From the NCBI GenBank assembly GCA_020200235.1, contig JAIVJC010000140.1, positions 1 through 39,615 of the forward strand: a DNA stretch of 39,615 nucleotides. The letters run 5' to 3'. This DNA comes from Acidobacteriota bacterium. GTDB taxonomy: Bacteria > Acidobacteriota > Blastocatellia > Pyrinomonadales > Pyrinomonadaceae. The position numbers and the translations under genes were made by a program. The notes under the pieces were generated by a model, which saw only the letters and a list, made by a program, of their open reading frames with translations, was not told where the DNA came from and did no database searches. Below, in pieces: positions 1-39,615 of this stretch; position 1 is the first letter of the stretch, and each line of letters opens with the position of its first letter.

Positions 1-1
1 C

Positions 2-1735
2 GTCGCCGTCATGTACCGCGACGAGGATCGCGCGCTGATGCCGGAGACGCTGCGCCACGCCGCGCAGTTGGGCGTCAAGGTCGTGCGCGTCTGGGCGCAC
101 GGCGAGGGCACGCCCGAGGGCGGCATCACGAGCGTCGGCTCTGATCGCGAAGACTGGCCCGCGACGCACCGCTTCCGCCCCGCGCCCGGCGTGTGGAACG
201 AGGAGGCGTTCGCCCACCTGGATCGCGTGCTGGCGGAGGCGGCGCGCAACCGCCTGCGCGTGCAGTTGACGCTCTCGAACTGGTGGCGCGACACGGGCGG
301 CGTCACGCAGTACCTGCGCTGGGCTGGCGTCAACGGCGCGGCTGACGAAAGGTACCCTTACGGCGTCAACGCCGAGCGCGCGCTTGCTTTTTATTCCAAC
401 GAGACGGCGCGCAGGCTCTACCGCGAGCACGTCGAGAAGATCGTCTCGCGCCGCAACACCGTGACGGGCGCGCTCTACCGCGACGACCCGACGATCTTCT
501 CCTACGAGCTGATGAACGAGGCGCAGGCTCCGACCGGGCGTTGGGCGGAGCGGCGCGCGTGGGCGGCGGAGATGAGCGCGTTCATCAAGTCGCTCGATCC
601 GGATCACATGGTCACTTCGGGCTCGTGGGCTTACCGCTCCGCCCTGGAGCGGCGCGCGTGGCTCGAAGAGCAGACCGTCACGTCGCTCGACTACTGCGAC
701 GTGCACAACTACCCGCGCGACGATCATGACAGCTTCGTCACCGCGCCGCCCGCGCTCGCCGAGTTCGTCGCGAACCGCGCGGCTGCCGCCTTCTCGATCA
801 ACAAGCCGCTCGTCGTCGGCGAGTTCGGCATGAGCCCCGACGGCTTCGGCGGCGCGTCGCAGGCGGAGTGGTTCCGCGCGCTCTTCGACGCGACGCGGCG
901 CGACGCGATCTCCGGCGCGATGTTCTGGATCCTCACGCCCGACCCGCGCCGGGGCTACGGCGTCACCTACACCACCACGCGCGACGACGACCTGCGGGCG
1001 GAGATCGCGCGCGCGTCGCAGCAGCTCGCCGCGCGCGCCGACGCCAAGCCGCCCGCCGAGCTGCTCCGCGCGGGTCACCATTTAATCCCGCGGCAGTTCG
1101 CCTTCGAGCGCGCCGCCGACGATCCGCTCGCCCAGCCGAAGACCGAATTCGTAAGGGCGGGCGAAGGCGCGAAAGGCGCGACGAAGGAGTCCGCGGGCGC
1201 AGAGGGCGCGGGCGACAACGCGAACGGCGCGGGCAACGCTCACGACACTCGCGGCGCGGAGGGCGCGCCGCAGCTCTACCGCTTCGCGCCGGAGGCGGCG
1301 GCGCGCGGGCGCTTCGAGAAGATCGGCGGCGGCGAGGGCTACGTCTGGGGGACGGGCGTCGGCTCGTTCGAGTACGTCGTGCCCGCGCGCGGCGATTGGC
1401 GCAGGGTCTCGGAGATCGTCGTCCGCGCGCACCTCCAGCCCGTCGTCCCGCCGGACGCGCTCCACCGCCTGCGCGCGACGCGCGTCACGCTCTACGTCGG
1501 CGGCACGGACTGCGGCTCGCGGCTCGTCACCTACGAGGAGCCGCCCGCCGCGATCATCACCGAGTGGCGCGTCACGTCCCTCGCGCCGCGCCTTACAGCG
1601 TCGCGCGGCAAGCCGCTCACGATCCGCTTCGTCGTCGAGGTCAACGCCGAGCAATCCTTCGGCATCAACATCTCGAACTTCCCCGCGGGCTTCGACGCGG
1701 GCGAGCGCAAGCCGGTCGAAGTGGAATTGAGGTGA
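2..1735 (+). CDS. Glycoside hydrolase family 5-type (cellulase/mannanase-like) protein, 5'-truncated by window edge
   Basis: This is a secreted-type beta-glycosidase whose frame is open to the left edge, so the true start and any signal peptide lie outside the window. Numbering from the first in-window Met (position 11), residues 1-340 form a GH5-like TIM barrel. YELMNEAQ carries the probable acid/base Glu170, and VVGEFGMS carries the probable nucleophile Glu271. DVHNYPRD lies near the expected substrate-contact His. A low-complexity Gly/Ala/Glu linker (about residues 380-420) follows, and then a C-terminal beta-sandwich-like domain (about 425-574). Within GH5 the closest resemblance is to endo-beta-mannanase or cellulase subfamilies; the substrate cannot be decided from sequence. 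It converges with the aspartyl protease gene downstream. Confidence 0.85.
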   Translation, partial: VAVMYRDEDRALMPETLRHAAQLGVKVVRVWAHGEGTPEGGITSVGSDREDWPATHRFRPAPGVWNEEAFAHLDRVLAEAARNRLRVQLTLSNWWRDTGGVTQYLRWAGVNGAADERYPYGVNAERALAFYSNETARRLYREHVEKIVSRRNTVTGALYRDDPTIFSYELMNEAQAPTGRWAERRAWAAEMSAFIKSLDPDHMVTSGSWAYRSALERRAWLEEQTVTSLDYCDVHNYPRDDHDSFVTAPPALAEFVANRAAAAFSINKPLVVGEFGMSPDGFGGASQAEWFRALFDATRRDAISGAMFWILTPDPRRGYGVTYTTTRDDDLRAEIARASQQLAARADAKPPAELLRAGHHLIPRQFAFERAADDPLAQPKTEFVRAGEGAKGATKESAGAEGAGDNANGAGNAHDTRGAEGAPQLYRFAPEAAARGRFEKIGGGEGYVWGTGVGSFEYVVPARGDWRRVSEIVVRAHLQPVVPPDALHRLRATRVTLYVGGTDCGSRLVTYEEPPAAIITEWRVTSLAPRLTASRGKPLTIRFVVEVNAEQSFGINISNFPAGFDAGERKPVEVELR

Positions 1736-1802
1736 AGAGAGAACCGCGTTTGATGAAAGCCCGAAAAGGTCATCGTCAATCTACAGGTAAGCGCTGGTGT
1801 TT

Positions 1803-1846
1803 CCAGGGGCGTTGCCCCTGGCTATCTAATCGCGCCCCGTTGGGGC
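1803..1846. repeat. Double-hairpin palindromic intergenic repeat
   Basis: Two small perfect palindromes lie in the gap between converging genes. CCAGGGGC/GCCCCTGG with a GTT loop is at 1803-1821, and GCCCC/GGGGC with a GTT loop is at 1834-1846. The paired-hairpin layout resembles dispersed repeats I remember from planctomycete and acidobacterial genomes. There is no U-tract, so it is not a standard terminator. Confidence 0.5.
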
Positions 1847-1863
1847 TCAGACCTTCTCGCACT

Positions 1864-3141
1864 TCAGAGCAGTCGCCTGAGCTTGATGCGAAAGCTCAAC
1901 GTCTCGCCGCCGCGCCTGACGGCGAGTGTGTGCTCCTCGCCTTCGCGGCGGAGCAGCGCGCGAATCTGTTCGAGCGTGAAGGCGGAGGCGGGGCGAGAGT
2001 CGATCGCGGTGAGCACGTCCTCTTCCTTAAAGCCCGCCTCGGACGCGGGCGAGTTCGCGATCACTTCGTTGACGACGTACTGACTGAAGTCGTCGCCCTC
2101 GCTCGCGAACTCCAAGCCGCTCATGTCCGTCTCCACCGGATCGTTCAGGCGCGCGTTCGGCTCCAGGATGACGCGGCGGCGAGAGTAATCGACGATCAGC
2201 TTGAAGCGGCGGAAGAACTCGCCGCCGATCACGCCGTCGAACTTCTCCGTCGCGTACTCGCCCGAGCGCGCCTGTATGAGCGTGACGATCGGTCTATCGA
2301 GCGTGAACCTGCCGAGGCGCACCCCGGCGACTCGAGCGTCCGACGAGCCGATCATCCCGCCCGCCCCGCCGCTGTTGCCCGCCCTGCGGTTCGCGATCAA
2401 CTCGTCGAGCCTGTGCTTCTTGACGAAGGGCGTGCTGACGACCATCACGCCGTCGCCGCCCGTGTCGATCTCGAACGTGCCCTCGAACGACTGCCGTTCG
2501 CTCACGACCAGCGCGGCTCTGACCCAGGGCTTGCGCTCGATCAGGTTGACGGGGACGATCTCGCCCGCGCCCCTGTAGACGTAGCCCGCGGGCTCGTAGA
2601 GGTTGAGCAAGCTCGCCGCGTAGTCGATCTCTAAGACGAACTCCTTGATGAAGTCGTAGCCGATGATGCCGCCGACCTGTCGCCCGGCGATGGGCGCGAA
2701 CATGTCGAGCGGGAACGCGCCGACGGTCTGATCGGTGACGGTGGCGCCGGTCATCGAGAGCGAGACGCCGTCGATCATGCCGACCTCGATCTCGCCGCCC
2801 GTCCCAGTACCTTTCTCCCTGCGCCCCGAGCGCAAGCCCAGCTCCTTCGCCACGCGCTCGTTGATGATGGTCGCGCTCGCGCCCGTGTCGAGGATGAACC
2901 ACAGCGGCGCGGAGTTGTTCACGCGCGTCCGCACGAAGACGAGGTTGTTCACCAGCTCGATGGGAATCTTCAGCGCGCTGCGCCCCTTCGCGAAGCGGTG
3001 GCGCGGCGCGGTCGCCTGCGCGCCGCGCGCCCGAGTCTTCCCTCTGACCTGCGCCCGCGCGGGTGCCGAGCACGCCGTCAGCAGCGCGAGCGAGCACACG
3101 AGGGCACGCGACGAGGAAGCGAATGATGGAAACAACTTCAA
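1864..3141 (-). CDS. Retropepsin-like aspartyl protease with C-terminal PDZ domain, lipoprotein
   Basis: This is a predicted envelope aspartyl protease. The N-terminus is a lipoprotein signal with lipobox LTAC (Cys24), so the protein should be lipid-anchored. Two retropepsin-type halves follow. The first has FILDTGASATI (Asp85) and the second FEIDTGGDGVMV (Asp226), each followed by hydrophobic flap-like segments (GGIIGYDFI, GVIGGEFF). The last 80 residues form a PDZ domain (VNEVIANSPASEAGF onward). Both catalytic Asp motifs are present in one chain, as in bacterial double-domain retropepsins. The longest start is TTG at 3141. A second TTG at 3135 has the better-placed Shine-Dalgarno AAGAAGG, so the true protein may be two residues shorter. 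Substrate unknown. Confidence 0.85.
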   Translation of the reverse strand: MKLFPSFASSSRALVCSLALLTACSAPARAQVRGKTRARGAQATAPRHRFAKGRSALKIPIELVNNLVFVRTRVNNSAPLWFILDTGASATIINERVAKELGLRSGRREKGTGTGGEIEVGMIDGVSLSMTGATVTDQTVGAFPLDMFAPIAGRQVGGIIGYDFIKEFVLEIDYAASLLNLYEPAGYVYRGAGEIVPVNLIERKPWVRAALVVSERQSFEGTFEIDTGGDGVMVVSTPFVKKHRLDELIANRRAGNSGGAGGMIGSSDARVAGVRLGRFTLDRPIVTLIQARSGEYATEKFDGVIGGEFFRRFKLIVDYSRRRVILEPNARLNDPVETDMSGLEFASEGDDFSQYVVNEVIANSPASEAGFKEEDVLTAIDSRPASAFTLEQIRALLRREGEEHTLAVRRGGETLSFRIKLRRLL

Positions 3142-3231
3142 CCTTCTTTCTGTGACTGACCGGGCAGCGGAGAGAATCGCACCGCGCGCGACTGATCGAT
3201 TGACGGTTGAAGGGGAGGAGGCGTTAACGAA

Positions 3232-3342
3232 AAGCTGTTAGCTGTTAGCTGTTAGCTAATAGCTGTTAGCTGTTAGCTGTTAGCCGGAAGTTAAATGTAT
3301 TTCTGTCTGGCTAAAAGCTAAGAGCTAACAGCTAACAGCTAT
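3232..3342. repeat. Heptamer-arm hairpin element, copy 1
   Basis: The left arm is a run of seven TTAGCTG-type heptamers (about 3232-3284). A conserved centre follows (CCGGAAG, then an AATG-containing segment, then TCTGTCTGG). The right arm (about 3309-3342) is the reverse complement pattern (GCTAACA units). The arms can fold into a long A/T-rich hairpin in an otherwise GC-rich chromosome. The right arm ends one base before the hemB stop codon, so it may also act in hemB transcript termination. A second copy in the opposite orientation lies at 7012-7112. Confidence 0.8.
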
Positions 3343-4314
3343 CTACCTCAAGAGCCGCGCCGCCTCGCGCGCGTAGTAGGTGAGGATCACGTCCGCGCCG
3401 GCGCGGCGGATGCTGGTGAGCGTCTCCATCATCACGCGCTGCTCGTCGATCCAGCCGCGCTGCGCCGCCGCCTTGATCATCGCGTACTCGCCGGAGACGT
3501 GGTAGGCGGCGAGCGGGAGATCGAAGCGGTCGCGCACCGCCTTCAGGATGTCCAGGTAGCAGGTGGCGGGCTTGACCATCAGGAAGTCGGCGCCCTCGGC
3601 GTAGTCGATCTCCGCCTCGCGCATCGCCTCGCGCGCGTTCGCCGCGTCCATCTGGTAGGCGCGGCGGTCGCCGAAGGCGGGCGCGCTGTCCGCCGCCTCG
3701 CGGAACGGACCGTAGAACCCGGAGGCGTACTTCACCGCGTAAGCCATGATCGCGACGTGCTGGAACCCGGCGGCGTCTAACGCCTCGCGGATCGCGCCCA
3801 CCTGACCGTCCATCATCGCCGACGGCGCGACCACGTCCGCGCCCGCCTGTGCCTGGCTGACCGCCGTCTGCGCGATCAGCTCCAGCGACTCGTCGTTCAA
3901 GACCTCGCCCCCGCGCACCACACCGCAGTGGCCGTGCGACGTGTACTCGCACAGGCACGTGTCCGCGATCACGATCAGCTCCGGCGCCGACTTCCTGACG
4001 GCGCGGATCGCCTGCTGCACGACGCCGTCGCGCGCGTAGGCGCCGGTCGCGGTCTCGTCCTTCGCTTCGGGCAGGCCGAAGAGGATGATCGCCGGGATGC
4101 CGAGATCGAACGCGCCGGCCGCGTCGCGCGCGATCTCATCGACCGAGAGGTTGAAGACGCCCGGCATCGAAGAGACCTCGCGCCGCACGCCCGCTCCCGC
4201 GCACGCGAAGAGCGGCAGCGCCAGGTTCTCTCTCGACAGCCGCGCCTCTCTTACCATCGCGCGCAAGCCCTCGCGCCGTCGCAGCCGACGCGGCCTGTGA
4301 ATCAGATCAGCCAT
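3343..4314 (-). CDS. hemB: Porphobilinogen synthase (delta-aminolevulinic acid dehydratase)
   Basis: HemB condenses two 5-aminolevulinate molecules to porphobilinogen, an early cytoplasmic step of haem and tetrapyrrole synthesis. The protein has 323 residues, the usual family length. The zinc-binding cysteines are complete (Cys120, Cys122, Cys130 in [12 protein letters not shown]), so this is the Zn-dependent type. The two active-site lysines are at Lys195 ([14 protein letters not shown]) and Lys248 ([10 protein letters not shown]); the latter forms the Schiff base. The substrate-loop region [13 protein letters not shown] is intact. The ATG start is preceded by AAGGA seven bases upstream. No other haem gene is adjacent. 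The gene ends directly against the heptamer hairpin at 3232-3342. Confidence 0.97.
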
Positions 4315-4435
4315 GATGAGTCCTTATGTAAGTCGGAATGTAAGTCGGAGAACGCCCGCACCGCCAGCTAATTTTCGCGCCCCGATGATACGCGCCCGCC
4401 GCGCGCGCCCGCAAACGAGCCGACCGCATCCTCGC

Positions 4436-4463
4436 TTGACCTTGCCACACCCGTCCTTATAAT
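4436..4463 (+). promoter_or_regulatory. Sigma70-type promoter for tRNA-Met
   Basis: TTGACC (4436-4441) and a perfect TATAAT (4458-4463) are separated by 16 bases. The -10 box ends 20 bases before the tRNA 5' end. Confidence 0.8.
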
Positions 4464-4483
4464 TACAGTCACCTAACCTATGC

Positions 4484-4560
4484 GGCGGGGTAGCTCAGCC
4501 GGTTAGAGCATTGGATTCATAACCCAAAGGTCGGGAGTTCGAGTCTCCCCCCCGCTACCA
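4484..4560 (+). tRNA. tRNA-Met(CAT), elongator-like
   Basis: A full cloverleaf is visible. The acceptor GGCGGGG pairs with CCCCGCT (G1-U72 wobble), followed by discriminator A and an encoded CCA. The D arm is GCTC/GAGC, the anticodon loop TTCATAA, and the T arm GGGAG-TTCGAGT-CTCCC. The anticodon stem lacks the three G-C pairs of initiator tRNA, so this is elongator Met. A lysidine-modified Ile tRNA is a less likely alternative. The 31-39 pair is A-C, a mismatch in an otherwise well-paired stem. Confidence 0.93.
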
Positions 4561-4577
4561 ATTTTTTCTCGCAGATC

Positions 4578-4604
4578 AAGGGCTACCGGGGAGGTAGCCT
4601 TTTC
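4578..4604 (+). terminator. Rho-independent terminator after tRNA-Met
   Basis: GGCTACC and GGTAGCC form a seven-pair perfect stem with a GGGGA loop. The stem is extended by AAG/TTT pairing and runs into TTTTCT. It lies about 20 bases beyond the tRNA CCA end. Confidence 0.85.
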
Positions 4605-4661
4605 TGTCTGATTCCACTATTAGCATGAAGCGCGCGACGCGAGGCGCGTAAAGGGGGGCGA

Positions 4662-5063
4662 GTGTTTCAGGGACTGAGAACCGTCATCCATCACGTGGAC
4701 GATTTGACGAAGGCGAAGGAGTGGTACTCGCGCCTGCTCGGGGTCGAGCCGTACTTCGACGAGCCTTTCTACGTCGGCTTCAACGTCGGCGGCTACGAGC
4801 TGGGGCTCGACCCCGACTCGCGTGGCGTCGAGAGCGGCACCAACGTCGTCGCCTACTGGGGAGTGGATGACGCGGCGGCGGCTTACCGCAGGGCACTAGC
4901 GCGCGGCGCGACGCCGCACGCCGAGCCGCGGGAGGTGGGCGGCGGGATCGTCGTCGCGGCGGTGACGGACCCGTCCGGCAACGTCTTCGGCATCATCGAG
5001 AACCCGCACTTCAAAATCGAAGGCGGCGCGCAGGCGGTCGTTAACGACGCTTCAGCAGAATGA
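4662..5063 (+). CDS. VOC (glyoxalase/bleomycin-resistance fold) family protein
   Basis: This is a 133-residue single-unit VOC protein with the paired beta-alpha-beta-beta-beta layout. VIHHVDDLTKAKEWYSRLLG opens the first module and VTDPSGNVFGIIEN closes the second. The family metal-site positions are His in VIHHV and Glu in FGIIEN. Members include glyoxalase I, dioxygenases and drug-binding resistance proteins; the substrate is not predictable here. The start is GTG with a purine-rich AAGGGGGG just upstream. A truncated attC-like half site begins 29 bases after the stop, and VOC genes are common integron cassettes. It may therefore be a former cassette, although no site is seen on its left. 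Confidence 0.85.
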   Translation: MFQGLRTVIHHVDDLTKAKEWYSRLLGVEPYFDEPFYVGFNVGGYELGLDPDSRGVESGTNVVAYWGVDDAAAAYRRALARGATPHAEPREVGGGIVVAAVTDPSGNVFGIIENPHFKIEGGAQAVVNDASAE

Positions 5064-5091
5064 CTACGTTCGCCTGACTCGCATCACACGC

Positions 5092-5126
5092 GCCTAACAA
5101 CTCATTCAACCGCGACTGAAGAGTCG
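5092..5126 (+). other. Truncated attC-like half site (left arm only)
   Basis: GCCTAAC at 5092-5098 fits the RYYYAAC core of an integron attC site. It is followed by AACTCATTCAACCG, a typical attC left-arm sequence. No complementary right arm ending in GTTRRRY is found in the next 120 bases, so the site is incomplete. It lies directly behind the VOC gene. Confidence 0.5.
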
Positions 5127-5131
5127 GGGCT

Positions 5132-5161
5132 TTGACACGCGCGCTCACGGCGCGGTAGTTT
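5132..5161 (+). promoter_or_regulatory. Possible promoter for AP2-domain gene
   Basis: A perfect -35 TTGACA (5132-5137) lies 18 bases before TAGTTT (5156-5161), a weak -10. The spacing and position fit transcription of the gene at 5208. Confidence 0.4.
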
Positions 5162-5207
5162 CTTAACCATCGATTCTTAATCAAGCGGGGGGTTCAACGA
5201 GGAACTC

Positions 5208-5708
5208 ATGTCAAAAAGTGGTCACAAGGGGGTGAGTCGCATCGACTGCCCGGAGCGCAAGACCGTCGGCTGGTACGTCCGCGTCAGGCTCGGCAACGTC
5301 ACGAAATCGAAGTTCATCAGCGACAGCAAGCACGGCGGCAAGGAGGCGGGTCTCGCGAAAGCCGTCGAGTGCCGGAACCGACTGGAGCGGGAGCTGGGCA
5401 AGCCGCGCACCGACTGGGTGGTGGTCGGCGAAAACCCGCGCAACAAGAGCGGGGTCGTGGGCGTGCGCCGCGCGGTCAAGAAGTACACGGGCAAGGACGG
5501 CACGGTTTATCTGAACGAGGTCTACGAGGTTTCGTGGAACGCGGGGCGCGAGAAGAAGGGGCGCACGTCCGTCTCGATCAAGAAGTACGGCGAGGCGTCG
5601 GCGTTCCGCCGCGCGTGCGCGATCCGCAGGGAGAAGGAGCGCCTGCTCTACGGCAACGCGGTCGTGAGCAAGTGGGCGGACTCGCTCAGCAAGGTCTGCG
5701 CGGCGTGA
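5208..5708 (+). CDS. Protein with two tandem AP2-like DNA-binding domains
   Basis: This is a basic 166-residue protein. Residues about 5-63 (GVSRID..GWYVRVRLGN..KFISDSKHGGKEAGLAKAVECRNRLE) match the AP2-like beta-sheet plus helix pattern. Residues about 84-148 (GVVGVRRA..YEVSWNAG..RTSVSIKKYGEASAFRRACAIRRE) repeat it. In bacteria and phages this domain usually sits beside an HNH homing nuclease and recognises the target DNA. Here no nuclease motif is present, so it is a stand-alone DNA-binding protein, perhaps a regulator or an orphaned targeting part. ATG start with AGGA four bases upstream. Target and role unknown. Its position next to a half attC site and a tRNA fits a mobile origin. Confidence 0.75.
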   Translation: MSKSGHKGVSRIDCPERKTVGWYVRVRLGNVTKSKFISDSKHGGKEAGLAKAVECRNRLERELGKPRTDWVVVGENPRNKSGVVGVRRAVKKYTGKDGTVYLNEVYEVSWNAGREKKGRTSVSIKKYGEASAFRRACAIRREKERLLYGNAVVSKWADSLSKVCAA

Positions 5709-5763
5709 ACGCCGTTCGTGCCGCTCTGGTCATCAGTGCAGAGTCGTGTTAAAAATCTCCGCC

Positions 5764-6921
5764 ATGCTCAGGTTCAGTCCGGCGAGCCTGCTGTGCTTGC
5801 TGTTGCTCTTCCCGCAGACACTACAGGCGTCCGCGCAGCGCCGTCGCCAAAGCGCCGACGCGCGGCAGCGGCTCGTGCTCGACGAGGCGCGGGCGTCGCA
5901 CTTCGCGCGCCTCGCCCTGCGCTGCGCCCGCAAGGAGTACCCGAACAACATCACGCACACCCTGAACGACGCGAGCCAGGTGAAGTCGCCCGCCGCGCTC
6001 CACCCCGCCTTCTACGGCTGCTACGACTGGCACTCGTCAGTCCACGGCCACTGGCTGCTCGCGCACCTGCTGCGCCTCTACCCTTCGATGTCGGAGGCGC
6101 GCGAGATTCGCGCCGCGCTCGACGCCAACCTGACGCCCGAGAACGCCCGCGTCGAAGACGAATACTTCCGCGAGCGCGGCAGGCAATCTTACGAGCGGCC
6201 CTACGGCTGGGCGTGGCTCCTGAAGCTCCACGAAGAACTCTACGCGTGGGACGACGCCGACGCGCGCCGCTGGTTCCGCGCGCTGCAACCGCTCGCCGAC
6301 ACCATCACGAAGAAGTACACAGACTTCTTCGCCAAGCAGACCTACCCGATCCGCGTCGGCACGCACTTCAACACCGCCTTCGGCCTCGCCTTCGCGCTCG
6401 ACTACGCCGAGACGGTCAGGGGCGCGGACGCCGAACACCAGCGCGCGCTCGACGCGCTGCGTGAGCGCGTCGTCGAGAGCAGCCGCAGGTACTTCGCCGC
6501 GGACGCCGACTACCCGGCGGCGTGGGAGCCGGGGGGCGACGACTTCCTGCCGCCGAGTTTGATTGAGGCTGACTTGATGCGCCGCGTGATGCGCCCCGCC
6601 GAGTTCGCGCGCTGGTTCCGCCGCTTCCTGCCCCAGGTCGCGCGCGGTCTGCCCGCGAACCTGCTCGCGCCGGCCATCGTCTCGGATCGATCCGATCCGA
6701 AGATCGTCCACCTCGACGGGCTGAACCTGAGCCGCGCGTGGTGCATGCGCTCGGTCGCCGCCGCGCTCCCGCGCACGGACCCCGCGCGGCGCGTGCTCGC
6801 CGAGTCGGCGCGCCGCCACGCGGAGGCGACGCTGCGCCACGTCACCAGCGGCAACTACGAGGGCGAGCACTGGCTCGCCTCCTTCGCCGTCTACATGCTC
6901 TCGACGCCGGAGCCCGATTGA
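5764..6921 (+). CDS. DUF2891 family secreted protein
   Basis: This is a conserved protein of unknown function. LHPAFYGCYDWHSSVHGHWLL and ERPYGWAWLLKLHEEL are hallmark DUF2891 motifs, with further conserved YPNNITHTLND and HFNTAFGLAFALDY segments. The fold is expected to be an alpha/alpha toroid by analogy with sugar-processing enzymes of similar pattern (inference). The N-terminus MLRFSPASLLCLLLLFPQTLQASAQ is a signal peptide cleaved after ASA, so the protein should be exported. I chose ATG 5764, which begins directly at the signal peptide. An in-frame GTG at 5746 would add six residues. No clear Shine-Dalgarno is visible for either. Confidence 0.88.
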   Translation: MLRFSPASLLCLLLLFPQTLQASAQRRRQSADARQRLVLDEARASHFARLALRCARKEYPNNITHTLNDASQVKSPAALHPAFYGCYDWHSSVHGHWLLAHLLRLYPSMSEAREIRAALDANLTPENARVEDEYFRERGRQSYERPYGWAWLLKLHEELYAWDDADARRWFRALQPLADTITKKYTDFFAKQTYPIRVGTHFNTAFGLAFALDYAETVRGADAEHQRALDALRERVVESSRRYFAADADYPAAWEPGGDDFLPPSLIEADLMRRVMRPAEFARWFRRFLPQVARGLPANLLAPAIVSDRSDPKIVHLDGLNLSRAWCMRSVAAALPRTDPARRVLAESARRHAEATLRHVTSGNYEGEHWLASFAVYMLSTPEPD

Positions 6922-7011
6922 CGATCCGAGCGGTCGAATCTTTAAATGGCGGCGCGGTAAATTTTTCAGGTCTGACGTAACCCGCGCGCGCCGGCTTACG
7001 TCTACGCCCAT

Positions 7012-7112
7012 TATTAGCTGTTAGCGGTTAGCTATTAGCTTTTAGCCAGACAGAGACGCATTGATCTTCCGGCTAACAGCTAATAGCTAATAGCTAACAG
7101 CTAACCGCTATT
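7012..7112. repeat. Heptamer-arm hairpin element, copy 2 (inverted relative to copy 1)
   Basis: The left arm consists of TTAGC-type heptamers (about 7012-7046). A central segment with AGACAGA and CTTCCGG follows, then a right arm of GCTAACA/GCTAATA heptamers (about 7071-7112). Read on the minus strand, its centre matches copy 1 at 3232-3342 at about 36 of 41 bases, including CCGGAAG, AATG and TCTGTCTGGCTAAAAGCT. The arm heptamers vary in number and letter between copies. It sits between DUF2891 and the BNR-repeat gene. Confidence 0.8.
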
Positions 7113-7144
7113 GCACACACTTGCTCGAAAGGAAGCCCCTTCCC

Positions 7145-10112
7145 ATGAAAAAGAGGTCTGACTCCGTATCAGGCATCGCCTGGCTCATCGCGCTCGTCTG
7201 CGCGCTCGCCTTCGCGACTATTGCGAGCCACGCGCAGCAGCAGCAGTCGCCGCCCGCGACCGGACCCAACCAGACGCCGACGCCGACTCCCACCGCGACG
7301 CCGACCCCGACGCCCACGCCGATCAACTGGTCGCAAGACCCGACGCTCACGCGGTTCGTCTTCCGCGGCATCGGCCCGGCGAGCATGGGCGGGCGCATCG
7401 ACGACATCGCCGCCGTCGAACAGAACCCCTACATCATCTACGTCGGTTTCGCCACCGGCGGGCTCTGGAAGTCCACGAACAACGGCACGACCTTCCAGCC
7501 CGTCTTCGACACCTACTCGAACGCCTCCATCGGCGACATCGCCATCGCGCCCTCCGATCAGAACATCGTCTGGGTCGGCACGGGCGAGCCCAACAACCGG
7601 CAGAGCTCGACGGTCGGCGACGGCATCTACAAGTCGACGGACGCGGGCAAGACCTTCACGCACATGGGGCTGCGCGACTCGCAGTCCATCGCGCGCATCG
7701 TCATCGACCCGCGCGATGCGAACACCGTCTACGTCGCCGTCCTCGGCCACCTCTTCGGACCCAACAAGGAGCGCGGCGTCTACAAAACGACCGACGGCGG
7801 CCGGACGTGGGCGAACGTCAAGTTCATCGACGAAGACACGGGCTTCACCGACATCGTGATGGACCCCTCGGACAGCAAGACGCTCTACGCCGCCTCGTAC
7901 CAGCGGCGCCGCACCTCGTCCGGCTTCAACGGCGGCGGTCCCGGCAGCGGCATCTGGAAGACCATCGACGCGGGTCGCACCTGGAAGCGGCTCGAAGGCG
8001 GTGGGCTGCCCGAGGTGAAGCCGCTCGGGCGCATCGGCATCGACGTGTCGCGCTCGAACCCGAACGTCGTCTACGCGCAGATGGAAGTCGGCGCGAGCGT
8101 GGGGACGGGCGGCGAGGAGCCGGTCGTCGCGCAGCCTTCGCCCAGCCCGGCAGCCGGCGCGTCGCCCTCGCCCTCGCCGCGCGCGCAAGCCACGCCCGCG
8201 GCGTCGCCGACCCCGACCCCGCTCGACCCGAAGAAGTCGGGCGTCTGGCGCTCGGACGACAAGGGCAGGACGTGGCGCGTCGTGAGCAACGAGAACAACC
8301 GCCCGATGTACTACAGCCAGATTCGCGTCGATCCGCGGAACTCGGAGAACGTCTACGTCGGCGGGCTGAACTTCAGCCGCTCGACCGACGGCGGCAAGAC
8401 CTTCAAGTCGCTCCAGCCCAACATCCCGCACAGCGATCACCACGCCATCTGGATCGACCCGACGAACGGCAACCACATCATCATCGGGAACGACGGCGGG
8501 CTCGACGTCTCCTACGATCAGGGCGAGACGTGGGACTACGTCAACACCATCGCCGCGGCACAGTTCTACGCCGTCTCCGCCGACATGCGCCGCCCCTACT
8601 ACGTCTACGGCGGGCTGCAGGATAACGGCTCGTGGGGCGCGCCCTCGGCGACGCGCAGCCAGGCGGGCATCACCAACGCCGACTGGTTCCGCGTCGGCGG
8701 CGGCGACGGCTTCTACACGCAGAACGATCCGACCGATCACATGATCGTCTACTCGGAATCGCAGAACGGCGCGATACAGCGGATCGACATGCGCACGGGC
8801 CGCAGCACGAGCATCCGCCCGCGCGGCGCGCCGCAACGGCGCGGCGGCGGCGGCGGTGGTGGCGGCGGTGGCGGCGGTGGCGGCGGCGGTCAACGCCTGG
8901 AACACGCCGCTCGTCCTCTCGCCGCACAACCCGCGCGTCGTCTACGCGGGCGGCGACCGCTTCTTCAAGTCGCTCGACCGCGGCGAGACGTGGACTTACT
9001 CGCCCGATCTCACCAAGCGGATCGACCGCACCACCTTCTCGATCATGGGCGTCAAAGGCACGGAGCCGATGGCTTCGAAGCACGACGGCTATCAGGGCTT
9101 CGGCTTCATCACGACCATCGCCGAGTCGCCCCTCCAGCCCGGCGTGCTGTGGGCGGGCACGGACGACGGCAACGTGCAGGTGAGCCGCGACGGCGGCGCG
9201 ACCTTCACGAACGTGGCGAAGAACGTGCCCGCGCTCACCGGCAGCCGCGACCGCGAGCTGTACCACATCACGCGCGTCGAGCCTTCGCGCTTCGACGCCG
9301 GGACGTGCTACCTCGCCGTGGACGGCCACCGCTTCGACGACTTCAAGCCCTACGTCTTCGTCACGCGCGACTACGGCGCGACGTGGAAGTCGGTGGCGGG
9401 CAACCTGCCGGAGTGGGGCCACGTCAACGTCATCCGCGAAGACCCGAAGAACCGCAGCCTGCTCTACGCCGGCACGGAGTTCGGGCTCTACGTCTCGCTC
9501 GACGGCGGCGCGGAGTGGAGGCGTTTCATGTCGGGGATGCCGCTCGTGCGCGTCGACGACCTGCTCATCCACCCGCGCGATAACGATCTGATCGTCGGCA
9601 CGCACGGGCGCGGCATCTACATCCTCGACGATCTCACCCCGCTGCAACAGCTCTCCGCCAGGGTCACGGGCGCGGACGCGCACCTCTTCGAAGTGCGCCC
9701 GGCTGTGCAGTGGCTCAACGACGTGCGCTACTCGCGCGCGGCGTCGGGCGCGAAATCCTTCCGCGGCAACAACCCCGCGCCCGGCACGGCGATCAGCTAC
9801 TTCCTCAAGTCAGCCCCGGCGGGCGACGTGCGGATCACGATCTCCGACTACACGGGCAGGGTCGTGCGCACGCTGACGGGGACGAAGGACGCGGGGCTCA
9901 ACCGCGTGCAGTGGAACCTGCGCGCCAACGCTCCGCCGCGCCCGGCGAACCTGCCGGGCGGCTTCGGCGGAGGTGGCGGCGGCGGAGGTGGCGGCGGCTT
10001 CAACGCCCTCTTCAACCAGGGCCCGCCGGTCGAGGCGGGGGCCTACCTTGTCAAGCTGTCGGTCGACGGCAAGGACTACACGACCGGATTGCGGATTCAA
10101 AGCAGAGCTTGA
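7145..10112 (+). pseudogene. Sortilin/VPS10-like BNR-repeat exported protein, frameshifted in a poly-Gly tract
   Basis: This is a large secreted beta-propeller protein of the WD40/YVTN/BNR class. ATG 7145 starts a signal peptide (ending ASHAQ) preceded by AAAGGAAG. A Pro/Thr linker follows, then at least eleven Asp-box motifs (STDAGKTF, TTDGGRTW, RSDDKGRTW, SYDQGETW, SLDRGETW, SRDGGATF and others) spread over two propellers. The C-terminal domain (VRITISDYTGRVVRTL) is FlgD/Ig-like. The first frame runs to about 8890, where a GGC/GGT glycine tract (about 8842-8890) ends. The protein then continues in the +1 frame from VNAWNTPLVLSPHN to the stop at 10112. A second glycine tract near 9963-10002 is in frame. 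Function is unknown; propellers of this class bind polymers or act as hydrolases. The shift may be a sequencing error. Confidence 0.85.
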
Positions 10113-10124
10113 CTGTTCTTTAAT

Positions 10125-10152
10125 CCGCATTCCGCATTCCGCATTCCGCAAT
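10125..10152. repeat. CCGCATT heptamer tandem repeat
   Basis: There are four consecutive heptamers, three perfect CCGCATT and a last CCGCAAT, directly after the BNR-repeat gene. The unit length matches the heptamers at 3232, 7012 and 23378, but no inverted partner arm is seen here. Confidence 0.7.
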
Positions 10153-10357
10153 CTCATCTCCCGCCCGCTTGCGGCAGGCGGTTCCGACCTGTGCGCCCGC
10201 GCAGTAGTTGCGTGCTTCGATCCGAAAATTCAAACCCAACTTTGAATGTTTGAAGTCGTCGCCGCGACTTGCCCGCGGGCGACGCATCAGTGCCCGTCCA
10301 TCGTTTCGTAGTGCGGGCGAGATTCCCTCCGAAATTCTATTGCCGCGGCGCGGCGGC
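10153..10357. other. Intergenic stretch without a supported gene
   Basis: There is no convincing reading frame. A seven-pair hairpin CGTCGCC/GGGCGACG lies near 10257-10286. The rest shows no clear signal. Confidence 0.4.
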
Positions 10358-10432
10358 TCGCGCTTCAACAGCAGCAAGGACATCGGGCTCAGCAGCCGCA
10401 GCGTTCAGTTCGGCATCCGCCTCATCTTCTAA
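10358..10432 (+). pseudogene. Possible C-terminal remnant of a TonB-dependent/outer-membrane receptor gene
   Basis: The last 25 codons before the stop read SRFNSSKDIGLSSRSVQFGIRLIF. Alternating aromatic/hydrophobic residues ending in a C-terminal Phe are the classic signature of an outer-membrane beta-barrel. The end pattern RSVQFGIRLIF is like acidobacterial carboxypeptidase-regulatory TonB receptors. Upstream sequence in this frame has no barrel-like features. A strong terminator follows 40 bases after the stop, which supports a genuine former gene end. The remnant is short, so this call is tentative. Confidence 0.45.
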
Positions 10433-10471
10433 CGAAGGCGGAGCCGACCGGGGAATCAACTTCCACCTTAC

Positions 10472-10505
10472 GGGGAGGGGTCGCTTTAGACCCCTCCCCA
10501 TTTTC
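10472..10505 (+). terminator. Strong Rho-independent terminator
   Basis: GGGGAGGGGTC (10472-10482) pairs perfectly with GACCCCTCCCC (10489-10499) across a six-base loop and runs into ATTTTC. It belongs to the receptor-like gene end at 10432. Confidence 0.85.
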
Positions 10506-10714
10506 GTGGAGTCGTAATGCCTGGAAGAAAGATTGTGCCCTGCCGCGGACGACGATAAAAGTGGCGGGCGGCGTAGCGAAGCATGGTGGCGGCCCAACCC
10601 GACACCATCATGGGCGGTCTCATCCCTGCGACACTCACAGATATCGCGGCAGTTTTACAAAGCCCGGCAGATTAGACGGCGAAATGGGCGTAATATATTA
10701 CGGCTTTTAGGGCA

Positions 10715-10720
10715 TATAAT
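10715..10720 (+). promoter_or_regulatory. Possible -10 element for zinc-ribbon gene
   Basis: A perfect TATAAT sits in a locally A/T-rich stretch 94 bases before the start codon at 10809. No good -35 hexamer is seen at 16-18 bases, so this is weak. Confidence 0.3.
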
Positions 10721-10808
10721 TTACGTTATGCGCTTGGCCATTGCTGGGAAATCACTGTTGAACTTGGCGGCGTTCGGTATCGTAATGGCCTTCAGGAGGT
10801 GAGAGAGG

Positions 10809-11273
10809 ATGTATTGTTCATCTTGCGGCGTATCTGTCGCGCAGGGCTTGAGCTACTGTAATTATTGTGGCGCAAAGTTGAGTGGGGAGAAAGGCGATAG
10901 CCTCATCAAATCATCAGAAGTGAAACCTGCATCCCTCGTATGGGGCATGGTAGCGGTCTTGGTCTTTGGCTTTGTAGCCATCACGTTCCTCATGATGGCG
11001 ATGAAAATGGTCGGCTTAAATGTGGGGCAGATTCTCGCTTTCACGATACTGAGCTTTCTCATAATGCTGCTGGTCGAAGGCGTGATCATCTGGCAGTTAT
11101 TGCGTCGCAAGCGTGGCGCTGAAGAAACAGGCGATACTGCGGTATCAAAGGAGCAAGCGACGAAAGAGCTTGAGGCGGCAAGGGCGCGAGTGCTGCCGGA
11201 GCCTATGCCGAGCGTGACTGAGCACACGACCCGATCATTTGAGCCGATCTACAGCGAGCGAAAATCAAAGTGA
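10809..11273 (+). CDS. Zinc-ribbon membrane protein
   Basis: This 154-residue protein begins with a four-cysteine zinc ribbon (CSSCG at residues 3-7 and CNYCG at about 17-21). Two hydrophobic segments follow (about 44-68 and 75-98), then a charged cytoplasmic-type tail ending VTEHTTRSFEPIY. Similar zinc-ribbon plus two-helix proteins with a TEHTTR-type tail are familiar from Acidobacteriota, function unknown. The start is well defined: GGAGGTGAG lies ten bases before ATG. The gene is clearly less GC-rich than its neighbours, and a complete attC follows 23 bases after its stop. It is therefore the first recognisable cassette gene of the array at 10.8-12.6 kb. Confidence 0.85.
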   Translation: MYCSSCGVSVAQGLSYCNYCGAKLSGEKGDSLIKSSEVKPASLVWGMVAVLVFGFVAITFLMMAMKMVGLNVGQILAFTILSFLIMLLVEGVIIWQLLRRKRGAEETGDTAVSKEQATKELEAARARVLPEPMPSVTEHTTRSFEPIYSERKSK

Positions 11274-11296
11274 GGATCGCCCTTGAGCCACGCCGC

Positions 11297-11382
11297 GCCT
11301 AACAACGGCATGCACCCGACGCCCCACCAGCGCGCCTCTCATGTACGTTGTGTTGGGGCGCGGGTGATGCCGGGCGTTAGAT
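11297..11382 (+). other. Integron attC recombination site, complete
   Basis: The left core GCCTAAC (11297-11303) and right core GTTAGAT (11376-11382) both match RYYYAAC and GTTRRRY exactly. The arms between them pair as an imperfect palindrome. GGCATGCACCCGACGCCCCA on the left matches the reverse complement of the right arm except for single unpaired bases, the extrahelical-base hallmark of attC. Length is 86 bp. It belongs to the zinc-ribbon cassette. Confidence 0.85.
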
Positions 11383-11586
11383 GGCGACCATCTTGAGGCG
11401 TGGGCAGATTGGCTGAGAACAACCCAAGCGCGGGCTTACTGTGCTCCGCCGGCCATATGGGGCTCTTTATAAGCCGATGTTCAGCTTCTTCTTTTAATTT
11501 GCAGTTGGCCCCCGACATGCTTACTCTCTCTCTGGTACAGTTTATAACCCGAGGCTCAGGGTTGTCCTACTTAGTGAGGTCTGGTA

Positions 11587-11991
11587 TTGATCAAATCACT
11601 GTTAAACCCACTCCGCGCTATCGCCGGGAATCGGCGGATTAAGCCGAGATTTAAGCCCCCGGCGGGGCCCCCGCTCATCGCCAGCATTGCGGTGCTGGAA
11701 ACAGATTCGCGCACGATCGCGTGCCATGTTCGTGACCTCAGTGAATCGGGGATGAGCTTCTTCATCCTCGACAGCCTCGCGACGCAGCGTGGCCTGTTGA
11801 CCAAAGGTGCCAGGTGCCGCGTAGTCTTAGCCCTTCCGACCGGCGTTATCTACTTATCCGGGCAACTGGTGTGGTGTCAGTTCCCCGACGCTCAGAGGCC
11901 GGATCTAGGCGCGGTCATGGCCGTCCAAATTACGGAGATCAAGCGGGACGCTAAGGAGCATTACCTGGCCTACCTCGGATCGCTGGAATGA
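11587..11991 (+). CDS. PilZ-domain protein (possible c-di-GMP binder)
   Basis: This 134-residue protein is occupied mostly by one PilZ-like beta barrel. The N-terminal basic stretch RRIKPRFK occupies the place of the RxxxR c-di-GMP motif, but its spacing is imperfect. VRDLSESGMSFFI fits the D/NxSxxG motif well, and the barrel continues through VVLALPTGVIYLSGQLVW. If functional it would be a cytoplasmic c-di-GMP effector; loss of strict RxxxR leaves this open. The start is TTG with GTGAGGT six bases upstream. The gene is flanked by complete attC sites at 11297-11382 and 12058-12160, so it is an intact integron cassette. The 205 bases between the left attC and the start show no clear promoter. 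Confidence 0.82.
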   Translation: MIKSLLNPLRAIAGNRRIKPRFKPPAGPPLIASIAVLETDSRTIACHVRDLSESGMSFFILDSLATQRGLLTKGARCRVVLALPTGVIYLSGQLVWCQFPDAQRPDLGAVMAVQITEIKRDAKEHYLAYLGSLE

Positions 11992-12057
11992 ATCACCGCG
12001 ATACTTGTGTTCGGGTAAGAGGCGAATGGGTTAACACGGTTTCATCCCGAAGGCGCC

Positions 12058-12160
12058 GTCTAACGACTCACTCGACCGGACTCGCAATCAGCATGGATGT
12101 CATCCGCAGGATGGAAGGCTTCTCCGGTTGATTGCTCGCCGGTTAATGCGAGCGTTAGGT
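12058..12160 (+). other. Integron attC recombination site, complete
   Basis: The left core GTCTAAC (12058-12064) and right core GTTAGGT (12154-12160) match the consensus. The left arm CGACTCACTCGACCGG is matched by the reverse complement of the right arm (CGCTCGCATTAACCGG), and further inward CGCAATCA pairs with the TGATTGCTCG side. Length is 103 bp. It closes the PilZ cassette. Confidence 0.8.
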
Positions 12161-12184
12161 TTCTTTCTGTTAGGTGACGCAGTG

Positions 12185-12544
12185 ATGGGCAAGAGAGTCG
12201 AGTGGGTGAAGTCCCTGAGGCGGCATGGCCGGAGCCGCCCCCGGCAGTTCCTCATCTTCCTCGTCTTCGAGGCTTATTACCAGTTGTGCACGCTGAGGGG
12301 CTACAGGCCGCGCCACCTCCTCGACCCGTCGCCGGAATGGATGAGGCGGGCGCCGCCGGTCGGGCGCGTCCTGATGGTGTGGCCGCGCCTCCCGCCCTCG
12401 CTCCGGGCGCTCGATAGAATAATATTTCCCGGCGCGCACGCCGAGTTGGTGCCTTACACGCCGGAGGCGTTCGAGGCGGCGAGGGCGTCGGGCAGGCGCG
12501 CGGAGGTCATGACGGCCGTCTTGGGCGAGCTTCGTCTCAATTAG
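12185..12544 (+). CDS. Uncharacterised cassette protein
   Basis: I do not recognise this 119-residue protein. It starts with a basic segment (KRVEWVKSLRRHGRSRPRQ), then a hydrophobic/aromatic stretch (FLIFLVFEAYYQL) and an Arg/Pro-rich middle. The C-terminal segment LVPYTPEAFEAARASG faintly recalls the end of minimal nucleotidyltransferases, but the catalytic GSxxxG and DxD parts are absent. I chose ATG 12185 because AGGTGA lies seven bases upstream. The longer frame from 12128 would run inside the attC site. It sits between a complete attC on its left and a truncated one on its right, which marks it as the last cassette of the array. Confidence 0.6.
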   Translation: MGKRVEWVKSLRRHGRSRPRQFLIFLVFEAYYQLCTLRGYRPRHLLDPSPEWMRRAPPVGRVLMVWPRLPPSLRALDRIIFPGAHAELVPYTPEAFEAARASGRRAEVMTAVLGELRLN

Positions 12545-12558
12545 TCCTTCAAGGCGAA

Positions 12559-12612
12559 ACCTAACAACGGCATGCACCCGCCGCCCCTTCAGCGCGCCTC
12601 TCATGCATGTTG
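12559..12612 (+). other. Truncated attC half site
   Basis: ACCTAAC (12559-12565) is followed by AACGGCATGCACCCG and a CAGCGCGCCTCTCATG segment. These are nearly identical to the left half of the attC at 11297. The sequence diverges near 12612 and no right core follows, so the site is cut in half. The cassette array ends here. Confidence 0.75.
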
Positions 12613-12636
12613 AATGCCGCTGACCCGGCGACGCGC

Positions 12637-12800
12637 TCATTTGTCTCTGATGAGGATGACGTCGTTGACGTTCGTGCCGCGCTCGTAGACGAGGCGGCCG
12701 TCGCGCGAGATGTCGAAGCGGAAGACGCGCTCGGAGTTGAAGGCGGTGAGCTGCCGCGCGGGCGAGCCGTCGGCGGGCTGGAGCCAGACGTTCGAGACGC
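12637..12800 (-). pseudogene. C-terminal remnant of a TolB/PD40-type beta-propeller protein
   Basis: The minus strand reads VSNVWLQPADGSPARQLTAF, then NSERVFRFDISRDGRLVYE and RGTNVNDVILIRDK, then stop at 12637. WLQP..DGSPxRQLT and the SRDG..RGTxxxDVxLI ending are typical of the last propeller blade of TolB-like proteins. They are often the C-terminus of acidobacterial Ser/Thr kinases. Upstream of about 12800 the homology stops abruptly and a fragment of a different gene, on the opposite strand, begins. Only about 54 codons remain. Confidence 0.7.
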
Positions 12801-12964
12801 TGGAAGCCAACAACCCCGCCTTCGACGAGCCGACGCTCGGCGTCCTCGCCCGCGACCAGTTCTACTTCGTCGCCAACAGCCAGTGGGGGGCGATTGACGA
12901 GAAGGGGCGGCTCGCGCCCGACGAAAAACTGCGAGAGCCCGTCGTCCTGAAGCTCAAGCTGTGA
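12797..12964 (+). pseudogene. C-terminal remnant of an SMP-30/gluconolactonase-like propeller protein
   Basis: The plus strand reads LEANNPAFDEPTLGVLARDQ, FYFVANSQWGAIDEKGRLAP and DEKLREPVVLKLKL, then stop. EPTxGV and YFVANSQ are features of the last blade of SMP-30-like proteins. Everything upstream of about 12797 is lost and replaced by the inverted TolB remnant, so the two gene ends are joined tail-side outward. The remnant is about 55 codons long. Confidence 0.6.
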
Positions 12965-13057
12965 CGCGACACGCGCGCCCGCCGGGATCGTTCTTCCGAA
13001 AAACTTGACGAACGAAAACGCCTTCAACAACAATCCTCCCACACGGAGGGACCTTTG

Positions 13058-14758
13058 ATGAGACGAAGGACGTTTTTGCGCGGCACGCTCGCGGGCGCGG
13101 CTGTTGCCGTCGCCTCGCCCGCCATCTGCACGCCGCGCGGTGAAGGTGCAACTGATTCGGGTGCGGCGGCGACGCCCGTCAAAGCTTTCGCGCTCGAAGA
13201 GTTGACCATCGCAGAGATGCAGGAGGGGATGCGCTCGGGAAAGTTCACGGCGCGCTCGCTCGTCAAAGATTACCTCGAACGCATCGACGACGTTGACAGG
13301 CAGGGCGCGTCGCTCAACTCCGTCATCGAGACGAACCCCGAGGCGCTCTCGATCGCCGAGACTCTGGATCGCGAGCGCAAGGCGGGTCGCGTGCGCGGCG
13401 CGCTCCACGGCATCCCCGTCCTGATTAAAGACAACATCGACACGGCTGATCGGATGCAGACGACCGCGGGCTCGCTCGCCCTCGTCGGCGCACCAACCCC
13501 GCGCGATGCCTTCATCGCGCAGAAGCTGCGCGAGGCGGGCGCTGTTGTCCTGGGCAAGACGAACCTCAGCGAGTGGGCGAACTTCCGCTCGACCCATTCC
13601 TCGTCGGGGTGGAGCGGGCGCGGCGGTCAGACGAAGAACCCTTACGCGCTCGACCGCAACCCCTGCGGCTCGAGCTCCGGCTCCGGCGCGGCGGCGAGCG
13701 CGAACCTCTGCGCCGCGGCGGTCGGCACCGAGACGGACGGCTCCATCGTCTGCCCCTCTTCGGCGAACTCGCTCGTCGGCATCAAGCCGACCGTCGGTCT
13801 CGTCAGCCGCTCCGGCATCATCCCCATCTCGCACACGCAGGACACGGCGGGTCCGATGGCGCGCACCGTCGCCGACGCCGCCGCGCTGCTCTCAGCGCTC
13901 AGCGGCGTCGATCCGCGCGACCCCGTGACCGCCGCGAGCAGAGGTAAGGCGCAAGCCGACTACACGCGCTTTCTCGACGCGAACGCACTCAAAGGCGCGC
14001 GCGTCGGCGTCGCGCGAAAATACTTCGGCTTCAACGACCGCGTCGACAAGTTGATGGCTGACGCCATCGATGCCCTGAAGCGCGCGGGCGCGACCCTGGT
14101 CGATCCGGCTGACATCCCGACGGGCAGCCAGCTCGACGCGGCGGAGCTTCAGGTCCTGCTCTTCGAGTTCAAAGCCGACTTGAACAAGTACCTCGCCGAG
14201 AGAGGCGCGCCCGCGGGCAGGCGCACGCTCAAGGAGCTGATCAAGTTCAACGAGGAGAACCGCGCGCGAGAGATGCCCTACTTCGGGCAGGAGCTTTTCC
14301 ACCAGGCGGAGGCGAAGGGCGCGCTCACGTCGAAAGACTACCTCGCCGCCGTCGCCAAAAATCACAGGCTCGCGCGCGCGCAAGGGATCGACGCCGTCGC
14401 GCGGAAGTTCCGACTCGACGCCTTCGTCGCGCCCACCGGGGGACCTCCCTGGACGACCGACCTCGTCAACGGCGATCACTTCACCGGCGGCTTCTCGACG
14501 CTCTCGGCGGTCGCGGGCTACCCGCACGTCACCGTCCCGGCGGGGTACGTGCGCGGTCTCCCCGTCGGCATCTCCTTCTTCGGCGCGGCGTACACCGAGC
14601 CGCGACTGATCGCTCTCGCCTACGCCTACGAGCAGGCGACTAAACTTCGCCGCCCGCCGAAATTCCTCCCGCGCGCCGAGCTGAACGCGCAGGAGACTTC
14701 CGGCTTCGACGCCCGCCCGCAGTCGCCGCCGTTGACACGCGTGCGCTGCGGCAGTTAG
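13058..14758 (+). CDS. Tat-exported amidase (amidase-signature family)
   Basis: This is an amide hydrolase of the GatA/AS family. The Lys-cisSer-Ser triad is intact: Lys124 (GIPVLIKDNID), Ser205 (NPCGSSSGSG) and Ser229 (GTETDGSIVCPSS), with the usual 24-residue serine spacing. The N-terminus MRRRTFLRGTLAGAAVAVASPA is a twin-arginine signal, so the enzyme is probably folded in the cytoplasm and exported. A GatA role in Gln-tRNA synthesis is therefore excluded. The substrate is unknown; exported relatives act on peptide or aryl amides. I chose ATG 13058 over TTG 13055 because CGGAGGGA lies at proper spacing and the Tat motif starts there. The -35 box of the next transcription unit lies inside its last codons. 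Confidence 0.93.
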   Translation: MRRRTFLRGTLAGAAVAVASPAICTPRGEGATDSGAAATPVKAFALEELTIAEMQEGMRSGKFTARSLVKDYLERIDDVDRQGASLNSVIETNPEALSIAETLDRERKAGRVRGALHGIPVLIKDNIDTADRMQTTAGSLALVGAPTPRDAFIAQKLREAGAVVLGKTNLSEWANFRSTHSSSGWSGRGGQTKNPYALDRNPCGSSSGSGAAASANLCAAAVGTETDGSIVCPSSANSLVGIKPTVGLVSRSGIIPISHTQDTAGPMARTVADAAALLSALSGVDPRDPVTAASRGKAQADYTRFLDANALKGARVGVARKYFGFNDRVDKLMADAIDALKRAGATLVDPADIPTGSQLDAAELQVLLFEFKADLNKYLAERGAPAGRRTLKELIKFNEENRAREMPYFGQELFHQAEAKGALTSKDYLAAVAKNHRLARAQGIDAVARKFRLDAFVAPTGGPPWTTDLVNGDHFTGGFSTLSAVAGYPHVTVPAGYVRGLPVGISFFGAAYTEPRLIALAYAYEQATKLRRPPKFLPRAELNAQETSGFDARPQSPPLTRVRCGS

Positions 14759-14761
14759 CTT
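14732..14761 (+). promoter_or_regulatory. Candidate promoter for the Tyr leader-phenylalanine hydroxylase unit
   Basis: A perfect -35 TTGACA (14732-14737) lies 18 bases before TAGCTT (14756-14761). The predicted start near 14768 would place the leader-peptide ATG about 38 bases into the transcript. The -10 is weak, and read-through from the amidase gene is possible. Confidence 0.4.
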
Positions 14762-14805
14762 AACGACGGGCGACGCGCTCAGACAGCGCCGCCCTCAGGT
14801 TCGCG

Positions 14806-14907
14806 ATGCGCAACAAGGTCAGCCACAGCGCCCGTTATTACTACTACGCCACGCCCACCACGCGGAGGGGTGAGGCGGCGGGTGGCTGTGCACGCGCGAT
14901 GATCTAG
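14806..14907 (+). CDS. Leader peptide with four consecutive Tyr codons (putative attenuator peptide)
   Basis: This is a 33-codon ORF, ATG 14806 to TAG 14905-14907, preceded by TCAGG six bases upstream. Codons 10-14 read Arg-Tyr-Tyr-Tyr-Tyr (CGT TAT TAC TAC TAC). The peptide begins MRNKVSHSA and continues ATPTTRRG. It sits between a candidate promoter and a strong intrinsic terminator at 14931-14983, directly ahead of the gene for phenylalanine hydroxylase, the enzyme that makes tyrosine. This is the layout of a ribosome-stalling attenuator. Uncharged tRNA-Tyr would stall the ribosome at 14836-14847. That would free 14881-14887 (GGTGGCT) to pair, with one bulge, with AGCCGACC in the terminator's 5' arm. 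Seen: ORF, Tyr run, terminator. Inferred: regulatory mechanism and translation. Confidence 0.75.
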   Translation: MRNKVSHSARYYYYATPTTRRGEAAGGCARAMI

Positions 14908-14930
14908 CGGACGCGGAAACAGTTTTCACC

Positions 14931-14983
14931 GAGCCGACCAACGAACCTTCCGACGCGGGAGATTCGTTGGTCGGCTCTTTTTT
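14931..14983 (+). terminator. Intrinsic terminator of the leader (attenuator)
   Basis: GAGCCGACCAACGAA (14931-14945) pairs perfectly over 15 bases with TTCGTTGGTCGGCTC (14963-14977) around a 17-base loop, followed by TTTTTT (14978-14983). It begins 24 bases after the leader stop codon and ends 36 bases before the phenylalanine hydroxylase start. All transcription of that gene from upstream must therefore pass through it. Confidence 0.92.
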
Positions 14984-15019
14984 GTTCACACCTTGAAAGA
15001 GCAGAGGAGTCCAAACGCC

Positions 15020-15943
15020 ATGAACACGCAAGAGGACAGGGAATTGACGCCGGGCGGGCACAGGCACGATCCGCCGCCGCTCAGCGATCACGCCGACGCA
15101 CGGCCCGTCGCAGCCGGGGCGCAAGAGTCAGCCGTAATTGATCGCGGCTCAATCGTCCAACTCGATCCCGATCATCCCGGCTTCCGCGACGCGGAGTACC
15201 GCGCGCGCCGCAACCGCATCGCGCAGCTCGCGCTCGGACACAGGGCGGGCGAGCCCGCGCCCGACGCGCCCTACACGGAAGAGGAGCACGCGCTGTGGCG
15301 GGCGGTACGCGACGCGCTCGAGCCGCGCCACGCGAGGTTCGCGTGCGCCGAATACCTCGAAGCCGTCAGCCGCCTCGACCTGCCGCGCGGGCGCATCCCG
15401 CAGCTCGAAGAGGTGTCGGAGCGCGTGCGGCGGATCAGCGGCTTCCGCCTGGAGCCGGTCGCGGGCCTGGTCGAGCCGCGCGTCTTCCTCGAATCGCTCG
15501 CCGACGGCGTCTTCCTCTGCACGCAGTACATCCGCCACCACTCGACGCCGCTCTACACGCCCGAGCCCGACGTGGTTCACGAGCTCTTAGGTCACGCCGC
15601 CACGCTCGCGAGCCCGCGCCTCGCCGCGCTCAACCGGCTCTTCGGCGAAGCCGTCAAGCGCGCGCGCGCCGCGGAAGACTTCGAAAGGCTCGCGCGCGTC
15701 TACTGGTTCACCGTCGAGTTCGGCGTCGTGCGCGAGGGCGGCGCGGTCAAAGCCTACGGCACGGGTCTGCTCTCTTCGGCGGGCGAGTTGGAAGCGATGC
15801 GCGACGCGCGACTCCTCCCGCTCGACGCCGACGAGGCGGCGCGCGCCGACTACGACCCGACGCGCTTCCAGCCCACGCTCTTCTGCGCCGACTCGTTCGA
15901 CTCGGTGTGCGAGACGCTCTCCGCGTATCTGACCCGCGCGTGA
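15020..15943 (+). CDS. phhA: Phenylalanine 4-monooxygenase (aromatic amino acid hydroxylase)
   Basis: This is a pterin-dependent non-haem iron enzyme converting phenylalanine and O2 to tyrosine in the cytoplasm. The catalytic-domain motifs are complete. STPLYTPEPDVVHELLGHA gives the iron ligands His187 and His192, and YWFTVEFG gives Glu233. The 307-residue protein has the single-domain bacterial form plus a disordered N-terminal extension of about 40 residues. It lacks the ACT regulatory domain of animal enzymes. ATG 15020 is preceded by AGAGGAGT at nine bases. Expression is probably controlled by the Tyr-codon leader and terminator upstream. That suggests a role in making tyrosine for protein synthesis and not only in phenylalanine breakdown (inference). 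Tyrosine or tryptophan hydroxylase specificity is less likely. Confidence 0.93.
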   Translation: MNTQEDRELTPGGHRHDPPPLSDHADARPVAAGAQESAVIDRGSIVQLDPDHPGFRDAEYRARRNRIAQLALGHRAGEPAPDAPYTEEEHALWRAVRDALEPRHARFACAEYLEAVSRLDLPRGRIPQLEEVSERVRRISGFRLEPVAGLVEPRVFLESLADGVFLCTQYIRHHSTPLYTPEPDVVHELLGHAATLASPRLAALNRLFGEAVKRARAAEDFERLARVYWFTVEFGVVREGGAVKAYGTGLLSSAGELEAMRDARLLPLDADEAARADYDPTRFQPTLFCADSFDSVCETLSAYLTRA

Positions 15944-16016
15944 GTGAGCGAACGCGCGCGGCGAGGATTTGCGCCGGGCGCGAAGTGGCTTACCATGCGG
16001 GCGTCGTGATTTAGAG

Positions 16017-16114
16017 CGCGTTTCAAAACTCTCCGCCTTTGCGTCCCGCTCCGGCGCCCCCGGCGCCTTCGCGCGGAACTTTATTCTTACGCGAAGGCGC
16101 GAAGGTGAAACGCG
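16017..16114. repeat. Nested palindromic element between phhA and the AI-2E transporter gene
   Basis: The outer inverted repeat is CGCGTTTCA (16017-16025) with TGAAACGCG (16106-16114). Inside it a perfect 11-bp pair GCGCCTTCGCG (16063-16073) and CGCGAAGGCGC (16090-16100) surrounds a 16-base loop. The edges are sharp and 98 bp apart, as in a miniature palindromic repeat. It lacks a T-tract. Confidence 0.65.
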
Positions 16115-16149
16115 GGCTCGACGGGAGGCATTGGGGGGCATAGAGGAAG

Positions 16150-17250
16150 ATGGCGAGAACGCGTGCGAGCTGGCTGGCGCTGCTGGTCGTGATGGCGGCG
16201 GCACTGTATCTGAACTGGCTGATGCTGGCGCCGTTCGTCGGCGTGCTGGCGTGGGCGGTGGTGCTGGTCGTGGTCTTCTACCCCCTGCACCGGCGGATCG
16301 TGGCGCGGACGGGCAGCCCCAGCTGGGGCGCGGTGCTCTCGACGCTCATCGTCATCATCGCCATCCTGCTGCCGCTCGCGCTCATCGCGCTCGCGGTCGT
16401 GCACGAGGCGGGGAAGTTCGGCGATCAACTGCGGGACGGCGGCGGGCTCCAGGGGCTGCTCGACCCGGACTCGCCCGCGACGGGGCGGCTCGTGCGCTTC
16501 GTCGAAAGGTTCGTGAGCCTCGAAGAGCTGCGCTCGCCCGAGGCGCTCTCGGGGCGGCTGCGCGGCTTGGCGTCGCAGATCGCGGGGCGCACCGCCGGGC
16601 TCGTCGGCGGCGTCCTCGGCGCGATCGTGCAACTGTTTTTCATCGTCTTCACGATGTACTACCTCTTCCGCGACGGCGAGAGCATCCGCGACGCCCTGCG
16701 CGACCTGCTCCCGCTGGAGGCGGAGCAGGCGGACCGAATTTTCGCGCGCACGCGCGAGGTGATCGAGGCGAGCATCTACGGCGTACTGATCATCGCGGCG
16801 GTGCAGGGCGTGCTCGGCGGGCTCGCCTTCCGGGCGCTCGGACTGCCGTCGGCGCTGCTGTGGGGCGTGGTGATGATCTTCCTGTCCCTGATCCCGGTGG
16901 CCGGGGCGTTCGTCGTGTGGGTGCCGGCGGCACTCTACCTCGCGCTCACGGGCGCCTACGTCAAGGCGGGACTCCTGACGGCGTGGGGCGTCGTCGTCAT
17001 CGGCTCGGCGGACAACCTGCTGCGCCCGCGGCTCGTCGGGCAGAAGACCTCTTTGCACGAGCTGCTCATCTTCTTCTCGGTGCTCGGGGGGTTGCAGGTC
17101 TTCGGCGTGCTCGGACTCGTGCTCGGTCCCGTCATCGTCGCCGTCACGCTCGCCCTGCTCGACATCTTCCGTCACGCCGACCGCCCCGCGGCGGAGGCGG
17201 GCGCCGAGCCCGCCTTCGAGCGGCAGGACGAGTCGCGCGAGACGGGTTAG
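16150..17250 (+). CDS. AI-2E family (PerM/UPF0118) inner-membrane transporter
   Basis: This is a 366-residue polytopic membrane protein. It has paired N-terminal helices (about 8-40), a third hydrophobic segment (about 62-85), a soluble middle (about 90-150), and then a bundle of four to five helices to about residue 350. Family-type features include the LIPVAGAFVVWVPAALYL segment and DNLLRPRLVGQKTSLHELLIFFSVLGG near the C-terminus. Family members export diverse solutes, including Na+/H+ and possibly autoinducer-2, so no substrate is assigned. The start is ATG with GAGGAAG immediately upstream. A charged tail of about 25 residues ends the protein. No functional link to phhA is evident apart from shared direction. 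Confidence 0.9.
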   Translation: MARTRASWLALLVVMAAALYLNWLMLAPFVGVLAWAVVLVVVFYPLHRRIVARTGSPSWGAVLSTLIVIIAILLPLALIALAVVHEAGKFGDQLRDGGGLQGLLDPDSPATGRLVRFVERFVSLEELRSPEALSGRLRGLASQIAGRTAGLVGGVLGAIVQLFFIVFTMYYLFRDGESIRDALRDLLPLEAEQADRIFARTREVIEASIYGVLIIAAVQGVLGGLAFRALGLPSALLWGVVMIFLSLIPVAGAFVVWVPAALYLALTGAYVKAGLLTAWGVVVIGSADNLLRPRLVGQKTSLHELLIFFSVLGGLQVFGVLGLVLGPVIVAVTLALLDIFRHADRPAAEAGAEPAFERQDESRETG

Positions 17251-17281
17251 TCGCGCGCGACTGCTCAAACTCAACGCGCGC

Positions 17282-17869
17282 TCACTGCTTCAGCCGCTCG
17301 AAATACTTCTGCCGGAATTTCGCGACCTTCGGCGCGACGACGGCGCGGCAGTAGCCCTGTCCGGGGTTGTTGCGGAAATACTTCTGGTGGTACTCCTCCG
17401 CCGTGTAGAACTCCGAGAGCGGCGCGATCTCGGTCACGATGGGCGCGTCCCAAATCTTCTCCCCGTCCAACTCGGCGATCACGCGCTCGGCGGTCTCGCG
17501 CTGCCCCGTGGTGTGGTAGAAGACGGCAGAGCGGTACTGGGTGCCCACGTCCGCGCCCTGCCGGTTCATGGTCGTCGGATCGTGGACGGTGAAGAAGATC
17601 TCCAGTACCTCGCGGAACGTGACGACCGCGGGATCGAACGTGATCTGCACGGCTTCGGCGTGACCCGTCGTGCCCGAGCAGACCTGCTGGTAGGTCGGGC
17701 GCGGCACGTCGCCGCCCGTGTAGCCGGAGACGACCGACTCGACCCCGCGCAGCTCGTCGAACACAGCCTCGACGCACCAGAAGCACCCGCCCGCGAGCGT
17801 CGCCGTCTCCAGTTTCCGATCAGCGTTCGTCTCATTCGTCTCATTCGACATGGCGCGTTCGTCAGTCAT
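17282..17869 (-). CDS. msrA: Peptide-methionine (S)-S-oxide reductase
   Basis: MsrA repairs oxidised methionine (S-sulfoxide) in proteins using thioredoxin. The catalytic motif GGCFWCVE is intact with nucleophilic Cys29, followed by GYTGG, CSGTTGHAEAVQITFDP and YRSAVFYHTTGQ. NNPGQGYCRAVVAPK holds a C-terminal cysteine suited as resolving residue. There is no signal peptide, so it is cytoplasmic. Start ATG 17869 overlaps the stop of the upstream NTF2-like gene by four bases (ATGA), so translation is probably coupled. A second in-frame ATG is at 17851. The N-terminal 17 residues are Asn/Thr-rich and low in conservation value. Confidence 0.96.
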   Translation of the reverse strand: MTDERAMSNETNETNADRKLETATLAGGCFWCVEAVFDELRGVESVVSGYTGGDVPRPTYQQVCSGTTGHAEAVQITFDPAVVTFREVLEIFFTVHDPTTMNRQGADVGTQYRSAVFYHTTGQRETAERVIAELDGEKIWDAPIVTEIAPLSEFYTAEEYHQKYFRNNPGQGYCRAVVAPKVAKFRQKYFERLKQ

Positions 17870-18372
17870 AGTCTTTTCGCCCCGATCTGAAAATACAAAC
17901 TGAACTCCGTGAGGTCGTCCGCCGGCGTCTCGATGCCGAGATCGAGCTCGACCTTCCAACTGCCGTCGCGCTGTTTGCGCCAGACGGAGAAGTAGTAGCT
18001 GTAGCGCGGCGGGTTCCTCCCCGTGTTGTCGGTCAGCACGACGGGACCCGTGGTGTAGCCGAGATCGCCCGCGGATGACACGTCCGCGTAGGCGGGGCGC
18101 CAGTTGAGCGTCGTCGTGCGATTCGTCTGGGCGGGGCGCTTCATGAACGCCTCGCGGGTCTTCGTCGGGGCGGGCGTGAAGTTGAAGCCGTCCTCCGCGA
18201 AGAACTCGATGAAGGAGTCGCGCACGCCCACCTCGCCGCAGCGCCGCGCGAAGGAGCGCTCAGCCTCGACGAGCGACGCGAGCGCGGGCGGGACTTTCTG
18301 CCCCTGCGGCAGAGCTACGACAGAGAGCGCGAGCAGACCAGAAATGATCGCAACGAAACGTCTCATCAGCAT
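17866..18372 (-). CDS. Secreted NTF2-like (DUF4440/SnoaL-type) protein
   Basis: This is a 168-residue protein. It has an N-terminal signal peptide (FVAIISGLLALSVVALPQG) and then a single NTF2-like cone domain. LVEAERSFARRCGEVGVRDSF, FFAEDG and GDLGYTTGPV followed by SYYFSVWRKQRDGSWKVELDLG are the usual DUF4440 landmarks. Such domains bind small molecules or act as simple enzymes; no specific function is assigned. ATG at 18372 and at 18366 are both possible. GAGAGG is three bases before the first and nine before the second, so 18366 may be used. It forms a coupled pair with msrA (ATGA overlap), which points to envelope or oxidative-stress context only by association. Confidence 0.82.
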   Translation of the reverse strand: MLMRRFVAIISGLLALSVVALPQGQKVPPALASLVEAERSFARRCGEVGVRDSFIEFFAEDGFNFTPAPTKTREAFMKRPAQTNRTTTLNWRPAYADVSSAGDLGYTTGPVVLTDNTGRNPPRYSYYFSVWRKQRDGSWKVELDLGIETPADDLTEFSLYFQIGAKRL

Positions 18373-18475
18373 GAACCTCTCAACGATGGTGAATATACCT
18401 TGAGCGACGAACGGAAATGTAGGGGCAGGGATGAGCCCTGCCCCCGCAAATGATCGCGGCTGATCGTCGCGCGAT

Positions 18476-19139
18476 CTAGTTCGCCGCCCGCGCGGCGCGC
18501 GCCTCTTCGATGCGGCGTTCGGCGAGGGCGTCCGCCGCGCGCGCGGGCGTCGTGCCAGCGGAGTCGGCGGCGGCGAAGATTTCGAGCAGCGTGTCGTAGA
18601 TGGCGTGGACTTTGCCGCGGGCGCTTTCGGCGTCCCAGCCGAGCAGCTCGGTCGTGCCGTTGATGACGCCGCCCGCGTTCGCCACGTAGTCGGGCGCGTA
18701 GAGGACGCCGTGCGCGGCGAGCGCGTCGCCGTGGCGTGCTTCGAGCAGCTGGTTGTTCGCCGCGCCCGCGACGATCTCCACGCGCAGGCGCGGGATCGTC
18801 TCGTCGTTGACGACGCCTCCGAGCGCGCACGGCGCGAAGATACTAGCGCGCGCGTCGTAAATCTCCGCGAGCGGCAAGCCCCGCGCGCCGAAGTCCGCGA
18901 CCACGCGCGAGAGCTTCGCCGCGCGCGTTCTTGTAGGTCATGCCGCGCGCGAGCCGGAGCGCGTCGGTGCGCGCCTCTTCGATGGACGCGTAGTCCCAGA
19001 GCCGCGTGCCGCCGAGCGCGGGGCCGAGCGCGGTGCTGTGGATGGCGACGACGGCGCGGTAGCCGATCTCTTCGTCCTCCGCGAGTACGACAGTTTCGTG
19101 CCCCGACGCCGCGCCGTCTTCAGAAATGATCTCGAGCAT
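18476..19139 (-). pseudogene. Leucine/Glu-Leu-Phe-Val dehydrogenase with internal deletion and frameshift
   Basis: ATG 19139 follows GGGAGGT and starts a normal leucine-dehydrogenase N-terminus ([21 protein letters not shown], then [12 protein letters not shown]). Right after KNA the sequence jumps, in another frame, to the C-terminal part ([66 protein letters not shown]) and stops at 18476. The glycine-rich segment with the catalytic Lys and most of the NAD-binding Rossmann core are missing. That is roughly 115-130 residues judged against the family's usual 350. The junction lies near 18920-18945 in a GCGCG-rich stretch. The gene cannot give an active enzyme as it stands. It diverges from the APC permease gene. 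Confidence 0.85.
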
Positions 19140-19168
19140 TCGACCTCCCGGTTTATACTGCATCCCGC

Positions 19169-20545
19169 TTGACTGACTCGACAAAAGAGAACCCGCGCGC
19201 GCGCCGCACGGCGGGGAGCCTGCTGCGCGTGCTGGGCGTCGGCTTCGGGCTCGCCGTCATCGTCGGCAACACCATCGGCGCCGGCATCCTGCGCGCCCCC
19301 GGCGACGTGGCGAAGCAGCTGCCGCACCCTTGGCTCTTCCTCGCGGTGTGGGTCGCGGGCGGCGCGTACGCCCTGCTCGGCGCGAACGCGGTCGCGGAGC
19401 TCGGCACGATGATCCCGCGCTCCGGCGGGCAGTACGTCTTCGCGCGGCGCGCGCTCGGCGACTACGCGGGCTTCCTCGTCGGCTGGAGCGACTGGCTCTC
19501 GACCTGCGGCACGACCGCCGCCGTCTCCGTCGTCGTCGGCGACTACACCGTCGCGCTCTTCCCGGCGCTCGCCGGTAGCGCCACACCAATCGCCGTCGCC
19601 GTCGCCGTCCTCTTCGCGCTCATCCAGTGGCGCGGCATACGCTGGGGCGGCGGGGTGCAGAACCTGACGAGCCTCGCGAAGTGCCTCGCCTTCGCCGCGC
19701 TCATCTTCGCCTGCTTCGCGCTCGGCGGCGCGCGCCCCGAAGCGACAGGGGCGGCGCAACTGCCGCACGGTCTCGCGCTCGGTCTCGCCGTCGTCCTCGC
19801 GCTCCAGGCGGTCGTCTACACATACGACGGGTGGGCGGGCGTCGTCTATTTTTCCGAGGAGGTGAAAGACCCCGCGCGCGACATCCCGCGCTCGCTCTTC
19901 GGCGGCGTGCTGCTCGTCCTCGCGATCTATCTGCTCGTCAACCTCGCGCTGCTCTACGTGCTGCCCGTCTCGCGCGTCGCGGGCTCCGATCTGGCGGTCG
20001 GCGCGGCGGCGCAACAACTCTTCGGCGCGGACGGCGACCGCCTGCTCCGCGCGCTGACCATCGTCTCGATGCTGAGCGGCTTGAACGCCTACCACCTGAT
20101 GGCGACGCGCGTCCTGTTCGCCATGAGCCGCGACCGACTCTTCTCGCCTCGCGCCGCGCGCGTCAACGCGGGCGGCACGCCGACGGTCGCGCTCTTCGTC
20201 AGTTGCGCGGTCGCCGTCGTCTTCATCCTGTCGGGCGGCACGTTCGCACGGATCATCGCCGGGCTCTCGTTCTTCTTCGTCGCCAACTACGCGATGACCT
20301 TCGCCTCGCTCTTCGTCCTGCGCCGCAGAGAGCCGCGCGCCGAGAGACCGTTCCGCGCGTGGGGCTACCCCTGGACGACGGCGCTCGCGCTCGCGGGCTC
20401 GGTCGCGTTCCTCTTCGGCGCGGTCGCGGCTGATCTCGCTGGCGAGACGCGCGACAGCCTGTACGCGTTGTCGCTGCTCGCCGCGAGCTACCCCCTGTTC
20501 AGGCTCGTCAAGTTGATCGAGCGACCCGCGCGCGCGTCGTCATAG
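19169..20545 (+). CDS. APC superfamily amino acid permease
   Basis: This is a 458-residue polytopic inner-membrane transporter with about 12 hydrophobic helices. The first helix carries the substrate-binding motif GNTIGAGIL of the APC fold. [28 protein letters not shown] and [27 protein letters not shown] are typical of amino acid/polyamine antiporters. Substrate specificity is not predictable. The start is TTG at 19169, only 29 bases from the divergent dehydrogenase start, with no obvious Shine-Dalgarno. A later start is possible because the first 15 residues precede the first helix. Its former neighbour, an amino acid dehydrogenase, suggests a branched-chain amino acid role (inference). Confidence 0.9.
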
Positions 20546-20608
20546 ATTCGCGGGCGCGGTCGTTTCAAAGATCGCGGGCGGCGGAAAATTTTAATAAACT
20601 CTGAAGCC

Positions 20609-21287
20609 GTGACGGACAAGAGCCAATTCGGGATTGGCATCCGCGACATCGCGTCGATCGAAGAGATGGGCGCGGTCGAGGAGTTGCAGCGCGAGGTCTG
20701 GGCGTGCGGCGACATCGACGTGGTGCCGCGCATGATGCTCCACCCGGCGCGCGAGGTCGGCGGCACGCTCGTCGGCGCGTTCGACGGCGCGCTCCTCGTT
20801 GGCTTCGCCTTCGGCTTCGTCGGCTTGGAGCGCGGGCGGCTCGTGCTCCACTCGCACATGCTCGTCGACGAGTCCGCTGCACAGCGCGACGGGCACGGAT
20901 CGACTCTGGGTGGCGTGGCATCTCGACAGCCCCCGCGTCTCGCGAAAGATCGACGCGTCCTCTGACGCAGATGAAACCGCGCGCGATGCTCTCGAACGAG
21001 CCACCCCGCTCGTTCGTCTGGGCGCGGACGGAAGGCCAGAAGCCTGCGGATTGGCGAAGGATGTGCGCGGCGGTCTCGTCTCAATTGAAATACCTGACGA
21101 CATCAACACGCTTAACGATCAAAACGTCAACGTTGCGCTCGCATGGCGCGCGGCGACGCGAATAGCATTTCTGGGGGCGTTCTCGGAAGGTTATATCGCC
21201 GAAGAATTTTTCCGCATCGAACGGGAGGGGCGGCGGTGCGGCGCGTATCTTCTGAGGAGGGCGAGTGGAGAAAGACGGAATGACTAA
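20609..21287 (+). pseudogene. GNAT-type acetyltransferase gene with internal deletion and frameshift
   Basis: GTG 20609 opens a frame with GIRDIASIEEMGAVEELQRE, VGGTLVGAFDGALLVGFAFG and VLHSHMLV, the N-terminal half of a GNAT-like protein. Near 20865-20880 the homology jumps into another frame: SPLHSATGTDRLWVAWHLDS, LVSIEIPDDIN, ALAWRAATRIAFLGAFSEGY, IAEEFFR. The segment that should hold the acetyl-CoA-binding R/QxxGxG/A loop and the middle of the fold is absent. By family memory this is about 65 residues. The second frame ends at 21287, overlapping the Rieske oxygenase start. As it stands no intact enzyme is encoded. Confidence 0.75.
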
Positions 21288-22365
21288 GGGCGACTACAGT
21301 TTCGACGCGCGCCTCGCATTTGCGAAGACGCCGCCCGCCGAGTGGTACTTCGACCCCTCGATGCTCGCGCGCGAGCAGGAGACGGTGTTCGCGCGCACGT
21401 GGCAGCTCGTCGGGCGCGCGGAGGAGGTCGCGGAGGCGGGGCAGTTCTTCACCGCGAACGTCGGCGACGAGCCCGTCCTGGTCGCGCGCGGCGCGGACTC
21501 CCGTTTGCGCGCCCTCTCGAACGTCTGCCGCCACCGCGCGGGTCCCGTCGCCGCGGGGCGCGGCAACTGCGACGTGTTCCGCTGCGGCTACCACGGCTGG
21601 TCTTACGCGCTCGACGGGCGGCTCGCAGCGACGCCGGAGTGGGACGGCGTCGAGGAGTTCGACCGCGGGGCACACTCGCTCCCGCAGTTCCGCGTCGAGA
21701 CGTGGGGCGCGCTCGTCTTCGTCAACCTCGACGCGAATTGCGAGCCGCTGGGTGAAACGCTCGAAGACATCCCCGCGCGACTCGCCCGCCGCGATCTCTC
21801 TTCGATGAGGTTCGCGCTGCGCAAGGAGTGGACGGTCGAGTGCAACTGGAAGGTTTACGTCGATAACTATCTCGAAGGCTACCACATCCCCGTCGTCCAC
21901 CCCGCGCTCAACCGCGAGCTGGATTACGCGCGCTACCGCACGGAGACCAAACGACTCTACTCGATCCAGCACTCGCCGATCCGCGCCGACCGCGCGACGC
22001 GGATTAAAGTTGATGAAGGCGCGGAGGAGAACGAGGCGCAGTACTTCTGGCTCTTCCCGAACCTGATGCTGAACGTCTACCCCGACAACTACTCGACGAA
22101 TTTGATCGTGCCGCTCTCCGCGGAGCGCACGCTCACCGTCTTCGAGTGGTACTTCGACGAGCCGGAGAGCGGGAAGTCTCGCGAAGCCCTCCGGCGCACG
22201 GTCGAGTTCAGCGACGAGATTCAGATCGAGGACATACAGATCTGCGAAGCCGTGCAGAGGGGCTTGCGCTCGCGCACTTACGCGCAGGGTCGCTACAGCG
22301 TCAAGCGCGAGAACGGCGTCCACCACTTCCACGGCCTGCTCGCGGAGTTTTTCGCGCGCGCCTGA
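21265..22365 (+). CDS. Rieske aromatic ring-hydroxylating oxygenase, alpha subunit type
   Basis: This is an oxygenase terminal component. The Rieske [2Fe-2S] ligands are Cys88, His90, Cys107 and His110 (CRHRAG and CGYHGW). The catalytic domain has WKVYVDNYLEGYHIPVVHP, with mononuclear-iron ligands His207 and His212. At 366 residues it fits single-component-like alpha subunits that act on choline, carnitine or aromatic compounds, so no substrate is fixed. No reductase or ferredoxin gene is adjacent. GTG 21265 has GAGGAGG four bases upstream; ATG 21280 is an alternative five codons later. It overlaps the end of the broken GNAT gene and is followed after five bases by the CvpA-CAP gene. Confidence 0.92.
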   Translation: MEKDGMTKGDYSFDARLAFAKTPPAEWYFDPSMLAREQETVFARTWQLVGRAEEVAEAGQFFTANVGDEPVLVARGADSRLRALSNVCRHRAGPVAAGRGNCDVFRCGYHGWSYALDGRLAATPEWDGVEEFDRGAHSLPQFRVETWGALVFVNLDANCEPLGETLEDIPARLARRDLSSMRFALRKEWTVECNWKVYVDNYLEGYHIPVVHPALNRELDYARYRTETKRLYSIQHSPIRADRATRIKVDEGAEENEAQYFWLFPNLMLNVYPDNYSTNLIVPLSAERTLTVFEWYFDEPESGKSREALRRTVEFSDEIQIEDIQICEAVQRGLRSRTYAQGRYSVKRENGVHHFHGLLAEFFARA

Positions 22366-22369
22366 CGTG

Positions 22370-23332
22370 ATGGCGATCAACTACATCGACGTGCTGCTCG
22401 TCGTCGTCGTGCTGCTGAGCGCGGCGGGCGGCTACCGGCGCGGCTTCATCCTCGGCGTGCTCGATCTCCTCCGCTGGGTCGGCAGCCTCGTCTTCGCCCT
22501 GCGCTTCTACCAGCCCGTCGCCCGCTGGCTCGCGCCGCGCTTCCCCTGGGACGCGGCGTGGGTCCCGCCCGCGGCGTTCGTCGCGACCGCCGCCGTCGCC
22601 GGGCTAGCGATCCACCTCGCCGGCTACCTGCTGCTGCGCCGCCTCTCGGACAGGTCTCACGAGCACAGGGCGAACCGCGCGCTCGGCGTGCTGCCCGGCG
22701 TGGCGAACGGCTTCATCTCGGCGGCGATCCTCGCCTCGCTCCTGCTCGCCGCGCCCCTCCCCGAGCGACTCCAGACGGACGCGCGCGCGAGCACGCTCGC
22801 CAACCGCCTCGCCTCCGAGACCGAGCACCTTGAGACTGCCCTCGCGCCCGTCTTCAACGACGCGATCCGGCAGACGCTGACGCAGCTCACGATCAAGCCG
22901 GAGTCCGACGAGACCGTCCGCCTGCCCTACACGGTCGCGAACACGCGCCCGCGCCCCGAGCTCGAAGCGCAGATGCTCGAACTCGTCAACCAGGAGCGCG
23001 CGCAGGCGGGACTCCAGCCCGTCGCCGCCGATCCGGAGTTGACTGTAGTCGCGCGCGCGCATTCGGCGGACATGTTCGCGCGCGGCTACTTCGCGCACGT
23101 CTCGCCCGAAGGCTTGAGCCCGTTCGACCGCATGACGCGCGCCGGGGTGAAGTACCGGACGGCGGGCGAGAACCTCGCGCTCGCGCCGACGCTCAGGATC
23201 GCGCACGCGGGGCTGATGAACTCGCCGGGTCATCGCGCGAACATCCTCCAGCACGCCTTCGGTCGCCTCGGCGTCGGCATCACGGACGGCGGGCGGCGCG
23301 GGCTCATGGTGTCGCAGGAGTTCCGCAACTAG
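22370..23332 (+). CDS. CvpA membrane domain fused to a CAP/SCP domain
   Basis: This is a 320-residue fusion. Residues 1-130 form a CvpA (colicin V production) membrane domain with four helices, beginning INYIDVLLVVVVLLSAAGGYRRGFILG, a canonical CvpA start. A linker of about 60 residues follows. Residues about 195-320 form a CAP domain with LELVNQERAQAGL, HSADMFARGYFAHVSPEG, GENLALA and MNSPGHRANIL. The two His and the Glu of the CAP cavity (HSADM, GENLA, GHRAN) are kept. The CAP domain is expected outside the cytoplasm. Role unknown; CAP proteins bind lipids or peptides and CvpA supports secretion or envelope homeostasis. Start ATG 22370, four bases after the oxygenase stop, so they are probably co-transcribed. 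Confidence 0.88.
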   Translation: MAINYIDVLLVVVVLLSAAGGYRRGFILGVLDLLRWVGSLVFALRFYQPVARWLAPRFPWDAAWVPPAAFVATAAVAGLAIHLAGYLLLRRLSDRSHEHRANRALGVLPGVANGFISAAILASLLLAAPLPERLQTDARASTLANRLASETEHLETALAPVFNDAIRQTLTQLTIKPESDETVRLPYTVANTRPRPELEAQMLELVNQERAQAGLQPVAADPELTVVARAHSADMFARGYFAHVSPEGLSPFDRMTRAGVKYRTAGENLALAPTLRIAHAGLMNSPGHRANILQHAFGRLGVGITDGGRRGLMVSQEFRN

Positions 23333-23377
23333 GCTCTCCTCGAGTTGAACTATTTGTAACTTGAGACTCACCGCAGA

Positions 23378-23473
23378 GGGATGAGAGATGAAGGATGAAG
23401 GATGAAGGATGAAGGATGAAGTAAGACAAGTTGTTTCCAGTTCATCCTTCATCCTTCATCCTTCATCCTTCCT
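23378..23473. repeat. GGATGAA heptamer hairpin upstream of hrpB
   Basis: The left arm has two imperfect and four perfect GGATGAA heptamers ending at 23420. A 20-base centre follows (23421-23440). The right arm has four perfect TTCATCC heptamers (23441-23468). Together they form a near-perfect hairpin of more than 28 pairs. It ends 14 bases before the hrpB start codon and could mask or delay translation. Confidence 0.85.
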
Positions 23474-23487
23474 CGTTCAGTCCGCCC

Positions 23488-26157
23488 ATGCAACCGCTGC
23501 CCATCGATCAGTTCCTGCCGGAGATCGTCGAGAGCCTGCGCCGCTCGCCGAGCCTCGTCGTCGAAGCGCCGCCGGGCGCGGGCAAGTCGACGCGCGTGCC
23601 CGCGGCTCTGCTCGACGCCGGCATCGCCGGCGGGCGCGAGGTCTGGGTGCTCGAGCCGCGCAGGCTCGCCGCGCGCCTCGTCGCGCGCCGCGTCGCCGAA
23701 GAGCGCGGCGAAGCTTTAGGCGAGACGGTCGGCTACCAGGTGCGCTTCGAGGAGGTCGCGAGCGCTCGCACGCGCCTCCGCTTCCTCACCGAGGGCGTGC
23801 TCACGCGCAAGCTGTTGGCCGACCCGACGCTCGCGCGGACGGGCTGCGTCGTGCTCGACGAGTTCCACGAGCGCCACCTGCAAGCCGACCTCGCGCTCGC
23901 GCTGCTGCGCAGACTTCAGCTCGACGCCAGACCCGACCTGCGCCTCGTCGCCATGTCCGCGACGCTCGACGCCGCGCCCGTCGCGCGTTACTTAGGCGAC
24001 TGCCCGCGCCTGCGCTCCGAGGGGCGGCGCTTCGACGTGAGCGTCGAACACCTCGCGCGCGAGGACGCGCGACCGCTCGCCGAGCAGGTCGCCGCCGCCG
24101 CGCGGAAGTTGATCGCCACGGGGCTAGACGGCGACGTGCTCGTCTTCCTGCCGGGCGCGGCTGAGATACGGCGCGCGCAAGACGCCTGCGCCGCGCTCGC
24201 CGGAGAGAACGATCTGATCGTCGTGCCGCTCCACGGGCAGTTGCCCGCCGAGGCGCAGGACGCGGCGGTGCGCCCCGCGTCGAAGCGCAAAATAATTCTC
24301 TCAACGAACGTCGCCGAGACCTCCGTCACGATCGAGGGCGTCGCGGCGGTCGTCGATTCCGGGCTCGCGCGCGTGGCGAGCCATTCGCCGTGGTCGGGAT
24401 TGCCGAAACTCGAAGTCGCGCGCGTCAGCCGCGCTTCGGCGACGCAGCGCGCGGGTCGTGCCGGCCGCACGCGCGCGGGTCGCGCCCTGCGCCTCTACAC
24501 GGCGCAGGACTTCGCCGCGCGCCCCGAACACGACGAGCCGGACGTGCGAAGGCTCGACCTCGCCGAAGCCGCGCTCGAACTCCGCGCCGCGGGCGTCCGC
24601 GATCTCGCGACCTTCGACTGGTTCGAGCCGCCCGCCGCGCACGCCCTCGAAGCCGCCGACGCGCTGCTCCGGAGGCTCGGCGCGATCGATTCAGCCGGGA
24701 ACGTCACCGCGCTCGGACAGCGAATGCTGCGTCTCCCCCTCCACCCGCGACTCGCGCGCATCGTCGCCGAGGGCGAGTCGCGCGGCGTCGGGCGCGCGGC
24801 GTGCGCCGTCGCCGCGCTCATCGCGGAGCGCGACATCCGCGAGCGCGAGGTGTTCGCCGAACCGCGCCGGCGCGCGCGCCGCGACGCGACGAAGCACAGC
24901 CCGTCAGACTTACTCGAACTCCTCGACCTCTTCGACGAAGCCGCGCGCTCGGGCTTCGCGCCCGCGCGCCTGCGCGCGCTCGGTCTCAACCCCGCCGCCG
25001 TGCACGCGGTCGAGAGCGCGCGCCGCCAGCTCCGAAGAAGCGTCGAGGGCGCGCGCCGCGGGCGGGGGCGTGAGACGTTGCAGACGAACACGGCGGCGCA
25101 GTCTGATCGCGCAGACTCTCACGCGGCGAAGCCCGCGGACGACGGCGAGACGGAGCTTTTGATCTCGATCCTGACGGGCTACCCCGACCGCGTCGCGCGC
25201 AGGCGCGAAGGATCGGTCGGCGGTGAAGGCGCGGACGTTGAGGTGCTGCTCGCGGGCGGCGGCGCGGCGGTGCTCGCGCCCGAAAGCGTCGTGCGCCAGT
25301 CGGATTTTCTGGTCGCGGTTGACGCGGAGGAGCGGCGCGCGCGCGCGGGCGCGCGCGGGCGCGGCGCGACGCAGACGGTCGTGCGCGTGGCGAGCGCGGT
25401 CGAGCCCGGATGGCTGCTCGATCTCTTCACGGACGCGGTAGAGGAGGCGGACGAGGCGCGCTGGAACGCGCGCGAGGAGCGCGTCGAGGTGACGAGCCGG
25501 CTGCTCTACGACGGGCTCGTGCTCGACGAGCGCCGCGGCTCGAACGCGCGCGGCGCGGAGGTCTCGCACGCGCTGGCGGAAGCCGCGCTCGGCGCGGGCG
25601 TCGATGCTTTCACGGACGGCGACGCGCTCGCCCAGTTCCTCGCGCGCGCGGATTTCGTGGCGCGGACGTTTCCCGAAGAGGGACTTCCCGCGTTCGACGA
25701 CGGGGACGTGCGCGAGAGTTTAGTGAAACTGTGCGAGGGGAGGCGCAGTTTCGCGGAGCTGCGCGAGGCTGTGCGCGGCGGCGCAGGCGTCGTCGCGGAG
25801 TTGCGCGGGCGATTGAGCCCGCGGCAGTCGCGGCTGCTCACGGAGTCAGCGCCGGAGCGCGTCGCGCTCGCCGCCGGGCGTCAGGCGCGCGTGCGTTACG
25901 AGAAAGGAAAATCGCCGTGGGTCGCGTCGCGGTTGCAGGACTTTTTCGGGATGCGCGAGAGTCCGAAGATCGCCGCGGGGCGCGTCGCGGTCGTGCTGCA
26001 CCTGCTCGCGCCGAGCCAGCGACCCTTGCAGGTGACGACCGATCTGGCGGGCTTCTGGTCGCGCCACTACCCGCAGCTGCGGCGCGAGCTCTCGCGCCGC
26101 TACCCGCGCCACGACTGGCGCGAAGACCCGCTCGCCGCGCGCCCGCCCGCGAAATAG
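23488..26157 (+). CDS. hrpB: ATP-dependent RNA helicase HrpB
   Basis: This is a DEAH-box helicase of the HrpB family, 889 residues. Motif I is PPGAGKST (about 30-35), motif II DEFHERH (124-130), motif III SATLD, and motifs V/VI are STNVAETSVTI and QRAGRAGR. The helicase-associated middle and the HrpB-specific C-terminal domain (KSPWVASRLQDFFGM, LLAPSQRPLQVTTDLAGFW, YPRHDW) are all present. The family's last motif is therefore intact. Its biological role is poorly known; HrpB relatives unwind RNA. ATG 23488 is chosen because earlier in-frame codons run through the TTCATCC heptamer repeat. No clear Shine-Dalgarno is visible. Confidence 0.95.
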   Translation: MQPLPIDQFLPEIVESLRRSPSLVVEAPPGAGKSTRVPAALLDAGIAGGREVWVLEPRRLAARLVARRVAEERGEALGETVGYQVRFEEVASARTRLRFLTEGVLTRKLLADPTLARTGCVVLDEFHERHLQADLALALLRRLQLDARPDLRLVAMSATLDAAPVARYLGDCPRLRSEGRRFDVSVEHLAREDARPLAEQVAAAARKLIATGLDGDVLVFLPGAAEIRRAQDACAALAGENDLIVVPLHGQLPAEAQDAAVRPASKRKIILSTNVAETSVTIEGVAAVVDSGLARVASHSPWSGLPKLEVARVSRASATQRAGRAGRTRAGRALRLYTAQDFAARPEHDEPDVRRLDLAEAALELRAAGVRDLATFDWFEPPAAHALEAADALLRRLGAIDSAGNVTALGQRMLRLPLHPRLARIVAEGESRGVGRAACAVAALIAERDIREREVFAEPRRRARRDATKHSPSDLLELLDLFDEAARSGFAPARLRALGLNPAAVHAVESARRQLRRSVEGARRGRGRETLQTNTAAQSDRADSHAAKPADDGETELLISILTGYPDRVARRREGSVGGEGADVEVLLAGGGAAVLAPESVVRQSDFLVAVDAEERRARAGARGRGATQTVVRVASAVEPGWLLDLFTDAVEEADEARWNAREERVEVTSRLLYDGLVLDERRGSNARGAEVSHALAEAALGAGVDAFTDGDALAQFLARADFVARTFPEEGLPAFDDGDVRESLVKLCEGRRSFAELREAVRGGAGVVAELRGRLSPRQSRLLTESAPERVALAAGRQARVRYEKGKSPWVASRLQDFFGMRESPKIAAGRVAVVLHLLAPSQRPLQVTTDLAGFWSRHYPQLRRELSRRYPRHDWREDPLAARPPAK

Positions 26158-26282
26158 CGCGCCGCAGAATTCTTAAATCGCGCGGGCGCGGAATTCTTCG
26201 TGCCACGATTTCATTCGAGTTTGAGAGCGCTGCTGATCGGGCGTGAAACTGATCGCCGCGCGAGTCGACTCCGGCTGAGGTG

Positions 26283-27497
26283 TCAAGCCATCGCGGTGTC
26301 GACGTGCATCGAGTAGAGGACGGTCATCAGCGTGAGCAGGATGAGGAACGCGGTGCGGATCACCTGATCGGCGCGTGGGCTGCGCGCCGCCGCGCTGGCG
26401 ACCATGAAGGCGGGGAAGACGACCATCGCGTAGCGCGCCTGCGACTGGAGCAGCGCGTTCGAGAGCGCGACTAAGGTCGAGGCGAGCGCGTAGCAGGCGA
26501 GCGACCAGTGGCGCCGCTTCAGGAGCACGAGCCCGCAGGCGAGGGCGGCGGAGGCGGCGAGGAAGTTGAGCAGCCGGAAGTCCCACGGCTCGGCGATGAC
26601 GAGCGGGTGCGCCGGGTAGCTCAGCAGAGTCCTTAAGAAGAACTGCGGGCGGCGACCCCACGCCTCGGCGGTGATGTCGCGAAACGCGAAGGCGTTCCCC
26701 GTCGCGCGGTAAAGAAAAAACATGAAAGAGAACAGCCCGGCTGGGACGAGCAGCAGCGGCAGGAAGTTGAGCCGCGGCTTGAGCGTGCGGTAGGTCTCCC
26801 AGTAAACAAGCACGAGCGCGGGGAAGAGCAGCACGCCGGTGACGCGCGTCGCGGAGGCGAGCGCGCCGAGCAGCCCGGCGACCAGCCAACGCTCGCGCTT
26901 CGCGGCGTAGAAACTCCCGACCGTGAGCAGCAGGAAGAGCGACTCGGTCAGAGGCAGCGAGAAGAAGTAGCTGACGGGGAACGCCGCGACGTAGAAGACC
27001 GTGCGGTCAGCCGACGCCGCGTCCGAGCCGAACGCGAGCGCGGTGCGGTGGAGCAGGAAGAGCGCGGGGAGGAGCAGGAGCGTGGAGAGCAGGACGCCCG
27101 TCAGCGGCATGTCGCCGGTGAGGCGCGCGGCGGCGCGCAGGAGCAGCGGGTAGGCGGGGAAGAAAGCCCAGTTCGCCTGCCGCTCCGCCGAGTAGGGGCG
27201 CCGGTCGTAGCCGAAGTGCGAGATCGACATGTACCAGTTGCCGTCGCCGCGCGAGGCGCGCTCGCGCAGGATGCGCGCGACGCGCGTCCCGTGAAGGTTG
27301 ATGGAGCCGTGACCGTAGTCGCTCTGCGGGTCGGGGTGGACGATGGCGAGCTGCGCCGACGCGAGGACGAGCGTGAGGATGAGCAGGCGCGTCAGGGCGA
27401 ACGCCGCGAAGGCTGCGCGGAAAGATCGATCGCGCGCCGCGCGAAAGAGCACGTCTTTCGCGCGGCGCGCGGCTGACTGCGGGGCGGGTTGTGGCAC
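26283..27497 (-). CDS. PIG-V/GPI-mannosyltransferase-like membrane glycosyltransferase
   Basis: This is a 404-residue polytopic membrane protein with about nine to ten helices. The first periplasmic loop carries GDGNWYMSISHFGYD, which matches the acidic/aromatic D-x-x-x-Y/W...GY motif of PIG-V-type GT-C mannosyltransferases. ANWAFFPAYPLLLR and ASATRVTGVLLFPALVLVYW are further family-like segments. GT-C enzymes use lipid-linked sugar donors outside the cytoplasmic membrane, so this may add a mannose-like sugar to a lipid or glycan. The GTG start at 27497 sits 157 bases from the divergent GT2 gene, whose product (a dolichyl/polyprenyl-phosphate sugar synthase type) could supply the donor (inference). 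Confidence 0.82.
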   Translation of the reverse strand: MPQPAPQSAARRAKDVLFRAARDRSFRAAFAAFALTRLLILTLVLASAQLAIVHPDPQSDYGHGSINLHGTRVARILRERASRGDGNWYMSISHFGYDRRPYSAERQANWAFFPAYPLLLRAAARLTGDMPLTGVLLSTLLLLPALFLLHRTALAFGSDAASADRTVFYVAAFPVSYFFSLPLTESLFLLLTVGSFYAAKRERWLVAGLLGALASATRVTGVLLFPALVLVYWETYRTLKPRLNFLPLLLVPAGLFSFMFFLYRATGNAFAFRDITAEAWGRRPQFFLRTLLSYPAHPLVIAEPWDFRLLNFLAASAALACGLVLLKRRHWSLACYALASTLVALSNALLQSQARYAMVVFPAFMVASAAARSPRADQVIRTAFLILLTLMTVLYSMHVDTAMA

Positions 27498-27653
27498 GCG
27501 TGGGATGATCGCCTAAGTCCGCCGCGCAGTCAAAAAAAGTTCGGCGGTCGGCAGGGTTCGGCGTCGGTGCCGGGCGCGGTGCGCGCGCGGCGAGATGTGG
27601 TAAAGTCCGTCTCTCGGTTTGAGCCGGTCCGCGCCCGCAACGGAGCTTCAGCG

Positions 27654-28673
27654 ATGCTCGTTTCCGCCGTCGTCCCATGCTACGACGAACAAGACGTACT
27701 CGAAGAGACGCACGCCGCGCTCTCCGCCGCGCTCTCCGCGCTCGAAGGCGCGGACGCTGAGATCGTCTACGTCGACGACGGCAGCCGCGACCGCACGCGC
27801 GAAATCCTGCGCGCCATCCAGAGCCGCGACGCGCGCGCGCGCGTCGTGAGTCTGTCGCGCAACTTCGGTCACCAGATCGCGGTCTCCGCCGGGATCGAGC
27901 ACGCGGCGGGCGACTGCGTCGTCGTCATCGACGCCGATCTGCAAGACCCGCCCGAAGTGATCGGCGAGATGATCGCGCTCTGGAGGGGCGGCTACCAGGT
28001 CGTCTACGGCGTCAGAGCCGACCGCGAGGGCGAGACGGCGTTCAAGAAGTGGACGGCGCGCGTCTTCTACCGGCTCATCAACCGCCTCTCGCACGTCGAG
28101 ATGCCGCTCGACGCGGGCGACTTCCGCTTGATGGACAGGCGCGCCGTCGACGTTTTGCTCTCGATGCCGGAGCGCGACCGCTACCTCCGTGGGATGGTGA
28201 GCTGGATCGGGTTCCGGCAGGCGGCGGTTCTCTACCGGCGCGCGCCGCGCCGGGCTGGGAGCAGCAAGTACCCGCTCGCGAAGATGATCCGCTTCGCCGC
28301 CGACGGCTTGCTCTCGTTCTCGCTCACGCCGCTCCGGCTCGCCATCTGGACGGGCTTCGCCGCCATCGCGCTCGCCTTCCTGGGGATCATGTGGGCGGTG
28401 CTGGAGTGGCTCTTCACGAACGATCTGGTGCGCGGCTGGGCTTCGCTCTTCACGGCGGTCTTGTTCCTCGGCGGCGTGCAGCTCATCACGCTCGGCATCA
28501 TCGGCGAGTACATCGGGCGCATCTACGCGGAGGTCAAGCGGCGACCGCTCTACGTCGTCGACGAACGGCTCGGCTTCGAAAACCGACGACGACTCGCAGT
28601 CGCTAATGACGACGAAGATGCCGCACGCGAGGCGCGTGAGGCGGTGGGCGTCGGGCGCGACGCGGCGCGCTGA
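27654..28673 (+). CDS. GT2 glycosyltransferase of polyprenyl-phosphate sugar synthase type
   Basis: This enzyme resembles DPM1, ArnC and GtrB. Residues 1-230 form a GT-A domain with VSAVVPCYDEQDVLEETHAAL, the nucleotide-sugar motif VDDGSRDRT and the metal motif VIDADLQDPPEVI. The acceptor-side YRLINRLSHVEMPLDAGDFRLMDRRAV and RAGSSKYPLAKMIRFA are classic. Two C-terminal transmembrane helices follow (LAIWTGFAAIALAFLGIMWAVL-type and LFTAVLFLGGVQLITLGIIGEYIGRI). It probably transfers a sugar from NDP-sugar to undecaprenyl phosphate on the cytoplasmic face. ATG 27654 follows GGAG at eight bases; a longer in-frame extension to 27489 has no support. The GT4 gene starts directly after its stop codon. 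Confidence 0.93.
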   Translation: MLVSAVVPCYDEQDVLEETHAALSAALSALEGADAEIVYVDDGSRDRTREILRAIQSRDARARVVSLSRNFGHQIAVSAGIEHAAGDCVVVIDADLQDPPEVIGEMIALWRGGYQVVYGVRADREGETAFKKWTARVFYRLINRLSHVEMPLDAGDFRLMDRRAVDVLLSMPERDRYLRGMVSWIGFRQAAVLYRRAPRRAGSSKYPLAKMIRFAADGLLSFSLTPLRLAIWTGFAAIALAFLGIMWAVLEWLFTNDLVRGWASLFTAVLFLGGVQLITLGIIGEYIGRIYAEVKRRPLYVVDERLGFENRRRLAVANDDEDAAREAREAVGVGRDAAR

Positions 28674-29855
28674 ATGATGATGCTCACCGGACTCGACGCC
28701 ATCCCGCTCGCGGAGCCGCTGACGGGCGTCGGCCATTACACCTTCCAACTCGCACGCGCGCTCGCCGACGCCGCGCCGTCGGACGAGTTCGAGCTCGTCT
28801 ACCCTTCGTTCTGCCCCGAGATCGATCTCTCCGGCGCGGGGCTTCCGACGAACCTGCGCGCCGGGCGCATCCCGGTCGGCACGCTCGGCAAACGTTGGTG
28901 GCTCGTCGGTCTGCCGCGTTACGCGCGGGCGCGCCGCCTCTCGCTCTTCCACGGCACGAACTACGAAATCCCCCTGCGCGCCCCGTGCCCGACCGTCCTG
29001 ACCATCCACGATCTCTCCGCCTTCACACACCGGCGCACGCACCTCCCCCGGCACGCGATCAGGCAGCGGCTGCGCCTCTCGCTGATGACGCGCGCCGCCA
29101 CCGAGATCGTCACGCCGACGGAAGCGGTGCGGCGCGAGGTGTTGGAACTGTTCCGCGCCGTCGATCCCGCGAAGGTGACGGCGATCCACGAAGCGCCGCG
29201 CGAGATCTTCCGACCGCTCGCGCGCGCTGCGGCGGAGGAGACGCTGCGGCGGCTCGGCGTCGGGAATGATTTCGTCCTCGCCGTCGGCACCGTCGAGCCG
29301 CGCAAGAATCTGACGACGCTCGTCGAAGCCTTCGAGGAGGTCGCGCGCGCCGACGACGAGAGGCGCGATGGCAACGGTGAAGGCTCGCGCCGACTCACGC
29401 TCGTCGTCGCGGGCAGGGAGGGCTGGCTCACGCGGGGCTTGCGCGCGCGCATAGAGGCGTCGCCGTTGCGCGAGCGCGTCCGCTTCACGGGCTACGTCTC
29501 GGACGAGGACTTGCGCGCGCTCTATTCGGCGTGCCTCGCCTTCGTCTACCCGTCGCTCTACGAGGGCTTCGGGCTGCCGCCCGTCGAGGCGATGAGCTGC
29601 GGCGCGTGCGTGATCGCGTCTCGCGTCGCGGCGCACCGTGAAGTGCTCGGCGAAGAAGCCGCGTTGCTCGTCGAGCCCGAAGACGCCGCGGGGTTGGCGC
29701 GCGCCCTCACGACGCTGCTCGGCGACGAAGGCTCACGACTCCGGCTCTCGGAGGCGGGGCGACGCCGCGCCGCGCGGTTCACCTGGGCGCGCGCGGCGCG
29801 CGAGACGCTCGATGTCTACCGGCGTGCGATTGAGAAGCGGGCGTCCAATTTGTAG
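28674..29855 (+). CDS. GT4-family (GT-B fold) glycosyltransferase
   Basis: This 393-residue GT-B enzyme has an N-terminal acceptor domain (GLDAIPLAEPLTGVGHYTFQLA, then FHGTNYEIPL and TVLTIHDLSAF). The C-terminal nucleotide-sugar domain has AVGTVEPRKNLTTLVEAF, VRFTGYVSDEDLRALYSACLAF and the E-x7-E motif YEGFGLPPVEAMSCGACVIASR. This pattern is typical of mannosyl- or rhamnosyl-transferases of polysaccharide loci, but the sugar cannot be fixed. There is no signal or helix, so it is cytoplasmic or membrane-associated. ATG 28674 touches the stop of the GT2 gene, so both are surely one operon. A small coiled-coil protein gene follows after 42 bases. Confidence 0.93.
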   Translation: MMMLTGLDAIPLAEPLTGVGHYTFQLARALADAAPSDEFELVYPSFCPEIDLSGAGLPTNLRAGRIPVGTLGKRWWLVGLPRYARARRLSLFHGTNYEIPLRAPCPTVLTIHDLSAFTHRRTHLPRHAIRQRLRLSLMTRAATEIVTPTEAVRREVLELFRAVDPAKVTAIHEAPREIFRPLARAAAEETLRRLGVGNDFVLAVGTVEPRKNLTTLVEAFEEVARADDERRDGNGEGSRRLTLVVAGREGWLTRGLRARIEASPLRERVRFTGYVSDEDLRALYSACLAFVYPSLYEGFGLPPVEAMSCGACVIASRVAAHREVLGEEAALLVEPEDAAGLARALTTLLGDEGSRLRLSEAGRRRAARFTWARAARETLDVYRRAIEKRASNL

Positions 29856-29897
29856 TAGTCTCGGTCGATGGCTTAGATTACGACGACCGATCGGGCG

Positions 29898-30389
29898 ATG
29901 AATTACGCGCGTGTCGCGGTGTCGGAGGGCTTGATGCCGGAGCGTGAAGAGGAAGTCGAAAAGGTCTTGCTCGAAATCCGCCAGCGTCTGATCGCCGAGA
30001 GGGGCGCGGGCGACGAGGGAGGGCGGGAGCGCGCGGAGCTGGCGCGCATCGAGGCGTGCCTCGGCGTGGCGTCGCGCGCGCGGGATCGTCTGCCGCCCGT
30101 CGCGAGCGACCGGCGCGGGTGGCGCGCGCGGCTCGAAGTGTGGACGAAGCTGCGGCTCCGCCGCGCGACCAACTGGTTCACGTGGGAGCAGATCAACTTC
30201 AACACGGCGGTGGTCGCCGCGCTGCGCTCCGCGCACGCGCTGCTCGCCGCGCAGAGAGAGCGCGAGGCGGAGCTGCTCGAACATCTCGACGCGCTCGAAC
30301 GCGAGTTGCACGCCCTGAAGCACGGCGCGGTCGGAGCGGAAGGGGCGCGCGTCGAAGTCGCGCACGCGCGCGACGCTGGGAAGCAGTAA
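29898..30389 (+). CDS. Small coiled-coil protein in glycan cluster, function unknown
   Basis: This 163-residue protein has no recognised catalytic motif. Residues about 14-35 (EREEEVEKVLLEIRQRLIAER) and 105-140 (LLAAQREREAELLEHLDALERELHAL-type) look like coiled coils. The centre WFTWEQINFNTAVVAALR resembles the short helical segment found at the start of some methyltransferases and glycosyltransferase partners in polysaccharide loci, where it precedes an enzyme domain. Here that domain is absent. It may be a scaffold or accessory for neighbouring glycosyltransferases (inference). Start ATG 29898; a later ATG at codon 13 is possible. Confidence 0.65.
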   Translation: MNYARVAVSEGLMPEREEEVEKVLLEIRQRLIAERGAGDEGGRERAELARIEACLGVASRARDRLPPVASDRRGWRARLEVWTKLRLRRATNWFTWEQINFNTAVVAALRSAHALLAAQREREAELLEHLDALERELHALKHGAVGAEGARVEVAHARDAGKQ

Positions 30390-30481
30390 CCTCCGCCGCG
30401 CGCGGGGGCATTCGACCCGCAGCCGCACGCACGGTCGCACGATGATCTTCGCGTGACATAATTCCCCGCGCACGACAGGAA

Positions 30482-31534
30482 ATGATCCGCAAAGTCCTCA
30501 TCTGCACCACGCAAGTCCCGTTCGTGAGCGGCGGGGCGGAGGCGCACGCCGCGGGCTTGCGCGACGCGCTGCGCGCCGCCGGGTGCGAGGCCGAGATCGT
30601 CGCGCTGCCGTTCAAGGCGTACCCGCCCGAAGAGATCATGAGGAACGTGCTGGCGTGGCGCCTGCTCGATCTCACCGAGTCGAACGGCGCGAAGGTCGAT
30701 CTCGTCGTCGGGATGAAGTTCCCGGCTTACGCCGCGGCGCACCCGCGAAAGGTCTTGTGGATCATCCACCAGCACCGCGCCGCCTACAACCTCGCGGGCA
30801 CGGAGTACGACGATCTGCTGACGCAGCCCGAAGGCGCGCGCGTGCGCGAGCTGATCCGCCACTGCGACGCGGAGTTCATCCCCGAAGCCAGGAAAGTTTT
30901 CGCCAACTCGCGGGCGGTCGCCGCGCGCCTGCTCCGCTACAACCGCATCGAGAGCGAGCCGCTCTACCACCCGCCGCCGCGCGCCGCGCGCCTGCGCGCG
31001 GGCGAGACGGGGGATTACGTTTTCTTCCCGAGCCGGCTCGAAGCGCACAAGCGGCAGGCGCTTCTGGTCGAGGCGATGCGGTTCGTGAGCACGCCCGTGC
31101 GCGCCGTCGTCGCGGGCGGGGGCGCGGCGTTCGCAGACCTGTGCGCGCTCGCCAAAAAGTTGGGCGTGAGTGATCGCGTGCGGCTGCCCGGCTTCGTCCC
31201 CGAAGACGAGATCATCGAGCTCTACGCGAACGCGCTCGCCGTCTGCTACCTGCCGTTCGACGAGGACTACGGCTACGTCTCGCTCGAAGCGATGTACGCG
31301 GGGCGCGCGCTCGTCGTCGCGGCGGACGGCGGCGGCGCGACCGAGTTCGTCGACGACGGAGAGACCGGGTTCCTCGTCGCGCCCGACCCGCGCGAGATCG
31401 CCGCGCGCCTCGACGCGCTCTACGCGGATCGCGCGCTCGCGCGGCGGGTGGGCGCGCGGGCGCGCGAAAAAATCCTCGCGCTCGATCTCTCCTGGGAGCG
31501 CGTGGCGGAGAGGATCATCGCAGCCGCGGGCTGA
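30482..31534 (+). CDS. GT4-family (GT-B fold) glycosyltransferase
   Basis: This 350-residue glycosyltransferase has the N-terminal GGAEAHAAGLRDAL loop (the donor-phosphate Gly-rich motif), VGMKFPAYAAAHP and LWIIHQHRAAYNLAG. The C-terminal half has VFFPSRLEAHKRQALLVEAM, VRLPGFVPEDEIIELYANAL and an E-x7-E-like FDEDYGYVSLEAMYAGRALVVAADGGG. It belongs with the GT2 and GT4 genes upstream in a surface-glycan cluster. Substrate not predictable. ATG 30482 has AGGA very close upstream, an unusual short spacing, so initiation may be weak or coupled. Confidence 0.9.
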   Translation: MIRKVLICTTQVPFVSGGAEAHAAGLRDALRAAGCEAEIVALPFKAYPPEEIMRNVLAWRLLDLTESNGAKVDLVVGMKFPAYAAAHPRKVLWIIHQHRAAYNLAGTEYDDLLTQPEGARVRELIRHCDAEFIPEARKVFANSRAVAARLLRYNRIESEPLYHPPPRAARLRAGETGDYVFFPSRLEAHKRQALLVEAMRFVSTPVRAVVAGGGAAFADLCALAKKLGVSDRVRLPGFVPEDEIIELYANALAVCYLPFDEDYGYVSLEAMYAGRALVVAADGGGATEFVDDGETGFLVAPDPREIAARLDALYADRALARRVGARAREKILALDLSWERVAERIIAAAG

Positions 31535-31613
31535 CGCGAGCCGCACGCCGCGCCGGCGGGCGCGACCCGACGGTTGAGCCGCCTAAAGTTATTGAGCCGT
31601 CAAAACTGTCAGC

Positions 31614-32423
31614 ATGAGACTCGCTTACTTCAGCCCGCTCAGCCCACAGCCTTCAGCCGTCTCCGACTACAGCGAGGCGCTGTTGCCGCACCTCTCGGCG
31701 GGCGCGGAGATCGATCTCTTCGTCGACGGCTTCGCCCCTTCGTGTAGGGACGTGCGCGAGCGTTTCCGCATCCTCGACTACCGCGCCGATCCGGCTCTGC
31801 TCGGAACTCTCGGAGACTACCACGCGGTCGTCTACCACGTCGGCGACGATCACCGCTACCACGCGGGGATTTACGCCGCGGCGCGTGCCTTCCCCGGCGT
31901 CGTCGTGCTCCACGACTTCTCGCTCCAGGCGTTCTTCCTCGGTCTCGCGCGCGAGCGCGGCGACGCCGACATTTACCTCGACGAGGTTGGCGCGTGCCAC
32001 GGCGCGCGTGCGCGTGCGCGAGCGGCGCGCGCTCTCGACTCCGGCTCCGTCCCTTCGCTCTACGCGCGAGCCGCCGAGTTCCCGCTCAACTGCCGACTCG
32101 TGCGCGAAGCCGAAGGCGTCATCGTCCACACGGAGTGGGGTCGCGAGAGTCTGGCGCGGATCGCGCCCGCCACGCCCTGCGCGCTGATCGACACCCGCGC
32201 CGCGCCCGCCGCGGGGAAGGCTGCCGCCGGCTACCTCGCCTTCCTCCGCGAGGTCGCGGCACAGCGCGAGCGCCGACGCTTCGTGCGCGGCGTCGCGGAC
32301 GAACTCGCGCGCTGCGGCTTCCGCGAGTCGGACGACGCGTTGCTGCGCGGGGTGGCGGCGGAGCTGGCGCGCGTCGCGCCCGCGCGATTCTCGGGCGGGA
32401 AGCGTGAGGCGGGCGAACAGTAG
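31614..32423 (+). CDS. Shortened GT4-like glycosyltransferase lacking most of the donor domain
   Basis: Residues 1-185 are a good GT-B N-terminal domain (LAYFSPLSPQPSAVSDYSEALL, AVVYHVGDDHRYH, GVVVLHDFSLQAFF, EGVIVHTEWGRESL). After APATPCALI the frame passes straight into YLAFLREVAAQRERRRFVRG and DELARCGFRESDDALLRGVA, the extreme C-terminal helices of related enzymes. The nucleotide-sugar-binding Rossmann core with its E-x7-E motif is missing. That is roughly 150 residues compared with typical relatives of more than 400. The reading frame is kept, so a protein is still made, but it should not transfer sugar. It is either a decayed gene or an assembly-collapsed one. Last member of the glycan cluster. 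Confidence 0.8.
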   Translation: MRLAYFSPLSPQPSAVSDYSEALLPHLSAGAEIDLFVDGFAPSCRDVRERFRILDYRADPALLGTLGDYHAVVYHVGDDHRYHAGIYAAARAFPGVVVLHDFSLQAFFLGLARERGDADIYLDEVGACHGARARARAARALDSGSVPSLYARAAEFPLNCRLVREAEGVIVHTEWGRESLARIAPATPCALIDTRAAPAAGKAAAGYLAFLREVAAQRERRRFVRGVADELARCGFRESDDALLRGVAAELARVAPARFSGGKREAGEQ

Positions 32424-32477
32424 GTGCGAGTTTTTGAAGGGCGCGCGGACTTCGAGACGCCGAGGGCGCGCGCCGCG

Positions 32478-32765
32478 TCAGAGTCCTTCGGCGACGATCA
32501 TCTGCGTGCGCGCGGACTGCTGGCGCAACTTCCTGGCGCGCTCGTACTCGCCGGAGCCCCACCAGGCTTTCGCGCGCTCGACGGAAGGGAATTCGAGGAG
32601 CACGAGCCGCTCCGGCGACCAATCGCCCTCGAGCGTCTCGACCGCGCCGCCCCTCACCAGGTAGCGCCCGCCGTAAGCGGCGATCGCGGGCGGCGCGAGC
32701 TGTTTATAGGTCTCGTAAGTCCCGGCGTCCAGCACCTCGATCTCTACAACAACGTAAGCCGGCAT
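32478..32765 (-). CDS. DUF1330 family protein
   Basis: This is a 95-residue dimeric ferredoxin-like alpha/beta-barrel protein. AYVVVEIEVLDAGTYETYKQL, AAYGGRYLVRGG, LEGDWSPERLVLLEFPS and ERAKAWWGSGEYERARKLR follow the DUF1330 pattern from end to end. The length is normal. Function unknown; the fold is shared with small monooxygenase-like proteins. The start is firm: GGGAGGAAG lies seven bases upstream of ATG 32765. It is a single-gene unit converging with the glycan cluster. Confidence 0.93.
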   Translation of the reverse strand: MPAYVVVEIEVLDAGTYETYKQLAPPAIAAYGGRYLVRGGAVETLEGDWSPERLVLLEFPSVERAKAWWGSGEYERARKLRQQSARTQMIVAEGL

Positions 32766-32967
32766 CGTCTTCCTCCCGAATTAACCCGCCGCGCATTCAA
32801 CGTCGAGCCCGCGCCAGCTCCCGACGAGAGGCGAGCCGACTCGCGGTCGGGCGCGTGACGCTGTCAGGCGCCCGCGCCGTCAGACTGAATTTCGTTCTCA
32901 CTTTTTTCGGAAGGGCGGGCGGGGCAACGCTTCGTCTGATTCGTGTGAAGTACCGCGAAAGAGGAAA
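32766..32967. other. Intergenic region between DUF1330 gene and the tRNA-Lys element
   Basis: No supported gene. Its minus-strand promoter side should hold the DUF1330 promoter, but no good -35/-10 pair stands out. Confidence 0.4.
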
Positions 32968-32990
32968 AGGGCGTCCGTCGTGGACGCCCT
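32961..32990 (-). terminator. Probable ancestral terminator of tRNA-Lys
   Basis: On the minus strand AGGGCGTCC and GGACGCCCT form a nine-pair stem with a five-base loop followed by TTTTCC. It lies just beyond the left 47-bp att repeat. It would have directly followed tRNA-Lys before the element separated them. Confidence 0.6.
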
Positions 32991-33006
32991 CCCGCGCGCG
33001 AACTTA

Positions 33007-33053
33007 AATGATGGGCCGTGAAGGACTCGAACCTTCGACCCGATGATTAAGAG
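33007..33053. repeat. Left attachment-site repeat (3' part of tRNA-Lys)
   Basis: This 47-bp segment is identical to 34855-34901. It contains the tRNA-Lys sequence from the anticodon loop to the 3' end, read on the minus strand. The 5' half of the tRNA is missing here and the sequence after GATTAAGAG diverges at once. It is the tRNA fragment left at the far end of an integrated element. Confidence 0.9.
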
Positions 33054-33196
33054 ATGCCAGCCGTATGGTCTTCACCGTCCGTGACCGCAAAGACCTTCGC
33101 CTCTTCAACCGGATGCGGAAGGAGACGAGCGTCACATTCGCCCCCGCCTAGACCCTTCCACGTTAATACCCACAGGCTCCCCCCATGAGCCGCTAA

Positions 33197-33233
33197 AACG
33201 CCCCTCAAAACCTCATACTGGGGTGTTTTCTTA
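33197..33233 (+). terminator. Possible terminator inside the element
   Basis: AACGCCCC and GGGGTGTT form an eight-pair stem (one G-U) with a 15-base loop, followed by TTCTTATT. No intact upstream gene uses it now. Confidence 0.45.
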
Positions 33234-33281
33234 TTGATTGTTTAGCAATAAGAACTCTTGCAAGAATTAATACAACAGGCA

Positions 33282-33310
33282 TTGACTTCATCGGATTAAG
33301 GGAATATAAG
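33282..33310 (+). promoter_or_regulatory. Sigma70-type promoter for the element gene at 33398
   Basis: TTGACT (33282-33287) and TATAAG (33305-33310) are exactly 17 bases apart, about 88 bases before the start codon. The region is A/T-rich. Confidence 0.65.
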
Positions 33311-33397
33311 TCACTTGTCGTCGGATAACTTACCTATTCTCATCCGCTGGCGAAGTACTCACAAGATTCCGTCAACCCCACGCTAAAAAAGGTACAT

Positions 33398-34120
33398 ATG
33401 AAAACTAAAATTTTGTCATTAATCGCATTGGCTTTAGCACTCGTTGTTGCTGGGGTTATAAAAACTGCCTCCAAAAATCCTCAGTCTTCAGAGACGGAAG
33501 TCCCTCCCAGGCGTGGACAACTCCAGTGGTACGCACAGCGGGCTAAGGTTAAGGGCGAGACGCGGGTCGAGCTACCCGCTCCCATTCCCGAATACAACGG
33601 CAGTTCCGGCAGCACCACGATTGATAAGGCTTTGGAGCTTAGCGGCGCCGTGATAGCCGAGCCGATTAGAGAAAAGGTTGTCTCGAACGACAGCCAGGAT
33701 GAAATCGGGACCTGGTACAAGTTCAAAATCGTTGAGGTGTTGTCCAAACCGGCCATCCCCGCGTGCCCGAACTGCCGTTTCCTCGAACCGCCGGCGGATC
33801 TGCTCCCGCTCGCCGAGGATGAATTCCTGATATCCAAGTACGGGGGCACTTTAATTATCGATGGCGTCAAGGTCAGTATGTCTGACGGGGAATGGCCCCC
33901 GTTCCAGCGGGGGAAGCAATATCTAATTCTACTGTCCCTATACACGTCCGGGGTTGGCGAGGTCATGGGCGGCCCGCGGGGAGTTTTCGCGGTTAACAGC
34001 GACGGGACTGCCGAACCCGTCAGCGGCATACCCCACCCGATTAAACAGGGCATGAAGGAAAAATTCGGCAACTTGGTAGGTAAGCTGAGGGAGCACCTGA
34101 AAGCTCACAAAGCTTCCTGA
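33398..34120 (+). CDS. Exported protein of unknown function, element-borne
   Basis: This 240-residue protein starts with a signal-type hydrophobic segment (KILSLIALALALVVAGVI). A soluble domain follows with VIAEPIREKVVSND, WYKFKIVEVL and PNCRFLEPP, then GKQYLILLSLYTSG and GVFAVNSDGTAEPV. The order of an OB-like beta barrel (a transport/metalloprotease-inhibitor-like pattern) is conceivable, but I do not recognise the family. Two cysteines (CPNC) form a possible metal or disulfide site. The promoter at 33282 and AAGGT five bases before ATG support real expression. Base composition is lower in GC than the chromosome, consistent with arrival on the integrated element. Confidence 0.75.
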   Translation: MKTKILSLIALALALVVAGVIKTASKNPQSSETEVPPRRGQLQWYAQRAKVKGETRVELPAPIPEYNGSSGSTTIDKALELSGAVIAEPIREKVVSNDSQDEIGTWYKFKIVEVLSKPAIPACPNCRFLEPPADLLPLAEDEFLISKYGGTLIIDGVKVSMSDGEWPPFQRGKQYLILLSLYTSGVGEVMGGPRGVFAVNSDGTAEPVSGIPHPIKQGMKEKFGNLVGKLREHLKAHKAS

Positions 34121-34182
34121 CAGCTAGCTATGAACCTTGTGGCATCTGTCTTTATTAGAGATAAAGAGAGCAGCCCCTCACT

Positions 34183-34581
34183 ATGAATAAAAAGTTCCTC
34201 ACGGCAGCACTTTCAATCTTTATATCCGCCTGTGTCATTTACTCTCAGACAACCTCAAGCCCATGTCAGCCAGGGAACCCGCCGTGTTTTTACAATCACA
34301 CGCCGGCCGCCGGTCACGGCCCGGCGTCTAATCTCCCTGCCGAATTTAATTGCAATTGTCCGCAAGACAATCGCCGGGTAATAACAGTCCGTATTGATGC
34401 TTCTTGGAACGTAACAGATTCTAACGGTACACATACCAACGACAACATCTGGAACGCCGTGCGGGATTGCGCGATTCCGCAATGGAATACCGCGAGGGCC
34501 GCGGATGGGTACACGACAGGCTATTATCTGGTATTGGATCAGTCTAATCACGCCGACCCAAACTCAACCAACGCTGACTAA
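34183..34581 (+). CDS. Exported protein, probably 3'-truncated, element-borne
   Basis: This 132-residue protein has a signal peptide (KKFLTAALSIFISACVIYSQ). VITVRIDASWNVTDSNGTHT and NIWNAVRDCAIPQWNTAR follow, then TGYYLVLDQSNHADPNS. The pattern resembles the N-terminal part of larger secreted acidobacterial proteins, some with a following metalloprotease-like region. Here the chain stops soon after this motif (Asn-Ala-Asp-stop). The stop lies only 24 bases from the truncated integrase fragment, so a deletion joining the two is likely. No Shine-Dalgarno is evident before ATG 34183. Confidence 0.6.
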   Translation: MNKKFLTAALSIFISACVIYSQTTSSPCQPGNPPCFYNHTPAAGHGPASNLPAEFNCNCPQDNRRVITVRIDASWNVTDSNGTHTNDNIWNAVRDCAIPQWNTARAADGYTTGYYLVLDQSNHADPNSTNAD

Positions 34582-34605
34582 AAAGGTATATCTTCCACGC
34601 TGATA

Positions 34606-34770
34606 TCACCGGTAGAAGGCGTAGATGCGTGAACTCCCGAAGGAGGGCTTATCAAGGGTGTCGGCGTACCTCCGGTACTTATTCCACGCCTGGTTGTAGG
34701 AGCGGATGGTGCTCGGGGAGACGTTAACGAGGTAAGACTTCTCGCGGATGAACTGTTCGAAGAGTTCCAT
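34606..34770 (-). pseudogene. N-terminal fragment of a tyrosine recombinase (integrase)
   Basis: From ATG 34770 the minus strand reads MELFEQFIREKSYLVNVS and then PSTIRSYNQAWNKYRRYAD. This is a typical SAM-like core-binding domain of phage-type integrases, with the S-x-x-T-x-x-x-Y helix. The frame ends at 34606 after 54 codons. The catalytic domain with R-H-R-Y is absent everywhere in the element. The orientation and closeness to the tRNA (about 90 bases from the att repeat) are usual for an integrase that targets its adjacent tRNA. Confidence 0.75.
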
Positions 34771-34776
34771 AGTGGA

Positions 34777-34844
34777 AAAGGACCCGCAGGCAATCACCTA
34801 GTCTGGAAATCCATCAGACTTTCGATTGAACCTGCGAGTCCTTT
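34777..34844. repeat. Nested inverted repeat between integrase start and att site
   Basis: AAAGGACCCGCAGG (34777-34790) is the reverse complement of CCTGCGAGTCCTTT (34831-34844) except one base. Inside it AGTCTG (34800-34805) pairs with CAGACT (34815-34820). Its place suggests integrase or excisionase arm sites or a structured leader. Confidence 0.6.
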
Positions 34845-34854
34845 ACCACCACCG

Positions 34855-34901
34855 AATGATGGGCCGTGAAGGACTCGAACCTTCGACCCGATGATTAAGA
34901 G
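34855..34901. repeat. Right attachment-site repeat (inside intact tRNA-Lys)
   Basis: Perfect 47-bp partner of 33007-33053. It restores the 3' half of the tRNA after integration. Confidence 0.9.
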
Positions 34902-34932
34902 TCATCTGCTCTACCAACTGAGCTAACGGCCC
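34860..34932 (-). tRNA. tRNA-Lys(CTT)
   Basis: The minus strand folds as a complete tRNA. The acceptor GGGCCGT pairs with ACGGCCC, discriminator A. The D arm is GCTC/GAGC, and the anticodon loop is CTCTTAA with anticodon CTT. The T arm contains GTTCGAGTC. CCA is not encoded. The anticodon-to-3' half is duplicated at 33007-33053. Confidence 0.95.
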
Positions 34933-34946
34933 GCGGCGCGCAGGGA

Positions 34947-34974
34947 ATTATACGGGACGAAGACTGACTGTCAA
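34947..34974 (-). promoter_or_regulatory. Consensus sigma70 promoter of tRNA-Lys
   Basis: On the minus strand a perfect TTGACA (34974-34969) and a perfect TATAAT (34952-34947) are 16 bases apart. The -10 ends 14 bases before the tRNA 5' end. Confidence 0.88.
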
Positions 34975-34996
34975 GAAACGACGCCCGCGCGCGCCG

Positions 34997-36425
34997 CTAG
35001 CGGGTCAGCTCCGCCGGGAGCTGCTTGTCCACGCGCGGGCGCGCGGGCGCGTTCGCCAGCTCCGCGGCGGTGGCGAAGACCGTGCGCGCGACCCGCTCCA
35101 TCTTCTGGAAGTCGATCTTCTCGACCGCGTCCGAAGGGCGGTGGTAGTCCTCGTGGACGCCGTCGAAGTAGAAGATGATCGGCACGCCCTTGCGCGCGTA
35201 GTTGATGTGGTCGGAGCGGAAGAACAGGCGCTCCGTGTCGCGCGGGTCGTCGTACTTGTAGTTGAACGAGAGGCTGAGGAACGACGAGTTGACCCTCTCG
35301 CTCAGCGCCCCCAGCTCCGTGCTCATCATCTTCGAGCCGATGACGTAGACCTCGTTGGCGCCCGACAGGTTGGCGTTCCTCGCGTTCGTGTCGCCCTCTC
35401 TTTTGCTCCGACCGATCATGTCGATGTTGAGCTGCGCGACGACGCGCTCGAGCGGGACGGTCGGGTAGCTCGTGAAGTACTCCGAGCCCCACAAGCCCTT
35501 CTCCTCGCCGCAGTGCCAGACGAAGAGGAGCGAGCGCTTCGGGCGCGCGCCCTTGGCGAACGCCTCGGCGATGGTGAGGATCGAGACCGTGCCCGATCCG
35601 TCGTCGTCCGCGCCGTTGTTGATGCGATCGCCCGAGGTGTCGGGCGTGCCGACGCCGATGTGATCGTAGTGCGCGCCGAGCGCGACGTATTCGTTCTTCA
35701 GCGCGGGGCCGCGCCCTTCGAGCACCGCGACCACGTTCTGCGTCGTCGCCGTCTCGGACGCGGAGGCGACCGCGAACTTCACGCGCTTTTTCGGCGAGAG
35801 CGCGAACGCCGCGCCCGCCTCGCCCGTCTGCGCCTGCTTCAACACGTCCGCGCCCGTCACGGCCTCGCCCGCGAAGAGCGCGTCGAGCAGCTTCTGCGAG
35901 GCGTAGACGGTCGGCAGCCGCGACGGCGTGGTGCCCTGAGTGTTAAAGCGCTCGACCTGGTACGCCCCGCGCCCGGTCGAGCGGCGCACACGGCCCCACC
36001 AACGCTCCATGTTGCCGTTGGAGGCTCGCGGGACGACGATGAGACCGCGCGCGCCGCTGCGCTGCGCGTAAGACTGCGCGTCGTCGTAGTCCACGCCCGC
36101 CTTGCCGGTCAGGTCCGCGCGCGTCATGCCGGGGAGCAGCCCCGACCCGGCGACGATCATGATCTTGTCCTTCACGTCGACGCATTTGTAGGCGTCGATG
36201 TTCTTCGACTTGATCGCCCAGCCGTGACCGACGAAGACGAGCTGCCCCTCAGCCGCGCCCGCGTTGGCGACGACGAGGAAGTCTTCGCCGAACTTGTAAG
36301 CCTGTTCGTCGAGCGTGAGGGTGGTGCGCGCCGGGTCGACCTTGTCGCGCCTGAGGGTGCGGCGCGGCCTTGAAGGGCAGCAGCGCGAGAAGTAGTAAGA
36401 GGGCGGCCAGCTTAAACTTTTTCAT
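34997..36425 (-). pseudogene. M28-family zinc aminopeptidase gene with 5' internal deletion and frameshift
   Basis: ATG 36425, preceded by GGAGG, starts a signal peptide (KKFKLAALLLLLALLPFKAA). Immediately after it the homology continues only in another frame: TLRRDKVDPARTTLTLDEQ, then LVFVGHGWAIKSKNIDAYKC and the peptidase domain to 34997. Co-catalytic zinc ligands are all there: GAHYDHIG, NGADDDGSG, CGEEKGLWGSEYF, NIDMIGR and DYHRPSD. A PA-type inserted domain precedes them. Roughly 80-100 residues that normally follow the signal peptide, including the RGTGxxGG segment, are missing. No start codon exists for the long frame except GTG 36175, which would give a 392-residue cytosolic form. As it stands the exported enzyme is not encoded. 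Confidence 0.8.
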
Positions 36426-36543
36426 CGAACCTCCGAGGGTGTCGCAGACAGGCGCGGGAAGAGCGGCCAGACTTAGCCGACGCTTCTGACCGATCGAGTT
36501 TAATTGAGACCGTTAGATAGTAGTTTGCCACCGGGCGAAACGC
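36426..36543. other. Intergenic region upstream of the M28 gene
   Basis: The region should hold the M28 gene promoter on the minus strand. No convincing -35/-10 pair is seen, and no gene is present. Confidence 0.35.
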
Positions 36544-36595
36544 AAAAAGCGGCGCGGCTCATCGTCGAAAAATGCTCGATGACGAGCCGCGCCGC
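36544..36595 (-). terminator. Large hairpin with T-tract on minus strand
   Basis: The 20-base arms at 36549-36568 and 36576-36595 pair with two non-Watson-Crick positions around a seven-base loop. On the minus strand TTTTT follows. It would stop transcription arriving from the tRNA-Arg/nuclease-fragment side. Confidence 0.7.
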
Positions 36596-36675
36596 CCCGA
36601 CAGCACTACGGATGGCGCGAACCTATGGGGCCGCTTTTGCGCTAAGAGTGGTAGCTGTGCGAGAATCCTCGGCAC

Positions 36676-36748
36676 GCGCCTGTAGCTCAGTGGATAGAGC
36701 GCCTGTCTCCGGAACAGGAGGTCGCAAGTTCGATCCTTGCCAGGCGTA
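36676..36748 (+). tRNA. tRNA-Arg(CCG)
   Basis: The acceptor GCGCCTG pairs with CAGGCGT (G1-U72), discriminator A. The D arm is GCTC/GAGC, and the anticodon stem CCTGT/ACAGG holds loop CTCCGGA with anticodon CCG. The T arm is GCAAG-TTCGATC-CTTGC. CCA is not encoded. It reads CGG codons. Confidence 0.95.
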
Positions 36749-36965
36749 TCCCTTCCTCAGTTCTTCGACATGACGCTCCCAGCCGTAGTCAGCCGCCCAA
36801 CGCACCAGCTTTGCTTGACCGTTTCGCGCCGGTGAGAATCGGAGGCGTCCTTCGACGCCGTGCCGTTCGGCGGGCACCGCGTAAATAGTCGGGTTCGCCG
36901 GACAATACGCCGCGAAATAATCCACCTCGCCCTCGCGGTACGGGACGCCTGTGACGCATGAGCGC
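36749..36965 (-). pseudogene. C-terminal fragment of a group I intron-type PD-(D/E)xK endonuclease
   Basis: The minus strand reads GVPYREGEVDYFAAYCPANP, TIYAVPAERHGVEGRLRFSP and ARNGQAKLVRWAADY. Y-x-G-x-V/I-D-Y/F-F-A-x-Y-C-P, the VPAE and the RNGQ..WAADY ending are the C-terminal half of I-Ssp6803I-like PDDEXK_5 proteins as I remember them. The N-terminal catalytic half is missing upstream of about 36965. The fragment has no stop of its own and runs into the antisense of tRNA-Arg, which it abuts exactly. Confidence 0.6.
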
Positions 36966-37063
36966 CGAGTTCGCGCGCCACCCGCCGTCTTGTCGCGGCT
37001 CTCGACTCCGTCGTATGCTCCAACCTCGCGACCGGTTCGGCGAAGCGCACGAACGTTGACCAG
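36966..37063. other. Short intergenic region before the sugar-phosphate isomerase gene
   Basis: No gene or clear promoter seen. The region joins the nuclease fragment to the isomerase start. Confidence 0.35.
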
Positions 37064-38047
37064 ATGACCGATCAAGATCACTTCGCGGAGTTCACCAACT
37101 TTCTCACGCTCGAAGCCGACGCCATCAGGGAGACGGCGCGGCGTGCGCGGCGCGAGGAGGTGGAGCGCGCCATCGGGCTGCTGGCGGCGTGCGCGGGGAA
37201 GGTGGTGCTCGTCGGCGTCGGCAAGTCCGGCAACGTCGCGCAGAAGATCGCGGCGACCTTGACGAGCACGGGCACGCCCGCGGTCTACCTGCACCCGTCG
37301 GACGCGCTGCACGGCGGGCTCGGAGTGGTCGCGCGCGGAGACGTGGTCGTCGTCGTCAGCAACAGCGGCGAGACCGACGAGATACTGGCGATGCTCCCGT
37401 ACCTCAAGCACCGCGAGGTGCCGCTCGTCGTCGTCGTCGGGAGTTTGAAGTCGAGCCTCGCCGCGCGCGCCGACGTCGCGCTCGACGCGGGCGTCGAAAA
37501 GGAAGCGTGCCCGCTCAACCTCGCGCCGACGACTTCGACGACGGTCGCGCTCGCGATAGGCGACGCCCTCGCCCTGACGCTGATGCAGTACAAGCGGCTC
37601 ACGCCCGAAGAGTTCGCCCTGAACCACCCGGCGGGGCGGCTCGGCAAGCGCCTGATGCTCAAGGTCGGCGACCTCATGCACGGCGGGGCGCAGAACCCGA
37701 CGGTGAGGACCGACGCGACGCTGCTCGAAGCCGTCCACGCGATCAGCCGCGGCGGGTTAGGCGCGGTCAACGTCGTGAGTGATGACGGCCGTCTCGAAGG
37801 CGTCATCACGGACGGCGACCTGCGCCGCGCGCTCGAACGCACGCGGCCGGAAAACTTGGGCGCGCTCGCCTGCTCCGAGATCATGACGCGCCGCCCCTCG
37901 GTCACCTCGCCCGACGCGCTCGCCTACGCCGCGCTCCAACTGATGGAGAACCGCCCTTCGCAAATCTCCGTCCTGCCGGTCGTCGACGCGGAAGGTCGCT
38001 GCGTCGGACTCCTGCGCCTGCACGACATCATCCGCAGCGGCTTATGA
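37064..38047 (+). CDS. kdsD: KpsF/GutQ-family arabinose-5-phosphate isomerase
   Basis: This enzyme interconverts ribulose-5-phosphate and arabinose-5-phosphate, the first step toward Kdo for lipopolysaccharide. It has 327 residues, the full family length. The N-terminal SIS domain (about 38-175) has VVLVGVGKSGNVAQKIAATL, STGTPAVYLHPSDALHGGLG and the phosphate-binding SNSGETDEI. ACPLNLAPTTSTT and LNHPAGRLGKR are diagnostic for this family. Two CBS domains follow (about 205-327), beginning at LKVGDLMHGG and CSEIMTRRPSV. Kdo synthesis implies an outer membrane with LPS, consistent with the other evidence of a Gram-negative cell. The next gene overlaps by four bases (ATGA). Confidence 0.94.
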   Translation: MTDQDHFAEFTNFLTLEADAIRETARRARREEVERAIGLLAACAGKVVLVGVGKSGNVAQKIAATLTSTGTPAVYLHPSDALHGGLGVVARGDVVVVVSNSGETDEILAMLPYLKHREVPLVVVVGSLKSSLAARADVALDAGVEKEACPLNLAPTTSTTVALAIGDALALTLMQYKRLTPEEFALNHPAGRLGKRLMLKVGDLMHGGAQNPTVRTDATLLEAVHAISRGGLGAVNVVSDDGRLEGVITDGDLRRALERTRPENLGALACSEIMTRRPSVTSPDALAYAALQLMENRPSQISVLPVVDAEGRCVGLLRLHDIIRSGL

Positions 38048-38436
38048 AATCTGTCACGGAAGAACAGCTGCGCGGGCTGGCGGAGAAATTCATCGCCGGC
38101 GTGCGCGATGATCTCGGCGTCGAGCTGGCTTACGACGAGGCGTCCGTCGAGTGGGCGGACGGCTACGTCGGCAGAGTCAGGGCAAGCGTGAGCGAAGACG
38201 CGGTCGGGTGGATCTCAAATCTGATCGGGTCGTTCCTCGGCGAGTGCGTCATCGCCAACTACGGCGGGCGCTGGCGCGAGACGGAGGACGGCGTGGGCGT
38301 CTGCTTCGACGGCGACAACTGCGCCTTCCCGTTCGCGAAAGTCCAGAAGCATTTCCTCCACGGCGAGGGGGATTCCATCCTCGGCTTCTACAAAACCATC
38401 GGCGTGGTCTTCAAAGATTTCATCAATGCTCACTGA
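38044..38436 (+). CDS. Small conserved protein, DUF3806-like
   Basis: This 130-residue soluble protein starts four bases inside the isomerase gene (ATGA), so it is translationally coupled. The centre WISNLIGSFLGECVIANYGG followed by RWRE and FDGDNCAFPFAKVQKHFLHG matches the pattern of DUF3806-type proteins. In these a GxFLGE helix, a conserved Trp and an FP-x-x-x-V segment recur. Function unknown; related small proteins act in contact-dependent toxin immunity or housekeeping, and nothing here favours either. Confidence 0.68.
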   Translation: MKSVTEEQLRGLAEKFIAGVRDDLGVELAYDEASVEWADGYVGRVRASVSEDAVGWISNLIGSFLGECVIANYGGRWRETEDGVGVCFDGDNCAFPFAKVQKHFLHGEGDSILGFYKTIGVVFKDFINAH

Positions 38437-39139
38437 CCAGACTTCTTCGGCGTCGCGTGCGCGGCGGTCGTGCGCCGGGCTGTTCGCGTGCGCCCTGCTG
38501 CTCGCGAACGTTTGCGAGGCGCAGACCACCAGCCGCGCGCGCGAGGCGAAACCGATCCCGGCGGGCGAGGTCGTCGTCACGCTCACCGAGCAGACGTTCA
38601 ACGCGCTCATCGAGGCGCTGTTCACGCTGCCGCAGCCGCCGACCTTCCCGCTCGGCGGCGCGGCGCGGGGCGGCGGCGAGTGCCCCGGCGAGATCAGCCT
38701 CGCGCGCGAGATCGCGGGCACGCGCACAATGGTGCGCTTCCGCGAGGGGCGCGTCACCGCGCCGGTCGCGTTCCGCGGCTCCTACAACGCGCCCGTCTTC
38801 GGCTGCCTCAGGTTCGAGGGCTGGGCGGACACGGCGCTCAACCTCGCCTTCGATCCGGCGAAGCAGGCGCTGACGGCGCGCGTCGAGGTGCGCGAGGTGC
38901 ACCTCAGCAAAGTGCCTTCCGTCTTCAACAACGGCGTGACGGGTCTCGTGCAGGACTCGCTCGACGCGCGCGTCAACCCCGTCGAGATACTCCGAGCCGA
39001 ACAGGTCTCGGCGCAGTTGCCGCTGAAGAAAATTTCGAGCGGCGGATCGCTCCGGCTGCGCGCCAGAGAGGTGCGGCACGAGATCATCGGCGCGGAGCTG
39101 CGGCTGCGCATCTTTTACGAGTTCGTGAGGGAAGACTGA
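38426..39139 (+). CDS. Exported conserved protein of unknown function
   Basis: This 237-residue protein has a signal peptide (FACALLLANVCEAQ) after a basic start. The soluble part is beta-rich. It includes VVVTLTEQTFNALIEALFTL, GTRTMVRFREGRVTAPVAFR, GWADTALNLAFDP and VNPVEILRAEQVSAQLPL. The alternation of AxxVTxxEV strands resembles a lipid-binding tubular or LEA-like fold, but I do not recognise the family. It begins 11 bases inside the preceding gene, so it is co-transcribed with kdsD. The LPS context suggests an envelope role (inference). Confidence 0.72.
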   Translation: MLTDQTSSASRARRSCAGLFACALLLANVCEAQTTSRAREAKPIPAGEVVVTLTEQTFNALIEALFTLPQPPTFPLGGAARGGGECPGEISLAREIAGTRTMVRFREGRVTAPVAFRGSYNAPVFGCLRFEGWADTALNLAFDPAKQALTARVEVREVHLSKVPSVFNNGVTGLVQDSLDARVNPVEILRAEQVSAQLPLKKISSGGSLRLRAREVRHEIIGAELRLRIFYEFVRED

Positions 39140-39188
39140 GCGCGGGGCATGAGGAAGGACGACGCGGCGGAGGTGATAAGATGTCGCC

Positions 39189-39615
39189 GTGAGCGCGAAA
39201 CCGGAGAGACGTTCGATCGGGCAGACGGCGTTGCGCTGCCTCACCTTGCGCTGCCCCGCGTGCGGTCGCTCGTCCGTCTTCGAGCGACCCTTTCAGGTCA
39301 AGCACCACTGCCCCGCGTGCCGCGCGCTCTTCAAGCGCGAGGAGGGCTTCTTCGTCGGCGCGATAGTCGCCAACGTCCTGACGACCGAGCTGGTCGTGCT
39401 CGCCGCCTACTTCTCCGGCCTCCTCCTCGTCGGGGAAAACTTCGACCTGCTGCTCGCCACCCTCTTCGCCGTCGCGATACTTTTCCCCGTCGCCTTCTAC
39501 CACCACAGTTGGAGCGTCTGGCTCTCAGCCGACTATTTGATCGAGTCGCTGCCGAAGTATGCGGGTCCTCACAGGGCTCGCGGCGACGGCGGCGCGCGCG
39601 GGAACGGGCGGGCGG
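39189..39615 (+). CDS. DUF983-like zinc-ribbon membrane protein, 3' end beyond window
   Basis: The open frame continues to the edge without a stop. It begins GTG 39189, with GGAGGTG 13 bases upstream. A four-Cys zinc ribbon (LRCPACGRSSVF and HHCPACRALFKREEG) is followed by two hydrophobic segments (AIVANVLTTELVVLAAYFSG and LLLATLFAVAILFPVAFYHH), then a charged low-complexity tail. This order matches DUF983 membrane proteins, found often near cytochrome oxidase genes. Its C-terminus lies outside the window. Confidence 0.75.
   Translation, partial: MSAKPERRSIGQTALRCLTLRCPACGRSSVFERPFQVKHHCPACRALFKREEGFFVGAIVANVLTTELVVLAAYFSGLLLVGENFDLLLATLFAVAILFPVAFYHHSWSVWLSADYLIESLPKYAGPHRARGDGGARGNGRA

Follow-up and report, generated by a model that had tools for sequence, protein, structure and literature searches.

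Known systems and the phhA locus

Phenylalanine hydroxylase turns phenylalanine into tyrosine, and the bacterial enzyme is commonly classed as catabolic, HPPD being the next step of tyrosine breakdown. RNA switches of the T-box class bind tRNA directly. A T-box precedes phenylalanine-4-hydroxylase in the Bacillus cereus group (PMC2494555, part cited), and biosynthetic phenylalanine hydroxylases (PAH) are described in Dyella japonica, Legionella pneumophila and Echinicola vietnamensis (PMC7311316), the section cited giving an account of PAH from which regulation is absent. Ribosome-mediated amino-acid attenuators, as presented in the cited parts of the papers on the trp and his leaders (PMC1183508) and on trpL and pheL (PMC11802643), combine a control-codon ORF with a protector, an antiterminator and an intrinsic terminator, and their stop codon lies near the switch segment. 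In Corynebacterium glutamicum, the AroR leader (Phe-Tyr-Phe) before aroF is reported to respond to Phe and not to Tyr (PMC11802643, same part) despite its Tyr codon, and Tyr codons alone are therefore no proof of a Tyr response. Candidate codon-sensing uORF attenuators have also been found by comparison, among them uORFC-8-2 (cysS) and uORFC-13-1 (aroF) (PMC8632094, part cited).

We analysed a 39,615-nucleotide contig of an Acidobacteriota bacterium (the window), in which a leader with Tyr codons and a terminator precede phhA. Judged from sequence, this is very probably a ribosome-mediated transcription attenuator that senses tyrosine and governs a phenylalanine 4-hydroxylase with a biosynthetic role, as originally predicted, and the conserved leader, terminator and promoter pattern support that reading. 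The mechanism itself is canonical, and the locus shares with the trp, his and phe attenuators, as described in the cited parts, the leader ORF with control codons, the protector hairpin, the intrinsic terminator and the position of the stop codon, besides a putative antiterminator. It differs from them in having tyrosine as the main control, a pterin-dependent hydroxylase as target and an acidobacterial host; amino acid, target and phylum all appear undescribed, which would add tyrosine and Acidobacteriota to leader-peptide attenuation. Like AroR, it places aromatic codons before an aromatic-pathway gene, but with Tyr runs, almost no Phe and a different gene; the two uORFs have Cys or Phe codons, other genes and other phyla. 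With the Bacillus T-box it shares a tRNA-charging RNA switch before a PAH gene, whereas here the leader is translated, and with the three biosynthetic PAHs it shares the enzyme's role as tyrosine source. The claim that such control is undescribed stands as far as a leader peptide acting on this enzyme is concerned, which we did not find in the literature consulted; a T-box before the gene and biosynthetic PAH are both in print. No T-box was detected by Rfam at gathering over the window, nor within 14700-15100 when E was relaxed to 10. RF01859 (Phe_leader), where a leader peptide likewise serves attenuation by an aromatic amino acid, gave 14.5 bits on the minus strand against a gathering score of 55 bits, and the locus is not a member.

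The features of the locus, all on the + strand, are:

13055-14758, +, upstream amidase gene (context; PF01425 321.6 bits, NF006006 over cut-off)
14732-14737, +, -35 box TTGACA (sequence), inside the 3' end of the amidase ORF
14756-14761, +, putative -10 box TAGCTT, part of a conserved promoter pattern, weak alone
14806-14907, +, leader peptide ORF, ATG at 14806, stop TAG at 14905-14907 (33 codons plus stop)
14836-14847, +, four Tyr codons TAT TAC TAC TAC (codons 11-14), proposed control codons
14847-14877, +, protector hairpin directly behind the Tyr codons (MFE fold, alignment pairing statistics)
14863-14887, +, putative antiterminator 5' half (CGGAGGG and GGTGGCT), the weakest element
14931-14952, +, putative antiterminator 3' half, the terminator 5' arm plus CCUUCC of the terminator loop (complementarity, duplex test)
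14931-14983, +, intrinsic terminator, 15-bp stem plus six U (fold, covariation)
15005-15009, +, AGGAG, likely ribosome binding site of phhA (sequence)
15020-15943, +, phhA, phenylalanine 4-hydroxylase, 307 aa (PF00351, NF008877, PDB 1phz)

The elements on which the prediction had been built are exact in the sequence. The 33-residue peptide (MRNKVSHSARYYYYATPTTRRGEAAGGCARAMI) carries Arg-Tyr-Tyr-Tyr-Tyr at codons 10-14, Arg being codon 10, so that the control-codon run of a ribosome-mediated attenuator is present with four Tyr codons. The arms GAGCCGACCAACGAA (14931-14945) and TTCGTTGGTCGGCTC (14963-14977) pair perfectly (15/15) and are followed by TTTTTT (14978-14983); the stem begins 23 nt after the leader stop, and 36 nt separate the U-run from the phhA ATG at 15020. 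The predicted TTGACA is also present upstream of the leader.

Conservation of the leader and promoter

Comparison of the regions upstream of related phhA genes, proposed as a check, showed that Tyr run and hairpin are conserved. A Tyr-rich leader was found in 32/36 readable close orthologs, or 32/38 close loci overall; two close loci are shortened by contig ends and still show the distal half of the leader region. The genomes G001 and G026, ended by contig ends, were entered as leader-bearing, and the phhA fragments G015:C776 and G122:C552 were left out of the locus set. In four of the 36 close-clade genomes the leader is not intact (L017, L027, L038 and L029, the last having lost the Tyr ORF). 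A strict pattern for a Tyr-run ORF, written like the promoter pattern after viewing the ortholog alignment, matches in 29/36 close upstream regions, in 0/720 shuffles of these regions and before 0/51 distant phhA (51 of 52 loci entered this count; L066 had 1 nt upstream). The presence of a Tyr leader before phhA is far beyond chance. Across the 32 loci the Tyr residues are kept while their codons drift synonymously between TAT and TAC, and the peptide behind the run is conserved as well (YYYYYGPLSxRRDGRAMGC).

The pattern TTGAC-N16-19-TANNNT is present in 31/32 loci, no more than 120 nt ahead of the leader, compared with 0.4% of shuffles. A transcript start downstream of 14983, named beforehand as a refuting case, is unlikely given this predicted promoter. 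A generic scan of the window called no promoter and no + strand terminator, the former because its promoter rule is strict, the latter because its loop limit is 8 nt and the loop here has 17 nt.

RNA structure of the candidate attenuator

The region 14800-14990 folds better than 200/200 dinucleotide shuffles (z -5.5). In the alignment, the terminator stem is paired in 95.8% of cells, compared with 17-51% when slid, with two-sided changes in 11/12 pairs; by this measure the terminator covaries across orthologs. The original scheme of structures named the terminator and an antiterminator pairing, and left unnamed the protector hairpin at 14847-14877. The protector stem, defined on A1, is paired in 87.2% of cells (48-61% slid), with two-sided changes in 6/10 pairs, although slid versions also give 3 to 5. 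RNAalifold places a hairpin at the same position but in a different register, and L021 and L037 carry two-sided changes within the stem.

Of the attenuator's parts, the antiterminator carries the greatest uncertainty. Its complementarity is 84.5% against 34-62% slid, with eight pairs showing two-sided changes and up to seven in slid versions; the second helix is only 78.3% paired. Against shuffled region 2, the duplex has a mean z of -1.3, 23/32 loci lying below -1, and cognate region 2 and terminator arms had no advantage over swapped combinations (p=0.117). The seven-pair, one-bulge helix that had been proposed, GGTGGCT (14881-14887) with AGCCGACC (14932-14939), is a real pairing, but the main contact is probably GGAGGG (14864-14869) with CCUUCC (14946-14951), the GGTGGCT helix forming a second part.

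We also folded the leader RNA before the terminator 3' arm is made. The terminator 5' arm was held by upstream RNA at 0.64 with the ribosome on the Tyr codons, 0.43 with the ribosome at the stop and 0.48 without ribosome, and the Tyr value exceeded the stop value in 26/32 loci. The means kept this direction under five ribosome footprints, and the difference was not consistent once hairpin and region 2 were shuffled. With a margin of 0.02, Tyr was favoured in only 16 to 21 of the 32 loci and stop in 1 to 6, while shuffled controls reached 10 to 16, the shuffled values referring to the last Tyr codon, with shuffling between the protector hairpin and a point close to the stop, and the observed ones to the last three Tyr codons. 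The distance from column 86 to the leader stop is 20 or 23 nt in 27/32 loci.

From these elements we infer stalling, antiterminator action, read-through and a physiological role as follows. RNA polymerase would begin roughly 40 nt ahead of the leader ORF, with a ribosome following. When Tyr-tRNA is ample, the ribosome would pass the four Tyr codons and reach the stop codon, where GGAGGG and GGTGGCT would either be paired with upstream RNA in the protector hairpin or lie under the terminating ribosome; with these segments masked, the terminator would form and phhA would stay off. If charged Tyr-tRNA runs low, a ribosome stalled on the Tyr codons would block protector pairing, leaving GGAGGG free to pair with CCUUCC, and the segment next to it with the 5' arm of the terminator. 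Terminator formation would then be prevented, phhA transcribed and phenylalanine turned into tyrosine.

The enzyme and its pathway context

The phhA product matches PF00351 (265.3 bits, 9e-79), is over the cut-off of NCBIfam NF008877 (phenylalanine 4-monooxygenase), and aligns with PDB 1phz (9.4e-67) with the HELLGH and VEFG segments kept. HPPD is over cut-off in 2/34 genomes with close-clade phhA only, compared with 33/36 with distant-clade phhA only (p=7e-14, uncorrected for relatedness); counting all close-clade genomes it is found in 4/36, and two of these four have distant-clade phhA as well. Because HPPD is rare with close-clade and common with distant-clade phhA, the leader appears to accompany a biosynthetic phhA. 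A gene switched on at low tyrosine would mark its enzyme as tyrosine-making rather than phenylalanine-degrading in this soil-bacterial family. The Tyr-codon attenuator would be a readable mark of biosynthetic phhA, separating two kinds within one family, and a handle for comparative genomics on TyrA-less tyrosine synthesis.

The proposed absence of tyrA was borne out in part: TyrA (PF02153) is not over cut-off in 29/36 close-clade genomes and is so in seven, among them the genome of the window, which has a divergent TyrA-like ORF. Mutual exclusion of TyrA and phhA was not found, TyrA occurring in 12/72 phhA-bearing and 5/17 phhA-lacking genomes of the family (p=0.30). Prephenate dehydratase was not found in 19/36 close-clade genomes, that of the window included.

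Related leaders and alternative readings

In relatives, prephenate dehydratase is preceded by Phe-rich leaders of similar build. These Phe-type leaders average 5.69 Phe and 2.69 Tyr (n=16, omitting L271 and L343 and including L341, whose downstream gene is unread), while the phhA leaders (n=32) average 5.41 Tyr and 0.19 Phe, 27 having no Phe. Since Tyr leads phhA and Phe leads prephenate dehydratase, the control codon fits the product. Two further leaders of this build (L265, L270), which resemble exceptions to that fit, precede a cysteine-synthase-like gene and have Tyr beside Cys codons.

It is barely conceivable that the hairpin does no more than terminate the upstream amidase gene and that the Tyr ORF arose by chance. 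The leader does lie directly behind that gene, whose end the -35 box overlaps, but from genome to genome phhA is accompanied by leader, promoter pattern and terminator, and no shuffle produced such an ORF; we reject this reading. Conservation of the peptide behind the Tyr run, together with the Tyr codons kept in the two cysteine-synthase leaders, could instead point to nascent-peptide arrest or another signal on the peptide in place of Tyr-tRNA charging. We hold this to be very improbable, as the RNA pairings encoded by the conserved tail account for its conservation, L021 and L037 change both sides of the protector stem, and most Tyr are replaced by Phe in the pheA leaders.

A somewhat less remote reading, though still improbable, accepts the attenuator as described and gives the enzyme a role other than tyrosine supply, such as a pigment precursor or a mixed role. 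It draws on the TyrA matches, the TyrA-like ORF of the window's own genome included, and on the 19 genomes in which prephenate dehydratase was not found; against it, Tyr-codon control would activate the gene when tyrosine is short, and HPPD is over cut-off in so few close-clade genomes. Tyrosine supply under a Tyr-sensing attenuator is the reading we prefer.

Leaders before other genes and in other phyla

In two genomes with no phhA match, G094 and G130, a Tyr leader precedes a heme-oxygenase-like protein (L260 and L263, 71% alike). G130 (83% complete) has prephenate dehydratase and no phhA, HPPD or TyrA match over cut-off; in G094 TyrA and HPPD are both over cut-off. Related leaders point to genes possibly acting in tyrosine supply. 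A bolder proposal, which we consider unlikely, is that the leader belongs to an aromatic-amino-acid attenuator family of this Acidobacteriota class that moves between genes by control-codon swaps, with Tyr codons ahead of phhA, both Phe and Tyr ahead of prephenate dehydratase and Phe/Tyr/Trp ahead of DAHP synthase, and that the L260/L263 protein is an unrecognised, non-orthologous tyrosine-making enzyme.

R1 over the class took in 162 genomes, mostly already covered, and little was gained; matches in G117, G106 and G128 (genus of L268 and L269) and in G322 were left out. The matches L266 and L272 were rejected, as they resemble terminator matches without such a leader, and L342 has no such leader either. 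Many R1 matches echo the terminator from the opposite strand. In Burkholderiales, the apparent Tyr ORFs preceding phhA (L152, L156) were discarded too, since they run across the phhA start in a different frame.

Tyr leaders were also found before phhA in Bacteroidota (L204, L205, L222 and L223 being left out of the count). In this set, the hairpin of L224 lacks a clear U-run, and in L184-L186 the Tyr and His codons are no more than scattered. When the antiterminator duplex was tested crudely, the result was mixed, with z below -1 in 7/17 loci (16 from Bacteroidota plus L125).

The tyrosine leader of the window

The original prediction placed a short tyrosine-codon reading frame and a terminator before the phenylalanine hydroxylase gene (phhA), and re-reading the window sequence bore out all of its coordinates:

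14732, TTGACA, within the 3' end of an amidase gene
14806-14907, leader ORF of 33 codons, with Tyr at codons 11-14
from 23 nt past the leader stop, terminator with a perfect 15-bp stem, closing with six U
15020, start of phhA (+)

This leader is very probably a conserved tyrosine attenuator controlling phhA, judging from the sequence comparisons described here: a ribosome stalled on the Tyr codons would free an antiterminator. The build is canonical, with the trp attenuation model as the textbook reference, while the control amino acid (tyrosine) and the target (phhA) appear to be new. None of 200 shuffles folds as well as the leader region, and in the minimum free energy structure CAGCCAC, 5' of the Tyr codons, is also paired with GTGGCTG; Rfam gave no match there at the gathering threshold. 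As for phhA, its HELLGH and EFG segments presumably have iron-ligand roles. The window also carries three tRNA genes (4484-4557, 34860-34932 and 36676-36748).

Conservation upstream of phhA

A protein search with phhA in 145 relative genomes gave a match in 88. At about 62% identity and above these form a close clade (L001-L038, 38 loci from 36 genomes); the remainder make up a distant clade (47% or less, one short fragment at 50%; 52 loci fetched, L039-L090). Among named records, the close-clade matches are labelled Pyrinomonadaceae, Blastocatellia, Chloracidobacterium or Acidobacteria. As the hypothesis of a conserved Tyr run demands, a Tyr-rich leader precedes phhA in 32 of the 38 close-clade loci, and a stricter Tyr-run pattern is found in 29/36 close upstream regions, 0/51 distant ones and 0/720 shuffles. 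Contig ends cut the upstream region of L002 and L005, where the distal half of the leader remains visible; in L029 the leader has decayed, the Tyr ORF being gone and the terminator retained; and no leader was found upstream of phhA in L017, L027 and L038. By eye, the upstream gene in L017 and L027 may belong to the tryptophan pathway (e.g. trpA). Genome G020 carries both kinds of phhA, with the leader at the close-clade copy only; G045 also has both, but the region upstream of its distant copy is unreadable. No Tyr leader was seen at L113, a genome bin labelled Myxococcales (phhA 60% identity). Separately, in an acidobacterial genome bin (L125), a Tyr leader (THSYYYGYPYW) plus terminator precedes a distant-clade phhA.

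RNA anatomy in the aligned leaders

In the alignment of 32 loci the Tyr residues are kept while TAT and TAC interchange at the same positions. The terminator stem covaries as foreseen, with 95.8% of cells paired and 11 of 12 pairs changed on both sides. Behind the Tyr codons lies a protector hairpin, mostly CUCUCC/GGAGGG, in which 87.2% of cells pair, compared with 48-61% when the pairing is slid; RNAalifold also places a hairpin at this site, in a different register. The putative antiterminator would join GGAGGGA to UCCUUCC in the terminator's loop (91.7% paired) and another segment to the terminator 5' arm (78.3%); both helices together reach 84.5%, against 34-62% when slid. Two-sided changes number 6 in the hairpin (up to 5 in slid versions) and 8 in the antiterminator (up to 7); since slid pairings show them too, these two elements are better supported by their percentage paired. 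Because both use GGAGGG, hairpin and antiterminator are mutually exclusive. In 27/32 loci a conserved GCTG segment is followed by the stop codon at a distance of 20 or 23 nt, and a promoter pattern (TTGAC-N16-19-TANNNT) stands upstream of the leader in 31/32, compared with 0.4% of shuffles.

Folding with a ribosome on the leader

Each transcript was folded to the point before the terminator 3' arm, with a ribosome footprint placed on the Tyr codons in turn or at the stop codon. The mean probability that upstream RNA holds the terminator 5' arm was 0.64 with the ribosome on Tyr, 0.43 at the stop and 0.48 with no ribosome, Tyr exceeding stop in 26 of 32 loci; for the window alone the values were 0.59-0.64 on Tyr and 0.27 at the stop. 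The direction of the means was unchanged over five footprints. With a margin of 0.02, Tyr was favoured in 16 to 21 loci and stop in 1 to 6 (of 32); shuffled controls had means of 0.42-0.49 in both states, with 10 to 16 loci beyond that margin. Duplexes of region 2 (the antiterminator 5' half) with the 5' arm outdid those of shuffled region 2 (mean z -1.3; 23/32 below -1), and cognate pairs were not better than swapped pairs among the 32 loci (p=0.117). The folding model is supportive of a candidate stall-dependent antiterminator, though not uniformly across loci.

Biosynthetic or catabolic phhA

Of the 36 family genomes with distant-clade phhA only, 33 have a 4-hydroxyphenylpyruvate dioxygenase (HPPD) gene over cut-off, against 2 of 34 with close-clade phhA only (p=7e-14, genomes counted as independent despite kinship); HPPD is also present in the two genomes that carry phhA of both clades. 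Search coordinates put HPPD within ~6 kb of distant-clade phhA, on the same contig, in 35/38 genomes, and beside close-clade phhA in 0/36. The expectation that prephenate/arogenate dehydrogenase would be absent held in part: TyrA was not over cut-off in 29/36 close-clade genomes, but the window's own genome has a divergent TyrA-like ORF (L095 1352-2218) with weak PDH_N and PDH_C matches. That ORF sits on a 42-50% GC stretch adjoining one of 63-70%, perhaps acquired or part of a mixed contig. TyrA does not discriminate, being scarce elsewhere in the family too (p=0.30). Searches for prephenate dehydratase gave no match in 19 of the 36 close-clade genomes, although all have phhA; among the 19 are the window's own (88% complete) and G003 (rated 100%).

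Precedents in the literature

Our literature search, mostly at title level and thin for subscription journals, found no description of leader-peptide control of phenylalanine hydroxylase. In the portions of the sources available, genetic evidence is given for biosynthetic hydroxylases, one Bacteroidota species included (PMC7311316); the enzyme is under T-box control in the Bacillus cereus group (PMC2494555); almost none of the predicted attenuators in Acidobacteria has an associated function (PMC2965389); and a flavobacterium has leader-peptide clues 5' of amino-acid operons, the genes unnamed there (PMC9723704; further sources, PMC1173090, PMC4833913, PMC8632094, PMC1183508). The AroR leader, with Phe-Tyr-Phe codons, is described in the available part of its source as responding to Phe and not to Tyr (PMC11802643), and this precedent slightly lowered our confidence in a tyrosine attenuator.

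Leaders in Bacteroidota

A survey of one Bacteroidota order covered 148 genomes, with phhA in 89 and upstream regions fetched for 70, of which 11 have a Tyr-run leader and terminator before phhA. Among the 11, L180 is L170 again, L191 comes from the genome of L165, and L196 and L197 are nearly alike.

Bacteroidota loci with a Tyr-run leader
L150, L167, L169-L171, L180-L182, L187, L188, L191, L193, L194, L196, L197, L225

The first five loci listed have leader and terminator 5' of phhA, and TyrA is over cut-off in their genomes; it is not in the genome of L165. By eye, the gene 5' of the leader in L170 (Fulvivirga sp. M361) resembles DAHP synthase.

Related leaders before other genes

A covariance model of the leader matched 43 of the 145 relatives, the 32 building leaders by construction, and 13 weaker matches were inspected. 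Phe-rich leaders stand 5' of prephenate dehydratase (L262, L264, L267) and, in L271, 5' of an ORF whose start, at a contig end, we take to resemble chorismate mutase. Named by eye, a DAHP-synthase-like gene follows a Phe/Tyr/Trp leader (FTFSGYWYWWS; L268, L269) and a cysteine-synthase-like gene follows a leader with Tyr and Cys codons (L265, L270). In L260 and L263, whose genomes lack a phhA match, a Tyr leader and terminator precede a heme-oxygenase-like protein:

L260, 1018-1689 (minus), PF14518
L263, 574-1263, PF14518

Its nearest solved structures are 4-chloro-allylglycine synthase, CT610 and 4-aminobenzoate synthase; the tyrosine that we take to be sacrificed in CADD is absent from the aligned position in L263 in our alignment. 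Two further matches (L266, L272) had no leader and were rejected.

Of 18 family genomes chosen for inspection of the region 5' of prephenate dehydratase, 13 have an aromatic-rich leader and terminator there, the one in L343 differing in style; in one of the remaining five, just 273 nt were available. Leaders of phhA average 5.41 Tyr and 0.19 Phe codons. In the 16 Phe-type leaders the averages are 5.69 for Phe and 2.69 for Tyr, and the Tyr codons there would be explicable if phenylalanine is the tyrosine precursor. Phe-rich leaders of like build also precede prephenate dehydratase in L325, L328, L330-L337, L339 and L340. In L265, phhA with its own leader lies close before the leader of the cysteine-synthase-like gene, as if duplicated, and a phhA-type Tyr leader (L261) lies at a contig end of G005, a genome in which no phhA was found.
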